Below are positions 1 to 39,643 of a stretch of 39,643 nucleotides of DNA, piece by piece. Origin of the DNA: Clostridia bacterium (GTDB lineage Bacteria; Bacillota; Clostridia; Oscillospirales; Acutalibacteraceae); contig JAFUQS010000009.1 in the NCBI GenBank assembly GCA_017472225.1, positions 1-39,643 of the forward strand. Direction: 5' to 3'. The notes below the pieces were generated by a model. It ran no database searches and was not told the origin of the DNA. It was given only the letters and a program-made list of their open reading frames with translations. The first letter of the stretch is position 1, and every line of letters starts with the position of its first letter. A program made the position numbers and the translations under genes.

Positions 1-600
1 AGTCAGGGGTCAGTAGTCAGTAGTCAGTAGTCAGGAGTCAGTAGTCAGTAGTCAGTAGACAGTAGTTAGGAAAACAACAAGGAGTCTGTAAAAAATAAAC
101 AATCATTAAAAAGAAAGAATAGCAGCGTAAAGAGGAATTCTCTTTCTGAAAGCAGCTTGTAGCGGGAGCGACTGTCGGACTATCGGTAGTGGAAAGGCAG
201 ACAAATAAATTAGACAATAGCAGACCTTACGGAACAAATTAAACCAAGCGGCTCATTTTATTAAGCGTTGTTTTAATTAGAGCTGTTCGGCAACCGAGCC
301 GTGGTACAGCAGAACGGAGCAATCTGAAAATACCGATAAGAAGAAAGTTTGTTTTCTTATCCACGGTGAGCAGAAAAGAATACCGAGTAAAGGGTAGAAT
401 AAGTCTTACTCGGTATTTTTAGTTCTTGCGGAAGCTAATCAGCCGGCGTGCTTTTGCTTACTTTTGTCACAACCGACAAAAGTAAGAGCCCAAGCGGCTC
501 GAGCGTACGGAGTTAAAGGAATAGATAAAACCTTGCCGTTTTTCACCACGGCACATAAAAGCGAAGGTAAATACACCTTAAGTAGTCAGGAGTCAGGAGA
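1..600 (+). repeat. Dispersed multi-hairpin repeat, copy A
   Basis: A roughly 600-base element starting with GTAGTCA-type heptamers (1-70) and ending in the same heptamer (579-600). The same body recurs at 5265-5884 in the same orientation and at 9222-9865 and 31497-32090 inverted, with fragments elsewhere. Conserved inner hairpins include a TACCGAGT/ACTCGGTA stem followed by a T-run (about 382-420) and an ACTTTTGTC/GACAAAAGT stem (about 459-484). A 61-codon frame at 464-649 lies in it but spans these palindromes, so I do not call it a gene. No other coding sequence is seen in 1-610. Function is unknown; it could be a non-autonomous mobile element or a structured RNA with terminator activity. 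Confidence 0.8.
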
Positions 601-609
601 CGACAAAAC

Positions 610-643
610 AAAAAAAGCATCTGAATTTTTAAACTCAGATGCC
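610..643 (-). terminator. Intrinsic terminator of the epimerase gene
   Basis: An inverted repeat GCATCTGA/TCAGATGC (617-624 and 635-642) is followed on the minus strand by seven T (610-616). It lies about 70 bases past the stop of the minus-strand gene that ends at 714. Confidence 0.75.
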
Positions 644-713
644 TTTTAATTTTCAGGTTATATCAATCTGTCTTGCGAGCGGAAGCCCGCATGGATTAGC
701 CGCAGGCAAAGCC

Positions 714-1724
714 TTACTCAGCTCTCATGCCGATATATTCGCCCTCGTTCTTCATGGAGTCCATAGCAACTCTCATTGAATCAATAACGGCAGCGTCAAC
801 ATCATCATATGTAACGCCAAGCTCCTTTGCAATCTTTGTGTCGATAAACACTTCAACATATTCGATTCTGGAAAGCTCAATGTAGTTAAGACCCGGCTCA
901 AGACCCTGCTTTTCTGCAGCCTTCTGAAGGAAGTATGCATAAGCTCTGAACATGAATTCGGGAATGTGATAGAACTTTCTGTTGGGGAAGCCCATACCGA
1001 TGTGCATCTTGGTCATGAGCTGCTTCCATGTGTAGTTAACAGTTCCCACGGGATAAGCATTTGCGCCAACATTCTTTTCAGCCGCACCGACAATTGCCTG
1101 ACCAACCTGACGGGTGGTAAGAGCTGCTGTACCTCCCTTGGGCCAGAAGGTGATGGGACCCATACCGAGAAGCTTTTCAACATAAATGTTCCAGACAGGC
1201 TTTCTGCCCGGCTGAGCACCGAAGATGTAGGGAAGCTCAAGAACTGCAACGGACATCTTGTCATCAGCAAATGAGAAGGCTGCCTTTTCCTGTTCAACAC
1301 GGCTTCTGATATACGGATGGATTTCCGTCAGCTTCATGTCGGGACGGATACGGTTGAGGTATGCAAAGTATGAGCCGAGGATAACTGCTTTTGTTACGCC
1401 TGCATTCTTTGCAATGGTGAGAAATCTCTTAACGGGATTGATGTTGTACTTTTCGTACTGGGGATAAACGGGTGCCGGGAATTCAACTCTTTCGTCAACA
1501 CCTGCGGCGAAAACGAAACAGTCGCAACCATCCATAAGTGCGCCGATTTCTTCATCAGTCATTTCAATGAAGTTGCCGAAAACGATTTCCATTTCCTGGG
1601 GAATGTTTGCGCCCTTGGGAAGTCCGGGAAGTGCAATGGTTTTAACGCTGTGGCCTTTTTTGATGAATTCTTCTGCGGCAACTGAACCGAGAAGGCCTGT
1701 GCCGCCCACGATAAATACTTTCAT
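714..1724 (-). CDS. NAD(P)-dependent epimerase/dehydratase-like SDR protein
   Basis: A 336-residue cytosolic protein of the extended or atypical short-chain dehydrogenase/reductase type. The N-terminus has the Rossmann dinucleotide motif GGTGLLG (residues 7-13) straight after the first beta strand. The expected active-site YxxxK appears as Y138-x3-R142, so catalysis may be altered or it may be a reductase or nucleotide-sensing NmrA-like member. Length fits extended SDRs (about 300-350). The start is supported by GGAGG seven bases upstream. It is monocistronic: a promoter lies at 1771-1800 and a terminator at 610-643. The substrate cannot be named; NAD-dependent nucleoside-diphosphate-sugar epimerase is the usual label for such sequences, but the missing lysine argues against assuming it. 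Confidence 0.8.
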   Translation of the reverse strand: MKVFIVGGTGLLGSVAAEEFIKKGHSVKTIALPGLPKGANIPQEMEIVFGNFIEMTDEEIGALMDGCDCFVFAAGVDERVEFPAPVYPQYEKYNINPVKRFLTIAKNAGVTKAVILGSYFAYLNRIRPDMKLTEIHPYIRSRVEQEKAAFSFADDKMSVAVLELPYIFGAQPGRKPVWNIYVEKLLGMGPITFWPKGGTAALTTRQVGQAIVGAAEKNVGANAYPVGTVNYTWKQLMTKMHIGMGFPNRKFYHIPEFMFRAYAYFLQKAAEKQGLEPGLNYIELSRIEYVEVFIDTKIAKELGVTYDDVDAAVIDSMRVAMDSMKNEGEYIGMRAE

Positions 1725-1770
1725 TTTGTTCCTCCGTTTTGTTTTTTTATATTTGTGACATACTATTACT

Positions 1771-1800
1771 ATTTTAGCATATCATTTATAAGACCGTCAA
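1771..1800 (-). promoter_or_regulatory. Promoter of the epimerase-like gene
   Basis: On the minus strand TTGACG (1800-1795) and TAAAAT (1776-1771) are 18 bases apart, about 45 bases upstream of the start codon at 1724. This is a good sigma-A match. Confidence 0.6.
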
Positions 1801-1944
1801 GAGAAAAAAACAAATTTCCGTATCATTTAGTTAACAATTGGATAACAAAATTAAAACAGATTGTAAAAAACATGATTTGCACCTTTTAAGTATCTCTAAG
1901 CTATGCTCTGTATACTGAAAGACGGAAAAGGAGGTAAATTTTCC

Positions 1945-2373
1945 ATGAAAAACGAAAGGACAGTCCTTGTGTGTGTAACAGCTCAGGAATCATCACAGAC
2001 CCTTGTCAGAGCAGGTAAGGCTATCGCTGAAAGGAACAAAGCCTCTCTTGAGGTTGTGTCTGTACTTCCCGTGATGAACTCAGACGGCAGGGTTAATCCT
2101 CAGATGATTGAAAAGCTTTACCGCACTGCGCAGAAGGAAGGCGGAGAAATGGCATTTTATTTCAGTGACGAGCCAATTCTCACCGTCAGCGCACACATTG
2201 CAAAAAGAAAGCCTCTTACCGTTGTTGTCGGCTTCCCCGGTGAAGAAAGCAATGATTTTGTTTTCACTCTCCATCTTCTTTTGCCGGAGATACCCATAAG
2301 CATGGTGGGAAAAGACGGGACAATTTATAATATGCTGCCCTATGAAGCGGTGCAGAGTGTGGGAACAAAATAA
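1945..2373 (+). CDS. Universal-stress-protein-like (KdpD Usp-type) protein
   Basis: A 142-residue soluble protein. The order beta strand (RTVLVCVT), helix carrying RAGKAIAE, then second strand (LEVVSVLPV) matches the alpha/beta Usp fold, closest in feel to the Usp domain of KdpD sensor kinases. The canonical ATP-binding GxxG pattern is not clear, so nucleotide binding is uncertain. The start at 1945 is preferred over an upstream in-frame ATG at 1903 because GGAGG sits nine bases before it. It is a single gene ending in a strong terminator (2392-2431). It has no kdp neighbours, so potassium sensing is not implied. It could instead be an unclassified small Rossmann-like protein. Confidence 0.6.
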   Translation: MKNERTVLVCVTAQESSQTLVRAGKAIAERNKASLEVVSVLPVMNSDGRVNPQMIEKLYRTAQKEGGEMAFYFSDEPILTVSAHIAKRKPLTVVVGFPGEESNDFVFTLHLLLPEIPISMVGKDGTIYNMLPYEAVQSVGTK

Positions 2374-2391
2374 AACATAAAAGCCTTTGGC

Positions 2392-2431
2392 GGCTGCAAA
2401 TTCACCTTGAATTCTGCAGCCCCATTTTTTT
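2392..2431 (+). terminator. Intrinsic terminator after the Usp-like gene
   Basis: The stem GGCTGCA/TGCAGCC (2392-2398, 2415-2421) encloses a second AATTC/GAATT pairing and is followed by seven T. Confidence 0.75.
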
Positions 2432-2456
2432 GTTAAAGCCAAAAAACAAAAAAACA

Positions 2457-2485
2457 TTTACAAAATATCTTTAATCTGTTATTAT
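2457..2485 (+). promoter_or_regulatory. Promoter of the cobalamin-riboswitch transcript
   Basis: TTTACA (2457-2462), a 17-base spacer and TATTAT (2480-2485) lie directly before the riboswitch. Confidence 0.65.
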
Positions 2486-2509
2486 CTAAACAAATTCATA
2501 AAAATCAGA

Positions 2510-2710
2510 TCTCGCATTGTATTCAGGGAAATCCGGGTGAAAATCCCGGGCAACCGCCATTACCGTAATCAGACCTTGAGCTGTTAAGTCGGAATGCCTG
2601 GGCAGTGCAGTCATCAATTCGCTTTCGGGCAAGAGGGAAGGCGCATGACAATGTGAAATGCCTTGGCATAAAAGCGTCCTTTTCTCTGCCGGAAAAGGGC
2701 GTTTTTTTGC
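2510..2710 (+). promoter_or_regulatory. Cobalamin-type riboswitch with terminator
   Basis: The leader carries the cobalamin aptamer core: GGGAA, then GGTGAAAATCCCGGGCAACCGCC-like spacing (2530-2562), then ACCGTAAT, AGTCGGAATGCCTG near 2587-2604. GCATT at 2514 can pair with AATGC at 2595 to close the aptamer, which makes it short, like the compact class II cobalamin riboswitches. A later stretch has GGGAAGGC (2635-2642). It ends in a terminator hairpin with AAAGCG/GCGTTT arms and seven T (about 2671-2708), 28 bases before the EcfT start. Expected behaviour from the family is repression of the transporter when corrinoid is plentiful. Confidence 0.75.
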
Positions 2711-2735
2711 AGATAAATAAGAAAGGAAGGTAAAA

Positions 2736-3605
2736 ATGAAGCTCGGTTTTAAAAGCGTACATCCCTTTGCGGCGTTTATGTTCTTTGTTTTCGCTTTTCT
2801 TTTTTCTGCTGCAACGGTACATCCCGTCACACTCATCCTGAGTCTGATTTCTGCAGCAGCTTATGATATTAAGCTTCAAGGAAAAAAAGCAGCCTCCTTT
2901 CTTTTGAAATTTATTCTGCCCCTTATTTTTCTCATAACGGTATTCAACGGAATTTTCAGCCATTACGGTGCAACAGCTCTGTTTAGCGTAAGCGGCACTG
3001 ACTTTACTGCCGAAGCCTTCCTTTTCGGCTTTGCTTCCGCCATGAGAATTTCTGCCCTTCTCATCTGGCTTGATTGCTTCAATGAAATTATCACAAGTGA
3101 CAAATTCATCTTTCTTTTCGGCAGAATTTCACCAAGACTCGCCCTGATTGTCTCCATGGTTCTGAGATTTATTCCACTCATCAGAAGTCAGGCAGCCGAA
3201 ATTGCAAAAGCTGAAAATGGAATCGGTATTTCCCCCTCCTCAACACGCTTTACCGATAAAATGCTTAACGGCTCAAGACGGCTTTCCGTTCTTGTTTCCT
3301 GGACTCTTGAAAAAGGAATTGATACATCTGATTCCATGCGGGCAAGAGGCTACGGGCTTCACGGCAGAACCTCATATAACTGCTACACCTTTTCAGCAGG
3401 TGATATACTTATTGCTCTGCTTTCATTCGGAGCGATTATTCTCTCTCTTGCTTCAGGCGGAAAATTCACAGCAGCATATAATCCTGTTATTGAAATTGCA
3501 ACCCCTGACGGATTTTCATTCATCTTAATTATTTTCTTTGCGGCAACACTGTTCATGCCGACTGTTATGGATTTAAAGGAGGAAAAAAGATGGTCAACTT
3601 CATAA
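2736..3605 (+). CDS. ecfT: ECF transporter transmembrane component EcfT (CbiQ family)
   Basis: A 289-residue membrane protein of the EcfT/CbiQ family, the scaffold that links two ATPases to a substrate-binding S component in energy-coupling-factor importers. Hydrophobic segments lie near residues 12-45, 55-75, 90-112, 130-148, 225-245 and 262-280. The family's coupling-helix signature appears as SMRARGYG (about residues 198-205), which is the ATPase contact. It starts eight bases after AAGGAAGG. Its 3' end overlaps the start of the next gene (3591) by 15 bases, as usual in such operons. The upstream cobalamin riboswitch suggests a corrinoid or precursor as substrate (inference). The partner genes are broken, so the complex is probably not functional unless shared ATPases exist elsewhere. 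Confidence 0.85.
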   Translation: MKLGFKSVHPFAAFMFFVFAFLFSAATVHPVTLILSLISAAAYDIKLQGKKAASFLLKFILPLIFLITVFNGIFSHYGATALFSVSGTDFTAEAFLFGFASAMRISALLIWLDCFNEIITSDKFIFLFGRISPRLALIVSMVLRFIPLIRSQAAEIAKAENGIGISPSSTRFTDKMLNGSRRLSVLVSWTLEKGIDTSDSMRARGYGLHGRTSYNCYTFSAGDILIALLSFGAIILSLASGGKFTAAYNPVIEIATPDGFSFILIIFFAATLFMPTVMDLKEEKRWSTS

Positions 3606-3867
3606 TCCGGGACTTGAATTTTTTTCTATCCCGATGAATCCCGTGCAGCATTGAAAGATATAAGCTTAGAAATTGAGCAGGGCGAATTTGTTGTAATCTG
3701 CGGTGAATCGGGAAGCGGAAAATCAACCCTTCTCCGCCACCTTAAGCCTGAGCTTACCCCGAAAGGAAAAATGGAGGGTGAAATTTTGTTTTTCGGCAAA
3801 AGCAGAAATGAATTTTCCCTGAAGGAATCTGCTTCAGATATAGGCTTTCTGCTTCAGAACACGGAAT
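3591..3867 (+). pseudogene. ECF transporter ATPase EcfA, frameshifted and truncated
   Basis: GGAGG (3579-3583) precedes ATG 3591, which gives MVNFIIRDLNFF and then hits a stop because of a run of seven T (3609-3615). With six T the frame continues as FYPDESRAALKDISLEIEQ, into Walker A GESGSGKST (around 3708-3735) and a Q-loop-like LLQN (around 3849-3860). The homology then stops: the ABC signature, Walker B and H-loop are all missing. The gene is therefore about 90 codons of a roughly 280-codon ATPase. The single-base slip in a homopolymer could be a real mutation or a sequencing error; the large loss downstream is independent of it. Confidence 0.8.
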
Positions 3868-4204
3868 ATTCACCCCCTTCCAGATGCTCGGAATGGGGCT
3901 TGTCGGATTTTTCTGCGGTCTTGTTTTTCACAAAAAAAGCTATGCCTCAAGCCGTATCGCCGTGAGTATAGTCGGCGGACTTTTATGCTTTGCGGTTTAC
4001 GGACTCGTTGTTGATTCCTGCAGCGTGCTGATGATGGTCACCGAGTTCACACCTGAAGCAGTTTTAAGTGTTTATGCCTCGGGACTTACATTCAATGCGA
4101 TTCACGGCATCACAACGGCAATACTTCTTTTTTTCATAAATAAGCCTATGACGGATAAATTCACGAGGCTCAGAAAAAAGTACGGTATTTTTGAATATGA
4201 ATAA
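3868..4204 (+). pseudogene. ECF S-component remnant (C-terminal half)
   Basis: From about 3871 the reading frame changes and encodes FTPFQMLGMGLVGFFCGLVF, then further hydrophobic helices to the stop at 4204. TPFQMLGMGLVGF-type motifs are typical of the middle of ECF substrate-binding (S) components, so about 110 C-terminal residues remain without the N-terminal helices or a start site. The join to the ATPase fragment is out of frame. A deletion removing most of EcfA, perhaps a second EcfA, and the start of the S component would explain it. A chimeric assembly is the alternative. Confidence 0.65.
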
Positions 4205-4210
4205 ACAAAA

Positions 4211-4252
4211 AAGAACATCAGAGTCTCCCTTGGGCAGATCTCCGATGTTCTT
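4211..4252. terminator. Bidirectional terminator between convergent genes
   Basis: AAGAACATC (4211-4219) pairs with GATGTTCTT (4244-4252), with additional internal GAGTCT/AGATCTC pairing. T-runs flank it on both strands, so it can end both the ECF transcript and the minus-strand SDR. Confidence 0.8.
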
Positions 4253-4267
4253 TTATTTGCTTATAAA

Positions 4268-5101
4268 TTATCTTCTGAATACTTCCTTGAAAATTTCAAG
4301 GCCTGAAATTTCCATAACCTTACTTGCAACCTTTGAGCAGGTTGTACCGAGTGCCTTGTTACCGACATCCATCATGTGAGCGTCCATACCGAAGACCATA
4401 TCCTCTTTCTTGTGATACATACCGTCGATGATAAGGTCAACCATTTTGTCACAATCTGTGCTTACCATGTTCATTGCCTTTTCGCTTTTTGATGAGGATT
4501 CGCTCTGATTACGGAAAATATCTGTCTTTGTAAAGCCGGGGCAAACAAGACCGACATACATTTCGCCTCTGTGCTCCTCACGGACTGCATCTGTGAAGCT
4601 CTTAAGTGCAGCCTTACTTGCCGAATAAACGGAAGTGCCGGCAAGAGAGCAGAGAGCTGCTGAGGAAGCAACATTGATAATTGCTGAGCTTTCTGACTTC
4701 ATGATAACAGGCATGAGAGCCTTCATTGAATAAACGCTGGAAAAGAAGTTGATTTCCATTGCCTTGTCCACTTCTTCAAGTGTATAGTTGGCAAAACGGT
4801 CAAACTTAGGAAGAATACCGGCATTATTGATGAGGATATCCGGCTGAATGTTTTCCTTTTTGAGTGTTTCTGCAAGCTCAAACCACTTTTCTTTTTCCGA
4901 AACATCGAAGGTATAGTAAGAGAAATTATCTGCCTTGTTGCCAAGCTCCTCTTTAAGTGCAGCAAGCTTTGATTCGGTTCTTGCAATACCGATAACCTTG
5001 CAGCCATGGTCCTTGATGAGTCTTATTGTAAGGTCCTTACCGATACCACTGGAAGCGCCTGAAAGGATAACTGTTTTGTAGTCAAACCACCATTTTTTCA
5101 T
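4268..5101 (-). CDS. Classical short-chain dehydrogenase/reductase
   Basis: A 277-residue NAD(P)-dependent oxidoreductase. Features in order: the cofactor motif GASSGIG (15-21), NNAG after the third strand, a catalytic serine segment (NVASSAA), then YSASK, the catalytic YxxxK. The C-terminal part is 30-40 residues longer than a minimal SDR. The start at 5101 is chosen over an upstream in-frame ATG at 5200 because GGAGG lies nine bases before it and the extra 33 residues are lysine/arginine-rich and unlike an SDR N-terminus. The substrate is unknown; members of this subgroup are often labelled fatty-acyl or ketone reductases. Monocistronic. Confidence 0.88.
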   Translation of the reverse strand: MKKWWFDYKTVILSGASSGIGKDLTIRLIKDHGCKVIGIARTESKLAALKEELGNKADNFSYYTFDVSEKEKWFELAETLKKENIQPDILINNAGILPKFDRFANYTLEEVDKAMEINFFSSVYSMKALMPVIMKSESSAIINVASSAALCSLAGTSVYSASKAALKSFTDAVREEHRGEMYVGLVCPGFTKTDIFRNQSESSSKSEKAMNMVSTDCDKMVDLIIDGMYHKKEDMVFGMDAHMMDVGNKALGTTCSKVASKVMEISGLEIFKEVFRR

Positions 5102-5264
5102 AAGTACATTCCTCCGTTTTTTGCGGAAAATCAATTTCTTTTTCCTCCGCATAAATTCCTTAGTAAAAGCTTTAATCAACATATCATTTTTATAGTGCAA
5201 ACTTGTTGCAAAGCAATGAACAAAAAATTAACGAATTCTGCAAACTGTTATTTGCATATGAATT

Positions 5265-5884
5265 AGTAGGCAGTAGGCAGTAGGCAGGAGTCAGTAGTCA
5301 GTAGACAGTAGTCAGTAGTCAGGAAAGGATAAAACAATAAGGAGTCTGCAAAAAAATAAACAATCATTTAAAAAGCAAGAAATACAACGTAAAAAGGAAT
5401 TCTCTTTCTGAAAGCAGATTGTAGCGGGAGCGACTGTCGGACTATACGCTGTGGAAAGGCAGACAAATAAATTAGACAATAGCAGACCTTGCGGAACTAA
5501 TTAAACCAAGCGGCTCAATTTATTGAGCGTTGTTTTAATTAGAGTTGTTCGGCAACCGAGCCGTGGTATGGCACAACGGAGCAATCTGAAAATACCGATA
5601 AGAAGAAACCTTGTTTCCTCATCCACGGTGAGCAGAAATGAATACCGAGTAAAGGGTAGAATAAGCCTGACTCGGTATTTTTAGTTTTTGCGGAAGTTAA
5701 TCCACAAAAAAGCGTGCTTTTGCTTACTTTTGTCACAACCGACAAAAGTAAGAGCCCAAGCGGCTCGAGCGAACGGAGTCAGAGGAATAAATAAAACCTT
5801 GCCGTTTTTCACCACGGCACATAAAAGCGAAGTTAAATACACTTTAAGTGGTCAGAGTTCCTGTCCCCTGACTACTGTCTACTT
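5265..5884 (+). repeat. Dispersed multi-hairpin repeat, copy B
   Basis: Nearly the same body as copy A in the same orientation, flanked by heptamer arrays at 5265-5322 (GTAGGCA and GTAGTCA variants) and 5848-5884. The TACCGAGT and ACTTTTGTC stems are both kept. Copies A and B together bracket the 650-5260 gene block as direct repeats. No gene is seen in it. Confidence 0.8.
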
Positions 5885-5910
5885 TTAATCGTCTAATTTC
5901 CTCAAAGCTA

Positions 5911-5939
5911 TTGACTTTTTCCTTAATTTGGATTATCAT
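5911..5939 (+). promoter_or_regulatory. Promoter of the metallophosphoesterase gene
   Basis: TTGACT (5911-5916), a 17-base spacer and TATCAT (5934-5939), 40 bases upstream of the start. Confidence 0.6.
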
Positions 5940-5978
5940 TTATTTTACACTAATATGTATTTATAGGAGGAAAATGTA

Positions 5979-6956
5979 ATGGAAGTTATTCTTACACCAA
6001 TTCTCGGCGGTCTTCTTCATATCGTCGATCTCTTCATGCAAATCATTCTCACGGTTGCTCTCGGCTTCGGTTGGGTTACCGGCCCCGCAACAGACGATCC
6101 TATAACCTTCCAGGATCCCGAAAATGTTCAGATGTCCTTCGTTCTCTGGGCAGATACTCACACCCGTTCAACAGCATTCAATCCCTATTGGCTTGAATGT
6201 GGCTTCGAAGACATTGACAACAGCGGTCTTGACTTTGATGCATTTGTAATTGCAGGTGACATTTCAGAATTCGGCGATGCTCCTTCCTATGAGCTTGTAT
6301 GGGATGCAATTGCAGACAGCTCAATCGCTGACGAAACAGTTTTCCTTGCAACAGGTAACCATGATATCCGCCTTGCTTATGAAAGCCAGACAGAAATGAT
6401 TATGACTAAGGAAAGCGAATATCTCGGTGTTGAAATTGATAAGCCCTATTATTCCTACGATGTAAACGGCTACACCTTCATTGTTATGGGTTCAGACGAA
6501 TGGCAGTTTGAAAAGGCTATCATTTCTGACGAGCAGCTTGCATTCCTTGACAGTGAGATTACAAGAGCAACTGCAACAGGTAAGCCTGCATTCGTTATTT
6601 GCCATCAGCCTCTTGCCAATACCCACGGTCTCCCCGAAGTATGGGAAAACGGCGACCTCGGTGAAGATTCCGAAGCAGTGAAGGAAGTTCTTCTCAAGCA
6701 TAAGAATGTATTCTTCCTTAACGGTCACCTTCATGACGGTGTTTATGAAAAGAGCCTTGAAGTATTCAACGAAGCAAACGGTGTTTACTCAATCAACATC
6801 CCCGCTTACGGTAAGGATAATGACTATGGTGAATGGAGCCAGACAGGTCTTGGCGACTATGTTGAGGTTTATGCTGACAGAGTTGTATTCACAGCAAGAG
6901 ACTTCCAGGCCGGTCAGTCACTTGAAGGTATGACATACACCTTCTATCTTAAATAA
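5979..6956 (+). CDS. Membrane-anchored calcineurin-like metallophosphoesterase
   Basis: A 325-residue protein with a hydrophobic N-terminus (residues 2-33) likely acting as a membrane anchor or uncleaved signal, followed by a full dimetal phosphoesterase core: ADTH (58-61, the D-x-H motif), GDISE (93-97), GNHD (126-129), a CHQP histidine segment (about 203-206) and GHLH (about 250-253). These are all the metal ligands, so it should be active; the substrate (phosphodiester, phosphoprotein or nucleotide) is not readable. AGGAGG lies nine bases before the start. It is monocistronic with its own promoter and a downstream hairpin. Synonymous choice is very biased, suggesting good expression. Confidence 0.85.
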   Translation: MEVILTPILGGLLHIVDLFMQIILTVALGFGWVTGPATDDPITFQDPENVQMSFVLWADTHTRSTAFNPYWLECGFEDIDNSGLDFDAFVIAGDISEFGDAPSYELVWDAIADSSIADETVFLATGNHDIRLAYESQTEMIMTKESEYLGVEIDKPYYSYDVNGYTFIVMGSDEWQFEKAIISDEQLAFLDSEITRATATGKPAFVICHQPLANTHGLPEVWENGDLGEDSEAVKEVLLKHKNVFFLNGHLHDGVYEKSLEVFNEANGVYSINIPAYGKDNDYGEWSQTGLGDYVEVYADRVVFTARDFQAGQSLEGMTYTFYLK

Positions 6957-6977
6957 GTAAAATAAAAATTGTTCCTT

Positions 6978-7005
6978 GAAGCACCTGCTTTACAGCAGGT
7001 GCTTC
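6978..7005 (+). terminator. Hairpin after the metallophosphoesterase
   Basis: A perfect 12-base stem GAAGCACCTGCT/AGCAGGTGCTTC with a four-base loop. The T-tract after it is weak, so its termination strength is uncertain. Confidence 0.6.
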
Positions 7006-7086
7006 AGTTATATTTGCCCGACGGTGAGTTATGTTATATAGAAGGTCTTCCCTGGAGCAATCTTTTTTGTTTTATGAGGTGATTCT

Positions 7087-7491
7087 GTGAAGGTCGCAAT
7101 AGTAGGGGAAAGAGATTCAAAAATATATAATCTCAATGAGGTCATACCGGAAAATACAAGCGAAGTTCTCTCCGGGGGAGCAAGAGGTATTGACATCTGC
7201 GCTAAGGAGTATGCAATTTCAGGGGGAATAAAATATTCCGGGTTTCTTACCGATTATAAAAAGTTCGGTAAATCAGCACCGTTGAAGCGCAATATGGAAA
7301 TCCTTGCTTATGCGGATATGGTAATAGCCTTCCGGAACGGACAGGCAAAAGGCACACGGTTTGTTATTGATAACTGCCGCAAGCCGGGAAAAATATTAAA
7401 GTTACAGAACAGATGTTTTAATATCTGCATACACAAATACCCCAAGGATATAAGTGGTATTCAGGCTTTTTTCGGAAGCTTTTCAAAATGA
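7087..7491 (+). CDS. SLOG-domain (DprA/YpsA-like) small protein
   Basis: A 134-residue soluble protein. It begins with a beta strand (KVAIVGERD), then SGGARGID (residues 29-36), the glycine-rich nucleotide-binding turn of SLOG/DUF2493 Rossmannoid proteins. A later YADMVIAFRNGQAKGTR segment matches the second conserved strand and the GT/R turn of that family. It starts with GTG after GAGGTG at seven-base spacing. SLOG proteins bind nucleotides or nucleotide-derived signals; the role here is not known. It has no obvious operon partner. Confidence 0.7.
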   Translation: MKVAIVGERDSKIYNLNEVIPENTSEVLSGGARGIDICAKEYAISGGIKYSGFLTDYKKFGKSAPLKRNMEILAYADMVIAFRNGQAKGTRFVIDNCRKPGKILKLQNRCFNICIHKYPKDISGIQAFFGSFSK

Positions 7492-7621
7492 ACGGAAGTC
7501 GTGCTTGCGGTACAGAGCAATACCGGGTAAAATATGTAATGAAAAGGGGGGCTTCGGCTCCCTTTTTTATAAAAGTATGCAGATTGATACTTTTTGCCAT
7601 GTAATAGTATCAATTTGCATA

Positions 7622-7650
7622 TTGACTTTAGACTACGTTTATCATAAAAT
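7622..7650 (+). promoter_or_regulatory. Promoter of the NfeD-SPFH pair
   Basis: TTGACT (7622-7627), a 17-base spacer and TAAAAT (7645-7650). Confidence 0.6.
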
Positions 7651-7708
7651 GGTATTGTCAGAAAAACAAAACCGGTTGAGTTAAGATTTTCAAAAGTAGG
7701 TGAAAGCA

Positions 7709-8155
7709 ATGGACAAAATTGAAATTTTCTGGCTGGCGGCAACAATACTGTTGTTTGTTGTTGAAGCCGTAACGGTAAACTTAGTTTCCGTCTGGTTCGC
7801 TCTGGGTACTCTCGCTGCTCTGATTGCGGCACTTCTCGGCGCACAGCTCTGGCTGCAGATTGTAATTTTCTTTGCTGTTACGATTCTCACACTCATTGCC
7901 ACACGGCCTCTTGTGAAGAAGTTTTTCAACAAGCAGCATCATGAGCCCACCAATGCAGATATGCTCATAGGCAAAATCTGTATCGTGACTCAGGACATTG
8001 ACAATATCGCTGCCACAGGTGAAGCAAGCTGTTCAGGCAAAATCTGGACTGCTCGTTCCTTTACGGGGGACATCATCAAAAAAGGCTCAAAAGCCAAGGT
8101 ACATTCAATCGAAGGTGTCAAGCTTATCGTTGAAGAAATTACCGAGGCTGAGTAA
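7709..8155 (+). CDS. NfeD family membrane protein (short form)
   Basis: A 148-residue protein with two to three N-terminal membrane segments (about residues 5-27, 32-50 and 52-68) and a C-terminal soluble domain (from about 85) with the beta-rich pattern GxxGEASCSGKIW...VHSIEGVKLIVE, typical of the NfeD OB-fold. It lacks the N-terminal ClpP-like serine protease of long NfeD proteins. The start at 7709 is preferred over an in-frame GTG at 7700 because AGGTGA is spaced for the ATG. NfeD proteins pair with SPFH/stomatin proteins in membrane microdomains, and the next gene, 30 bases on, is such a partner. Confidence 0.85.
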   Translation: MDKIEIFWLAATILLFVVEAVTVNLVSVWFALGTLAALIAALLGAQLWLQIVIFFAVTILTLIATRPLVKKFFNKQHHEPTNADMLIGKICIVTQDIDNIAATGEASCSGKIWTARSFTGDIIKKGSKAKVHSIEGVKLIVEEITEAE

Positions 8156-8185
8156 ATACTTAATTTAAGAAAAGGAGAAAAAACT

Positions 8186-9082
8186 ATGGAATTTATCATC
8201 CCTATCATCATCGTTCTTTTGCTTGTGGTTATTCTTGTAAGAAATATCCGCATTGTTCAGCAGGCAAAGGCTGTTGTTGTTGAACGCCTCGGCGCTTATC
8301 AGACAACATGGGGCGTTGGCATTCACTTCAAAATCCCCTTCATTGAGAAGGTTGCAAAAACAATCTCACTCAAGGAGCAGGTTGTTGATTTCCCGCCTCA
8401 GCCCGTTATCACAAAGGATAACGTAACCATGCAGATTGACACTGTTATCTATTTCCAGATTACAGACCCGAAGCTTTACACCTATGGTGTTGAGCATCCT
8501 CTCACAGCCATTGAAAACCTCACTGCAACAACTCTCCGTAACATCATCGGTGAGCTTGAGCTTGACCAGACTCTCACTTCAAGAGATATCATCAACTCAA
8601 AAATGCGTGGTATTCTTGACGAAGCTACCGATGCATGGGGCATCAAAATCAACAGAGTTGAGCTTAAAAACATTCTTCCTCCCAGAGAAATTCAGGATGC
8701 CATGGAAAAGCAGATGAAGGCTGAGCGTGAACGCCGTGAATCAATCCTCAAGGCAGAGGGTGAAAAGAAGTCCGCTATCCTTCTTGCAGAAGGTGAAAGA
8801 GAATCCGCAATTCTTCGTGCAGACGCTAAAAAGCAGGCTCAGATTCTTGAAGCAGAAGGTCAGGCAGCAGCCCTTATCAAGGTGCAGACCGCAACAGCAG
8901 AGGGTATCAAGCTTATCAAGGAAGCAGGCGCTTCAGAGGAGGTTATCAAGCTCAGAGCTCTTGATGCATTCTCAGCAGCAGCCGACGGCAAAGCAACAAA
9001 GATTATCATTCCCTCAGAAATTCAGGGCCTTGCAGGTCTTGCAACCTCCTTCAAGGAAGTTCTTACGGAACCGAAACAGTAA
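8186..9082 (+). CDS. SPFH/stomatin (band 7) membrane protein, QmcA-like
   Basis: A 298-residue protein with one N-terminal membrane helix (2-20), an SPFH/band 7 domain (about 25-180) containing the conserved ERLG..., VDFPPQ, and IGELELDQTLTSRD segments, then a long charged coiled coil of repeats AEGEKKSAILLAEGERESAI-type (about 185-250), typical of stomatin and QmcA/YbbK. It likely forms ring-like membrane scaffolds with the NfeD protein. AAGGAG precedes the ATG. It is co-transcribed with NfeD and ends in a hairpin. Length and domain order are normal for the family. Confidence 0.93.
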   Translation: MEFIIPIIIVLLLVVILVRNIRIVQQAKAVVVERLGAYQTTWGVGIHFKIPFIEKVAKTISLKEQVVDFPPQPVITKDNVTMQIDTVIYFQITDPKLYTYGVEHPLTAIENLTATTLRNIIGELELDQTLTSRDIINSKMRGILDEATDAWGIKINRVELKNILPPREIQDAMEKQMKAERERRESILKAEGEKKSAILLAEGERESAILRADAKKQAQILEAEGQAAALIKVQTATAEGIKLIKEAGASEEVIKLRALDAFSAAADGKATKIIIPSEIQGLAGLATSFKEVLTEPKQ

Positions 9083-9089
9083 TATTGAA

Positions 9090-9121
9090 AAGGGGGATTT
9101 CCAAAAAAGGAAATCCCCCTT
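9090..9121 (+). terminator. Hairpin after the SPFH gene
   Basis: A perfect 13-base inverted repeat AAGGGGGATTTCC/GGAAATCCCCCTT with an A6 loop. The T-tract is short. Confidence 0.65.
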
Positions 9122-9155
9122 GTCAACACTCAAAAAAATAGAATAGTTAAATATG

Positions 9156-9195
9156 AAAACCATTGTAAAAGCTGAACCGCTGATACAATGGTTTT
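9156..9195. repeat. ACCATTGTA repeat hairpin, copy 1
   Basis: The stem AAAACCATTGTA/TACAATGGTTTT encloses the conserved loop AAAGCTGAAC-GCTGA. It is found four times in the window (also 31452, 35729 and 39504), each beside a heptamer repeat and downstream of a gene. It can act as a terminator because its own ends are A4 and T4-5. Confidence 0.8.
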
Positions 9196-9221
9196 TATAG
9201 TTATTGATTCTTTTATCTTTT

Positions 9222-9865
9222 CCTGACTGCTGTCTGCTTAAAGTGTATTTAACTTCGCTTTTATGTACCGTGGTGATGAACGGTAAGGTTTTATCTGTTC
9301 CTCTGAATCCGTACGCTCGAGCCGCTTGGGCTCTTACTTTTGTCAAGCGTGACAAAAGTAAGCAAAAGCACGCATTTGGCGGATTAACCTCCGCAAGAAC
9401 TAAAAATACCGAGTAAAGCTTATGCTATCCTTTACTCGGTATTCTTTTCTGCTCACCGTGGATAAGAAAACAAGGTTTCTTCTTATCGGTATTTTCAGAT
9501 TGCTCTGTTCTGCCATACCACGGTTCGTTTGCCGAACAGCTCTAATTAAAACAACGCTCAATAAAATGAGCCGCTTGGTTTAATTTGTTCCGTAAGGTCT
9601 GTTATTGTCTAATTTATTTGTGTGCCTTTCCACTGCCTGTAGTCCGACAGTCGCTCCCGCTACAATCTGCTTTCTGAAAGAGAATTCCTTTTTATGTTGT
9701 TATTCTCGTCTTTTTTACCGACTGCTCCAAGCAGACTCCTCCACCGCTAAAGCGGTTCCCCTCCTCTAAAGAGAAGGCTTTTCCTGTCTCCTGACTACTG
9801 ACTACTGTCTACTGACGCCTGACGCCTGACCCCTGACTACTGTCTACCGACTACTGACTACTAAA
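9222..9865 (-). repeat. Dispersed multi-hairpin repeat, copy C (inverted)
   Basis: A minus-strand copy of the element seen at 1-600 and 5265-5884. It ends in heptamers ACTGACTACTG at 9790-9863. Unlike the other copies it carries an extra stretch (9718-9785) with a CCGCT/AGCGG hairpin and a CTCCTCTAAAGAGAAGG stretch, likely an insertion of another intergenic repeat. No gene is seen between 9125 and 10250. Confidence 0.8.
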
Positions 9866-9881
9866 CTTGTCCCGCTGCGAA

Positions 9882-9986
9882 AACAACAAACGAAGGTGGG
9901 AAGAAGCTTTATAAAAAGCAACCGATTACGGGATTTATTATAAGTAATAAAAAAGCAGAAGCCGGGGCGCTTCGTAGTTTGTTGTT
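9882..9986. repeat. Long imperfect inverted repeat
   Basis: AACAACAAACGAAG (9882-9895) is matched by CTTCGTAGTTTGTTGTT (9970-9986), an arm of 14 with a three-base bulge, around a 74-base loop. It may be a small MITE-like element or remnant; no coding sequence is inside. Confidence 0.5.
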
Positions 9987-10025
9987 GAAGGCGGACTAAC
10001 GGTATATTATAAAAATAAAAAGCCG

Positions 10026-10190
10026 TGTCTACAAAAAAGCGTGCTTTTGCTTACTTTTGTCACAACCGATAAAAGTAAGTGCTCAAGCGGCATGAGCGTA
10101 CGGAGTCAAAGGAATAAATAAAGCCTTGCCGTTTAACACCACGGCACTTAAAAGCGGAGTTAAATACACCTTAAGTAGTCAGCGCCCCCA
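10026..10190 (+). repeat. Partial repeat, right end only
   Basis: This matches the right-hand 165 bases of the dispersed element (from GCGTGCTTTTGCTTACTTTTGTC to the closing GTAGTCA) in the plus orientation, opposite to copy C just upstream. The 5' body is absent. Confidence 0.75.
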
Positions 10191-10208
10191 GTCCGCTCCA
10201 TATCACAC

Positions 10209-10245
10209 ATAAAAAAGCTTCCCCGAAATTACTCGGGGAAGCTTA
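10209..10245 (-). terminator. Terminator of the alcohol dehydrogenase gene
   Basis: The stem AAGCTTCCCCGA/TCGGGGAAGCTT (10215-10226, 10233-10244) is followed on the minus strand by a T6 run. It lies seven bases beyond the stop codon. Confidence 0.85.
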
Positions 10246-10251
10246 ACTGTT

Positions 10252-11457
10252 TTATTTCATCAGTCTTCTGATAACAGCTTCGCAGTCTGCTTCGTTCATG
10301 ATCTTCGGAACGGGATAAAGGGGATTGCCCTCTTTAAGTGCACGCTTAACGATTGTGGGAATATCCTCATCCTTGATGCAGTCAAACTTGTCGGGAATAT
10401 TCATGTTTCTGTTAAGAGTCTTGATAGCTTCAATGAAGGCTTCTGCCTTTTCCTTGTCTGTGCCGTCAGTTTTTACACCGGCAACAACAGCAAGCTTTGC
10501 AAGACGGGCGTGTGCGCTTTCGCCGAAATATTCAAGAACATAAGGAAGAATAACAGCGTTTGCAAGGCCGTGGGGGATACCGTAATAACCGCCAAGGTTG
10601 TGAGCAATTGCATGAACATAGCCTACATAAGCTCTTGTGAATGCCATACCTGCATAGAAGGAAGCCTTGAGCATTGCCTCTCTTGCTTCGATATCCTTGC
10701 CGTCGTTGTATGCTTTTTCGATGTTATCAAAAATCATCTTTGTTGCTTTTTCTGCATAAGCCTCTGTTGACTTTACATTACTTCTGCCGATGTAAGCCTC
10801 AACTGCATGAGTGAGAGCGTCCATACCTGTTGTTGAAGTAATATGAGGGGGAAGACCTACTGTAAGCTCAGGGTCGAGAACTGCATATTTGGGTCTGAGC
10901 TTCGGGTCGTTGATAGCGTTCTTTTCGTGAGTTTCGGGGTCGCTGACAACTGCTGCAACAGTAACCTCAGAGCCTGTACCCGCTGTTGTGGGAACTGCAA
11001 ACAGGGGAGGAAGCTTGTGCCATACCTTGAGAGTACCACGCATTTTCTTAACAGGTGTTTTCGGATTTGTAACTCTTGCTGCTGCTGCCTTTGCACAGTC
11101 CATCGGTGAGCCGCCGCCGAAGGCTATGATACCTTCACAGCCGTTGTCAAGATAAAGCTGTCTTGCGTCCTCGATGTTCTGGATTGAGGGGTTGGGCTGA
11201 GTGCCGTCATAAACTGCATATTCAACGCCTGCCTTGTCAAGCTCCTCAAAAAGAGGGTCAAGAAGGTGAATACCCATAAGTCCCTTATCTGTTACAACAA
11301 GAACCTTTTTAAGTCCCTTGCTCTTGATGAATTCGGGAAGCTGACGGATTGCACCGGGGCCTTCAAGAAGCTGAGGCTCGGACCAGTCAAAAATGAACAT
11401 TGCATACTTAAAAACAGTCTGGAATGTTCTGTAATATGCCTTTTTCAATTGCCACAT
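10252..11457 (-). CDS. Iron-containing (group III) alcohol dehydrogenase
   Basis: A 401-residue cytosolic NAD(P)-dependent dehydrogenase interconverting alcohols and aldehydes. Family signs: the GGGSPMDCAKA dinucleotide motif (about 115-125), PTTAGTGSEVT (about 156-166), and the metal-site regions DALTHAVEAY and HAIAHNLGGYYGIPHG, giving the Asp and three His ligands. Length is normal. The N-terminus is about 20 residues longer than usual before FDWSEPQLLEGPGA; AAGGAAG precedes the first ATG, so I keep it. Highly biased codons suggest strong expression, consistent with a fermentative alcohol or butanol-type dehydrogenase. It has its own promoter (11494-11522) and terminator. The exact alcohol is not determinable. 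Confidence 0.92.
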   Translation of the reverse strand: MWQLKKAYYRTFQTVFKYAMFIFDWSEPQLLEGPGAIRQLPEFIKSKGLKKVLVVTDKGLMGIHLLDPLFEELDKAGVEYAVYDGTQPNPSIQNIEDARQLYLDNGCEGIIAFGGGSPMDCAKAAAARVTNPKTPVKKMRGTLKVWHKLPPLFAVPTTAGTGSEVTVAAVVSDPETHEKNAINDPKLRPKYAVLDPELTVGLPPHITSTTGMDALTHAVEAYIGRSNVKSTEAYAEKATKMIFDNIEKAYNDGKDIEAREAMLKASFYAGMAFTRAYVGYVHAIAHNLGGYYGIPHGLANAVILPYVLEYFGESAHARLAKLAVVAGVKTDGTDKEKAEAFIEAIKTLNRNMNIPDKFDCIKDEDIPTIVKRALKEGNPLYPVPKIMNEADCEAVIRRLMK

Positions 11458-11493
11458 AAAAATCTTCCTTTCAAGGTTTTATTTATCTTTTAA

Positions 11494-11522
11494 ATAATAC
11501 TATCATTTTCCTTTTATTTCAA
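11494..11522 (-). promoter_or_regulatory. Promoter of the alcohol dehydrogenase gene
   Basis: On the minus strand TTGAAA (11522-11517), 17 bases, then TATTAT (11499-11494). Confidence 0.6.
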
Positions 11523-11612
11523 GGCTTAAATGTAAACTTTATATATTTTTATTTCCATGTTGCGACTTTTTTCATGAAAAATATGGATAAAATAAAACTC
11601 AGAAGGAAAAGT

Positions 11613-11641
11613 TTGCCATAAGCTCAGATTTATGGTACAAT
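11613..11641 (+). promoter_or_regulatory. Promoter of the ABC-F gene
   Basis: TTGCCA (11613-11618), 17-base spacer, TACAAT (11636-11641). Confidence 0.6.
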
Positions 11642-11690
11642 ATAAAACAATCGAAAAATTTATGTATTACTGACTGAGGAAGTGATAAAT

Positions 11691-13292
11691 ATGATTAGTA
11701 CCAACAATGTTACTCTGCAATATGGCGGCAGAGAGCTTTTCAAAAGCGTTTCAATCAACTTCACAAAGGGCAACTGCTATGGTCTCATCGGCGCAAACGG
11801 TGCCGGTAAAAGTACCTTTCTGAAAATTCTTTCCGGTGAAATTGAGCCTAACAAGGGCTATGTCACAATCACACCGGGTGAAAGACTTTCCGTTTTGAAG
11901 CAGGACCATTATGCCTTTGATGAATATGATGTAATCCGCACCGTTCTCATGGGCAATCCCAAGCTTGTTGAAATTATGGATGCCAAGGAGGAGCTCTACG
12001 CAAAAGAGGAGTTTACCGAGGAAGACGGTATCCGTATCAGTGAGCTTGAAGAGGAATTTGCGGAAATGGACGGCTGGAGTGCGGAAAGCGATGCGGAAAT
12101 TCTGCTCAACGCTCTCGGTATTCACAATGAGTTCCATTATTCACTCATGAAGGAGCTGACAGGTGAGCAGAAGGTTAAGGTGCTTCTTGCTCAGGCTCTT
12201 TTCGGAAACCCTGATATTCTTCTTCTTGACGAGCCGACAAACCATCTTGATGTTGCGGCTATCAATTGGCTTGAAGAATTCCTTATGAATTTTGAAAATA
12301 CAGTTATCGTTGTCAGCCATGACAGACATTTTCTCAACAAGGTCTGCACCCATATTGCAGACTGTGACTTCGGCAAAATCACAATGTATGTCGGCAACTA
12401 CGACTTCTGGTATGAATACACACAGATGGCACAGCGTCAGCTTCGTGAGCAGAACAAGAAGACCGAAGCCAAGATGAAGGAGCTGCAGGAGTTTATTGCA
12501 CGCTTCAGCGCAAACGCTTCAAAGTCAAAGCAGGCAACAAGCAGAAAGAAATTGCTTGATAACCTTGTGCTTGAGGATATGCCTGTTTCTTCAAGACGCT
12601 TCCCCTTTGTTGAATTCAAGCCGGACAGAGAAATCGGCAACGATATGCTCATTGTTGAAGGACTTTCAAAAACAATTGGTGACAGAAAGGTACTTGACAA
12701 TGTTTCCTTCACTATCAGACCCAATGAAAAGGTTGCTTTTGTCGGCACAGATGCTGTTGCAAAAACAACATTCTTCAAAATTCTTATGGGTGAGCTTGAG
12801 CCTGATGAGGGTAGCTTCAAGTGGGGTATTACCACCTCACAGGCATACTTCCCTGCAGATAACTCTGCTTTCTTTGACGGCGTTGAAGAAAGTCTTATCG
12901 ATTGGGTGAGAAGATACTCTGACCTGCAGTTTGAAACGGATGTAAGAGGCTGGCTCGGCAGACTTATGTTCTCAGGTGAAGAAGCAACAAAAATGGCAAA
13001 GGTGCTTTCCGGTGGTGAAAGGGTACGCTGTATGCTTTGCAAAATGATGCTCAGCGGTGCAAATGTACTCATTCTTGATGAACCGACAAACCACCTTGAC
13101 CTGGAATCAATAACGGCACTTAACAATGCACTCATAAGATTCAAGGGCTCACTTCTTTTCACCTCACACGACCATCAGTTTGTTCAGTCAATTGCGGACA
13201 GAATCATTGAATTCAGACCCGACGGACTTTATGACAAGAAGGAAACCTATGACGAATTCCTCGAAAACAATGAGCTGCTTATTACCAAATAA
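11691..13292 (+). CDS. ABC-F family ATPase (YbiT/EttA-like)
   Basis: A 533-residue soluble protein with two ABC domains and no membrane segments, so it belongs to the ABC-F ribosome-associated factors (translation factor or antibiotic-target protection). Domain 1 has GANGAGKST (Walker A), a signature variant LTGEQ and LLLDEPTNHLD. The linker (about residues 240-310) is charged and helical. Domain 2 has an unusual Walker A, GTDAVAKTT, an intact LSGGE signature, and LILDEPTNHLD. The start at 11691 is chosen over GTG 11682 because GAGGA is correctly spaced. The gene is alone between its own promoter and the next phosphatase gene 88 bases on. No resistance phenotype can be inferred. Confidence 0.92.
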   Translation: MISTNNVTLQYGGRELFKSVSINFTKGNCYGLIGANGAGKSTFLKILSGEIEPNKGYVTITPGERLSVLKQDHYAFDEYDVIRTVLMGNPKLVEIMDAKEELYAKEEFTEEDGIRISELEEEFAEMDGWSAESDAEILLNALGIHNEFHYSLMKELTGEQKVKVLLAQALFGNPDILLLDEPTNHLDVAAINWLEEFLMNFENTVIVVSHDRHFLNKVCTHIADCDFGKITMYVGNYDFWYEYTQMAQRQLREQNKKTEAKMKELQEFIARFSANASKSKQATSRKKLLDNLVLEDMPVSSRRFPFVEFKPDREIGNDMLIVEGLSKTIGDRKVLDNVSFTIRPNEKVAFVGTDAVAKTTFFKILMGELEPDEGSFKWGITTSQAYFPADNSAFFDGVEESLIDWVRRYSDLQFETDVRGWLGRLMFSGEEATKMAKVLSGGERVRCMLCKMMLSGANVLILDEPTNHLDLESITALNNALIRFKGSLLFTSHDHQFVQSIADRIIEFRPDGLYDKKETYDEFLENNELLITK

Positions 13293-13379
13293 GTAATCGA
13301 AACCATTTATCCATCGGTCAATAAATTCAGAATTCTCTCATTTCACTTTCACATCTTAAATAAAGAAAGGAATAAATCA

Positions 13380-14078
13380 ATGACATATGTAATCGGTGAT
13401 ATACACGGAAATAAAGAAAAGTACGATGCAATGCTTGAAAAGCTCAGCCCGAAGGACACAGATGCTGTTTTTGTTCTCGGTGATGTGATTGACATCGGTG
13501 ATGACGGCATTGCAATTTTACAGGATATGATGTACAGAGCTAATGTTTATCCCGTTCTCGGTGAGCACGAATATATGGCAAAAAAATTTCTGCCCGTTAT
13601 CGCAGAAAAGGGCAGTGCTGAAAAGGCTCTTGCAGCTCTTGAGGGCGAAGAAAAGGAACAGCTTGCAAAATGGCTCACCATGAAAAGCGAAAAAACAATT
13701 GCCGATTTTCTCTCACTTGACGAGGAGGGCAGAGAGGCTGTACTTGATTATTTTTCTGAATTCACACCTTATGAAGAATTGGAGGAGGGCGGAAAAACCT
13801 TTGTTCTTGCCCATGCCGGCATAAATAATTTTGATGAGGGCAAGAGTCTTGAGGATTACAGCGAGGAGGATTTTGTTTTTGCAAAAACAGATTATAACAC
13901 TCCGTGCTTTTCAGATAAATATCTTGTAACAGCACACACCCCCACAGTTGCCATCGGCAAAGAATTTGCCGGCAAGGTTTACAGCAAAAAAAGACACGTT
14001 GCAATTGATTGCGGCTGTGGCTACGGAGGCAGACTTGCAGCGGTATGCCTGAACCCGTTGAAGGTGTTCTATTGCTGA
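13380..14078 (+). CDS. PPP-family metallophosphatase (PrpE/ApaH-like)
   Basis: A 232-residue soluble phosphatase. It contains GDIHG (7-11), GDVIDIGDDG (about 35-44, the GDxxDxG motif), then GEHE at the position where the family has GNHE, then an AHAG histidine segment and a final AHTP histidine motif. The family includes serine/threonine phosphatases and diadenosine tetraphosphatases. The Asn to Glu change at the GNHE site removes a usual metal ligand and proton-network residue, so activity may be changed. AAAGGAA precedes the start by about eight bases. It ends in a strong hairpin shared with the convergent operon. Confidence 0.82.
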   Translation: MTYVIGDIHGNKEKYDAMLEKLSPKDTDAVFVLGDVIDIGDDGIAILQDMMYRANVYPVLGEHEYMAKKFLPVIAEKGSAEKALAALEGEEKEQLAKWLTMKSEKTIADFLSLDEEGREAVLDYFSEFTPYEELEEGGKTFVLAHAGINNFDEGKSLEDYSEEDFVFAKTDYNTPCFSDKYLVTAHTPTVAIGKEFAGKVYSKKRHVAIDCGCGYGGRLAAVCLNPLKVFYC

Positions 14079-14138
14079 AAATAATGGCTTTGCAGCGGGC
14101 AATATCATTATTTATATAAATAATTTTATAATAACAAA

Positions 14139-14171
14139 GAGCCATCTTTCCCGATAAGGGTAAGGTGGCTC
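14139..14171. terminator. Bidirectional terminator
   Basis: A GAGCCATCTTTCCC/GGGTAAGGTGGCTC stem with a short loop; AATTTGTTTTG follows on the plus strand and T/A-rich sequence on the minus strand. It separates the phosphatase gene from the convergent transketolase operon. Confidence 0.75.
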
Positions 14172-14241
14172 AATTTGTTTTGTTATAATGCCCTTAAGGG
14201 GCAAGGCGATGCTTTTTTAAGCATCCGGAAAGAGCTTTTAC

Positions 14242-15045
14242 TTATTTTGCAAGTGCGCCGATTTCAAGCATGAATCCGCCAATCTGTGCGCCGAATTCCG
14301 GTGCGCCGTCCATGATAAGGCGGCCTGCCTTTGTTGCTTCAAGCATATCGTCGATACTCATAAGAATACCGAGTGCGCTGTCAAGGTTGTTGAAGCGGAG
14401 AGTGAAGAACGGCATTGCTCTCTTGTATTCACCACGACCTGCTCTTGACTTACCTGCTTTGATTCTGAGATATGCAGAAATCTGAGGATAACCGTCAACT
14501 GCAAAAGCATAAACACGGTCGGGACTCTTTGAAGTCCAGTCTCTGATTTCAGGATGTCCCATTTTGTTAAGCTGGCTGATACCGCTGGAAAGAAGATAGA
14601 AATAGCACTTAACAAGAAGCTCCTTTGTTTCTTCGTCCTTGGGAGGCTCTGTTGCACCGAGAAGACTTGCCATTTTAAGAAGAACCATTACGAAGGAAAC
14701 AAGTGTGCCTGCGTGCTTGATACCCTTGATTTTGGGAATACCGGCAGGGGTAATCTTGCCCTTGAAGAAATCGTTGAGATTTTCAACGCTCTTGAATTCA
14801 AGCTCAATGTGGGGATCTTCTGTAAGACAGGTGTGAACGAGCCATTCGCCTGAGTTCACAACAAAGTGCATACCTTGCTTGCCACCCTCTGCATCGGGGT
14901 CAAGGCAGCTTACCTGAATTACTGCGTGTGCATTTTCAAACTTCTTTTTAAGGGAGGGTACATCGTTTGCGATAACCTTTACAAGCGGCAAAGCAGCATT
15001 GAGAAAGATTTTATTTGAATATAAGGCTTCCTTTGTATGAGCCAT
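14242..15045 (-). CDS. Two-module SCP2-like (lipid-binding-fold) protein 2
   Basis: A 267-residue soluble protein and the last gene of the operon. I read the pattern as SCP2/sterol-carrier-like: a strand with HFVVNSGEW, then HIELEFKSVENLNDFFKGK (about residues 80-98), matching the SCP2 'strand, then ceiling on helix, then GK' shape. A second similar unit, MPFFTLRFNNLDSALGILMS with a later GAPEFG (about 210-257), sits in the C-terminal half, so it appears internally duplicated. Between them lies a hydrophobic helical stretch. It aligns by eye in the same order with the first gene of the operon (18304-19065). Good RBS (AAGGAGG). The fold call is weak-to-moderate; a plain unknown-domain label would also be defensible. 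Confidence 0.6.
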   Translation of the reverse strand: MAHTKEALYSNKIFLNAALPLVKVIANDVPSLKKKFENAHAVIQVSCLDPDAEGGKQGMHFVVNSGEWLVHTCLTEDPHIELEFKSVENLNDFFKGKITPAGIPKIKGIKHAGTLVSFVMVLLKMASLLGATEPPKDEETKELLVKCYFYLLSSGISQLNKMGHPEIRDWTSKSPDRVYAFAVDGYPQISAYLRIKAGKSRAGRGEYKRAMPFFTLRFNNLDSALGILMSIDDMLEATKAGRLIMDGAPEFGAQIGGFMLEIGALAK

Positions 15046-15066
15046 ATCGTTTGCCTCCTTGTATTA

Positions 15067-16077
15067 TTAGAATTCGTCGTCCCAGTTGTCGTCTTCTTCG
15101 AAGTCCATGTTCATTACTTCACGAACAGCAGCTACGATACCGTTTGTATCAATGCCGACCTCGGACATAATATCTTCGTGAAGGCCGATGGGAGCGAACT
15201 TATCCTGATGACCGAGCATCTTGAATGCACAGCCCTTACCTGCCTGAGCCATAACCTCAGCAACTGCTGAGCCGAGACCGCCGATAACACTGTGGTCTTC
15301 AACTGTGATGATTCTTCTTGTGTCCATAACAGCCTTGATGATAGCTTCCTTATCGATGGGCTTGATTGTGTGCATATTGAGAACACGAACCTTAAGTCCG
15401 TCAGCATTTTCAAGGAAGTTTGCTGCCTGAAGAGCCTGGAATGCACAAGAACCGCAAGCGATAACGGTGATATCTGTACCTTCGTGAAGCTCAACTGCCT
15501 TACCAACCTCAAAGCCATAATCTGTGTCGGAATAAAGAACACGGTCAAAGCCACGGTTGATACGGATATAGAAGGGACCTTCTGTGTTATAAGCTGCCTT
15601 AACTGCGTTTGCTGTTTCGTAGCCGTCAGCGGGAACGATGACAGTAAGGTTGGGCATTGCTCTTGTGATTGCAAGGTCAGTGATTGCATGGTGTGTTGAA
15701 CCTGCCTGACCGAAGGAGGTACCTGCATGTGTTGCAATGATTTTTGCATTTACATTCTGATAGCAGATATCTGTGTGGAGCTGATCGCAGGCTCTCATTG
15801 ATGTGAAGGCGGAGAAGCCTGACATGAAGGGGATAAGACCTGCTCTTGCCATACCTGCGCCAACACCGAACATATCCTGTTCAGCAATACCTACATTGAA
15901 AACTCTTTCGGGGCAAACCTTGAGAACGTCACCTAATTTTGTTGACTTTGCAAGGTCGGGAGTGATTGCAACAACCTTGGGGTCATTGATGATAATGTCA
16001 GCAAGAGTCTTGCCGTAAATTTCAGCTGTTGAAATTGAAGTCTGGTCAACTGCGTTATATACAAATCCGCCTGCCAT
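15067..16077 (-). CDS. Transketolase, C-terminal subunit
   Basis: A 336-residue subunit of a split, thiamine-diphosphate-dependent transketolase. It holds the pyrimidine-binding domain, with the catalytic glutamate in NVGIAEQDM (E66), and the transketolase C-terminal domain with GLGSAVAEV near the end. Enzyme action is transfer of a two-carbon ketol unit between sugar phosphates or other aldehydes, with the N-terminal subunit (next gene upstream) supplying the diphosphate and metal site. Only two bases separate the N-subunit stop from this start; GGAGGG lies within the upstream gene. The tail is very acidic. Operon context with an aminotransferase and SCP2-like proteins is unusual for a pentose-phosphate enzyme. 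Confidence 0.9.
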   Translation of the reverse strand: MAGGFVYNAVDQTSISTAEIYGKTLADIIINDPKVVAITPDLAKSTKLGDVLKVCPERVFNVGIAEQDMFGVGAGMARAGLIPFMSGFSAFTSMRACDQLHTDICYQNVNAKIIATHAGTSFGQAGSTHHAITDLAITRAMPNLTVIVPADGYETANAVKAAYNTEGPFYIRINRGFDRVLYSDTDYGFEVGKAVELHEGTDITVIACGSCAFQALQAANFLENADGLKVRVLNMHTIKPIDKEAIIKAVMDTRRIITVEDHSVIGGLGSAVAEVMAQAGKGCAFKMLGHQDKFAPIGLHEDIMSEVGIDTNGIVAAVREVMNMDFEEDDNWDDEF

Positions 16078-16079
16078 AA

Positions 16080-16958
16080 TTATTTGCCCTCCTTTTCTGC
16101 ACGAGCGCAGCGTGCCTTGTAGTCTTCTTCAAGCTCTTTGTTGAACTTTTCGAAAAGTGCATCATCAATTGCACCGTAGTGCCAGAGATAATCGCCTTCC
16201 ATAGTCTTGACACCGGCACCCTTCTTTGTATCCATAAGAATACATGTGGGAGCGCAGGGTTCCTTTGATCTTTCAATTGCGGCATCGATAGCTTCACAAA
16301 GCTCGCCGATGTTGTTACCGTCAACGCAGATTGTGTTGAAGCCGAAGGCCTTCATCTTGTCCGCAAGGGGTTCAAGCTTCATAACCTCTTCTGTGGGGCC
16401 GTCGATCATGCAATGGTTACGGTCGATGAAAACGATACAGTTGGAAAGGTTATAGTGGTTGATTGTCATAAAGCCTTCCCAGTTTGAGCCTTCGCCAAGC
16501 TCACCGTCACCTGTTACGATGTATGTAAGGTAATCCTTGCCGAGAACTCTTGCTGCGAGTGCTGTACCTGCTGCGATTGATGCACCGTGGCCGAGTGAGC
16601 CTGTTGATGCGTCAACGCCGATAACCTTGTTTGAGTCAAGGTGCATACCCATTTTTGAACCTGAAAGGTTAAAGGTTTTGAGAGATTCAACATCGTTGAA
16701 GCCCTTGTCACAAAGTACGGGAGCGTAAGCAATTGCTGCGTGACCCTTTGAAAGGATAAAACGGTCTCTGTCTTCCCACTTAGGATCGTCAACCTTGATG
16801 TTGAGATACTTGTGGTAGAGAACGGTAAGAAGGTCAAGAACACTCATACCGCCGCCGAGATGTCCGCTGCCTGCCCATACAGTTGTCTGTATAGTAAGCT
16901 TACGAAGCTCGAAAGCCTTCTTTTCAAGGGCAAGCCATTCTTTTTTTGAAAGTGGCAT
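16080..16958 (-). CDS. Transketolase, N-terminal subunit
   Basis: A 292-residue subunit. SGH (31-33) and SKGHAA (70-75) are the substrate and cofactor histidine regions, and GDGELGEG (150-157) with N181 forms the thiamine-diphosphate/metal motif (GDG about 30 residues before N). It pairs with the C-terminal subunit immediately downstream. The start at 16958 is chosen because GGAGG lies seven bases before it; an in-frame ATG at 16973 would put the RBS inside the gene. Such split pairs are common in Clostridia as well as full-length transketolases. A small ACCCTG/CAGGGT hairpin (16994-17009) lies in the 67-base gap after the aminotransferase gene and may balance the expression of the two parts. 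Confidence 0.9.
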   Translation of the reverse strand: MPLSKKEWLALEKKAFELRKLTIQTTVWAGSGHLGGGMSVLDLLTVLYHKYLNIKVDDPKWEDRDRFILSKGHAAIAYAPVLCDKGFNDVESLKTFNLSGSKMGMHLDSNKVIGVDASTGSLGHGASIAAGTALAARVLGKDYLTYIVTGDGELGEGSNWEGFMTINHYNLSNCIVFIDRNHCMIDGPTEEVMKLEPLADKMKAFGFNTICVDGNNIGELCEAIDAAIERSKEPCAPTCILMDTKKGAGVKTMEGDYLWHYGAIDDALFEKFNKELEEDYKARCARAEKEGK

Positions 16959-17025
16959 AATAATTTCCTCCATATTTTAATTTTTAATTTAACACCCTGA
17001 TTTCAGGGTATAAGTTACATTTTTA

Positions 17026-18291
17026 TCAGCCGAAGATATCCGGGTGATTTTTGGCTACGATGCCGAAGCATTCTTCAGCAACCTCAATTGTGTGCTTGAT
17101 ATCCTTATCGGAAAGAGCAGCATTGATGAAGTGGTTGTGGTGAGAAGCAAGGAAGATACCTCTTGATACCATTTCAGCAATCCATTCCTGATGAAGAAGC
17201 ATACTGTCATCGTTGCCTATTCTCAGATAGAACAATGCGGGAGCACCTGAAACAACAAGGTCGATGCCGTGTTCTGCACCGGCTTTAACAAGACCGTTGC
17301 AAAGCTTTTCGCCCTTCTTTTTGAACAGGGTGGGAATGTCAAGCTCCTTCATTTTGTTGATGTTTGCAATACAGGCTGCAAAAGGAACGGCTGAAAGCCA
17401 GTATGAGCCTGTGTATGCAAGTGAGCTCATTGCGCCCTTGAGGAATTCCTTGCCGCAGAGAGCTGACATATTGTAGCCGTTGGCAAGTGCCTTGCAGAAG
17501 CAGATAAGGTCAGCCTCAAAGCCGAAGAAATGGTCTGAGCCCTTAAGGTCAAGACGGAAGCCTGCACGAACATCGTCAACGATAAGAACGATGTCATTCT
17601 TTGTGCAGATTTCTCTTACCTGCTGCCAGAAGCCCTTTTCGGGGAAGGCATTATCGTGGAAGTTGCCGTGGTCATAGGGCTGAGCGATGATACAGGCAAT
17701 TTCATTTTTATTTTCTTCAATTGTTTTTTCAAGAAGGGGGATATCGTTCCAGGGGAGCATAATGTTGTTTGCAACATCCTCGGGAAGAACGCCCGGATAG
17801 TCAATTTTCTGGCACCAGGGTGAAACACCGTGATAGTAGCCGGAGAACATAATAACTTTCTTTCTGTGTGTATATGCTCTTGCGCACATAATTGCGCCCT
17901 GAGTTGCGTCGTTACCGTTCTTTGCAAAGAATGCCCAGTCGGCAGAAGCAACAGTATCAACAAGAAGCTCTGCACATTCAAGCATAACCTTACCGGGCTG
18001 TGTTGTGCAGTTACCGAGAGCAATCTGCTTCATAGCTGCAGCGTCAACATCCGGGTCGCAGTAACCGAGAACATTGGGGCCGTAAGCACACATATAGTCG
18101 ATGTACTTGTTGCCGTCAACGTCCCATACGTATGTACCCTTTGCCTTTTCGGCAAACATGGGCCACTTTGAAACGGGAATGAACTGACCTTCAGCGGGGC
18201 CGAGGTGACCGTAGATACCTGAAGGAATTACCTTGGTTGCTCTTGAAAACATTTCTCTGCTTTTGTCTGTTTTGTATACAGGAAAACTCAT
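17026..18291 (-). CDS. Class III (glutamate-1-semialdehyde-type) aminotransferase
   Basis: A 421-residue PLP enzyme, fold type I. It has the phosphate-site segment GNDAT (126-130), SGYYHG (150-155), the cofactor aspartate in VDDVRAGFR (D239), and the Schiff-base lysine in CKALANGY (K267). These match the glutamate-1-semialdehyde aminomutase branch. HemL itself is unlikely: no heme genes are near, and motif details (GNDAT for SGTEA) differ, so it probably aminates another ketone or aldehyde. It lies 12 bases after the first SCP2-like gene with AGGAGG in the gap. In this operon the likely role is to aminate the ketone formed by the transketolase (inference). Confidence 0.88.
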   Translation of the reverse strand: MSFPVYKTDKSREMFSRATKVIPSGIYGHLGPAEGQFIPVSKWPMFAEKAKGTYVWDVDGNKYIDYMCAYGPNVLGYCDPDVDAAAMKQIALGNCTTQPGKVMLECAELLVDTVASADWAFFAKNGNDATQGAIMCARAYTHRKKVIMFSGYYHGVSPWCQKIDYPGVLPEDVANNIMLPWNDIPLLEKTIEENKNEIACIIAQPYDHGNFHDNAFPEKGFWQQVREICTKNDIVLIVDDVRAGFRLDLKGSDHFFGFEADLICFCKALANGYNMSALCGKEFLKGAMSSLAYTGSYWLSAVPFAACIANINKMKELDIPTLFKKKGEKLCNGLVKAGAEHGIDLVVSGAPALFYLRIGNDDSMLLHQEWIAEMVSRGIFLASHHNHFINAALSDKDIKHTIEVAEECFGIVAKNHPDIFG

Positions 18292-18303
18292 TGTAATACC
18301 TCC

Positions 18304-19065
18304 TTATGCAAGATAGAGTGCAACTCTGTCAAGAATTCTGTTTACATTGTCAATCATATTGATCTGACCGTGCATTTCAACAAGACCTTCACCAACAGCA
18401 GCAATAGCATTGATATTGCCGTCGAAAAGATCTCTTGCGGTACGGATATCGCAGAACTGCATCTGTGAACGGAAAGCCTCGGGCTTTTGCTTGATTGTTA
18501 CCATATGGCTGTCCTTGACACGGATTGTTGCGCCTACGCAGTCCTTGATTGAAACATCAATGATACCGTCGGGAATAAGAGAAGCACTGAATTTGCCGAT
18601 TTCATCGTTGTTGCCGATTTGTGAAAGGGCAACGGTGATAACATAGAACATAAGCTTTGTGCTGATTTCAAAGAACTTTTCGTCTTTAAGGTCCTCCGGT
18701 GTTGCTCTCAGATACTTTGAAAGGATATCTGTGAGAGGAATAAACTTCTTGAGAAGGAAGCCGACCTTTGAAAAGCCTTTTGAGGGGAGTGCAGAGCCTG
18801 TTCCGTCAACCATTGCGTTGAATTTTTCAGGTGTGGAGAAGGGGAGAAGAACATCGCAGTCCTTTGTGCCCTGTTCCATTCTGCATCTGCCGTTTTTGAA
18901 GGTAAGGGTTGCGCTGGGGCCGCCTGTAACTTCAAGACCGACGGAAACGGGCTTCTTTGTCTTTACGAGGTCACTTGCAGCCTTGTCAAGCTCGCAAAGG
19001 TTTTCGATAGCACCGAGAACAGCATACATATTGATATATGCCAGGGTTTTTGCATCTGTCATCAT
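18304..19065 (-). CDS. Two-module SCP2-like (lipid-binding-fold) protein 1
   Basis: A 253-residue soluble protein and the first gene of the operon. SVGLEV, ATLTFKNGRCRMEQG and CDVLLPFSTPEKFNAMVDG (about residues 38-88) follow the SCP2 pattern of glycine-edged strands and a substrate-cap helix ending in DG. A second unit, GATIRVKD...MQFCDIRTARDLFDGNINAIAAVGEG (about 178-233), repeats the pattern. A hydrophobic region (LLKKFIPLTDILSKYL) precedes a helical middle. It shares overall order with the last gene (14242-15045) and is probably a distant paralogue. SCP2 proteins bind fatty acyl chains or sterols in other systems; here the ligand is not known. GGAGG precedes the first ATG by eight bases. 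Confidence 0.65.
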   Translation of the reverse strand: MMTDAKTLAYINMYAVLGAIENLCELDKAASDLVKTKKPVSVGLEVTGGPSATLTFKNGRCRMEQGTKDCDVLLPFSTPEKFNAMVDGTGSALPSKGFSKVGFLLKKFIPLTDILSKYLRATPEDLKDEKFFEISTKLMFYVITVALSQIGNNDEIGKFSASLIPDGIIDVSIKDCVGATIRVKDSHMVTIKQKPEAFRSQMQFCDIRTARDLFDGNINAIAAVGEGLVEMHGQINMIDNVNRILDRVALYLA

Positions 19066-19083
19066 ATTATAATCCTCCTTTGT

Positions 19084-19113
19084 GTGAGCAGTGGCTCACC
19101 TTCGGTAGTGAGC
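19084..19113 (-). promoter_or_regulatory. Alternating hairpin arms in the operon leader
   Basis: On the minus strand the leader reads GCTCAC (19113-19108), GTGAGC (19099-19094), GCTCAC (19089-19084), followed closely by the AAAGGAGG ribosome binding site. The middle arm can pair with either outer arm, giving two exclusive 6-base hairpins, one next to the RBS. This is a candidate translational switch; it could also be chance hexamer duplication. Confidence 0.4.
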
Positions 19114-19136
19114 ATCCGCTAAATCTATACTGAATT

Positions 19137-19165
19137 ATTTTAACAAAATATCCTCTTTATGTCAA
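19137..19165 (-). promoter_or_regulatory. Promoter of the transketolase operon
   Basis: On the minus strand TTGACA (19165-19160), 17-base spacer, TAAAAT (19142-19137): a near-consensus sigma-A promoter about 70 bases upstream of the first gene. Confidence 0.7.
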
Positions 19166-19295
19166 TGCTTATGTGAGTTTATAACAAAAAATTAAGATGT
19201 TAATTTCTTTTTTAAGATAAAATGCACCTTATCGGCATCAGATAGACTGTCTAACGGCAAAGTGCTTTTTTTATGGGGCTTTTTATATTCAGGTG

Positions 19296-19440
19296 TATTT
19301 TCGCCCCGCTTTTAAGAACTCGGTATTTTAATTTTGAGGTTTCAGCTTTTCCTCTGTGTCCGTACGCTCGTGCCGCTTGGGCACTTCCTTTGTCCTGAGC
19401 GACAAAGGAAGCAAAGCGCTCTTCGGGGGCTGTGGGTCAG
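19296..19440 (-). repeat. Diverged fragment of the dispersed repeat
   Basis: A degraded relative of the dispersed element: GTCCGTACGCTCG, CCGCTTGGGC and a CTTCCTTTGTC/GACAAAGGAAG stem in place of the ACTTTTGTC stem. The stem is kept by paired changes (CTTCCTTTGTC with GACAAAGGAAG), so structure is conserved while sequence is not. The rest of 19166-19711 shows no gene that I can support. Confidence 0.6.
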
Positions 19441-19711
19441 CACTATTTTTGCATAAAGAGAACTTCTTTATCTTTACGCTCTTCTGCGTCACAAATATTG
19501 ACTTGTAGGTTTTCTTGAATGTTCATTGAATGATTTAAAGTTTGCCTCACTTAAAATTGATTTCCAATCTTTGCGCCGCATTGCCATCATCTCACACGGC
19601 GTTGTCACTATATAATTTACAGATGTGCAATGTAAATTTATGTTGAGATAATCTTTAATAATGATAATTCCGGATTTTGATATTTTATAAGAATAAAAAT
19701 TGTCTCAAGAC

Positions 19712-19740
19712 TTGACAAGGTCCTTTTTCAGTGCTACAAT
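19712..19740 (+). promoter_or_regulatory. Promoter of the thiamine operon
   Basis: TTGACA (19712-19717), 17-base spacer and TACAAT (19735-19740), immediately upstream of the TPP riboswitch. Confidence 0.8.
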
Positions 19741-19754
19741 TGAGCCAACATATG

Positions 19755-19840
19755 AATATTACTGGGGGTGCTGATTTTTCGGCTGAGATTATACCCATAA
19801 CCTGATTCGGATAATACCGACGTAGGCTAAGTAAAGAATG
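19755..19840 (+). promoter_or_regulatory. TPP riboswitch (THI box)
   Basis: The conserved THI element is complete: GGGGTGC, CTGAGATTATACCCA-like, AACCTGATTCGGATAATACC and GTAGG...AAGTAA. It is followed by a terminator, so thiamine diphosphate is expected to stop transcription of the importer genes. Confidence 0.95.
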
Positions 19841-19849
19841 CTGTTATTT

Positions 19850-19881
19850 CCACCCGTAATTCCGACGAGGTGGCTTTTTTT
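19850..19881 (+). terminator. TPP-riboswitch expression-platform terminator
   Basis: The stem CCACC/GGTGG (19850-19854, 19869-19873) is followed by a T7 run. Confidence 0.75.
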
Positions 19882-19970
19882 ATTTGCCGGCAAGCAGCTT
19901 TCGTTATTCATAATCACCGTAAGAATGTTCATATGTAATTATGTTAAAGAATATATAGGAGTGTGTTTTT

Positions 19971-20270
19971 ATGACAGCAAGTGTTGCAATTCAGGTTCTG
20001 CCTCAGGTGGATTCAACCGAAAAGCTTATTGAAATTGTGGATGCGGTTATCGATTATATCGCTTCAACAGGATATAACTATTATGTCGGTCCTTTTGAAA
20101 CCACAATTGAGGGCGAGAGCTATGACGAGCTTATGGAAATTGTGAAAAACTGTCAGAAGGTTGCAATTGAAAAGGGCTGTGACAGCGTTTCGGCTTATGT
20201 CAAAATCAGCTATAAACCGGAAGGCGGTGTGCTTACAATTGACCAGAAGGTTACAAAGCATCACAAATAA
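19971..20270 (+). CDS. Thiamine-binding protein (MTH1187/YkoF family)
   Basis: A 99-residue protein with a ferredoxin-like pattern: ASVAIQVLPQ strand, a long helix, then VGPFETTIEGE, VIVKNC-like helix and VSAYVKISY strand. This is the Thiamine_BP (DUF77) family. It is first after the TPP riboswitch and overlaps or abuts the permease. It lacks a signal peptide, so it acts inside the cell or at the inner face of the importer. The start is at an ATG preceded by AGGAGTG. Family length (about 95-100 residues) is matched. Confidence 0.85.
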   Translation: MTASVAIQVLPQVDSTEKLIEIVDAVIDYIASTGYNYYVGPFETTIEGESYDELMEIVKNCQKVAIEKGCDSVSAYVKISYKPEGGVLTIDQKVTKHHK

Positions 20271-21006
20271 GGCGGCGCCTGTTATCTCTCTTGCAGTGCT
20301 GGCGGCACTCTGGCTTTTTGTCAGTGAAGGCGGAATTGTTCCCGCATATATGCTTCCGTCACCCGTTGAGGTTGTGAAGGCATTTGTGAATGATTTCGAT
20401 ATTCTTTGCTCTCACGCCGCAGTTACAATGCAAGAGGCAGTCTACGGCCTTTTAATCGGTACGGCACTTGCTTTTGTTATTGCCGTGCTGATGGACAGAT
20501 TTGCTTTTCTTCACAAGGCACTTTACCCCATACTTGTCATTACTCAGACTATACCCACAATCGCAATTGCACCACTTCTGGTGTTGTGGATGGGCTTTTC
20601 AATGGCGCCCAAAATTACCCTTGTTGTGCTGACAACCTTTTTCCCGATTGCCATTTCTTTGCTTGATGGCTTTCAGAGCGCAGACATCGATGAAATCAAC
20701 CTTATACGCAGTATGGGCGGCACAAGGGCACAGATTTTTCTGCACGTTAAATTGCCCGGTGCCGTGGAGCAGTTTTTTTCAGGTCTTAAGGTATCCGCAT
20801 CATATTCAATTGTCGGTGCGGTTATTTCCGAATGGCTCGGCGGCTTTGAAGGGCTCGGCGTATATATGACAAGGGTGAAAAAGGCATATGCCTTTGACAA
20901 GATGTTTGCCGTTATTATTCTTATCTCTGTTGTGTCGCTTTTGCTTATGGCACTTGTGGCACTTCTGAAAAGAACAGCAATGCCCTATAAGAGGAGCAGG
21001 CAGTAG
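20227..21006 (+). CDS. thiX: Thiamine-precursor ABC permease (ThiX-like)
   Basis: A membrane permease of the SsuC/TauC/ThiX group. After residue 20 it has AAPVISLAVLAALWLFV and four more hydrophobic helices. The EAA-type coupling loop is DEINLIRSMGGTRAQIFLHVKLPG (quoted only as its core EINLIRSMGG, LPG). The open frame begins at 20161, inside the upstream gene. I choose GTG 20227 as a compromise, with TTG 20239 also possible; both leave a 30-45-base overlap with the thiamine-binding gene, so translation is probably coupled. TPP riboswitch control and the ThiY/ThiZ genes downstream define the role as uptake of a thiamine pyrimidine precursor or thiamine. Confidence 0.88.
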   Translation: MCLQLTRRLQSITNKAAPVISLAVLAALWLFVSEGGIVPAYMLPSPVEVVKAFVNDFDILCSHAAVTMQEAVYGLLIGTALAFVIAVLMDRFAFLHKALYPILVITQTIPTIAIAPLLVLWMGFSMAPKITLVVLTTFFPIAISLLDGFQSADIDEINLIRSMGGTRAQIFLHVKLPGAVEQFFSGLKVSASYSIVGAVISEWLGGFEGLGVYMTRVKKAYAFDKMFAVIILISVVSLLLMALVALLKRTAMPYKRSRQ

Positions 21007-21064
21007 TCAGGGTGTGGAGAACCTTAATTCTGCATTCATAGAAAGATGCTCAGAAAGGAAAATT

Positions 21065-22066
21065 ATGAAAAAGATAATATCACTTTTACTTGCAGTCACT
21101 GTTCTTTTTGCTTTTACCGCCTGCGGTGCGGAAAAACAGAACGGGGATGAGCTTTCTGAAATTACGGTTTGTCTTGACTGGACACCGAATACAAATCATA
21201 CAGGCTTTTTTGTTGCCGATAAGCTTGGTTATTACGAGCAGGCGGGCATCAAGGTGAGTATTGTTCAGCCGCCGGAAGACGGCGCAGAGCTTATGACGGC
21301 ATCGGGACAGGCTCAGTTCGGAATATCCTTCCAGGATTCACTTGCACCCTTGTTTGCCTGTGATGAGCCTATGGAAATTACGGCTGTTTCTGCAATTATT
21401 CAGCATAATACCTCAGGAATTATATCCCGTAAGGGTGAGGGTATGGATACCCCCAAGGGACTTGAAGGCAAAAGCTATTCAACCTGGAACGGACCTGTTG
21501 AGCTTGCAATAATTGAAACCGTTATGGAAAATGACGGCGGTGATTTTGCAAAGCTTGAGCTTATTCCAAATGTTGTTACAAACGAAGCTGAGGCACTCAG
21601 AAACAAGGATACCGACGCTATCTGGATTTTCTATGCATGGGCAGGTGTTGCCTGTGAGGTTGCAGAGCTTGAATTTGATTATTTCGATTTTATCGATATC
21701 AATCCCGTTTTCGATTATTACACACCGGTTATTATTGCTAATAACAAATACCTCAGCGAAAATCCGGAAACGGCAAAGGCTTTTCTTGAAGCAACAAAGA
21801 AGGGCTACGAATACGCAATTGAAAATCCTCAGGAGGCTGCAGAAATACTTATTGAAGGGGATACAACCGGCTCACTCAAGGATTCTGTTGAGCTTGTTAC
21901 GGAAAGTCAGAAGTGGATTTCCCGTCAGTATACAGCCGATGCTGAGTCATGGGGTGTGTTTGATTCCGAAAGATGGAACAGCTTTTATGCCTGGCTTTGG
22001 GAAAAAGGACTTATTGGAAAGGAAATTCCCGAAAACACAGGCTTCACCAATGATTTTATAAAATAA
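21065..22066 (+). CDS. thiY: Thiamine-precursor binding lipoprotein (ThiY-like)
   Basis: A 333-residue lipoprotein: MKK, a hydrophobic stretch and lipobox FTAC at about residue 20, then a periplasmic-type fold of the NMT1/THI5-like family. Family sequence signs are LDWTPNTNHTGFFVAD, GFFVADKLGYYEQAGI and the GISFQDSLAPL segment. It delivers a hydroxymethylpyrimidine or formylaminopyrimidine-type precursor (family knowledge) to the ThiX/ThiZ importer. The start at 21065 has AAAGGA upstream; an earlier in-frame GTG at 21014 would hide the signal peptide. The gap to the permease is 58 bases and to the ATPase 14. Confidence 0.92.
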   Translation: MKKIISLLLAVTVLFAFTACGAEKQNGDELSEITVCLDWTPNTNHTGFFVADKLGYYEQAGIKVSIVQPPEDGAELMTASGQAQFGISFQDSLAPLFACDEPMEITAVSAIIQHNTSGIISRKGEGMDTPKGLEGKSYSTWNGPVELAIIETVMENDGGDFAKLELIPNVVTNEAEALRNKDTDAIWIFYAWAGVACEVAELEFDYFDFIDINPVFDYYTPVIIANNKYLSENPETAKAFLEATKKGYEYAIENPQEAAEILIEGDTTGSLKDSVELVTESQKWISRQYTADAESWGVFDSERWNSFYAWLWEKGLIGKEIPENTGFTNDFIK

Positions 22067-22080
22067 GGGTTGATGTTTTT

Positions 22081-22827
22081 ATGGCTAAACTCAGGGCAGA
22101 AAATATAACAATGGGCTTTGACGGCGAACGGGTAATTGAAGATATATCTCTGAAGCTGAACGAGGGAGAAATTGTTTCTCTTTTAGGAGTCAGCGGAAGC
22201 GGTAAAACAACCCTTTTCAATGTTCTGTCAGGTCTGTATTCTCCCGAAAGCGGCAAGGTTTATCTTGACGGAGAGGACATAACGGGCAAGGCAGGCAAAA
22301 TCAGTTATATGCTTCAGAAGGATCTGCTTTTGCCTCACTATACAATTATAGATAATGTTTCTCTGCCTCTTGTGATAAAGGGCGAAAAGAAAAAAACGGC
22401 AAGAGAAAAGGCAATGCCTTATTTTGCCGAGTTCGGTCTTGAGGGTACTCAGAAAAAGTATCCCGGTGAGCTTTCCGGCGGTATGAGGCAAAGGGCGGCG
22501 CTTCTGCGCACCTATCTCAGCTCTGAGGGTGTTGCACTTCTTGACGAGCCCTTCAGTGCACTTGATACTATTACCAAAAGTGCAATTCACACATGGTATC
22601 TTGATATAATGAAAAAAATCAACCTTTCAACAATTTTCGTCACCCACGATATTGATGAGGCGATTCTGCTGTCAGACAGAATTTATATTCTTTCGGGTAA
22701 GCCGGGCAGAATAACTGATGAAATTGAAATCACTCTGCCAAAGCCGAGGTCAAACAAAGATGTGATGACAGAGGCATTCATTTCATATAAAAGACTGATT
22801 GCAGAAAAAATTGCTTTTGAATTTTAA
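22081..22827 (+). CDS. thiZ: Thiamine-precursor ABC ATPase (ThiZ-like)
   Basis: A 248-residue ATPase with Walker A GVSGSGKTT (about 36-44), a Q-loop (MLQKDLLLPH), signature LSGGMRQRAAL (about 130-140), Walker B ALLDEPFSALD and the H-loop THD. The final gene of the operon, it ends three bases before a terminator hairpin. It matches the nitrate/sulfonate/thiamine-type ATPases. RBS GGGTTGATG is weak, so coupling to the upstream gene is likely. Confidence 0.92.
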   Translation: MAKLRAENITMGFDGERVIEDISLKLNEGEIVSLLGVSGSGKTTLFNVLSGLYSPESGKVYLDGEDITGKAGKISYMLQKDLLLPHYTIIDNVSLPLVIKGEKKKTAREKAMPYFAEFGLEGTQKKYPGELSGGMRQRAALLRTYLSSEGVALLDEPFSALDTITKSAIHTWYLDIMKKINLSTIFVTHDIDEAILLSDRIYILSGKPGRITDEIEITLPKPRSNKDVMTEAFISYKRLIAEKIAFEF

Positions 22828-22830
22828 AAA

Positions 22831-22857
22831 AATACCGCCGACGGGCGGTATTTTTTT
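22831..22857 (+). terminator. Terminator of the thiamine operon
   Basis: The stem TACCGCC/GGCGGTA is followed by seven T. Confidence 0.85.
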
Positions 22858-22891
22858 GTCAAGCGGCAGAATACTATAACAGGGTGATAAT

Positions 22892-23020
22892 ATGAGTGAC
22901 AAAAAACAAAAGGATCCGTATAACTTTGAAAAAATCGAAGACGGACTGCAGAAGCGATACAAGGTGATTATCTCAAAGCGCAAGGCGTTCAAGAAAAAGG
23001 AGAAGAACAAAAAGCAGTAG
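22892..23020 (+). CDS. Small basic protein (42 residues)
   Basis: An ATG after AGGGTG (22881-22886) opens a 42-residue frame ending in TAG: MSDKKQKDPYNFEKIEDGLQ..., then an almost pure Lys/Glu/Arg tail ending KKKEKNKKQ. It lies between two strong terminators, with its own short transcript space. I do not recognise a family. High lysine content and length suggest an RNA- or ribosome-associated peptide, but this is speculation. Confidence 0.55.
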   Translation: MSDKKQKDPYNFEKIEDGLQKRYKVIISKRKAFKKKEKNKKQ

Positions 23021-23043
23021 GCTTTGTGATTTTGCCAAAAAAG

Positions 23044-23082
23044 AAACGGGCTGTAAAAACGCAAGCTTTTACAGCCCGTTTT
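23044..23082 (+). terminator. Terminator after the small basic protein
   Basis: A nearly perfect 15-base stem AAACGGGCTGTAAAA/TTTTACAGCCCGTTT with a T-rich tail. Confidence 0.85.
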
Positions 23083-23160
23083 GTTATCTTTTTCTGACTA
23101 CTGACTACTGCCCCACTGACCGCTACGGACTATTTTCTCAATGCTTTAATGGTTGATTTT

Positions 23161-23799
23161 TTACAGTTCAGATATTTTCGCTTCCAATTTTTGAACAAAC
23201 TGACCAACAAAATATCCGTCAATAAAACGATGATTAACATCAAGGGTCATATTTATAATATATTTACCGTTCTGTTCTGTATATTTGCCCCATACAAGTA
23301 TAGGGGCAGTATCATCTTTTAATTTTGGGTCAGTGTAATCACGCTCATTGGAACACATTGTAATATCTGCCCATGGGATACAGGAATAAATAATCTGCGA
23401 TTCTCTCAAGCCGCCAAGTGAATAAACAGATAAAGGATTATCCTCACTCTCCTTACGGGCATTTGTTGCGAAATCAATAATACTGCCTTCGCAAGGAAGC
23501 GATACCATGTGAAAGCTTGTTGCGTTTTTCTTTAAATCCGTAAAGCATGGTACACGACGGTCAATTTTATATACCTTATTATCTTCCGTTTCCAACAAGA
23601 ATTCCTCTGTCTCGTTTATTGCCTGAGTGCATAAATATATAAGTGAATAATAAAAGGATATTTTAGTTTTTCGTGTGAAAGCAAGAAGATTAGTCACATC
23701 AATATTAAATGCTACGCAATAATGCGGTGTTGCAATTTTTGAATAAAATTCAAAATGTTCTTTTCTTTCCCATTGATTTACATCTATTTCCGTTCTCAT
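23161..23799 (-). CDS. Chloramphenicol acetyltransferase-like protein (CAT fold)
   Basis: A 212-residue protein close to classical type A CAT length (about 215). It starts with the typical WERKEHFEFY block (11-20), and has the general-base motif HRFIDG (about residues 188-193, HxxxDG). CAT transfers acetyl from acetyl-CoA to chloramphenicol, but several clostridial relatives have unknown acceptors; the usual active-site contacts cannot be verified by eye. The start codon has a GAGGTAAAC RBS in the minus strand. It sits alone, next to heptamer-repeat remnants (23091-23112), and its low-GC codon use differs somewhat from its neighbours, which hints at acquisition. Confidence 0.75.
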   Translation of the reverse strand: MRTEIDVNQWERKEHFEFYSKIATPHYCVAFNIDVTNLLAFTRKTKISFYYSLIYLCTQAINETEEFLLETEDNKVYKIDRRVPCFTDLKKNATSFHMVSLPCEGSIIDFATNARKESEDNPLSVYSLGGLRESQIIYSCIPWADITMCSNERDYTDPKLKDDTAPILVWGKYTEQNGKYIINMTLDVNHRFIDGYFVGQFVQKLEAKISEL

Positions 23800-23860
23800 T
23801 TGTTTACCTCACAAATTCTTATTTATCAAATTGATTATACCACAAAACAAAAATTTTTCA

Positions 23861-24021
23861 ATGATGCATCGACTTTGTCGGTATGATGTTATGCTTCGGA
23901 TAATGATGTTGCTCCGATTGCTGCAATAATGCGATTTTTGTCAAAAATCATCAGCGAAGCGACATTATTCACAAAGTGAACAGTATGGGCGCAGCCAACA
24001 TCATTTGCCAAGGGCAAACAT
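23861..24021. repeat. ATGATG mini-hairpin cluster
   Basis: About 160 bases with ATGATG steps (23861, 23883, 23904) in the left half and CATTAT/CATCAT in the right half. Between them are small hairpins: CGAC-TTT-GTCG, GATTTTT-GTC-AAAAATC, TTCAC-AAA-GTGAA and TTTGCC-AAG-GGCAAA. The arms mirror each other overall, so the whole can fold as one structured unit. No coding sequence is seen from 23800 to 24060. Confidence 0.6.
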
Positions 24022-24023
24022 AA

Positions 24024-24062
24024 ATAAAAAAGGAACCTTCGTCTTACTGACAAAAGTTCCTT
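24024..24062 (-). terminator. Terminator of the tRNA genes
   Basis: On the minus strand AAGGAAC...GTTCCTT followed by TTTTTTAT lies directly after tRNA-Glu. Confidence 0.75.
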
Positions 24063-24066
24063 CTTG

Positions 24067-24141
24067 TGGTGACCCGGACGGGAATCGAACCCGTGTTACC
24101 GCCGTGAAAGGGCGGTGTCTTAACCGCTTGACCACCGGGCC
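24067..24141 (-). tRNA. tRNA-Glu (TTC)
   Basis: Reading the minus strand: acceptor GGCCCGG pairs with CCGGGTC, anticodon loop CTTTCAC with TTC, T-loop GGTTCGATTCC, discriminator A and encoded CCA. It forms a pair with tRNA-Met upstream. Confidence 0.95.
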
Positions 24142-24192
24142 TTATATGTAAAAGAGGATGGACCGCGTATCCAACACTCTTTATTGTAAAAC

Positions 24193-24269
24193 TGGTAGCG
24201 GCAGTGGGATTCGAACCTACGACCAATCGGGTATGAACCGAGTACTCTAGCCAACTGAGCTATGCCGCC
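24193..24269 (-). tRNA. tRNA-Met (CAT)
   Basis: Minus strand: acceptor GGCGGCA pairs with TGCCGCT, D-arm GCTCAGTTGGCTAGAG, anticodon loop TTCATAC with CAT, T-loop GGTTCGAATCC, and CCA encoded. The first acceptor pair is formed, so it is an elongator type (initiator tRNA has an unpaired first position). An Ile2 (lysidine) tRNA is the alternative. Confidence 0.92.
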
Positions 24270-24384
24270 ATATCTTCGCCGCTGTTCACAACGCTTGGAT
24301 ATTATATTATATAAAAAAGGTTTTGTCAATACTTTTTTGAAAGTTTTTTCGATTTTTTTCTAAAAAATATCGGCACCTTATTTT

Positions 24385-24837
24385 TCACTTTTTTCTGAGC
24401 TTACGGAAGAAATCTGAAAGAAGCTGCTGCGCCTCGGATTCCATATATCCGCCGATGATTTTCGGTCTGTGGCCAAGAGATAAATCCGTAAGATTGCAAA
24501 GACCGCCCATGCAACCTGCCTTTTCATCGTATGCACCGAAAATACAGGTGTCAATTCTTGAATTTATGATTGCGCCCGTACACATGGAGCAGGGCTCAAG
24601 AGTGACATACATCGTGCAGTCTTCAAGCCGCCATGAATTCAATGCCCGGCACGCTTCGTTGACAGCTTCAATTTCCGCATGGCAAAGGGCGTTTTGCTGT
24701 TCCTCTCTTTTATTATAACCCTTGCCGATTACTTTATCCTTATAAACTATAACAGCACCCACGGGGACCTCACCGGCTGCAAGAGCTTTCTGAGCCTGTT
24801 CAAGGGCGAGGGACATATATTCCTGATTTTTTTCCAT
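24385..24837 (-). CDS. tadA: tRNA-specific adenosine deaminase TadA
   Basis: A 150-residue zinc deaminase that makes inosine at position 34 of tRNA-Arg(ACG). It has HAE (53-55) and PCSMC (82-86), the zinc and catalytic residues, plus the family's VPVGAVIV and GCMGG segments. Length is normal. It lies 13 bases after the CPBP protease gene and upstream of two tRNA genes, all on the minus strand, so the three could be one transcript. The start has no strong RBS apart from AGGAG within 12 bases. Confidence 0.95.
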   Translation of the reverse strand: MEKNQEYMSLALEQAQKALAAGEVPVGAVIVYKDKVIGKGYNKREEQQNALCHAEIEAVNEACRALNSWRLEDCTMYVTLEPCSMCTGAIINSRIDTCIFGAYDEKAGCMGGLCNLTDLSLGHRPKIIGGYMESEAQQLLSDFFRKLRKK

Positions 24838-24850
24838 TTTTTGTGTCTCC

Positions 24851-25921
24851 TCAGGATGCCGAATAGGTTGAAATATAGGTGATTGTGATGAAAAGCATAT
24901 ATATCATTGCAGCTATCATTGTGGGAGAAAGAAGATAGTATTTCACACATTCACCCGTTGAAAGCTCTGTTGAGTTTTTTCTGAGGGGTATATTCCTAGT
25001 CTTTTTGTTGAAAATGATAAACGCAAAAATTCCGGCACCGATAAGGATATAAACAAGCAGTCCGTAAACGGTGTTGAGCGTTTCCTCGGGAACAACATCA
25101 AAAAGATAGGTGACGGAAACGGAAATAAGGTTGTTGAAAAGGTGGATTAAAATGCCTGTCCAGAGAGAGTTTGTTTTAACCGAAAAATAACCGAGTCCGA
25201 AGCCTGCAATAAGAGCAAAGGGTGCCTGAATCAGGTTTCCGTGCATAAAGGCGAAAACAAAGGAGGACATGATTATTGCAAAGGTATCACCGTAACGGCG
25301 CAGATTACCCATAACAAAGCCCCTGAGTGACATTTCCTCAACTATTGCCGCAACAACGGCAATTCTGACAACGGTGAGAGCCACACCCAGAACACCTGTG
25401 GGCATTGCAAGCTCAGGTGAAGAAAGCTCGATGCCGAAAAGTGACATGAATATTGTGATGAATGAGGTTATATAATTTGCAATCATGCAAAGACCAAGCC
25501 CCGCCACCACCGCAAGGAATGTGAGCGGACCGCTTATGGGTCTGTTGAGCGGCGTGGGATTTGCTTCACCGCTGATCTTCTGCATTTTTCTGCCCATGAA
25601 GACAAAGGGCAGATACATTCCCACAACGGACATAATTATGTCAACAGCACATTGAAAAAGGTCGTTGCTGTAGTAAATATCCATAAGTCCGCAAAGCTGC
25701 ATACCGAGAACAATTGCATTCTGAATAAGAATATAAAGAAGCAGAGCTCCGCCACCGTAAAGGCTGAGCTTTTTCAGGTTGCTTTTATCCGAATTTCTGC
25801 GGAAAAAACGCTGAGAGTCATAATATGGATTATAGGGCTGACTGTTGACATAGTCAAGTGCGTTATAGCCGCCCTGATTGTTGCCGTAAGGGTTATTATA
25901 GCCGTAAGGATTTTCGTTCAT
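24851..25921 (-). CDS. CPBP family intramembrane metalloprotease
   Basis: A 356-residue membrane protein. The N-terminus is a cytosolic Tyr/Asn/Pro/Gly-rich tail (MNENPYGYNNPYGNN...), then eight or so hydrophobic segments. Catalytic motifs of the Rce1/CPBP (Abi) family are EEMSLRG (EExxxR), FAFMHGN (FxxxH) and LIHLFNN (HxxxN). These form the buried glutamate/histidine site. The start at 25921 has AAAGGTGA upstream; an earlier ATG at 26008 would overlap the end of the preceding gene's read-through frame. It follows the sugar transferase gene, and its RBS overlaps the end of that gene's post-amber frame. Its peptide substrate is unknown. Confidence 0.9.
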   Translation of the reverse strand: MNENPYGYNNPYGNNQGGYNALDYVNSQPYNPYYDSQRFFRRNSDKSNLKKLSLYGGGALLLYILIQNAIVLGMQLCGLMDIYYSNDLFQCAVDIIMSVVGMYLPFVFMGRKMQKISGEANPTPLNRPISGPLTFLAVVAGLGLCMIANYITSFITIFMSLFGIELSSPELAMPTGVLGVALTVVRIAVVAAIVEEMSLRGFVMGNLRRYGDTFAIIMSSFVFAFMHGNLIQAPFALIAGFGLGYFSVKTNSLWTGILIHLFNNLISVSVTYLFDVVPEETLNTVYGLLVYILIGAGIFAFIIFNKKTRNIPLRKNSTELSTGECVKYYLLSPTMIAAMIYMLFITITYISTYSAS

Positions 25922-25931
25922 TGTTAAGAAA

Positions 25932-26084
25932 TCACCTTTCTTTGTCGTTACCCTCTCTTTTGGCTGTTGTCTGCTTGTCACCCACACCCTCGGTGCTTGA
26001 GGGAACAAAGAGAATTTTGAAGGTCATAAGCATAAGCTTAAGGTCGGTGAGAAGGCTTTGATTTGCCACATACATAAGGTCCAT
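25932..26084 (-). other. In-frame continuation of the sugar transferase after an amber codon
   Basis: Directly after the TAG at 26085-26087, the same frame goes on for 50 residues to TGA (25932-25934): MDLMYVANQSLLTDLKLMLM and a polar tail. This is exactly the C-terminal block that follows the PYDK motif in this transferase family, so it was part of the protein. It ends 11 bases upstream of the next gene's start. Confidence 0.75.
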
Positions 26085-27314
26085 CTATACCTTGTCATAG
26101 GGCGGAGTGTTATATTTACCGTAAACCTGTGCATAGCCTGTGAGACCTGCCTTGACCTGAAGCCTGAGAGCAAATTCAGGCATATCCATTTCGTATTCAC
26201 GGGCAATTTCCGGCCTTTCGGGTCTGGGGCCGACAAAGGACATATCACCCTTGAGAATGTTGAAAAGCTGAGGCAGCTCATCAAGGCGGAGCATTCTGAT
26301 AACCTTGCCGACGGGGGTGATTCTGTCATCCTTGTCACCGGCAAGTCTTGCAACGCCGTCCTTTTCGGCGTTCTGAATCATGCTTCTGAATTTGATGATT
26401 TCAAAATGCTTTCCGTTTGTGGTGAGTCTTGTTTGCCTGTAGAAAACATCGCCGCCGTCATAAGCTTTGATTGCTATTGCCGTAACAATCATAAAGGGGG
26501 AGGAAATGATAATCGCAATCAGGGAAAGGAGAATATCAAGGAATCTCTTTGTCCACTGATAAATAAGGCTTCCTTCACTTCTTTTGCAGCGATAAACGGG
26601 AACATTCATAAGCTGAATTGTTTTTCCGCCTCTTATAATTGTGTCGGAAATTTTCGGCTTTACATAAGCGATTTTGTTGTTTGCAATGCAATATTTGACA
26701 ACCTCATTACGGTAATCGGAATGAACACCGCAAAGAAAAACAGCTTCAACGGATTTGATCTGGTCAAAAAGCTCGGAAAGTGAGGTTTTATCGGAGTTGA
26801 AGGTTCTCACAACGGTGAAGCGTTTATCCATGCTTCTGATTCCCTTCAATGAAAGATATGAATCAACATTGCCGAAAACAACCACTGTTTTTCTCGGTGC
26901 ATGAAGCTTGAAATAAACAAAATCAACGGCAACACACCATATTGCAGAAAACAGCGAGAAAACAAGGAACATGATTATGAAGGGCATAAGATTCACAAGG
27001 CGATAGCTGAGAAGTGAGAAAATAATATAACAGAAGCCCTGCAGAAAGCCTATTGCTATAATCTGCGAGAATATCAGATCCCACACAGGCGAGGTGCCCA
27101 CCATGAAGCCGCCGTACACCTTGACGAAGGCAACATAAATAACGATGAAAAGCACACCGAGAAGGTAGTTACCGAGGCGGAAAAAGGGTGTGGGAAGATA
27201 CGGATTGAAGCATCTGAGCCAAACAACGTAAAGTGAGCCTGAAAAAACGGCAGTTATAAGAATTTTGAAAAAATAAAGAATAATTTTTTCTTTTAAATAT
27301 CTTTTTTTATTCAT
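26085..27314 (-). CDS. Undecaprenyl-phosphate sugar phosphotransferase, amber-interrupted
   Basis: A 409-residue membrane enzyme of the WcaJ/WbaP/PglC superfamily that starts exopolysaccharide or glycan synthesis by moving sugar-1-phosphate to the lipid carrier. It has four N-terminal membrane segments (about 12-30, 44-60, 75-95 and 100-130), a soluble CoA-binding-like region, then the catalytic domain: TKRFLDI (about 255), MIVTAIAIK, FRSM, KIIRMLRLDELPQLFNILKG, FVGPRPERPE and GLTGYAQVYGKYNTPPYDK. The frame is cut by TAG at 26085-26087 at the position where the family has a conserved 'KxDLMYI' segment. A good GAGGG RBS supports the start. Confidence 0.85.
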   Translation of the reverse strand: MNKKRYLKEKIILYFFKILITAVFSGSLYVVWLRCFNPYLPTPFFRLGNYLLGVLFIVIYVAFVKVYGGFMVGTSPVWDLIFSQIIAIGFLQGFCYIIFSLLSYRLVNLMPFIIMFLVFSLFSAIWCVAVDFVYFKLHAPRKTVVVFGNVDSYLSLKGIRSMDKRFTVVRTFNSDKTSLSELFDQIKSVEAVFLCGVHSDYRNEVVKYCIANNKIAYVKPKISDTIIRGGKTIQLMNVPVYRCKRSEGSLIYQWTKRFLDILLSLIAIIISSPFMIVTAIAIKAYDGGDVFYRQTRLTTNGKHFEIIKFRSMIQNAEKDGVARLAGDKDDRITPVGKVIRMLRLDELPQLFNILKGDMSFVGPRPERPEIAREYEMDMPEFALRLQVKAGLTGYAQVYGKYNTPPYDKV

Positions 27315-27484
27315 GAATATCCCTCTGTTTTTATATTTATCCGACTTGAAATATATTTTGTCTTTTATTCACATTTTTACTCAGGTTACTTAAAAGTAAC
27401 TAAAATTCAGATGTGTTTATATACAGAGATATGATACCACAAAAGATTGCTTATGTAAAGAAGGAAGTTGAGAATCCCTTCAAT

Positions 27485-27513
27485 TTGACTTATCTGCTTA
27501 CTTATGGTACAAT
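27485..27513 (+). promoter_or_regulatory. Promoter of the LCP-like gene
   Basis: TTGACT (27485-27490), 17-base spacer, TACAAT (27508-27513). Confidence 0.65.
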
Positions 27514-27552
27514 AAACGGGCAAAAGCAACAAAAATTAAAGGTAGAACATAT

Positions 27553-28464
27553 ATGGAAAACTTTCTTGATAAAATTTTCAACAACGAGCTTGTTTATGCC
27601 GTGAGAGATTTTTTTGCCCGTATCGCTGAAAAAATTGAGGGCTTGGGCATACTCAACAGAACACCGAGCAAAAGGTTTATCATTATTGCTTTCAGCTCTG
27701 TGATAGCTCTTCTTGTTATTATTTCTTCAGCTTTTGTTATTGCCGACAACCGCAGTGAAGATGAAAGCATCACCACCGATGCCGGGACAACCTCCGGTGT
27801 GGCAGCAGTGGCTTCGCAGAGCACAAAGGAAATTGATGCTACCTTTCTTCTTGCACTGACGGACAATGACAAGGCTCATGTTCACTCAATAATTATTGCT
27901 CACTTCAATTCCGGAAACGAGGAGCTCACGCTGGATTTTGTTGACCCGGATATATCCGTAACCGTCAATGACAGCACGGGCAGTATGCAGCAGCACCTTC
28001 AGACGGGCGGCATCAGTCAGTTCCTGTGGGCAATCAGTGAGCACTCAGGCAAGGGCTTTAACCGTTACCTTATTGCAGATGAAGCTGCCTTTGTGGAGCT
28101 TATGAGTATGCTGGGTGATACGGTTGTGGAAATTCCCGGGCAAATCAGCTATGACCACAGCGGAATCAAGTTTATAATCGATAAGGGTACACAGAGTCTC
28201 ACTGCCGATATGATGCTCAAATACTATCTTTATCTCACCTATACCGCCACTGAAAATTCACAGCAGATTTATTCTGTTCTGACGGATATTCTCACAAGAC
28301 TTCTCACTGCAGAAAATGATACACTGCTTGAAGAAAGATTCTGCAAGGCTCTCGGACTTTTCACAACGGATATTTCAGCAATTGATTTTTCAAACCATAA
28401 GGATGCAATCAGAGCCATACCCGGAATGGGGCTTATGAATGAAAATCCGGCTTCGGAAGAATAA
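27553..28464 (+). CDS. LCP (LytR-CpsA-Psr)-like protein with degenerate active site
   Basis: A 303-residue membrane-anchored protein: cytosolic basic region (1-41), one membrane helix (about 42-64), a Thr/Ser-rich linker, then a domain that follows LCP order: TFLLALTDN (about 97), SIIIAHFNS, LTLDFVDPDI at the place of 'vSIPRDt', FNRYLIADEAAFVELMSMLGDTVVEIP, and GTQSLTADMMLKYY at the place of 'LnGeqALaYaR'. The arginines that bind the polyprenyl pyrophosphate (RxDT, SIPRD, YxRxR) are replaced. It is therefore probably a non-catalytic LCP relative. Divergent from the sugar-transferase gene, which fits a cell-envelope glycan role (inference). Confidence 0.65.
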   Translation: MENFLDKIFNNELVYAVRDFFARIAEKIEGLGILNRTPSKRFIIIAFSSVIALLVIISSAFVIADNRSEDESITTDAGTTSGVAAVASQSTKEIDATFLLALTDNDKAHVHSIIIAHFNSGNEELTLDFVDPDISVTVNDSTGSMQQHLQTGGISQFLWAISEHSGKGFNRYLIADEAAFVELMSMLGDTVVEIPGQISYDHSGIKFIIDKGTQSLTADMMLKYYLYLTYTATENSQQIYSVLTDILTRLLTAENDTLLEERFCKALGLFTTDISAIDFSNHKDAIRAIPGMGLMNENPASEE

Positions 28465-28536
28465 TCGGATGCTTCAGGGTCATAACATTCAAACGGCAAT
28501 AATACTATTAAATACGGATAAAAAACGCCTGAGGTG

Positions 28537-28565
28537 TTGACAAAGCTCCCACGGTGTGATATATT
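28537..28565 (+). promoter_or_regulatory. Promoter of the lysine-riboswitch transcript
   Basis: TTGACA (28537-28542), 17-base spacer, TATATT (28560-28565). Confidence 0.8.
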
Positions 28566-28587
28566 GTTTTAAAAATTGAATCGCTTT

Positions 28588-28755
28588 CAGGTAGAGGTGC
28601 ATTGTTCATGAGTACCTTGGCAGCAGGCAGGTATCAGGCTGTCAGGAAAAAGGGAATAATGCCGAAGCGGTGCGGAAAAGGCCTGTGAAGCCGCAACGCT
28701 GGGGCGCCGGGGAATACCCGTCGCACTGTCACAATTCTTTGTGGAGCGCTATCGT
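28588..28755 (+). promoter_or_regulatory. Lysine riboswitch (L box)
   Basis: The leader has the L-box landmarks in order: AGGTAGAGGTGC, GAGTA (loop E region), GCTGTCAGGAAAAAGGGAA, TGCCGAAG, and the closing GGAGCGCTATC. It precedes a terminator (28790-28817) and a three-gene amino-acid ABC importer. Expected behaviour from the family is shut-off at high lysine. Confidence 0.9.
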
Positions 28756-28789
28756 GAGTAAAAAAAGCCGTGAAGGACTTGTTACTTTC

Positions 28790-28817
28790 AGAACCGCTTG
28801 ACAAGGCGGTTCTTTTA
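28790..28817 (+). terminator. Lysine-riboswitch terminator
   Basis: The stem AGAACCGC/GCGGTTCT is followed by TTTTAT, 35 bases before the first importer gene. Confidence 0.85.
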
Positions 28818-28851
28818 TATTATCCCGAAAGGGAAAGAAAGGTGATTAAAA

Positions 28852-29736
28852 ATGAAAAAAATTCTTGCAGTTCTCCTTGCTGCCCTCATGCTCTTCACTC
28901 TTGCAGCCTGTGGCGGCGATAAGGCAACAAACGGTAATGCAGATGACACAACTGCAGCTTCCGGAAAATCAGACATTCAGGGTCTTGAGGACGGTGTTCT
29001 CACAGTAGCTATGGAATGTGCCTACGCTCCTTATAACTGGAGCCAGAAGGATGATTCCAACGGTGCTGTTCCCATTAAGGATTCCAACGAATACGCAAAC
29101 GGCTATGATGTTATGATGGCTAAGAAAATCTGCGAAAAGAACGGCTGGGAGCTTGAAATTGTACGCCTTGATTGGGATTCACTTGTTCCCGCAGTTCAGT
29201 CAAGCCAGGTTGATGCTGTAATCGCAGGTCAGTCCATGACTCCCGAAAGAATGGAGCAGGTTGACTTTGCAGGTCCCTACCTTTATGCCACAATCGTTTG
29301 CCTTGTTAAGAACGACAGCAAATTTGCCGAAGCTACATCAATTGCTGACCTTGCAGGCGGTAAGTGTACATCACAGATGAGCACAATCTGGTATGACTCA
29401 TGCCTTCCTCAGATTAAAGATGCTGACATCCAGACAGCTAAGGAAAGCGCACCGGCAATGCTTATGGCTCTTGAAACAGGAGCAGTTGATTTCGTTTGCA
29501 CAGATATGCCCACAGCTCAGGCTGCTGTTGTTGCATATCCCGACATGAAGATTCTCTCCTTTGAGGGCGAAAACGGCTTCACTGTTGATGACGGCGATAT
29601 CAATATCGGTATCTCAGTTATGAAGGGCAACACAGGTCTTAAGAGCGCAATTGACAGCGCACTTGCAGGCATGACAGCAGAGGACTTCAACGCTGTTATG
29701 GCAGACGCAATCAAAATTCAGCCCCTCAGCGAATAA
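28852..29736 (+). CDS. Amino-acid binding lipoprotein, probable lysine importer
   Basis: A 294-residue lipoprotein. MKKILAVLLAALMLFTLAACGG has a lipobox LAAC (about 17-20). The mature part follows the family 3 solute-binding fold: LTVAMECAYAPYNW, GYDVMMAKKICEKNGWELEIV, QVDAVIAGQSMTPERMEQVDFAGPYL. The YAPYNW/PF-type N-lobe and MTPER block are standard for polar amino-acid binders. The lysine riboswitch ahead makes lysine the most likely ligand; specificity residues alone are not readable. A terminator-like hairpin (29761-29784) after the gene probably sets binder excess over the permease. Confidence 0.93.
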   Translation: MKKILAVLLAALMLFTLAACGGDKATNGNADDTTAASGKSDIQGLEDGVLTVAMECAYAPYNWSQKDDSNGAVPIKDSNEYANGYDVMMAKKICEKNGWELEIVRLDWDSLVPAVQSSQVDAVIAGQSMTPERMEQVDFAGPYLYATIVCLVKNDSKFAEATSIADLAGGKCTSQMSTIWYDSCLPQIKDADIQTAKESAPAMLMALETGAVDFVCTDMPTAQAAVVAYPDMKILSFEGENGFTVDDGDINIGISVMKGNTGLKSAIDSALAGMTAEDFNAVMADAIKIQPLSE

Positions 29737-29760
29737 TTAAAAAACGAATAAAGTCAAACA

Positions 29761-29790
29761 CACCCCGAAGCTTATTTCGGGGTGCTTTGC
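29761..29790 (+). terminator. Intra-operon attenuating hairpin
   Basis: A 9-base stem CACCCCGAA/TTCGGGGTG followed by CTTTGC. The weak T-run suggests partial termination between the binding-protein and permease genes. Confidence 0.65.
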
Positions 29791-29842
29791 ACAAAAAGGC
29801 TTTTCTTCATACGATTTATTATTAAGAAAGGAACGGTGAAAA

Positions 29843-30667
29843 ATGGAGGTTTTTCAGAAGCTCTGGTCTGATATAGTAAAGCTCATTGCCGAAGACGGCT
29901 CAAGATATCTTGACGGTGCATGGAGCACAATTCTTCTTGCTGTTGTTGCAACGGCGGCAGGCTGCCTTATCGGCTTCATCTGCGGTGTTATTCAGACTAT
30001 TCCTCAAAGTAAATCAGATTCCGTTTTCAAAAAGGTGATTCTCACCGTGGTTAAGGCTGTTGTGAGAGTTTATGTTGAAGTGTTCCGTGGAACTCCCATG
30101 ATTCTTCAGGCTGTTTTTATTTTCTATGGTGTGCCTTATTTCACAAGCGCACTTTCAGGCGGCCCTGTTAATCTTGACATGAACCTTGCCGCTTATCTTG
30201 TTGTTTCAATCAACACGGGTGCTTACATGGCTGAAACCGTGCGTGGCGGTATTCTTTCAATTGACCCTGGTCAGACCGAGGGTGCTCAGGCAATCGGTAT
30301 GAACCATGTGCAGACAATGCTCAATGTCATCATTCCTCAGACAATGAGAAATATCATGCCCCAGATAGGCAACAACCTTATCATAAACATCAAGGATACA
30401 TCTGTTATGTTTATCATCGGCTACACTGAGCTTTTTGCAGTTCACAAGGGTATCGTAGGTGCAAACTATCTTTACTTCCCCTCGGCAGTTGTAACCATGG
30501 CGGTTTATCTGTTTATGACTGTTGTGTGCTCGGTTATTCTCAGGGCAATTGAAAACAAGATGGACGGACCTGCAAACTATGATGTGAAAACAACGGACAC
30601 CCTTGCACAGACAAGCGGAACCTATAATTTCCCCTCAAGGAAGGCTAAAGGAGGTAAAAGGTCATGA
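29843..30667 (+). CDS. Amino-acid ABC permease (His/Glu/Gln/Arg/Lys type)
   Basis: A 274-residue membrane permease with about five hydrophobic segments. It has the family's [15 protein letters not shown] motif and the coupling-loop [21 protein letters not shown] (core EGAQAIGM). The start has AAAGGAA upstream. Its stop overlaps the ATPase start by four bases (ATGA), typical of translational coupling. Lysine specificity is inferred from the upstream riboswitch. Confidence 0.93.
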
Positions 30668-31404
30668 GCGAACAGATTTTAAAAATCAGCCACCTTTCAA
30701 AATCCTTCGGCAAAAACGAGGTTTTAAAGGATATCGACTTTTCCGTTAACAAGGGTGATGTAACAAGCATTATCGGTGCATCGGGCTCAGGTAAGAGTAC
30801 ACTTCTTCGTTGCATCAATTTGCTTGAAACACCCTCCTCAGGTGAAATTATCTATCATGGCAAGAACATTCTTGAAAGCACAAAGGGTATTCCCGAATAT
30901 CGCAGCCATGTCGGTATGGTGTTTCAGTCCTTCAACCTTTTCAACAACATGACGGTTCTTCAGAACTGCATGGTGGGACAGACAAAGGTTCTCAAAAGAA
31001 AAAAATCCGAGGCAAAGGAAATCGCTCTTAAATATCTTGAAAAGGTTGGTATGCTTCCTTATATCGATGCAAAGCCGAGACAGATTTCAGGCGGTCAGAA
31101 GCAGAGGGTTGCAATTGCAAGAGCCCTCGCAATGAATCCGGAAATTCTTCTTTTCGACGAGCCTACATCGGCACTTGACCCTGAAATGGTGGGTGAGGTT
31201 CTGCAGGTTATGAAACAGCTTGCAGACGAAGGCATGACAATGCTTGTTGTAACCCACGAAATGGCATTTGCAAGGGATGTCAGCAACCATGTTGTTTATA
31301 TGAACGACGGTATCATCTGTGAGGAAGGAACACCCGATGAGGTTTTCGGCAACCCTCAGAAGCAGGAAACCAAGGATTTCCTTGCACGCTTCAGAAACGA
31401 ATAA
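30664..31404 (+). CDS. Amino-acid ABC ATPase (GlnQ family)
   Basis: A 246-residue ATPase: Walker [11 protein letters not shown]-loop VFQSFNLF, signature [14 protein letters not shown], Walker [14 protein letters not shown] and H-loop THE. It is standard for polar amino-acid importers. RBS GGAGGTAAAAGG lies inside the permease gene. It is the last gene of the lysine-regulated operon and is followed by a repeat hairpin at 31452-31491. Confidence 0.95.
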
Positions 31405-31451
31405 AAGGGGATAAAAAGAAAAATCCCGAACATCAAACAGTTAAATACACA

Positions 31452-31491
31452 AAAACCATTGTAAAAGCTGAAACGCTGATACAATGGTTTT
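31452..31491. repeat. ACCATTGTA repeat hairpin, copy 2
   Basis: The stem AAAACCATTGTA/TACAATGGTTTT (31452-31463, 31480-31491) with the loop AAAGCTGAAACGCTGA. It lies 47 bases after the ATPase gene, directly beside repeat copy D. Confidence 0.8.
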
Positions 31492-31496
31492 CTGTT

Positions 31497-32090
31497 TTGT
31501 CTTCTTCCTGCCTACTACCACTCAAAGTATATTTAACTTCGCTTTTATGTGCCGTGGTGTTAAATGGCAAGGTTTTATCTATTACTCCGACTCCGTACGC
31601 TCGAGCCGCTTGGGCTCTTACTTTTGTCAAGCGTGACAAAAGTAAGCAAAAGCACGCATTTGGCGGATTAACCTCCGCAAGAACTAAAAATACCGAGTCA
31701 GGTTTATGCTACCCTTTACTCGGTATTCTTTTCTGATCACCGTGGATAAGGAAACAAGGTTTCTTCTTATCGGTATTTTCAGATTGCTCCGTTGTGCTGT
31801 ACCACGGCTCGGTTGCCGAACAGCTCTGATTAAAACAACGCTCAATAAAATGAGCCGCTTGGTTTAATTAGTTCCGTAAGGTATGCTATTTTCTGATTTA
31901 TTTGTCTGCCTTTCCACAGCCGTGTAGTCCGACAGTCGCTCCCGCTACGGGCTGCTTTCAGAAAGAGAATTCCTCTTTACGTTGTTTTTCTGATTTTTTT
32001 ATTTTATCTTTTCCTGTCTACTGCCTACTGTCTACTGCCTACTGACTACTGACTACTGACTACTGACTACTGACTACTGACCCCAGTCTG
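31497..32090 (-). repeat. Dispersed multi-hairpin repeat, copy D (inverted)
   Basis: A full-length copy in minus orientation with TACCGAGT and ACTTTTGTC stems, ending in an eight-unit heptamer array (about 32015-32085, GACTACT). No gene is seen in 31405-32123. Confidence 0.85.
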
Positions 32091-32123
32091 CTCCGCATAC
32101 TCAGGCCGATTACACTTTTTTGC

Positions 32124-32822
32124 TTATATAACTTTTCTGATAATTCCCATCGGGGTCTGCTGACTTGATTGACCGAGGGGATTGTCCTTGAGAATTTGAA
32201 CATAAAGCTCTGTGTCTGCGCCGCTTTCCGATGTGCCGAGAATGTTTCCGCCAAGGTCATTGATGTCGGTGATGATTACTTCACAGCCGATTGCGTCACT
32301 TACCTTCTTTGCAACCTCATCGGGATTCAGGGGAGCAAGTGAAACACATTCGTTATACGGGGGAAGTGTGCAATCGCAGGGACCGTCAATGCTTCTTGCC
32401 TTTTCGCCTGCAATTTTATAAAACCAACCTCTTTTGCCCAGAAGCTTGCCGACGGCTGAAACTGCTGCGGCAAAAAGGATTCTCATTGTTCCGCATTCAC
32501 GAAGAGCCATTTCCATGGTTTCCGGCATTGCAAGACCGATACCGTACGGAGTTTTAAGCACAAATTTTGAAAGAATGACTGCAAGCTTTCTCGGGTGAAT
32601 TTCTGAAAGGGGAATTGCCCTTCCCTGAGTGCAGCCTACGATTTTTTCCGTGATGAAAAGAATGTCACCCTTTTCAATGTGAGGCTTTGCATATTTCATT
32701 GTGACATCAACGATGTCATCCTTTTCGGTGATAACATGAGTTTTGAGGCAGAGTCTGCGATAAGAAGTACCGTCAACCTCAATGATTTCATTTTTTCCGT
32801 CATTAACAATATAGCTTTCCAT
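32124..32822 (-). CDS. CofE-like (F420-0:L-glutamate ligase family) protein
   Basis: A 232-residue soluble protein with the CofE/F420-ligase pattern: RRLCLKTHVI, DILFITEKIVG (the nucleotide-binding start of the domain), GRAIPLSEIHPRKLAVILSKF, then GKRGWFYKIAG, DGPCD, and VIITDINDLGGN (metal-binding Asp region). Family members glutamylate coenzyme F420 in archaea and actinobacteria. This organism is not expected to make F420 and no fbi/cof genes are nearby, so the true acceptor is unknown; similar proteins occur in many Clostridia. The start has AGGAGGATTTAAA upstream. It lies 60 bases after galT and could share its transcript. Confidence 0.8.
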   Translation of the reverse strand: MESYIVNDGKNEIIEVDGTSYRRLCLKTHVITEKDDIVDVTMKYAKPHIEKGDILFITEKIVGCTQGRAIPLSEIHPRKLAVILSKFVLKTPYGIGLAMPETMEMALRECGTMRILFAAAVSAVGKLLGKRGWFYKIAGEKARSIDGPCDCTLPPYNECVSLAPLNPDEVAKKVSDAIGCEVIITDINDLGGNILGTSESGADTELYVQILKDNPLGQSSQQTPMGIIRKVI

Positions 32823-32882
32823 TGATTTTAAATCCTCCTGACAGAGTAAGAATACCTTTATTCTTGCTCCTTTTTCTTTGTC

Positions 32883-34379
32883 TTATGCATTGAGATAATC
32901 TGTGAAACGAAGGAAAGCTTTTCTGCCGTCTTCGTCTGTTTTGTATACACCTGCATGCTCAAGCACCTTTGCGAAAACGAGTCCGACCTCCTTGCGGATT
33001 ATATCCTCTGCGTTTTCCTTTGTGATGCTGTAGTTATCCTTGAAGGAGTCAACCCATGCTGCGTGCTTTGCAGTTGTTTCGTTTTCTGAAAGATCCTTGC
33101 CGCTGAGAATTGCTTCTTCAACTAGCTTAAGCTCTGTTTTGAGTCTTGAAGGAAGAACGGCAAGACCCATAACCTCAATGAGACCGATGTTTTCCTTTTT
33201 GATGTTGTGAAGCTCCTTATGGGGATGATAAACACCGTCGGGGTGCTGCTCGGTTGTGATGTTGTTGCGAAGAACAAGGTCAAGCTCGAACTTATCTCCA
33301 CGCTTTCTTGCAATGGGAGTGATTGTGTTGTGAGGTGTGCCGTCGGTTTCTGCAAAGATGAAGGCTTCTTCATCGGTATAGCCTCTCCACGCATCAAGAA
33401 TTTTTCCGCCGAGCTGAACAAGTCTGTCGCTGTTTTCACTGCTTATTCTGATAACTGACATGGGCCAGTTCACGATACCTGCCGTCACATCCTCATAGCC
33501 CTTGAAGGTGATTTCCTTTTCGATTGGAGCTTTCGCCATGGGAAATTCATAATTTCCGCCCTGAAAATGCTCATGGGAAAGAATTGAACCGCCGACAATG
33601 GGAAGGTCGGCATTTGAGCCTACAAAATAATGGGGGAAGGTTTTAACAAAGTCAAAAAGCTTTGCAAAAGCCCCTTGGTCGATTTTCATGGGTGTGTGCT
33701 GTGAATTGAAAACGATGCAGTGCTCGTTATAGTAAACATAGGGTGAATATTGGAAGCCCCACTGTGTGCCGCCGATTGTGATGGGGATGATTCTGTGGTT
33801 CTGCCTTGCAGGGTGGTTGAGTCTTCCTGCGTAGCCCTCGTTCTCAACACAAAGAAGGCACTTGGGATATGAGCTTTGGGGAAGGAGCTTTGCCGCTGCA
33901 ATTGCCTTGGGATCCTTTTCCGGCTTTGAAAGGTTAACGGTGATGTCAAGCTCGCCGTATTTTGTTTCTGTTTTCCACTTGAGATCCTTGACAATGCGGT
34001 AGCGTCTTATGTAGTCCGTGTCGCAGCTCAATTTATAGTAATAATCCGTTGCGCTCTCGGGTGAAAGCTCATTATAAAGGCGGTTGAAGGTGTCGATAAC
34101 CTCGGAGGGTCTCGGAACAAGGGCACTCATAACCTTTGTGTCGAAAAGGTCACGGTTGGTAATGTCATTTTCGATAAGACCCTTTTCGGCTGCAAAATCA
34201 AGAATTTCCTTCAGGGTTTCTTCAAGACTTTCGCAAACACATTCCTCTGCAGGCTCTTCATATTCGCTGAGCTGCAGAATTTCAAGGATTCTGTTTGTGC
34301 TGTAAATTACATCGCTCTGCTCAATGAGTCCGCATTCAAGAGCGTAATTGACAAGCTTTTTTATGCTTTTATTTATCAT
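32883..34379 (-). CDS. galT: UDP-glucose-hexose-1-phosphate uridylyltransferase, class II
   Basis: A 498-residue enzyme of the Leloir pathway that swaps UMP between UDP-glucose and galactose-1-phosphate. Length and the segments YPKCLLCVENEGY, HRIIPI, GGSILSHEHFQGG and HPHKELHNIKKENIGLIEVMG are those of class II (Firmicutes) GalT. The start at 34379 has AAAGAGGTG upstream; an in-frame ATG at 34427 would add 16 unrelated residues. A promoter at 34427-34455 drives it. No galK or galE is in the window. Confidence 0.93.
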   Translation of the reverse strand: MINKSIKKLVNYALECGLIEQSDVIYSTNRILEILQLSEYEEPAEECVCESLEETLKEILDFAAEKGLIENDITNRDLFDTKVMSALVPRPSEVIDTFNRLYNELSPESATDYYYKLSCDTDYIRRYRIVKDLKWKTETKYGELDITVNLSKPEKDPKAIAAAKLLPQSSYPKCLLCVENEGYAGRLNHPARQNHRIIPITIGGTQWGFQYSPYVYYNEHCIVFNSQHTPMKIDQGAFAKLFDFVKTFPHYFVGSNADLPIVGGSILSHEHFQGGNYEFPMAKAPIEKEITFKGYEDVTAGIVNWPMSVIRISSENSDRLVQLGGKILDAWRGYTDEEAFIFAETDGTPHNTITPIARKRGDKFELDLVLRNNITTEQHPDGVYHPHKELHNIKKENIGLIEVMGLAVLPSRLKTELKLVEEAILSGKDLSENETTAKHAAWVDSFKDNYSITKENAEDIIRKEVGLVFAKVLEHAGVYKTDEDGRKAFLRFTDYLNA

Positions 34380-34426
34380 GCAAAACACCTCTTTAATTTT
34401 CAGTTGCGCCAAAAGGCACATAATCA

Positions 34427-34455
34427 ATAATATAATACACCAAAGGGAATGTAAA
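34427..34455 (-). promoter_or_regulatory. Promoter of galT
   Basis: On the minus strand TTTACA (34455-34450), 17-base spacer, TATTAT (34432-34427). Confidence 0.65.
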
Positions 34456-34603
34456 AATCAAGGTTAAAGCGGAAAAGAGCCGATAAAAACCTTAACTTCC
34501 TCACGAAGTGTCGCCTGAGCGGAGTTTTTTGTGGCAAAAAGCCATTGCCGGAATAAAATGATATTGAAAAAAGCAAATATTTATTTTTTCCGGAGGTAGA
34601 TTT

Positions 34604-35686
34604 ATGGCAGTGAGAACATCCACCTTTCTCGGCGCAAATACACCGAGAGGCTTTGTATCATTTTTCGATGAGCTTTATAACCCTTATAAAACAACCAATG
34701 CTTACATCATAAAAGGCGGACCCGGTACGGGAAAATCCACCTTCATGAAAAAAATCGGCTCTGCGCTTCATCTTCGTGGCATTGATACCGAATGGGTTTA
34801 CTGTGCCTCGGACCCGAAAAGTCTTGACGGTATTATCGCACCGGAAACAGGCTTTTCAATTGCAGACGGTACCTCGCCTCACACTCTTGAGCCCCGTTTT
34901 CCCGGCTGCAGTGAAAATATCCTTAATCTGGGTCAGTTCTGGAATGAAAATGAGCTGAAACAAAAGGCAGAGAAAATACGCAGCCTCAGTCTGGAAAATT
35001 CACTTTATCACCGAAGAAGTGCAGGTTATCTTTCTGCGGCAGGCAGTGTTGATGATGAAATCAGAATGATATGCTCAGCTTTTATAAATGAAGATAAAAT
35101 CAACAGCTTCACGCTGCGCTTTTCAATGCGGGAGACTCCTAAAAAGAAAAAGTCCGAGCCGGGCAGAAAAATGAAACGCTTCATCAGTGCAATTACTCCG
35201 GAGGGTATTGTTTTTATGGATGACACGGTGGGGAGAATGTGTACAAGAATTATCGGTATTGAGGATGAATATTCGGCTGTATCAGGTCTCATCATGGAAC
35301 GGATTGGCGAAAACGCTGTTAAAAACGGCTACGATGTTATATTTTGTCACTGCCCCATGAGACCCATGGAATGTGAGCATCTGATTATTCCCGAAATCAG
35401 CCTTTGTCTTATGACGGTGAAATCATGTCACAGCATAAGCATTCCTTGTGACAGACTCATTCATGCAAAAAGGTTTTTGCATGAGGGCATGAAGGAAAAC
35501 AGGTCACTTCTGAAGTTTGACAAAAGGCTTAAAGCAGAGCTTATAAATGAGGGTATTGAAAAGCTGAAAAAAGCAAAAGCTGTTCATGACGAGCTGGAAA
35601 AGCTTTATATTGAAAGCATGGACTTCAAGGCATTGAATGAATTTTGCGATGAGTTCATCGAAAGAACGGTCTGTGGCATGAGATGA
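34604..35686 (+). CDS. Orphan P-loop ATPase (PRK06851-like)
   Basis: A 360-residue soluble protein. It starts with a short region (TFLGANTPRGFVSFFDEL), then Walker A GGPGTGKST (about 38-46), GVVYC-like strand VYCASDPKSLDGI, and a later IVFMDDT segment that resembles Walker B. The C-terminus is a charged helix (LKKAKAVHDELEKLY). A second nucleotide-binding half is suggested by internal symmetry in known relatives; the second P-loop is not seen here. Related genes in Firmicutes are uncharacterised. GGAGG (34590s) supports the start. It stands alone, ending at the 35729 hairpin. Confidence 0.7.
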   Translation: MAVRTSTFLGANTPRGFVSFFDELYNPYKTTNAYIIKGGPGTGKSTFMKKIGSALHLRGIDTEWVYCASDPKSLDGIIAPETGFSIADGTSPHTLEPRFPGCSENILNLGQFWNENELKQKAEKIRSLSLENSLYHRRSAGYLSAAGSVDDEIRMICSAFINEDKINSFTLRFSMRETPKKKKSEPGRKMKRFISAITPEGIVFMDDTVGRMCTRIIGIEDEYSAVSGLIMERIGENAVKNGYDVIFCHCPMRPMECEHLIIPEISLCLMTVKSCHSISIPCDRLIHAKRFLHEGMKENRSLLKFDKRLKAELINEGIEKLKKAKAVHDELEKLYIESMDFKALNEFCDEFIERTVCGMR

Positions 35687-35689
35687 TTA

Positions 35690-35720
35690 AGCAGACAGGA
35701 ATTAGCAGGCAGTAGTCAGG
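35690..35720 (+). repeat. GTAGTCA heptamer remnant
   Basis: GCAGACAGGAATTAGCAGGCAGTAGTCAGG: two to three degraded heptamers immediately after the ATPase gene, next to the ACCATTGTA hairpin. Confidence 0.6.
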
Positions 35721-35728
35721 AAAATATG

Positions 35729-35768
35729 AAAACCATTGTATCAGCACTTCAGCTTTTACAATGGTTTT
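35729..35768. repeat. ACCATTGTA repeat hairpin, copy 3 (terminator)
   Basis: The stem AAAACCATTGTA/TACAATGGTTTT (35729-35740, 35757-35768); the loop is the reverse complement of that in other copies. It sits between two convergent genes and probably terminates both. Confidence 0.8.
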
Positions 35769-35847
35769 TGTGTATTTGACTATTCAGCTTTTCGGTTGTT
35801 CACGGGGAATTTCTCTTTTTTTATACCCCACCGTATTTATCATTAAC

Positions 35848-37548
35848 TCAGCAAGCGGGAACAGGGTCTGAAAGCTTGACGAAGTCGATTTTTTCCATCT
35901 TTGTTCTGGGAAGAAGCTCGTGGAATTCAACTCTTCTGGGACAAGCATAAGCTTCCATGTTCTGACGGCAGTATCTGAGAAGCTCTTTTTCAATTTCAGC
36001 CTTGTCAGCCTCGGGGTCACGCAGTGAAACGCAAAGCTTTACATCGGGCTTACCTTCTTCATTATAACCCTGAACTGCACAGACCTCATTGAGATAATCA
36101 AGCTTTTCAAGCTTCTGCTCAATTGTTGCGGGATAAATGTTGTAGCCTGCGATGATGATGATTCTCTTCTTTCTGCCTGAGAAGAATACATAGCCGTCCT
36201 CATCAAGGTAGCCCATATCACCGGTTCTTACCCACTTTTTGCCGTTTTCGTCAATGTAGATACCTGTTTCCTGAATAACATCATCGGGAAGATAACGGTT
36301 CATCATTGTGTCGCCGGCAAAAACGATTTCACCGATTGTACCTGCGGGAAGCTTGTTGCAGTCGTCGTCCCAGATTTCAATTTCAACACCGGGAAGAGGA
36401 TAGCCGGCAGATTCTCTGTTATACTGGAAGTGTGAGTTTGTGGTGCAGACTGCACACATTTCTGTAAGACCGTAGCCACGGCAAAGTCTTGCGGGAGCAC
36501 CGTGCTTTTCCATGATATCGTCAAACTTGCGTACGAATTCGTTTGTAACAACATCGCCGCCTGCAAAAATCATTGCAAGGTTCTTTGTGCCTTCATTTTC
36601 AAAGTTGGGAGCTTCAACAAGCTTCTGGAACATTCTGGGCACGGAAAGAATTTCTGTAACACGGTATTTTCTGATGAGCTCGTTTGCCTGAACGGGGTCA
36701 AGCTTCGGAATCATAATGGGCTGATATGCATTACAGATTGCATAGTGCATCGCACCGCCGAGACCGAAAGCATGGAAGCAGGGGAGAGTACACATTGAAT
36801 AGCACTTGCAGTATTCGTGGTATGTATCAAGAATATAAAGCTTATATGCAAGTGAGTTGAAGGAGAAGTTTGAGTGAATGATGGTCTTGCTCTTACCTGT
36901 TGTTCCGCCGCCGTGAAGATAAATTGCATCGTCCATTCCGGGTGCAGGTGCATCGGGAACCGGGGAAAGGTCCATAGCCATAATATCCATATAGCGCACA
37001 ACATTTTCGTGTTCGGGTACGGGAGCGTTCTGCATTTCATTGCCCTTTGCATATTTGAAAGCGATACCGTCACAGAAGTCTGATGTTGAGCAGACAATTG
37101 CCATGTGCTGTTCGATAACGCTCTTGAAGGGGAGCGCAAAAAGGTCAAGAATGAAAAGACCCTTACTCTTTGTGTGAGCCATGATTTCAAGAAGCTGATT
37201 CGGAGGAGTCATGGGGTGAACAAAGTTTGAAATAACGCCAAGCTTACTGAGAGCATAGAAGGCAATGAAGGCATGGCCGCATGAGGGAAGGAAGGCTGTG
37301 ACAACGTCACCCTTTTTGATTCCCTTTGAATCAAGGAAAGCAGCCATCTTTTCAACATCGTTGAAAAGTCTTGTCATTGATGTTGCACTTTCAAACTGAA
37401 GCACGGGTGTGATAAAGGCATCATATTCGCCGTAGTCGGCTGAAATTTTTGCATAAGCATCCTTAAGATACTGATAGCATGATTCGTTTGTGGGCTCATT
37501 GAGATATCTCTGCTCAGGCACCCTGAAATTTGTTCCTGTTAAATCCAT
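35848..37548 (-). CDS. AMP-forming acyl-CoA ligase/synthetase family protein
   Basis: A 566-residue class I adenylate-forming enzyme (ANL family) that activates a carboxylic acid as acyl-AMP, usually to acyl-CoA. Core motifs: HGGGTTGKSK (about residues 212-221, the P-loop-like A3), RGYGLTE (about 361-367, A5), RTGDMGYLDEDGY (about 456-468, A7/A8), and the catalytic C-terminal lysine in PRTKMEKIDF (about 549-558, A10). The usual Gly before the A10 lysine is Glu. It is a stand-alone gene with GGAAAC-type RBS, divergent from a TetR gene. An 18-base operator sits in its 5' leader (37596-37613). The acid is unknown; medium- or long-chain fatty acid is a guess from size and the TetR pairing. Confidence 0.88.
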   Translation of the reverse strand: MDLTGTNFRVPEQRYLNEPTNESCYQYLKDAYAKISADYGEYDAFITPVLQFESATSMTRLFNDVEKMAAFLDSKGIKKGDVVTAFLPSCGHAFIAFYALSKLGVISNFVHPMTPPNQLLEIMAHTKSKGLFILDLFALPFKSVIEQHMAIVCSTSDFCDGIAFKYAKGNEMQNAPVPEHENVVRYMDIMAMDLSPVPDAPAPGMDDAIYLHGGGTTGKSKTIIHSNFSFNSLAYKLYILDTYHEYCKCYSMCTLPCFHAFGLGGAMHYAICNAYQPIMIPKLDPVQANELIRKYRVTEILSVPRMFQKLVEAPNFENEGTKNLAMIFAGGDVVTNEFVRKFDDIMEKHGAPARLCRGYGLTEMCAVCTTNSHFQYNRESAGYPLPGVEIEIWDDDCNKLPAGTIGEIVFAGDTMMNRYLPDDVIQETGIYIDENGKKWVRTGDMGYLDEDGYVFFSGRKKRIIIIAGYNIYPATIEQKLEKLDYLNEVCAVQGYNEEGKPDVKLCVSLRDPEADKAEIEKELLRYCRQNMEAYACPRRVEFHELLPRTKMEKIDFVKLSDPVPAC

Positions 37549-37595
37549 GGTTAATGTTTCCTTTCAGTTTTCTAATCTTTCTTCATGATTACCCT

Positions 37596-37613
37596 GTGTT
37601 ATATTTCTAACAC
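37596..37613. promoter_or_regulatory. TetR operator 1 (in the acyl ligase leader)
   Basis: GTGTTA TATTTC TAACAC is an inverted repeat. It matches the second site at 37804-37821 in 16 of 18 positions. It lies 20 to 37 bases downstream of the ligase -10 element, so binding would block elongation or open complex formation. Confidence 0.75.
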
Positions 37614-37632
37614 GGTGTAACGTACAATACAG

Positions 37633-37662
37633 ATTATACGTTGCAACACAGGTAAAAGTCAA
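37633..37662 (-). promoter_or_regulatory. Promoter of the acyl ligase gene
   Basis: On the minus strand TTGACT (37662-37657), 18-base spacer and a perfect TATAAT (37638-37633). An AACGTA/TACGTT inverted repeat (37619-37624, 37637-37642) flanks it. Confidence 0.7.
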
Positions 37663-37764
37663 TGTACAATTTGTGATTTTTTGTACCAATTTTAAGAGAT
37701 TTTAATAACTTGTTAAATTTGTGCAAAATCCCTTTTAATGAAGAACAGCTCAGAAAAAAATAAA

Positions 37765-37793
37765 TTGACAGAAATTGTTTGATATGTTATATT
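37765..37793 (+). promoter_or_regulatory. Promoter of the TetR regulator gene
   Basis: Consensus TTGACA (37765-37770), 17-base spacer and TATATT (37788-37793). Confidence 0.8.
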
Positions 37794-37803
37794 AAACTTG
37801 TAA

Positions 37804-37821
37804 GTGTAATATTTGTAACAC
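37804..37821. promoter_or_regulatory. TetR operator 2 (at the regulator start site)
   Basis: GTGTAA TATTTG TAACAC, the second copy of the 18-base near-palindrome, starts 11 bases after the -10 box, so it covers the likely transcription start. This supports autoregulation. Confidence 0.75.
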
Positions 37822-37862
37822 TATGTATCAAATCAAACAATTCAGGTAATGAGGTGAAAGAA

Positions 37863-38465
37863 ATGGCAACAAAGGAATACAGTTGTGTGAAAAGAACAAA
37901 AAGGTCTTTTGAAAACAGCCTTGCTGCTTTGTCGAGGGAAAGACCGCTTAACAAAATTACGGTGAAAATGCTTTGTGAGCATGCGCAGCTCAGCCGTAAT
38001 GCTTTCTATTTTCATTATAAGGATATCAATGACCTTATAACGGATGTTGAAGACGGAATTGTAAATGAGGCTCTTTCTAATTTTGATACCTTCAGGGAAA
38101 TCGGCTTCCCGAAAAATGTCCGTGCAACCATTGTGGCACTCATTGAACTGATTGATTCACGCCGTGAGGTCTGCAGAATGCTTTTTGATTCCTCTGATAC
38201 CTTCACAGCAAAAATGAGCAAGGCATTCTGTGATTTCAACTATCAGTATTTTGAGGAGTACCACGGAAAGGGAAAAATCAACAGAACAAGCTATGATTTC
38301 TTTTATATGTTCATTTCAAGCGGATTTTACGGTCTTTTGAAATATTGGCTTGATAATCCGGAAAAGATGAGCAAGAATGAGCTTATCGGTCTGACTTATG
38401 TTCTGATTAAGAGACTTCTTGTGGTCGGTGACCCGGATATTGAATTCACTCCGAAAAACAGATGA
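37863..38465 (+). CDS. TetR/AcrR family transcriptional regulator
   Basis: A 200-residue dimeric DNA-binding repressor type. The helix-turn-helix is ITVKMLCEHAQLSRNAFYFHYKD (core residues 31-53; the YFHYKD end is diagnostic). The C-terminal domain is a ligand and dimer domain with many aromatic residues (FYMFISSGFYGLLKYWL). The start at 37863 has AGGTGAAA upstream; earlier in-frame codons (37779) overlap the promoter and operator. Divergent from the acyl ligase, with two copies of one operator in between, it most likely represses the ligase and itself, with an acyl or acid ligand as inducer (inference). Confidence 0.9.
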   Translation: MATKEYSCVKRTKRSFENSLAALSRERPLNKITVKMLCEHAQLSRNAFYFHYKDINDLITDVEDGIVNEALSNFDTFREIGFPKNVRATIVALIELIDSRREVCRMLFDSSDTFTAKMSKAFCDFNYQYFEEYHGKGKINRTSYDFFYMFISSGFYGLLKYWLDNPEKMSKNELIGLTYVLIKRLLVVGDPDIEFTPKNR

Positions 38466-38489
38466 TGAAGCCCCGGAAGGAGAACTGAC

Positions 38490-39404
38490 ATGAAGGATAA
38501 TTATGCCGTGAAAGCCGAGAGCCGATACGGAAAATACCTTTTCGCTTATTTTGTAGGCAACGGCGAGGGTGAAGAAAAAATACACTTCGCCGTCAGTGAG
38601 GACGGATACAATTTCAAAGCCCTTAACGGAAATAAGGCTGTCATTGAACAGACAAAGGGAAAAAAGTGTGTCCGTGACCCTTATATTTTCAAAGGCGAGG
38701 ATGAATACTATTATATGGTCGGTACGGACATGAGGTGTGAGGAAGGCTGGGAGTCAAACCATGCCCTTGTCACATGGAGGTCAGAAAATCTTATCGAATG
38801 GACTGACGAAACCATAATTGATATGCAAAAGCTGGGTGCCGGCTTTGAGGATACCACAAGAGCCTGGGCGCCTCAGGCGATATGGGACAAAAAAGAAAAG
38901 AAGTATATGCTTTATTGGGCACATTCGACCAAAAGGCACAACACGGCAGGTATGTATTATGCTTATACTGAGGATATGAAAACCATTACCGAGCCGAAGC
39001 CGCTTTATTGCAGAAGTATTCAGACTATTGACGGCGATATCGTATATAATGAAAAGGATAATTTATATTATCTGTTTTTCAAGCATGACGAGGACCAGAC
39101 CATAGCTTATGTCACAAGTGAAAATCTGACGGGTCCCTACAAGGATGAGCCTGTTGTTGTATCCCTTGCACCGAGCGGAGTTGAGGGCAGTGAGGTTTAT
39201 AAAATCAACGGCACGGACACATACATTATGGTAATGGATGAATACGGCAAGGGGAGATTTTTCATGCAGCAGACGACTGACCTGAAAAATTATCTTCCCG
39301 TTGCAAAAGAGGATTACAGCATGGAATTTTCACCAAGGCACGGGTCAATTGTTGCGATAAGTGATGAGGAATATGAAAGATTGATTGAGTATTTTGGCGA
39401 ATGA
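38490..39404 (+). CDS. GH43-like five-bladed beta-propeller glycosidase
   Basis: A 304-residue protein without a signal peptide. It follows the GH43/62/32 propeller pattern: RDPYIFK (about residues 61-67, the catalytic-base aspartate context), WAPQAIWD (about 123-130), DGDIVYNEKDNLYYLFFKHD (core about 176-195), and GVEGSEVYKI (about 224-233, general-acid glutamate). The repeated strands with WxS/T turns fit. The likely substrate is an alpha-L-arabinofuranoside or xyloside taken into the cell. GGAAGGAG precedes the start; it lies 24 bases after the TetR gene and may be cotranscribed with it, which is unexplained. Confidence 0.8.
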   Translation: MKDNYAVKAESRYGKYLFAYFVGNGEGEEKIHFAVSEDGYNFKALNGNKAVIEQTKGKKCVRDPYIFKGEDEYYYMVGTDMRCEEGWESNHALVTWRSENLIEWTDETIIDMQKLGAGFEDTTRAWAPQAIWDKKEKKYMLYWAHSTKRHNTAGMYYAYTEDMKTITEPKPLYCRSIQTIDGDIVYNEKDNLYYLFFKHDEDQTIAYVTSENLTGPYKDEPVVVSLAPSGVEGSEVYKINGTDTYIMVMDEYGKGRFFMQQTTDLKNYLPVAKEDYSMEFSPRHGSIVAISDEEYERLIEYFGE

Positions 39405-39435
39405 AAAAAAGAACGAGAAATAAGTAAAGTTCTTT

Positions 39436-39463
39436 GGTTACTTTCTTTCAAGAAAGTAACGCC
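39436..39463 (+). terminator. Hairpin after the GH43-like gene
   Basis: GGTTACTTTCTT/AAGAAAGTAAC around a short loop; weak downstream T content, so termination is uncertain. Confidence 0.5.
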
Positions 39464-39503
39464 ATGCGGCGAGCAATAAAAAAATAAAATAGTTAAACAT
39501 ATA

Positions 39504-39547
39504 AAAACCATTGTAAAAAGCTGAAATCTGCTTGATACAATGGTTTT
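39504..39547. repeat. ACCATTGTA repeat hairpin, copy 4
   Basis: The stem AAAACCATTGTA (39504-39515) and TACAATGGTTTT (39536-39547), with a slightly longer loop (AAAAGCTGAAATCTGCTTGA). It lies 100 bases after the GH43-like gene. Confidence 0.8.
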
Positions 39548-39580
39548 CTGTTTTATCCTGTGCCGAAGGCGTCCTTTTTT

Positions 39581-39643
39581 AGTAGTCAGTAGTCAGTAGA
39601 CAGTAGTCAGGACCAATTAAAGTGTATTTGACTTCGCTTTTAT
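39581..39643 (-). repeat. Start of another dispersed repeat copy, cut by the window end
   Basis: AGTAGTCAGTAGTCAGTAG heptamers lead straight into AAAGTGTATTTGACTTCGCTTTTAT, the same boundary seen in inverted copies C and D, so a further minus-oriented copy begins here and runs off the window. Confidence 0.75.

What the first reader, a model, noticed from the sequence alone, without database searches (positions are those of the whole stretch)
14242..19065. Candidate new pathway: split transketolase and aminotransferase between two lipid-binding-fold proteins
One operon (-10/-35 at 19137-19165, short gaps of 2-67 bases) encodes SCP2-like 1, class III aminotransferase, transketolase N, transketolase C and SCP2-like 2. 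I know of no standard pathway with this set. Chemically, a transketolase can move a CO-CH2OH unit onto an aldehyde to give a 1,3-dihydroxy-2-ketone; an aminotransferase would turn this into a 2-amino-1,3-diol. With a long-chain aldehyde the product would be a sphinganine-like base without serine palmitoyltransferase. The lipid-binding-fold proteins would hold the chain. A hydrophilic aminosugar-type product is the main alternative.
Basis: inference. Interest (0 to 1): 0.75.

Follow-up and report, generated by a model that had tools for sequence, protein, structure and literature searches.

The report
Conserved transketolase–aminotransferase lipid-binding operon
Gut and rumen Clostridia carry a five-gene operon, kept together as a unit, that pairs an aminotransferase related to one that degrades a sphingoid-like toxin with a modified transketolase and two lipid-carrier-like proteins, and that may break down or make a long-chain amino-alcohol by a route for which I found no description.

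Summary
Five genes run SCP2-like a, class III aminotransferase (AT), split transketolase (TK) N and C, SCP2-like b (19065 to 14242, minus strand). The order is intact in 75 of the 80 best named relatives; four of the other five end at a contig edge. AT occurs in 48 of 200 genomes of the host's GTDB family but 3 of 391 class-sampled genomes. AT groups with FumI, which deaminates hydrolysed fumonisin, a sphinganine mimic, and not with HemL. The TK is a second copy. In 77 operon copies it lacks two residues that the genome's other split TK keeps (Arg to Ala or Ser; Asp to Ala); a distant unlinked relative keeps the Arg. In one genome SCPa–AT and TKN–TKC–SCPb are separate units, so each enzyme seems to have its own carrier-like partner. 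A second AT with a FucA-like aldolase co-occurs (43 of 48). The substrate is unproven, and natural sphingoid C3 configuration fits a standard TK poorly.

The parts
18304..19065 (-). SCPa: SCP2-like protein, first gene, travels with the aminotransferase
   Evidence: 28 of 37 aligned members match Pfam SCP2 at E <= 0.1; found just before AT in the 80 named loci and in the 10 loci
17026..18291 (-). AT: class III PLP aminotransferase of the FumI type
   Evidence: Best PDB match 6hbs (FumI), E 4.9e-84, against 3.6e-51 for the best HemL; tree support 99/99 with FumI relatives
16080..16958 (-). TKN: thiamine-diphosphate-binding half of a split transketolase (ORF opens at 16973; GGAGG favours the start at 16958)
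   Evidence: Pfam Transketolase_N E 7.6e-39; best PDB match the split TK chain 6yak; start site
15067..16077 (-). TKC: pyrimidine-binding and C-terminal half of the split transketolase, with Ala18 and Ala125 at substrate positions
   Evidence: Pfam Transket_pyr and Transketolase_C; best PDB match 6yaj; residues
14242..15045 (-). SCPb: second SCP2-like protein, distant paralogue of SCPa, travels with TKN-TKC
   Evidence: hhalign with SCPa, probability 95, 183 columns; last gene of the unit in 75 of 80 loci; with TKN-TKC in a separate unit in one genome
19137..19165 (-). sigma-70-like promoter TTGACA-17-TAAAAT with TG before the second hexamer
   Evidence: 11 of 12 consensus positions, best in the region; consensus match only

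Best explanation
The operon encodes a two-step module for a hydrophobic 2-amino-1,3-diol (sphingoid-type base or close analogue). The FumI-type aminotransferase interconverts the 2-amine and the 1,3-dihydroxy-2-ketone. The specialised split transketolase then breaks (or forms) the C2-C3 bond, moving the CO-CH2OH unit onto a sugar phosphate and releasing a long-chain aldehyde. Each enzyme has its own SCP2-like partner, SCPa for AT and SCPb for TK, that presents the lipid chain. I judge breakdown likelier than synthesis. Shown: genes, conservation, enzyme families, altered active-site residues, modularity, co-occurrence. Inferred: substrate, lipid binding, partner role of the SCP2-like proteins, direction.
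For: AT is closest to FumI and in its clade; FumI-type enzymes take the C2 amine off hydrolysed fumonisin, which resembles sphinganine (PMC9858248, passages). In 77 operon TKCs the position of human Arg318 is Ala (71) or Ser (6) and that of Asp424 is Ala (77), while Ser45, Glu66, His117 and Arg175 stay in 77 of 77; the host's other split TK keeps Arg and Asp. Changing E. coli D469 (the same Asp; match recalled) was part of the laboratory route to non-polar acceptors (PMC5073344, abstract and passages). The SCP2 domain of UbiJ binds hydrophobic pathway intermediates (PMC6747719, passages). SCPa-AT and TKN-TKC-SCPb are separate units in G022. A TKC over 50% identical was in none of 18 tested genomes without AT. 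For breakdown: of 8 annotated plasmid loci with FumI-like AT, 4 have a class II aldolase and a kinase, 3 an amidase or dimethylformamidase, 2 an E1-type thiamine enzyme. PF04734 (ceramidase family) matches are in 27 of 48 AT genomes against 12 of 152 others; a GH10 control shows 4 of 48 and 20 of 152.
Against: No substrate or activity is shown. SCP2 similarity is weak and no structure could be predicted. The distant, unlinked TKC of G022 keeps the Arg and has Ser for the Asp, and one further operon TKC (L152) has Thr for the Arg. Of the three positions changed in the laboratory TK, the family has altered only the Asp; the other two (Ser45 and Arg175 here; match recalled) are kept. From recalled stereochemistry, natural sphinganine gives a 3R ketone, whereas standard TK donors are 3S, and the His that helps set this is kept in the rows. 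Five genomes have AT and SCPa but no TKC over 43% identity, so AT has a use without this TK. The PF04734 matches are mostly partial, absent from the host and its two listed genus-mates, and not found beside AT or AT2 in loci L001-L167. AT2-aldolase, which co-occurs, has FGGY kinase and GPH symporter neighbours and no SCP2-like neighbour in 20 loci. A sugar-linked Rhizobium split TK has Leu for the Asp.
Confidence: 0.4

Rival explanations
1. The same two enzymes run the other way and make a sphinganine-like base without serine palmitoyltransferase: TK adds the two-carbon unit to a fatty aldehyde and AT aminates the ketone.
For: The same sequence evidence as above; no serine-palmitoyltransferase-type enzyme of note in the host assembly; TK plus transaminase to aminodiols is used in biocatalysis (papers listed; details recalled); the five genes include no regulator or transporter.
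Against: FumI is a breakdown enzyme and several relatives have breakdown-type neighbours. Apart from the AT2-aldolase pair, no neighbour cluster is shared widely among the 80 loci (one search lists clusters; none of the rest is in more than 15 loci, and that one is antisense ORFs by my reading), so no partner for making a lipid stands out. No such lipid is known to me in these bacteria.
Confidence: 0.2
2. The substrate is a hydrophilic amino-polyol or amino-sugar; AT and TK process a ketose, and the SCP2-like proteins are scaffolds or bind something else.
For: AT2-aldolase loci carry FGGY kinase (10 of 20) and, in four, a GPH-type symporter cluster; a TK that cleaves a non-phosphorylated sulfosugar is transcribed by rumen Clostridia (PMC13219744, passages); PF04734-like proteins here sit beside DegT-like or GH3-like genes (these two names recalled); the G022 TKC keeps the phosphate-side Arg.
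Against: AT is FumI-type; two SCP2-like proteins, each tied to one enzyme; loss of the hydroxyl-binding Asp in 77 of 77 operon copies and in the 5 further members checked.
Confidence: 0.29
3. AT is the HemL of tetrapyrrole synthesis and the TK an ordinary pentose-phosphate enzyme that happen to be neighbours.
For: HemL models are among the family hits.
Against: HemL models score below their cut-offs, e.g. 215.7 against 527.3 bits; no ALAD match in the host assembly and in only 4 of 48 AT genomes; a second split TK exists; five-gene order in 75 of 80 loci.
Confidence: 0.03

Closest known systems
FumI, aminopentol (hydrolysed fumonisin B1) aminotransferase of Sphingopyxis (PDB 6hbs)
   Same: Same clade of class III aminotransferases, 36% identity, shared motifs such as YIDYMCAYGPN and VDDVRAGFR
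   Different: FumI is known from fumonisin breakdown; here the gene stands with an SCP2-like gene and usually a transketolase. Activity of AT is untested
Split-gene transketolase of Carboxydothermus hydrogenoformans (PDB 6yaj, 6yak; PMC7661550, abstract and passages)
   Same: Same two-chain layout and closest solved structure
   Different: That enzyme has Arg and Asp at the two substrate positions (alignment); the operon's TKC has Ala or Ser, and Ala
Sulfo-transketolase pathway (SqwGH)
   Same: TK made of two gene products in rumen Clostridia that breaks a non-phosphorylated ketose and gives two-carbon units to glyceraldehyde 3-phosphate (PMC13219744, passages)
   Different: The word aminotransferase does not occur in that paper's main text; none of its isomerase or reductase genes is among these five
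Engineered transketolase plus transaminase synthesis of 2-amino-1,3-diols
   Same: Same pair of reactions (papers listed; details recalled)
   Different: Man-made cascade; here a natural conserved operon with two carrier-like proteins
UbiJ and UbiT, SCP2-domain accessory proteins
   Same: An SCP2 domain that holds, or is proposed to hold, a hydrophobic intermediate for pathway enzymes (PMC6747719, passages)
   Different: Unrelated pathway; SCPa and SCPb are longer and only weakly SCP2-like

Membership tests
FumI-type aminotransferases | Falls in the FumI clade, not with HemL | tested here: met
   Support 99/99 in a 21-row tree; the tool flagged long branches at ArgD, HemL and one Streptomyces row
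FumI-type aminotransferases | PLP lysine present | tested here: met
   Lys aligned (CKALANG against GKCFANG); that this is the PLP lysine is recalled
FumI-type aminotransferases | Deaminates hydrolysed fumonisin or a sphingoid base | not testable with these tools
   Needs enzyme assay
HemL, glutamate-1-semialdehyde aminomutase | Reaches the curated HemL score and co-occurs with tetrapyrrole synthesis | tested here: not met
   215.7 bits against 527.3; ALAD in 4 of 48 AT genomes, none in host assembly
Housekeeping transketolase | Keeps the Arg and Asp that hold phosphate and alpha-hydroxyl (human R318, D424; roles recalled) | tested here: not met
   77 operon copies: Ala 71 or Ser 6, and Ala 77; L152 has Thr, and G022's unlinked TKC has Arg and Ser; host's other TK keeps both
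Transketolase superfamily | ThDP-binding half plus pyrimidine and C-terminal half, catalytic Glu and His kept | tested here: met
   Pfam; Glu66 in 77 of 77, TKN His265 in 78 of 78; other His seen in the 7-row alignment
SCP2 family | Pfam SCP2 at the curated cut-off | tested here: inconclusive
   Window SCPa 16.3 bits against 21.3; 28 of 37 aligned members match at E <= 0.1; SCPb 3 of 36
SCP2 family | Hydrophobic lipid-binding cavity | not testable with these tools
   Structure prediction switched off
Serine palmitoyltransferase pathway | Alpha-oxoamine synthase in the genome | tested here: not met
   Only 18.9 bits with TIGR01825 (cut-off 535.4) in a 91% complete assembly; the same search finds matches in 13 of 14 control genomes. 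The model is of a related family, not of the synthase itself
Sulfo-transketolase pathway | TK genes beside sulfosugar isomerase, reductase and exporter | tested here: not met
   None among the five operon genes; the rest of the genome was not searched for them

The most novel reading that the evidence does not exclude
A natural transketolase-transaminase pathway for sphingoid-type bases exists in gut and rumen Clostridia. It breaks them down without sphingosine kinase and phosphate lyase, or makes them without serine palmitoyltransferase, with one dedicated SCP2-like carrier for each enzyme. The co-occurring AT2, FucA-like aldolase and kinase would be a parallel branch for 4-hydroxylated bases: 2-keto-phytosphingosine would be 3R,4R, the configuration FucA-type aldolases handle (recalled chemistry).
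Probability: 0.36. Interest if true: 0.87.

Novelty: new variant of a known kind. Interest (0 to 1): 0.62.

Why it matters
If true, it would be another way to cut or build the sphingoid backbone, through thiamine chemistry instead of the known PLP lyase or synthase, and it would sit in mostly uncultured gut and rumen bacteria that meet dietary, host and bacterial sphingolipids. It would also give enzymologists a natural transketolase already shaped for hydrophobic aldehydes, paired with its transaminase, which laboratories have been building by directed evolution. It makes a testable case for carrier proteins handing a lipid between two enzymes. Even in the weaker reading, a five-gene unit whose aminotransferase is in about a quarter of one bacterial family (48 of 200) has no assigned function in the papers that my searches listed.

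Tried and rejected
HemL or ordinary pentose-phosphate function: rejected. Sulfo-transketolase: no partner genes among the five operon genes. PF04734 as direct proof of ceramide breakdown: not accepted, because the matches are mostly partial, are not beside AT or AT2 in loci L001-L167, are missing in the host and its two listed genus-mates, and of four inspected two are followed by a DegT-like gene and one follows a GH3-like gene (the names DegT and GH3 are recalled, no tool gave them). The Fe-dependent alcohol dehydrogenase at 10252-11457 as the aldehyde reductase: it did not turn up beside the operon in the 80 named loci, whose flanks are at most 7 kb. AT2-aldolase as an equal lipid branch: left open, since it has no SCP2-like neighbour in 20 loci and has sugar-type neighbours. 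Solved structures for SCPa and SCPb: only chance-level anti-sigma F matches, or none. Literature: the rows listed (lists capped at 5 to 20 papers) held no paper on this gene set or on a TK route for sphingoid bases; one search gave two passages of PMC7910519, of no help on breakdown. Only the held open-access library was searched.
Full report
What is there. The five ORFs are on the minus strand in the order SCPa (18304-19065), AT (17026-18291), TKN (16080-16958 or -16973), TKC (15067-16077), SCPb (14242-15045). Pfam and NCBIfam confirm a class III aminotransferase and the two halves of a transketolase. SCPa is weakly SCP2-like; 28 of 37 aligned members (the window plus 36 of the 80 loci) match SCP2 at E <= 0.1, best 6.3e-5. 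The window's SCPb has no match of its own but aligns with SCPa over 183 columns, probability 95, and each profile finds the other protein (E 1.1e-4 and 5.7e-6), so the two are probably distant paralogues.

Conservation. In 75 of these 80 the five genes stand in the same order, with median gaps of 15, 43, 2 and 38 bases. Four of the five others are cut by a contig end; one, L037, lacks the TK genes beside AT (its whole genome was not searched). The record titles name Clostridia, Oscillospiraceae, Ruminococcaceae and the like, with samples from goat, sheep, cattle, water buffalo, yak, roe deer, water deer and horse. In the host's GTDB family, which the tools leave unnamed, AT is in 48 of 200 sampled genomes at E <= 1e-80; in a class-wide sample it is in 3 of 391 at E <= 1e-70, the host included. 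The set is thus patchy, and the two outliers may be due to transfer (inference).

Two modules. Of ten further loci that I picked as outliers, odd cases or distant members, four have the TK genes beside AT (one with SCPb cut by the contig end), one ends at a contig edge and five have SCPa-AT without them. In G022 a TKN-TKC-SCPb set is a separate unit on another contig. In 27 genomes that I chose and tested with TKC, a close TKC (over 50% identity) was in 4, each with AT; none of 18 genomes without AT had one, and G511, G520, G198, G188 and G077 have AT but no such TKC. So SCPa goes with AT, SCPb goes with TK, and AT can stand without TK. I read this as one carrier-like partner per enzyme (inference).

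The aminotransferase. The best solved relative is FumI, E 4.9e-84, ahead of HemL at 3.6e-51. In a 21-row tree AT and FumI relatives group with support 99/99, apart from HemL and from AT2 (the tool warned of long branches at ArgD, HemL and one Streptomyces row). Identity is 36% to FumI and 30% to HemL. FumI-type enzymes take the C2 amine off hydrolysed fumonisin, which resembles sphinganine (PMC9858248, passages). The host assembly has no ALAD match, and ALAD is in 4 of 48 AT genomes and 16 of 152 others, so a HemL role is very unlikely.

The transketolase. The host has a second split TK at C17, so the operon's pair is an extra copy. Against human TK (alignment), TKC position 18 stands at Arg318 and position 125 at Asp424. 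In 77 operon copies (the window and 76 named loci) position 18 is Ala in 71 and Ser in 6, and position 125 is Ala in 77; the host's other TK has Arg and Asp. So the Asp is lost in every member examined, while loss of the Arg belongs to the operon copies. The roles of these residues in binding phosphate and the acceptor hydroxyl, and the match of Asp424 to E. coli D469, are recalled. Laboratory evolution of E. coli TK towards non-polar acceptors gave the variant S385Y/D469T/R520Q (PMC5073344, abstract and passages); of these three positions the family has changed only the Asp, since Ser45 and Arg175 (match recalled) are kept in 77 of 77. A phosphorylated partner on one side of the reaction is therefore still plausible. 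A sugar-linked Rhizobium split TK also lacks the Asp (Leu) but keeps the Arg, so loss of the Asp alone is not proof of a lipid substrate.

A linked second module. A different class III aminotransferase, AT2, followed by a tandem class II aldolase of FucA type, is divergent to the operon in 15 of the 70 named loci with over 2.5 kb upstream of SCPa. AT and AT2 are each in 48 of the same 200 genomes, together in 43 (Fisher p 2e-32, no correction for ancestry). In 20 AT2 loci that I fetched, of 48 genomes, the aldolase cluster is present in 17, an FGGY kinase cluster in 10, a TetR-like regulator cluster in 8 and a GPH-symporter cluster in 4 (one member of each of the last three was named). None of the 20 has an SCP2-like frame at E <= 1. 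The host has AT2 in two pieces at two contig ends. This module looks catabolic and partly sugar-like.

Relatives elsewhere. I fetched 10 of the 15 plasmid loci listed, of 1311 records with an AT relative; 8 are annotated. Of these 8, four have a class II aldolase (FucA-like in the three tested) and a kinase, three an amidase or dimethylformamidase annotation, and two (Agrobacterium and Shinella, alike) an E1-type thiamine enzyme (the Agrobacterium one checked). A FumI-type AT next to an enzyme that can cut hydroxyketones is the same logic as AT next to TK, in a breakdown setting (inference).

Ceramidase-family signal. PF04734 matches at E <= 0.001 are in 27 of 48 AT genomes and 12 of 152 others (p 1e-11); GH10 as a control is in 4 of 48 and 20 of 152. 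Neither test corrects for ancestry. The signal does not reach far: 26 of 200 genomes pass the curated cut-off, one near-full-length case stands out (G040), the host has none, and none lies beside AT or AT2 in loci L001-L167. It hints at N-acyl amine breakdown, not at sphingolipids as such.

Mechanism and direction. I favour: base + keto acid to 1,3-dihydroxy-2-ketone (AT, with SCPa), then ketone + aldose phosphate to ketose phosphate + fatty aldehyde (TK, with SCPb). A precedent in rumen Clostridia for a TK that takes two-carbon units off a non-phosphorylated ketose is the sulfo-transketolase pathway (PMC13219744, passages). The strongest point against natural sphinganine is recalled stereochemistry: its ketone would be 3R, TK donors are 3S. 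A threo base, or a changed TK, would remove this objection.

Verdict. The lipid amino-diol idea gained support from the FumI link, from the residues of the operon TKs and from the one-carrier-per-enzyme pattern. Direction and substrate stay open. The rows listed by ten paper searches of the held library named no such system.

Noticed in passing
window 19754-19846 (+), genes 19971-22827: A TPP riboswitch (Rfam RF00059, 62.6 bits) precedes a thiamine-binding-protein gene and what look like ABC transporter genes, divergent to the TK operon. The TK needs thiamine diphosphate; I did not test whether this neighbour is conserved.
   Followed up: partly
window about 14135-14185: A GAGCCA...TGGCTC inverted repeat with T-rich flanks downstream of SCPb looks by eye like a two-way terminator shared with the phosphatase-like gene 13380-14078; the scan, limited to loops of 3-8, did not list it.
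   Followed up: no
L062, L064 and 13 further named loci, upstream of SCPa: AT2, a HemL-like aminotransferase of about 493 residues, with a roughly 406-residue tandem FucA-like aldolase; co-occurs with AT in 43 of 48 genomes. Function unknown.
   Followed up: partly
L170:925-2277 and L171:1480-2778: PF04734-like (ceramidase-family) proteins of about 430-450 residues directly followed by a gene that looks DegT-like by eye: a possible amidase and aminotransferase pair.
   Followed up: partly
L150:5324-8944: In G022 a YqhD-like alcohol dehydrogenase and then a gene that looks like PdxS by eye follow SCPa-AT; they could handle aldehyde and PLP supply.
   Followed up: no
L154:1-4245: Two similar genes that look GH3-like by eye lie near SCPa-AT in G198, and a gene of like appearance adjoins its PF04734-like gene in L169.
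   Followed up: no
host assembly G000: No match reached the DXS cut-off; only the two split TKs match the dxs model. This may be due to 91% completeness.
   Followed up: no
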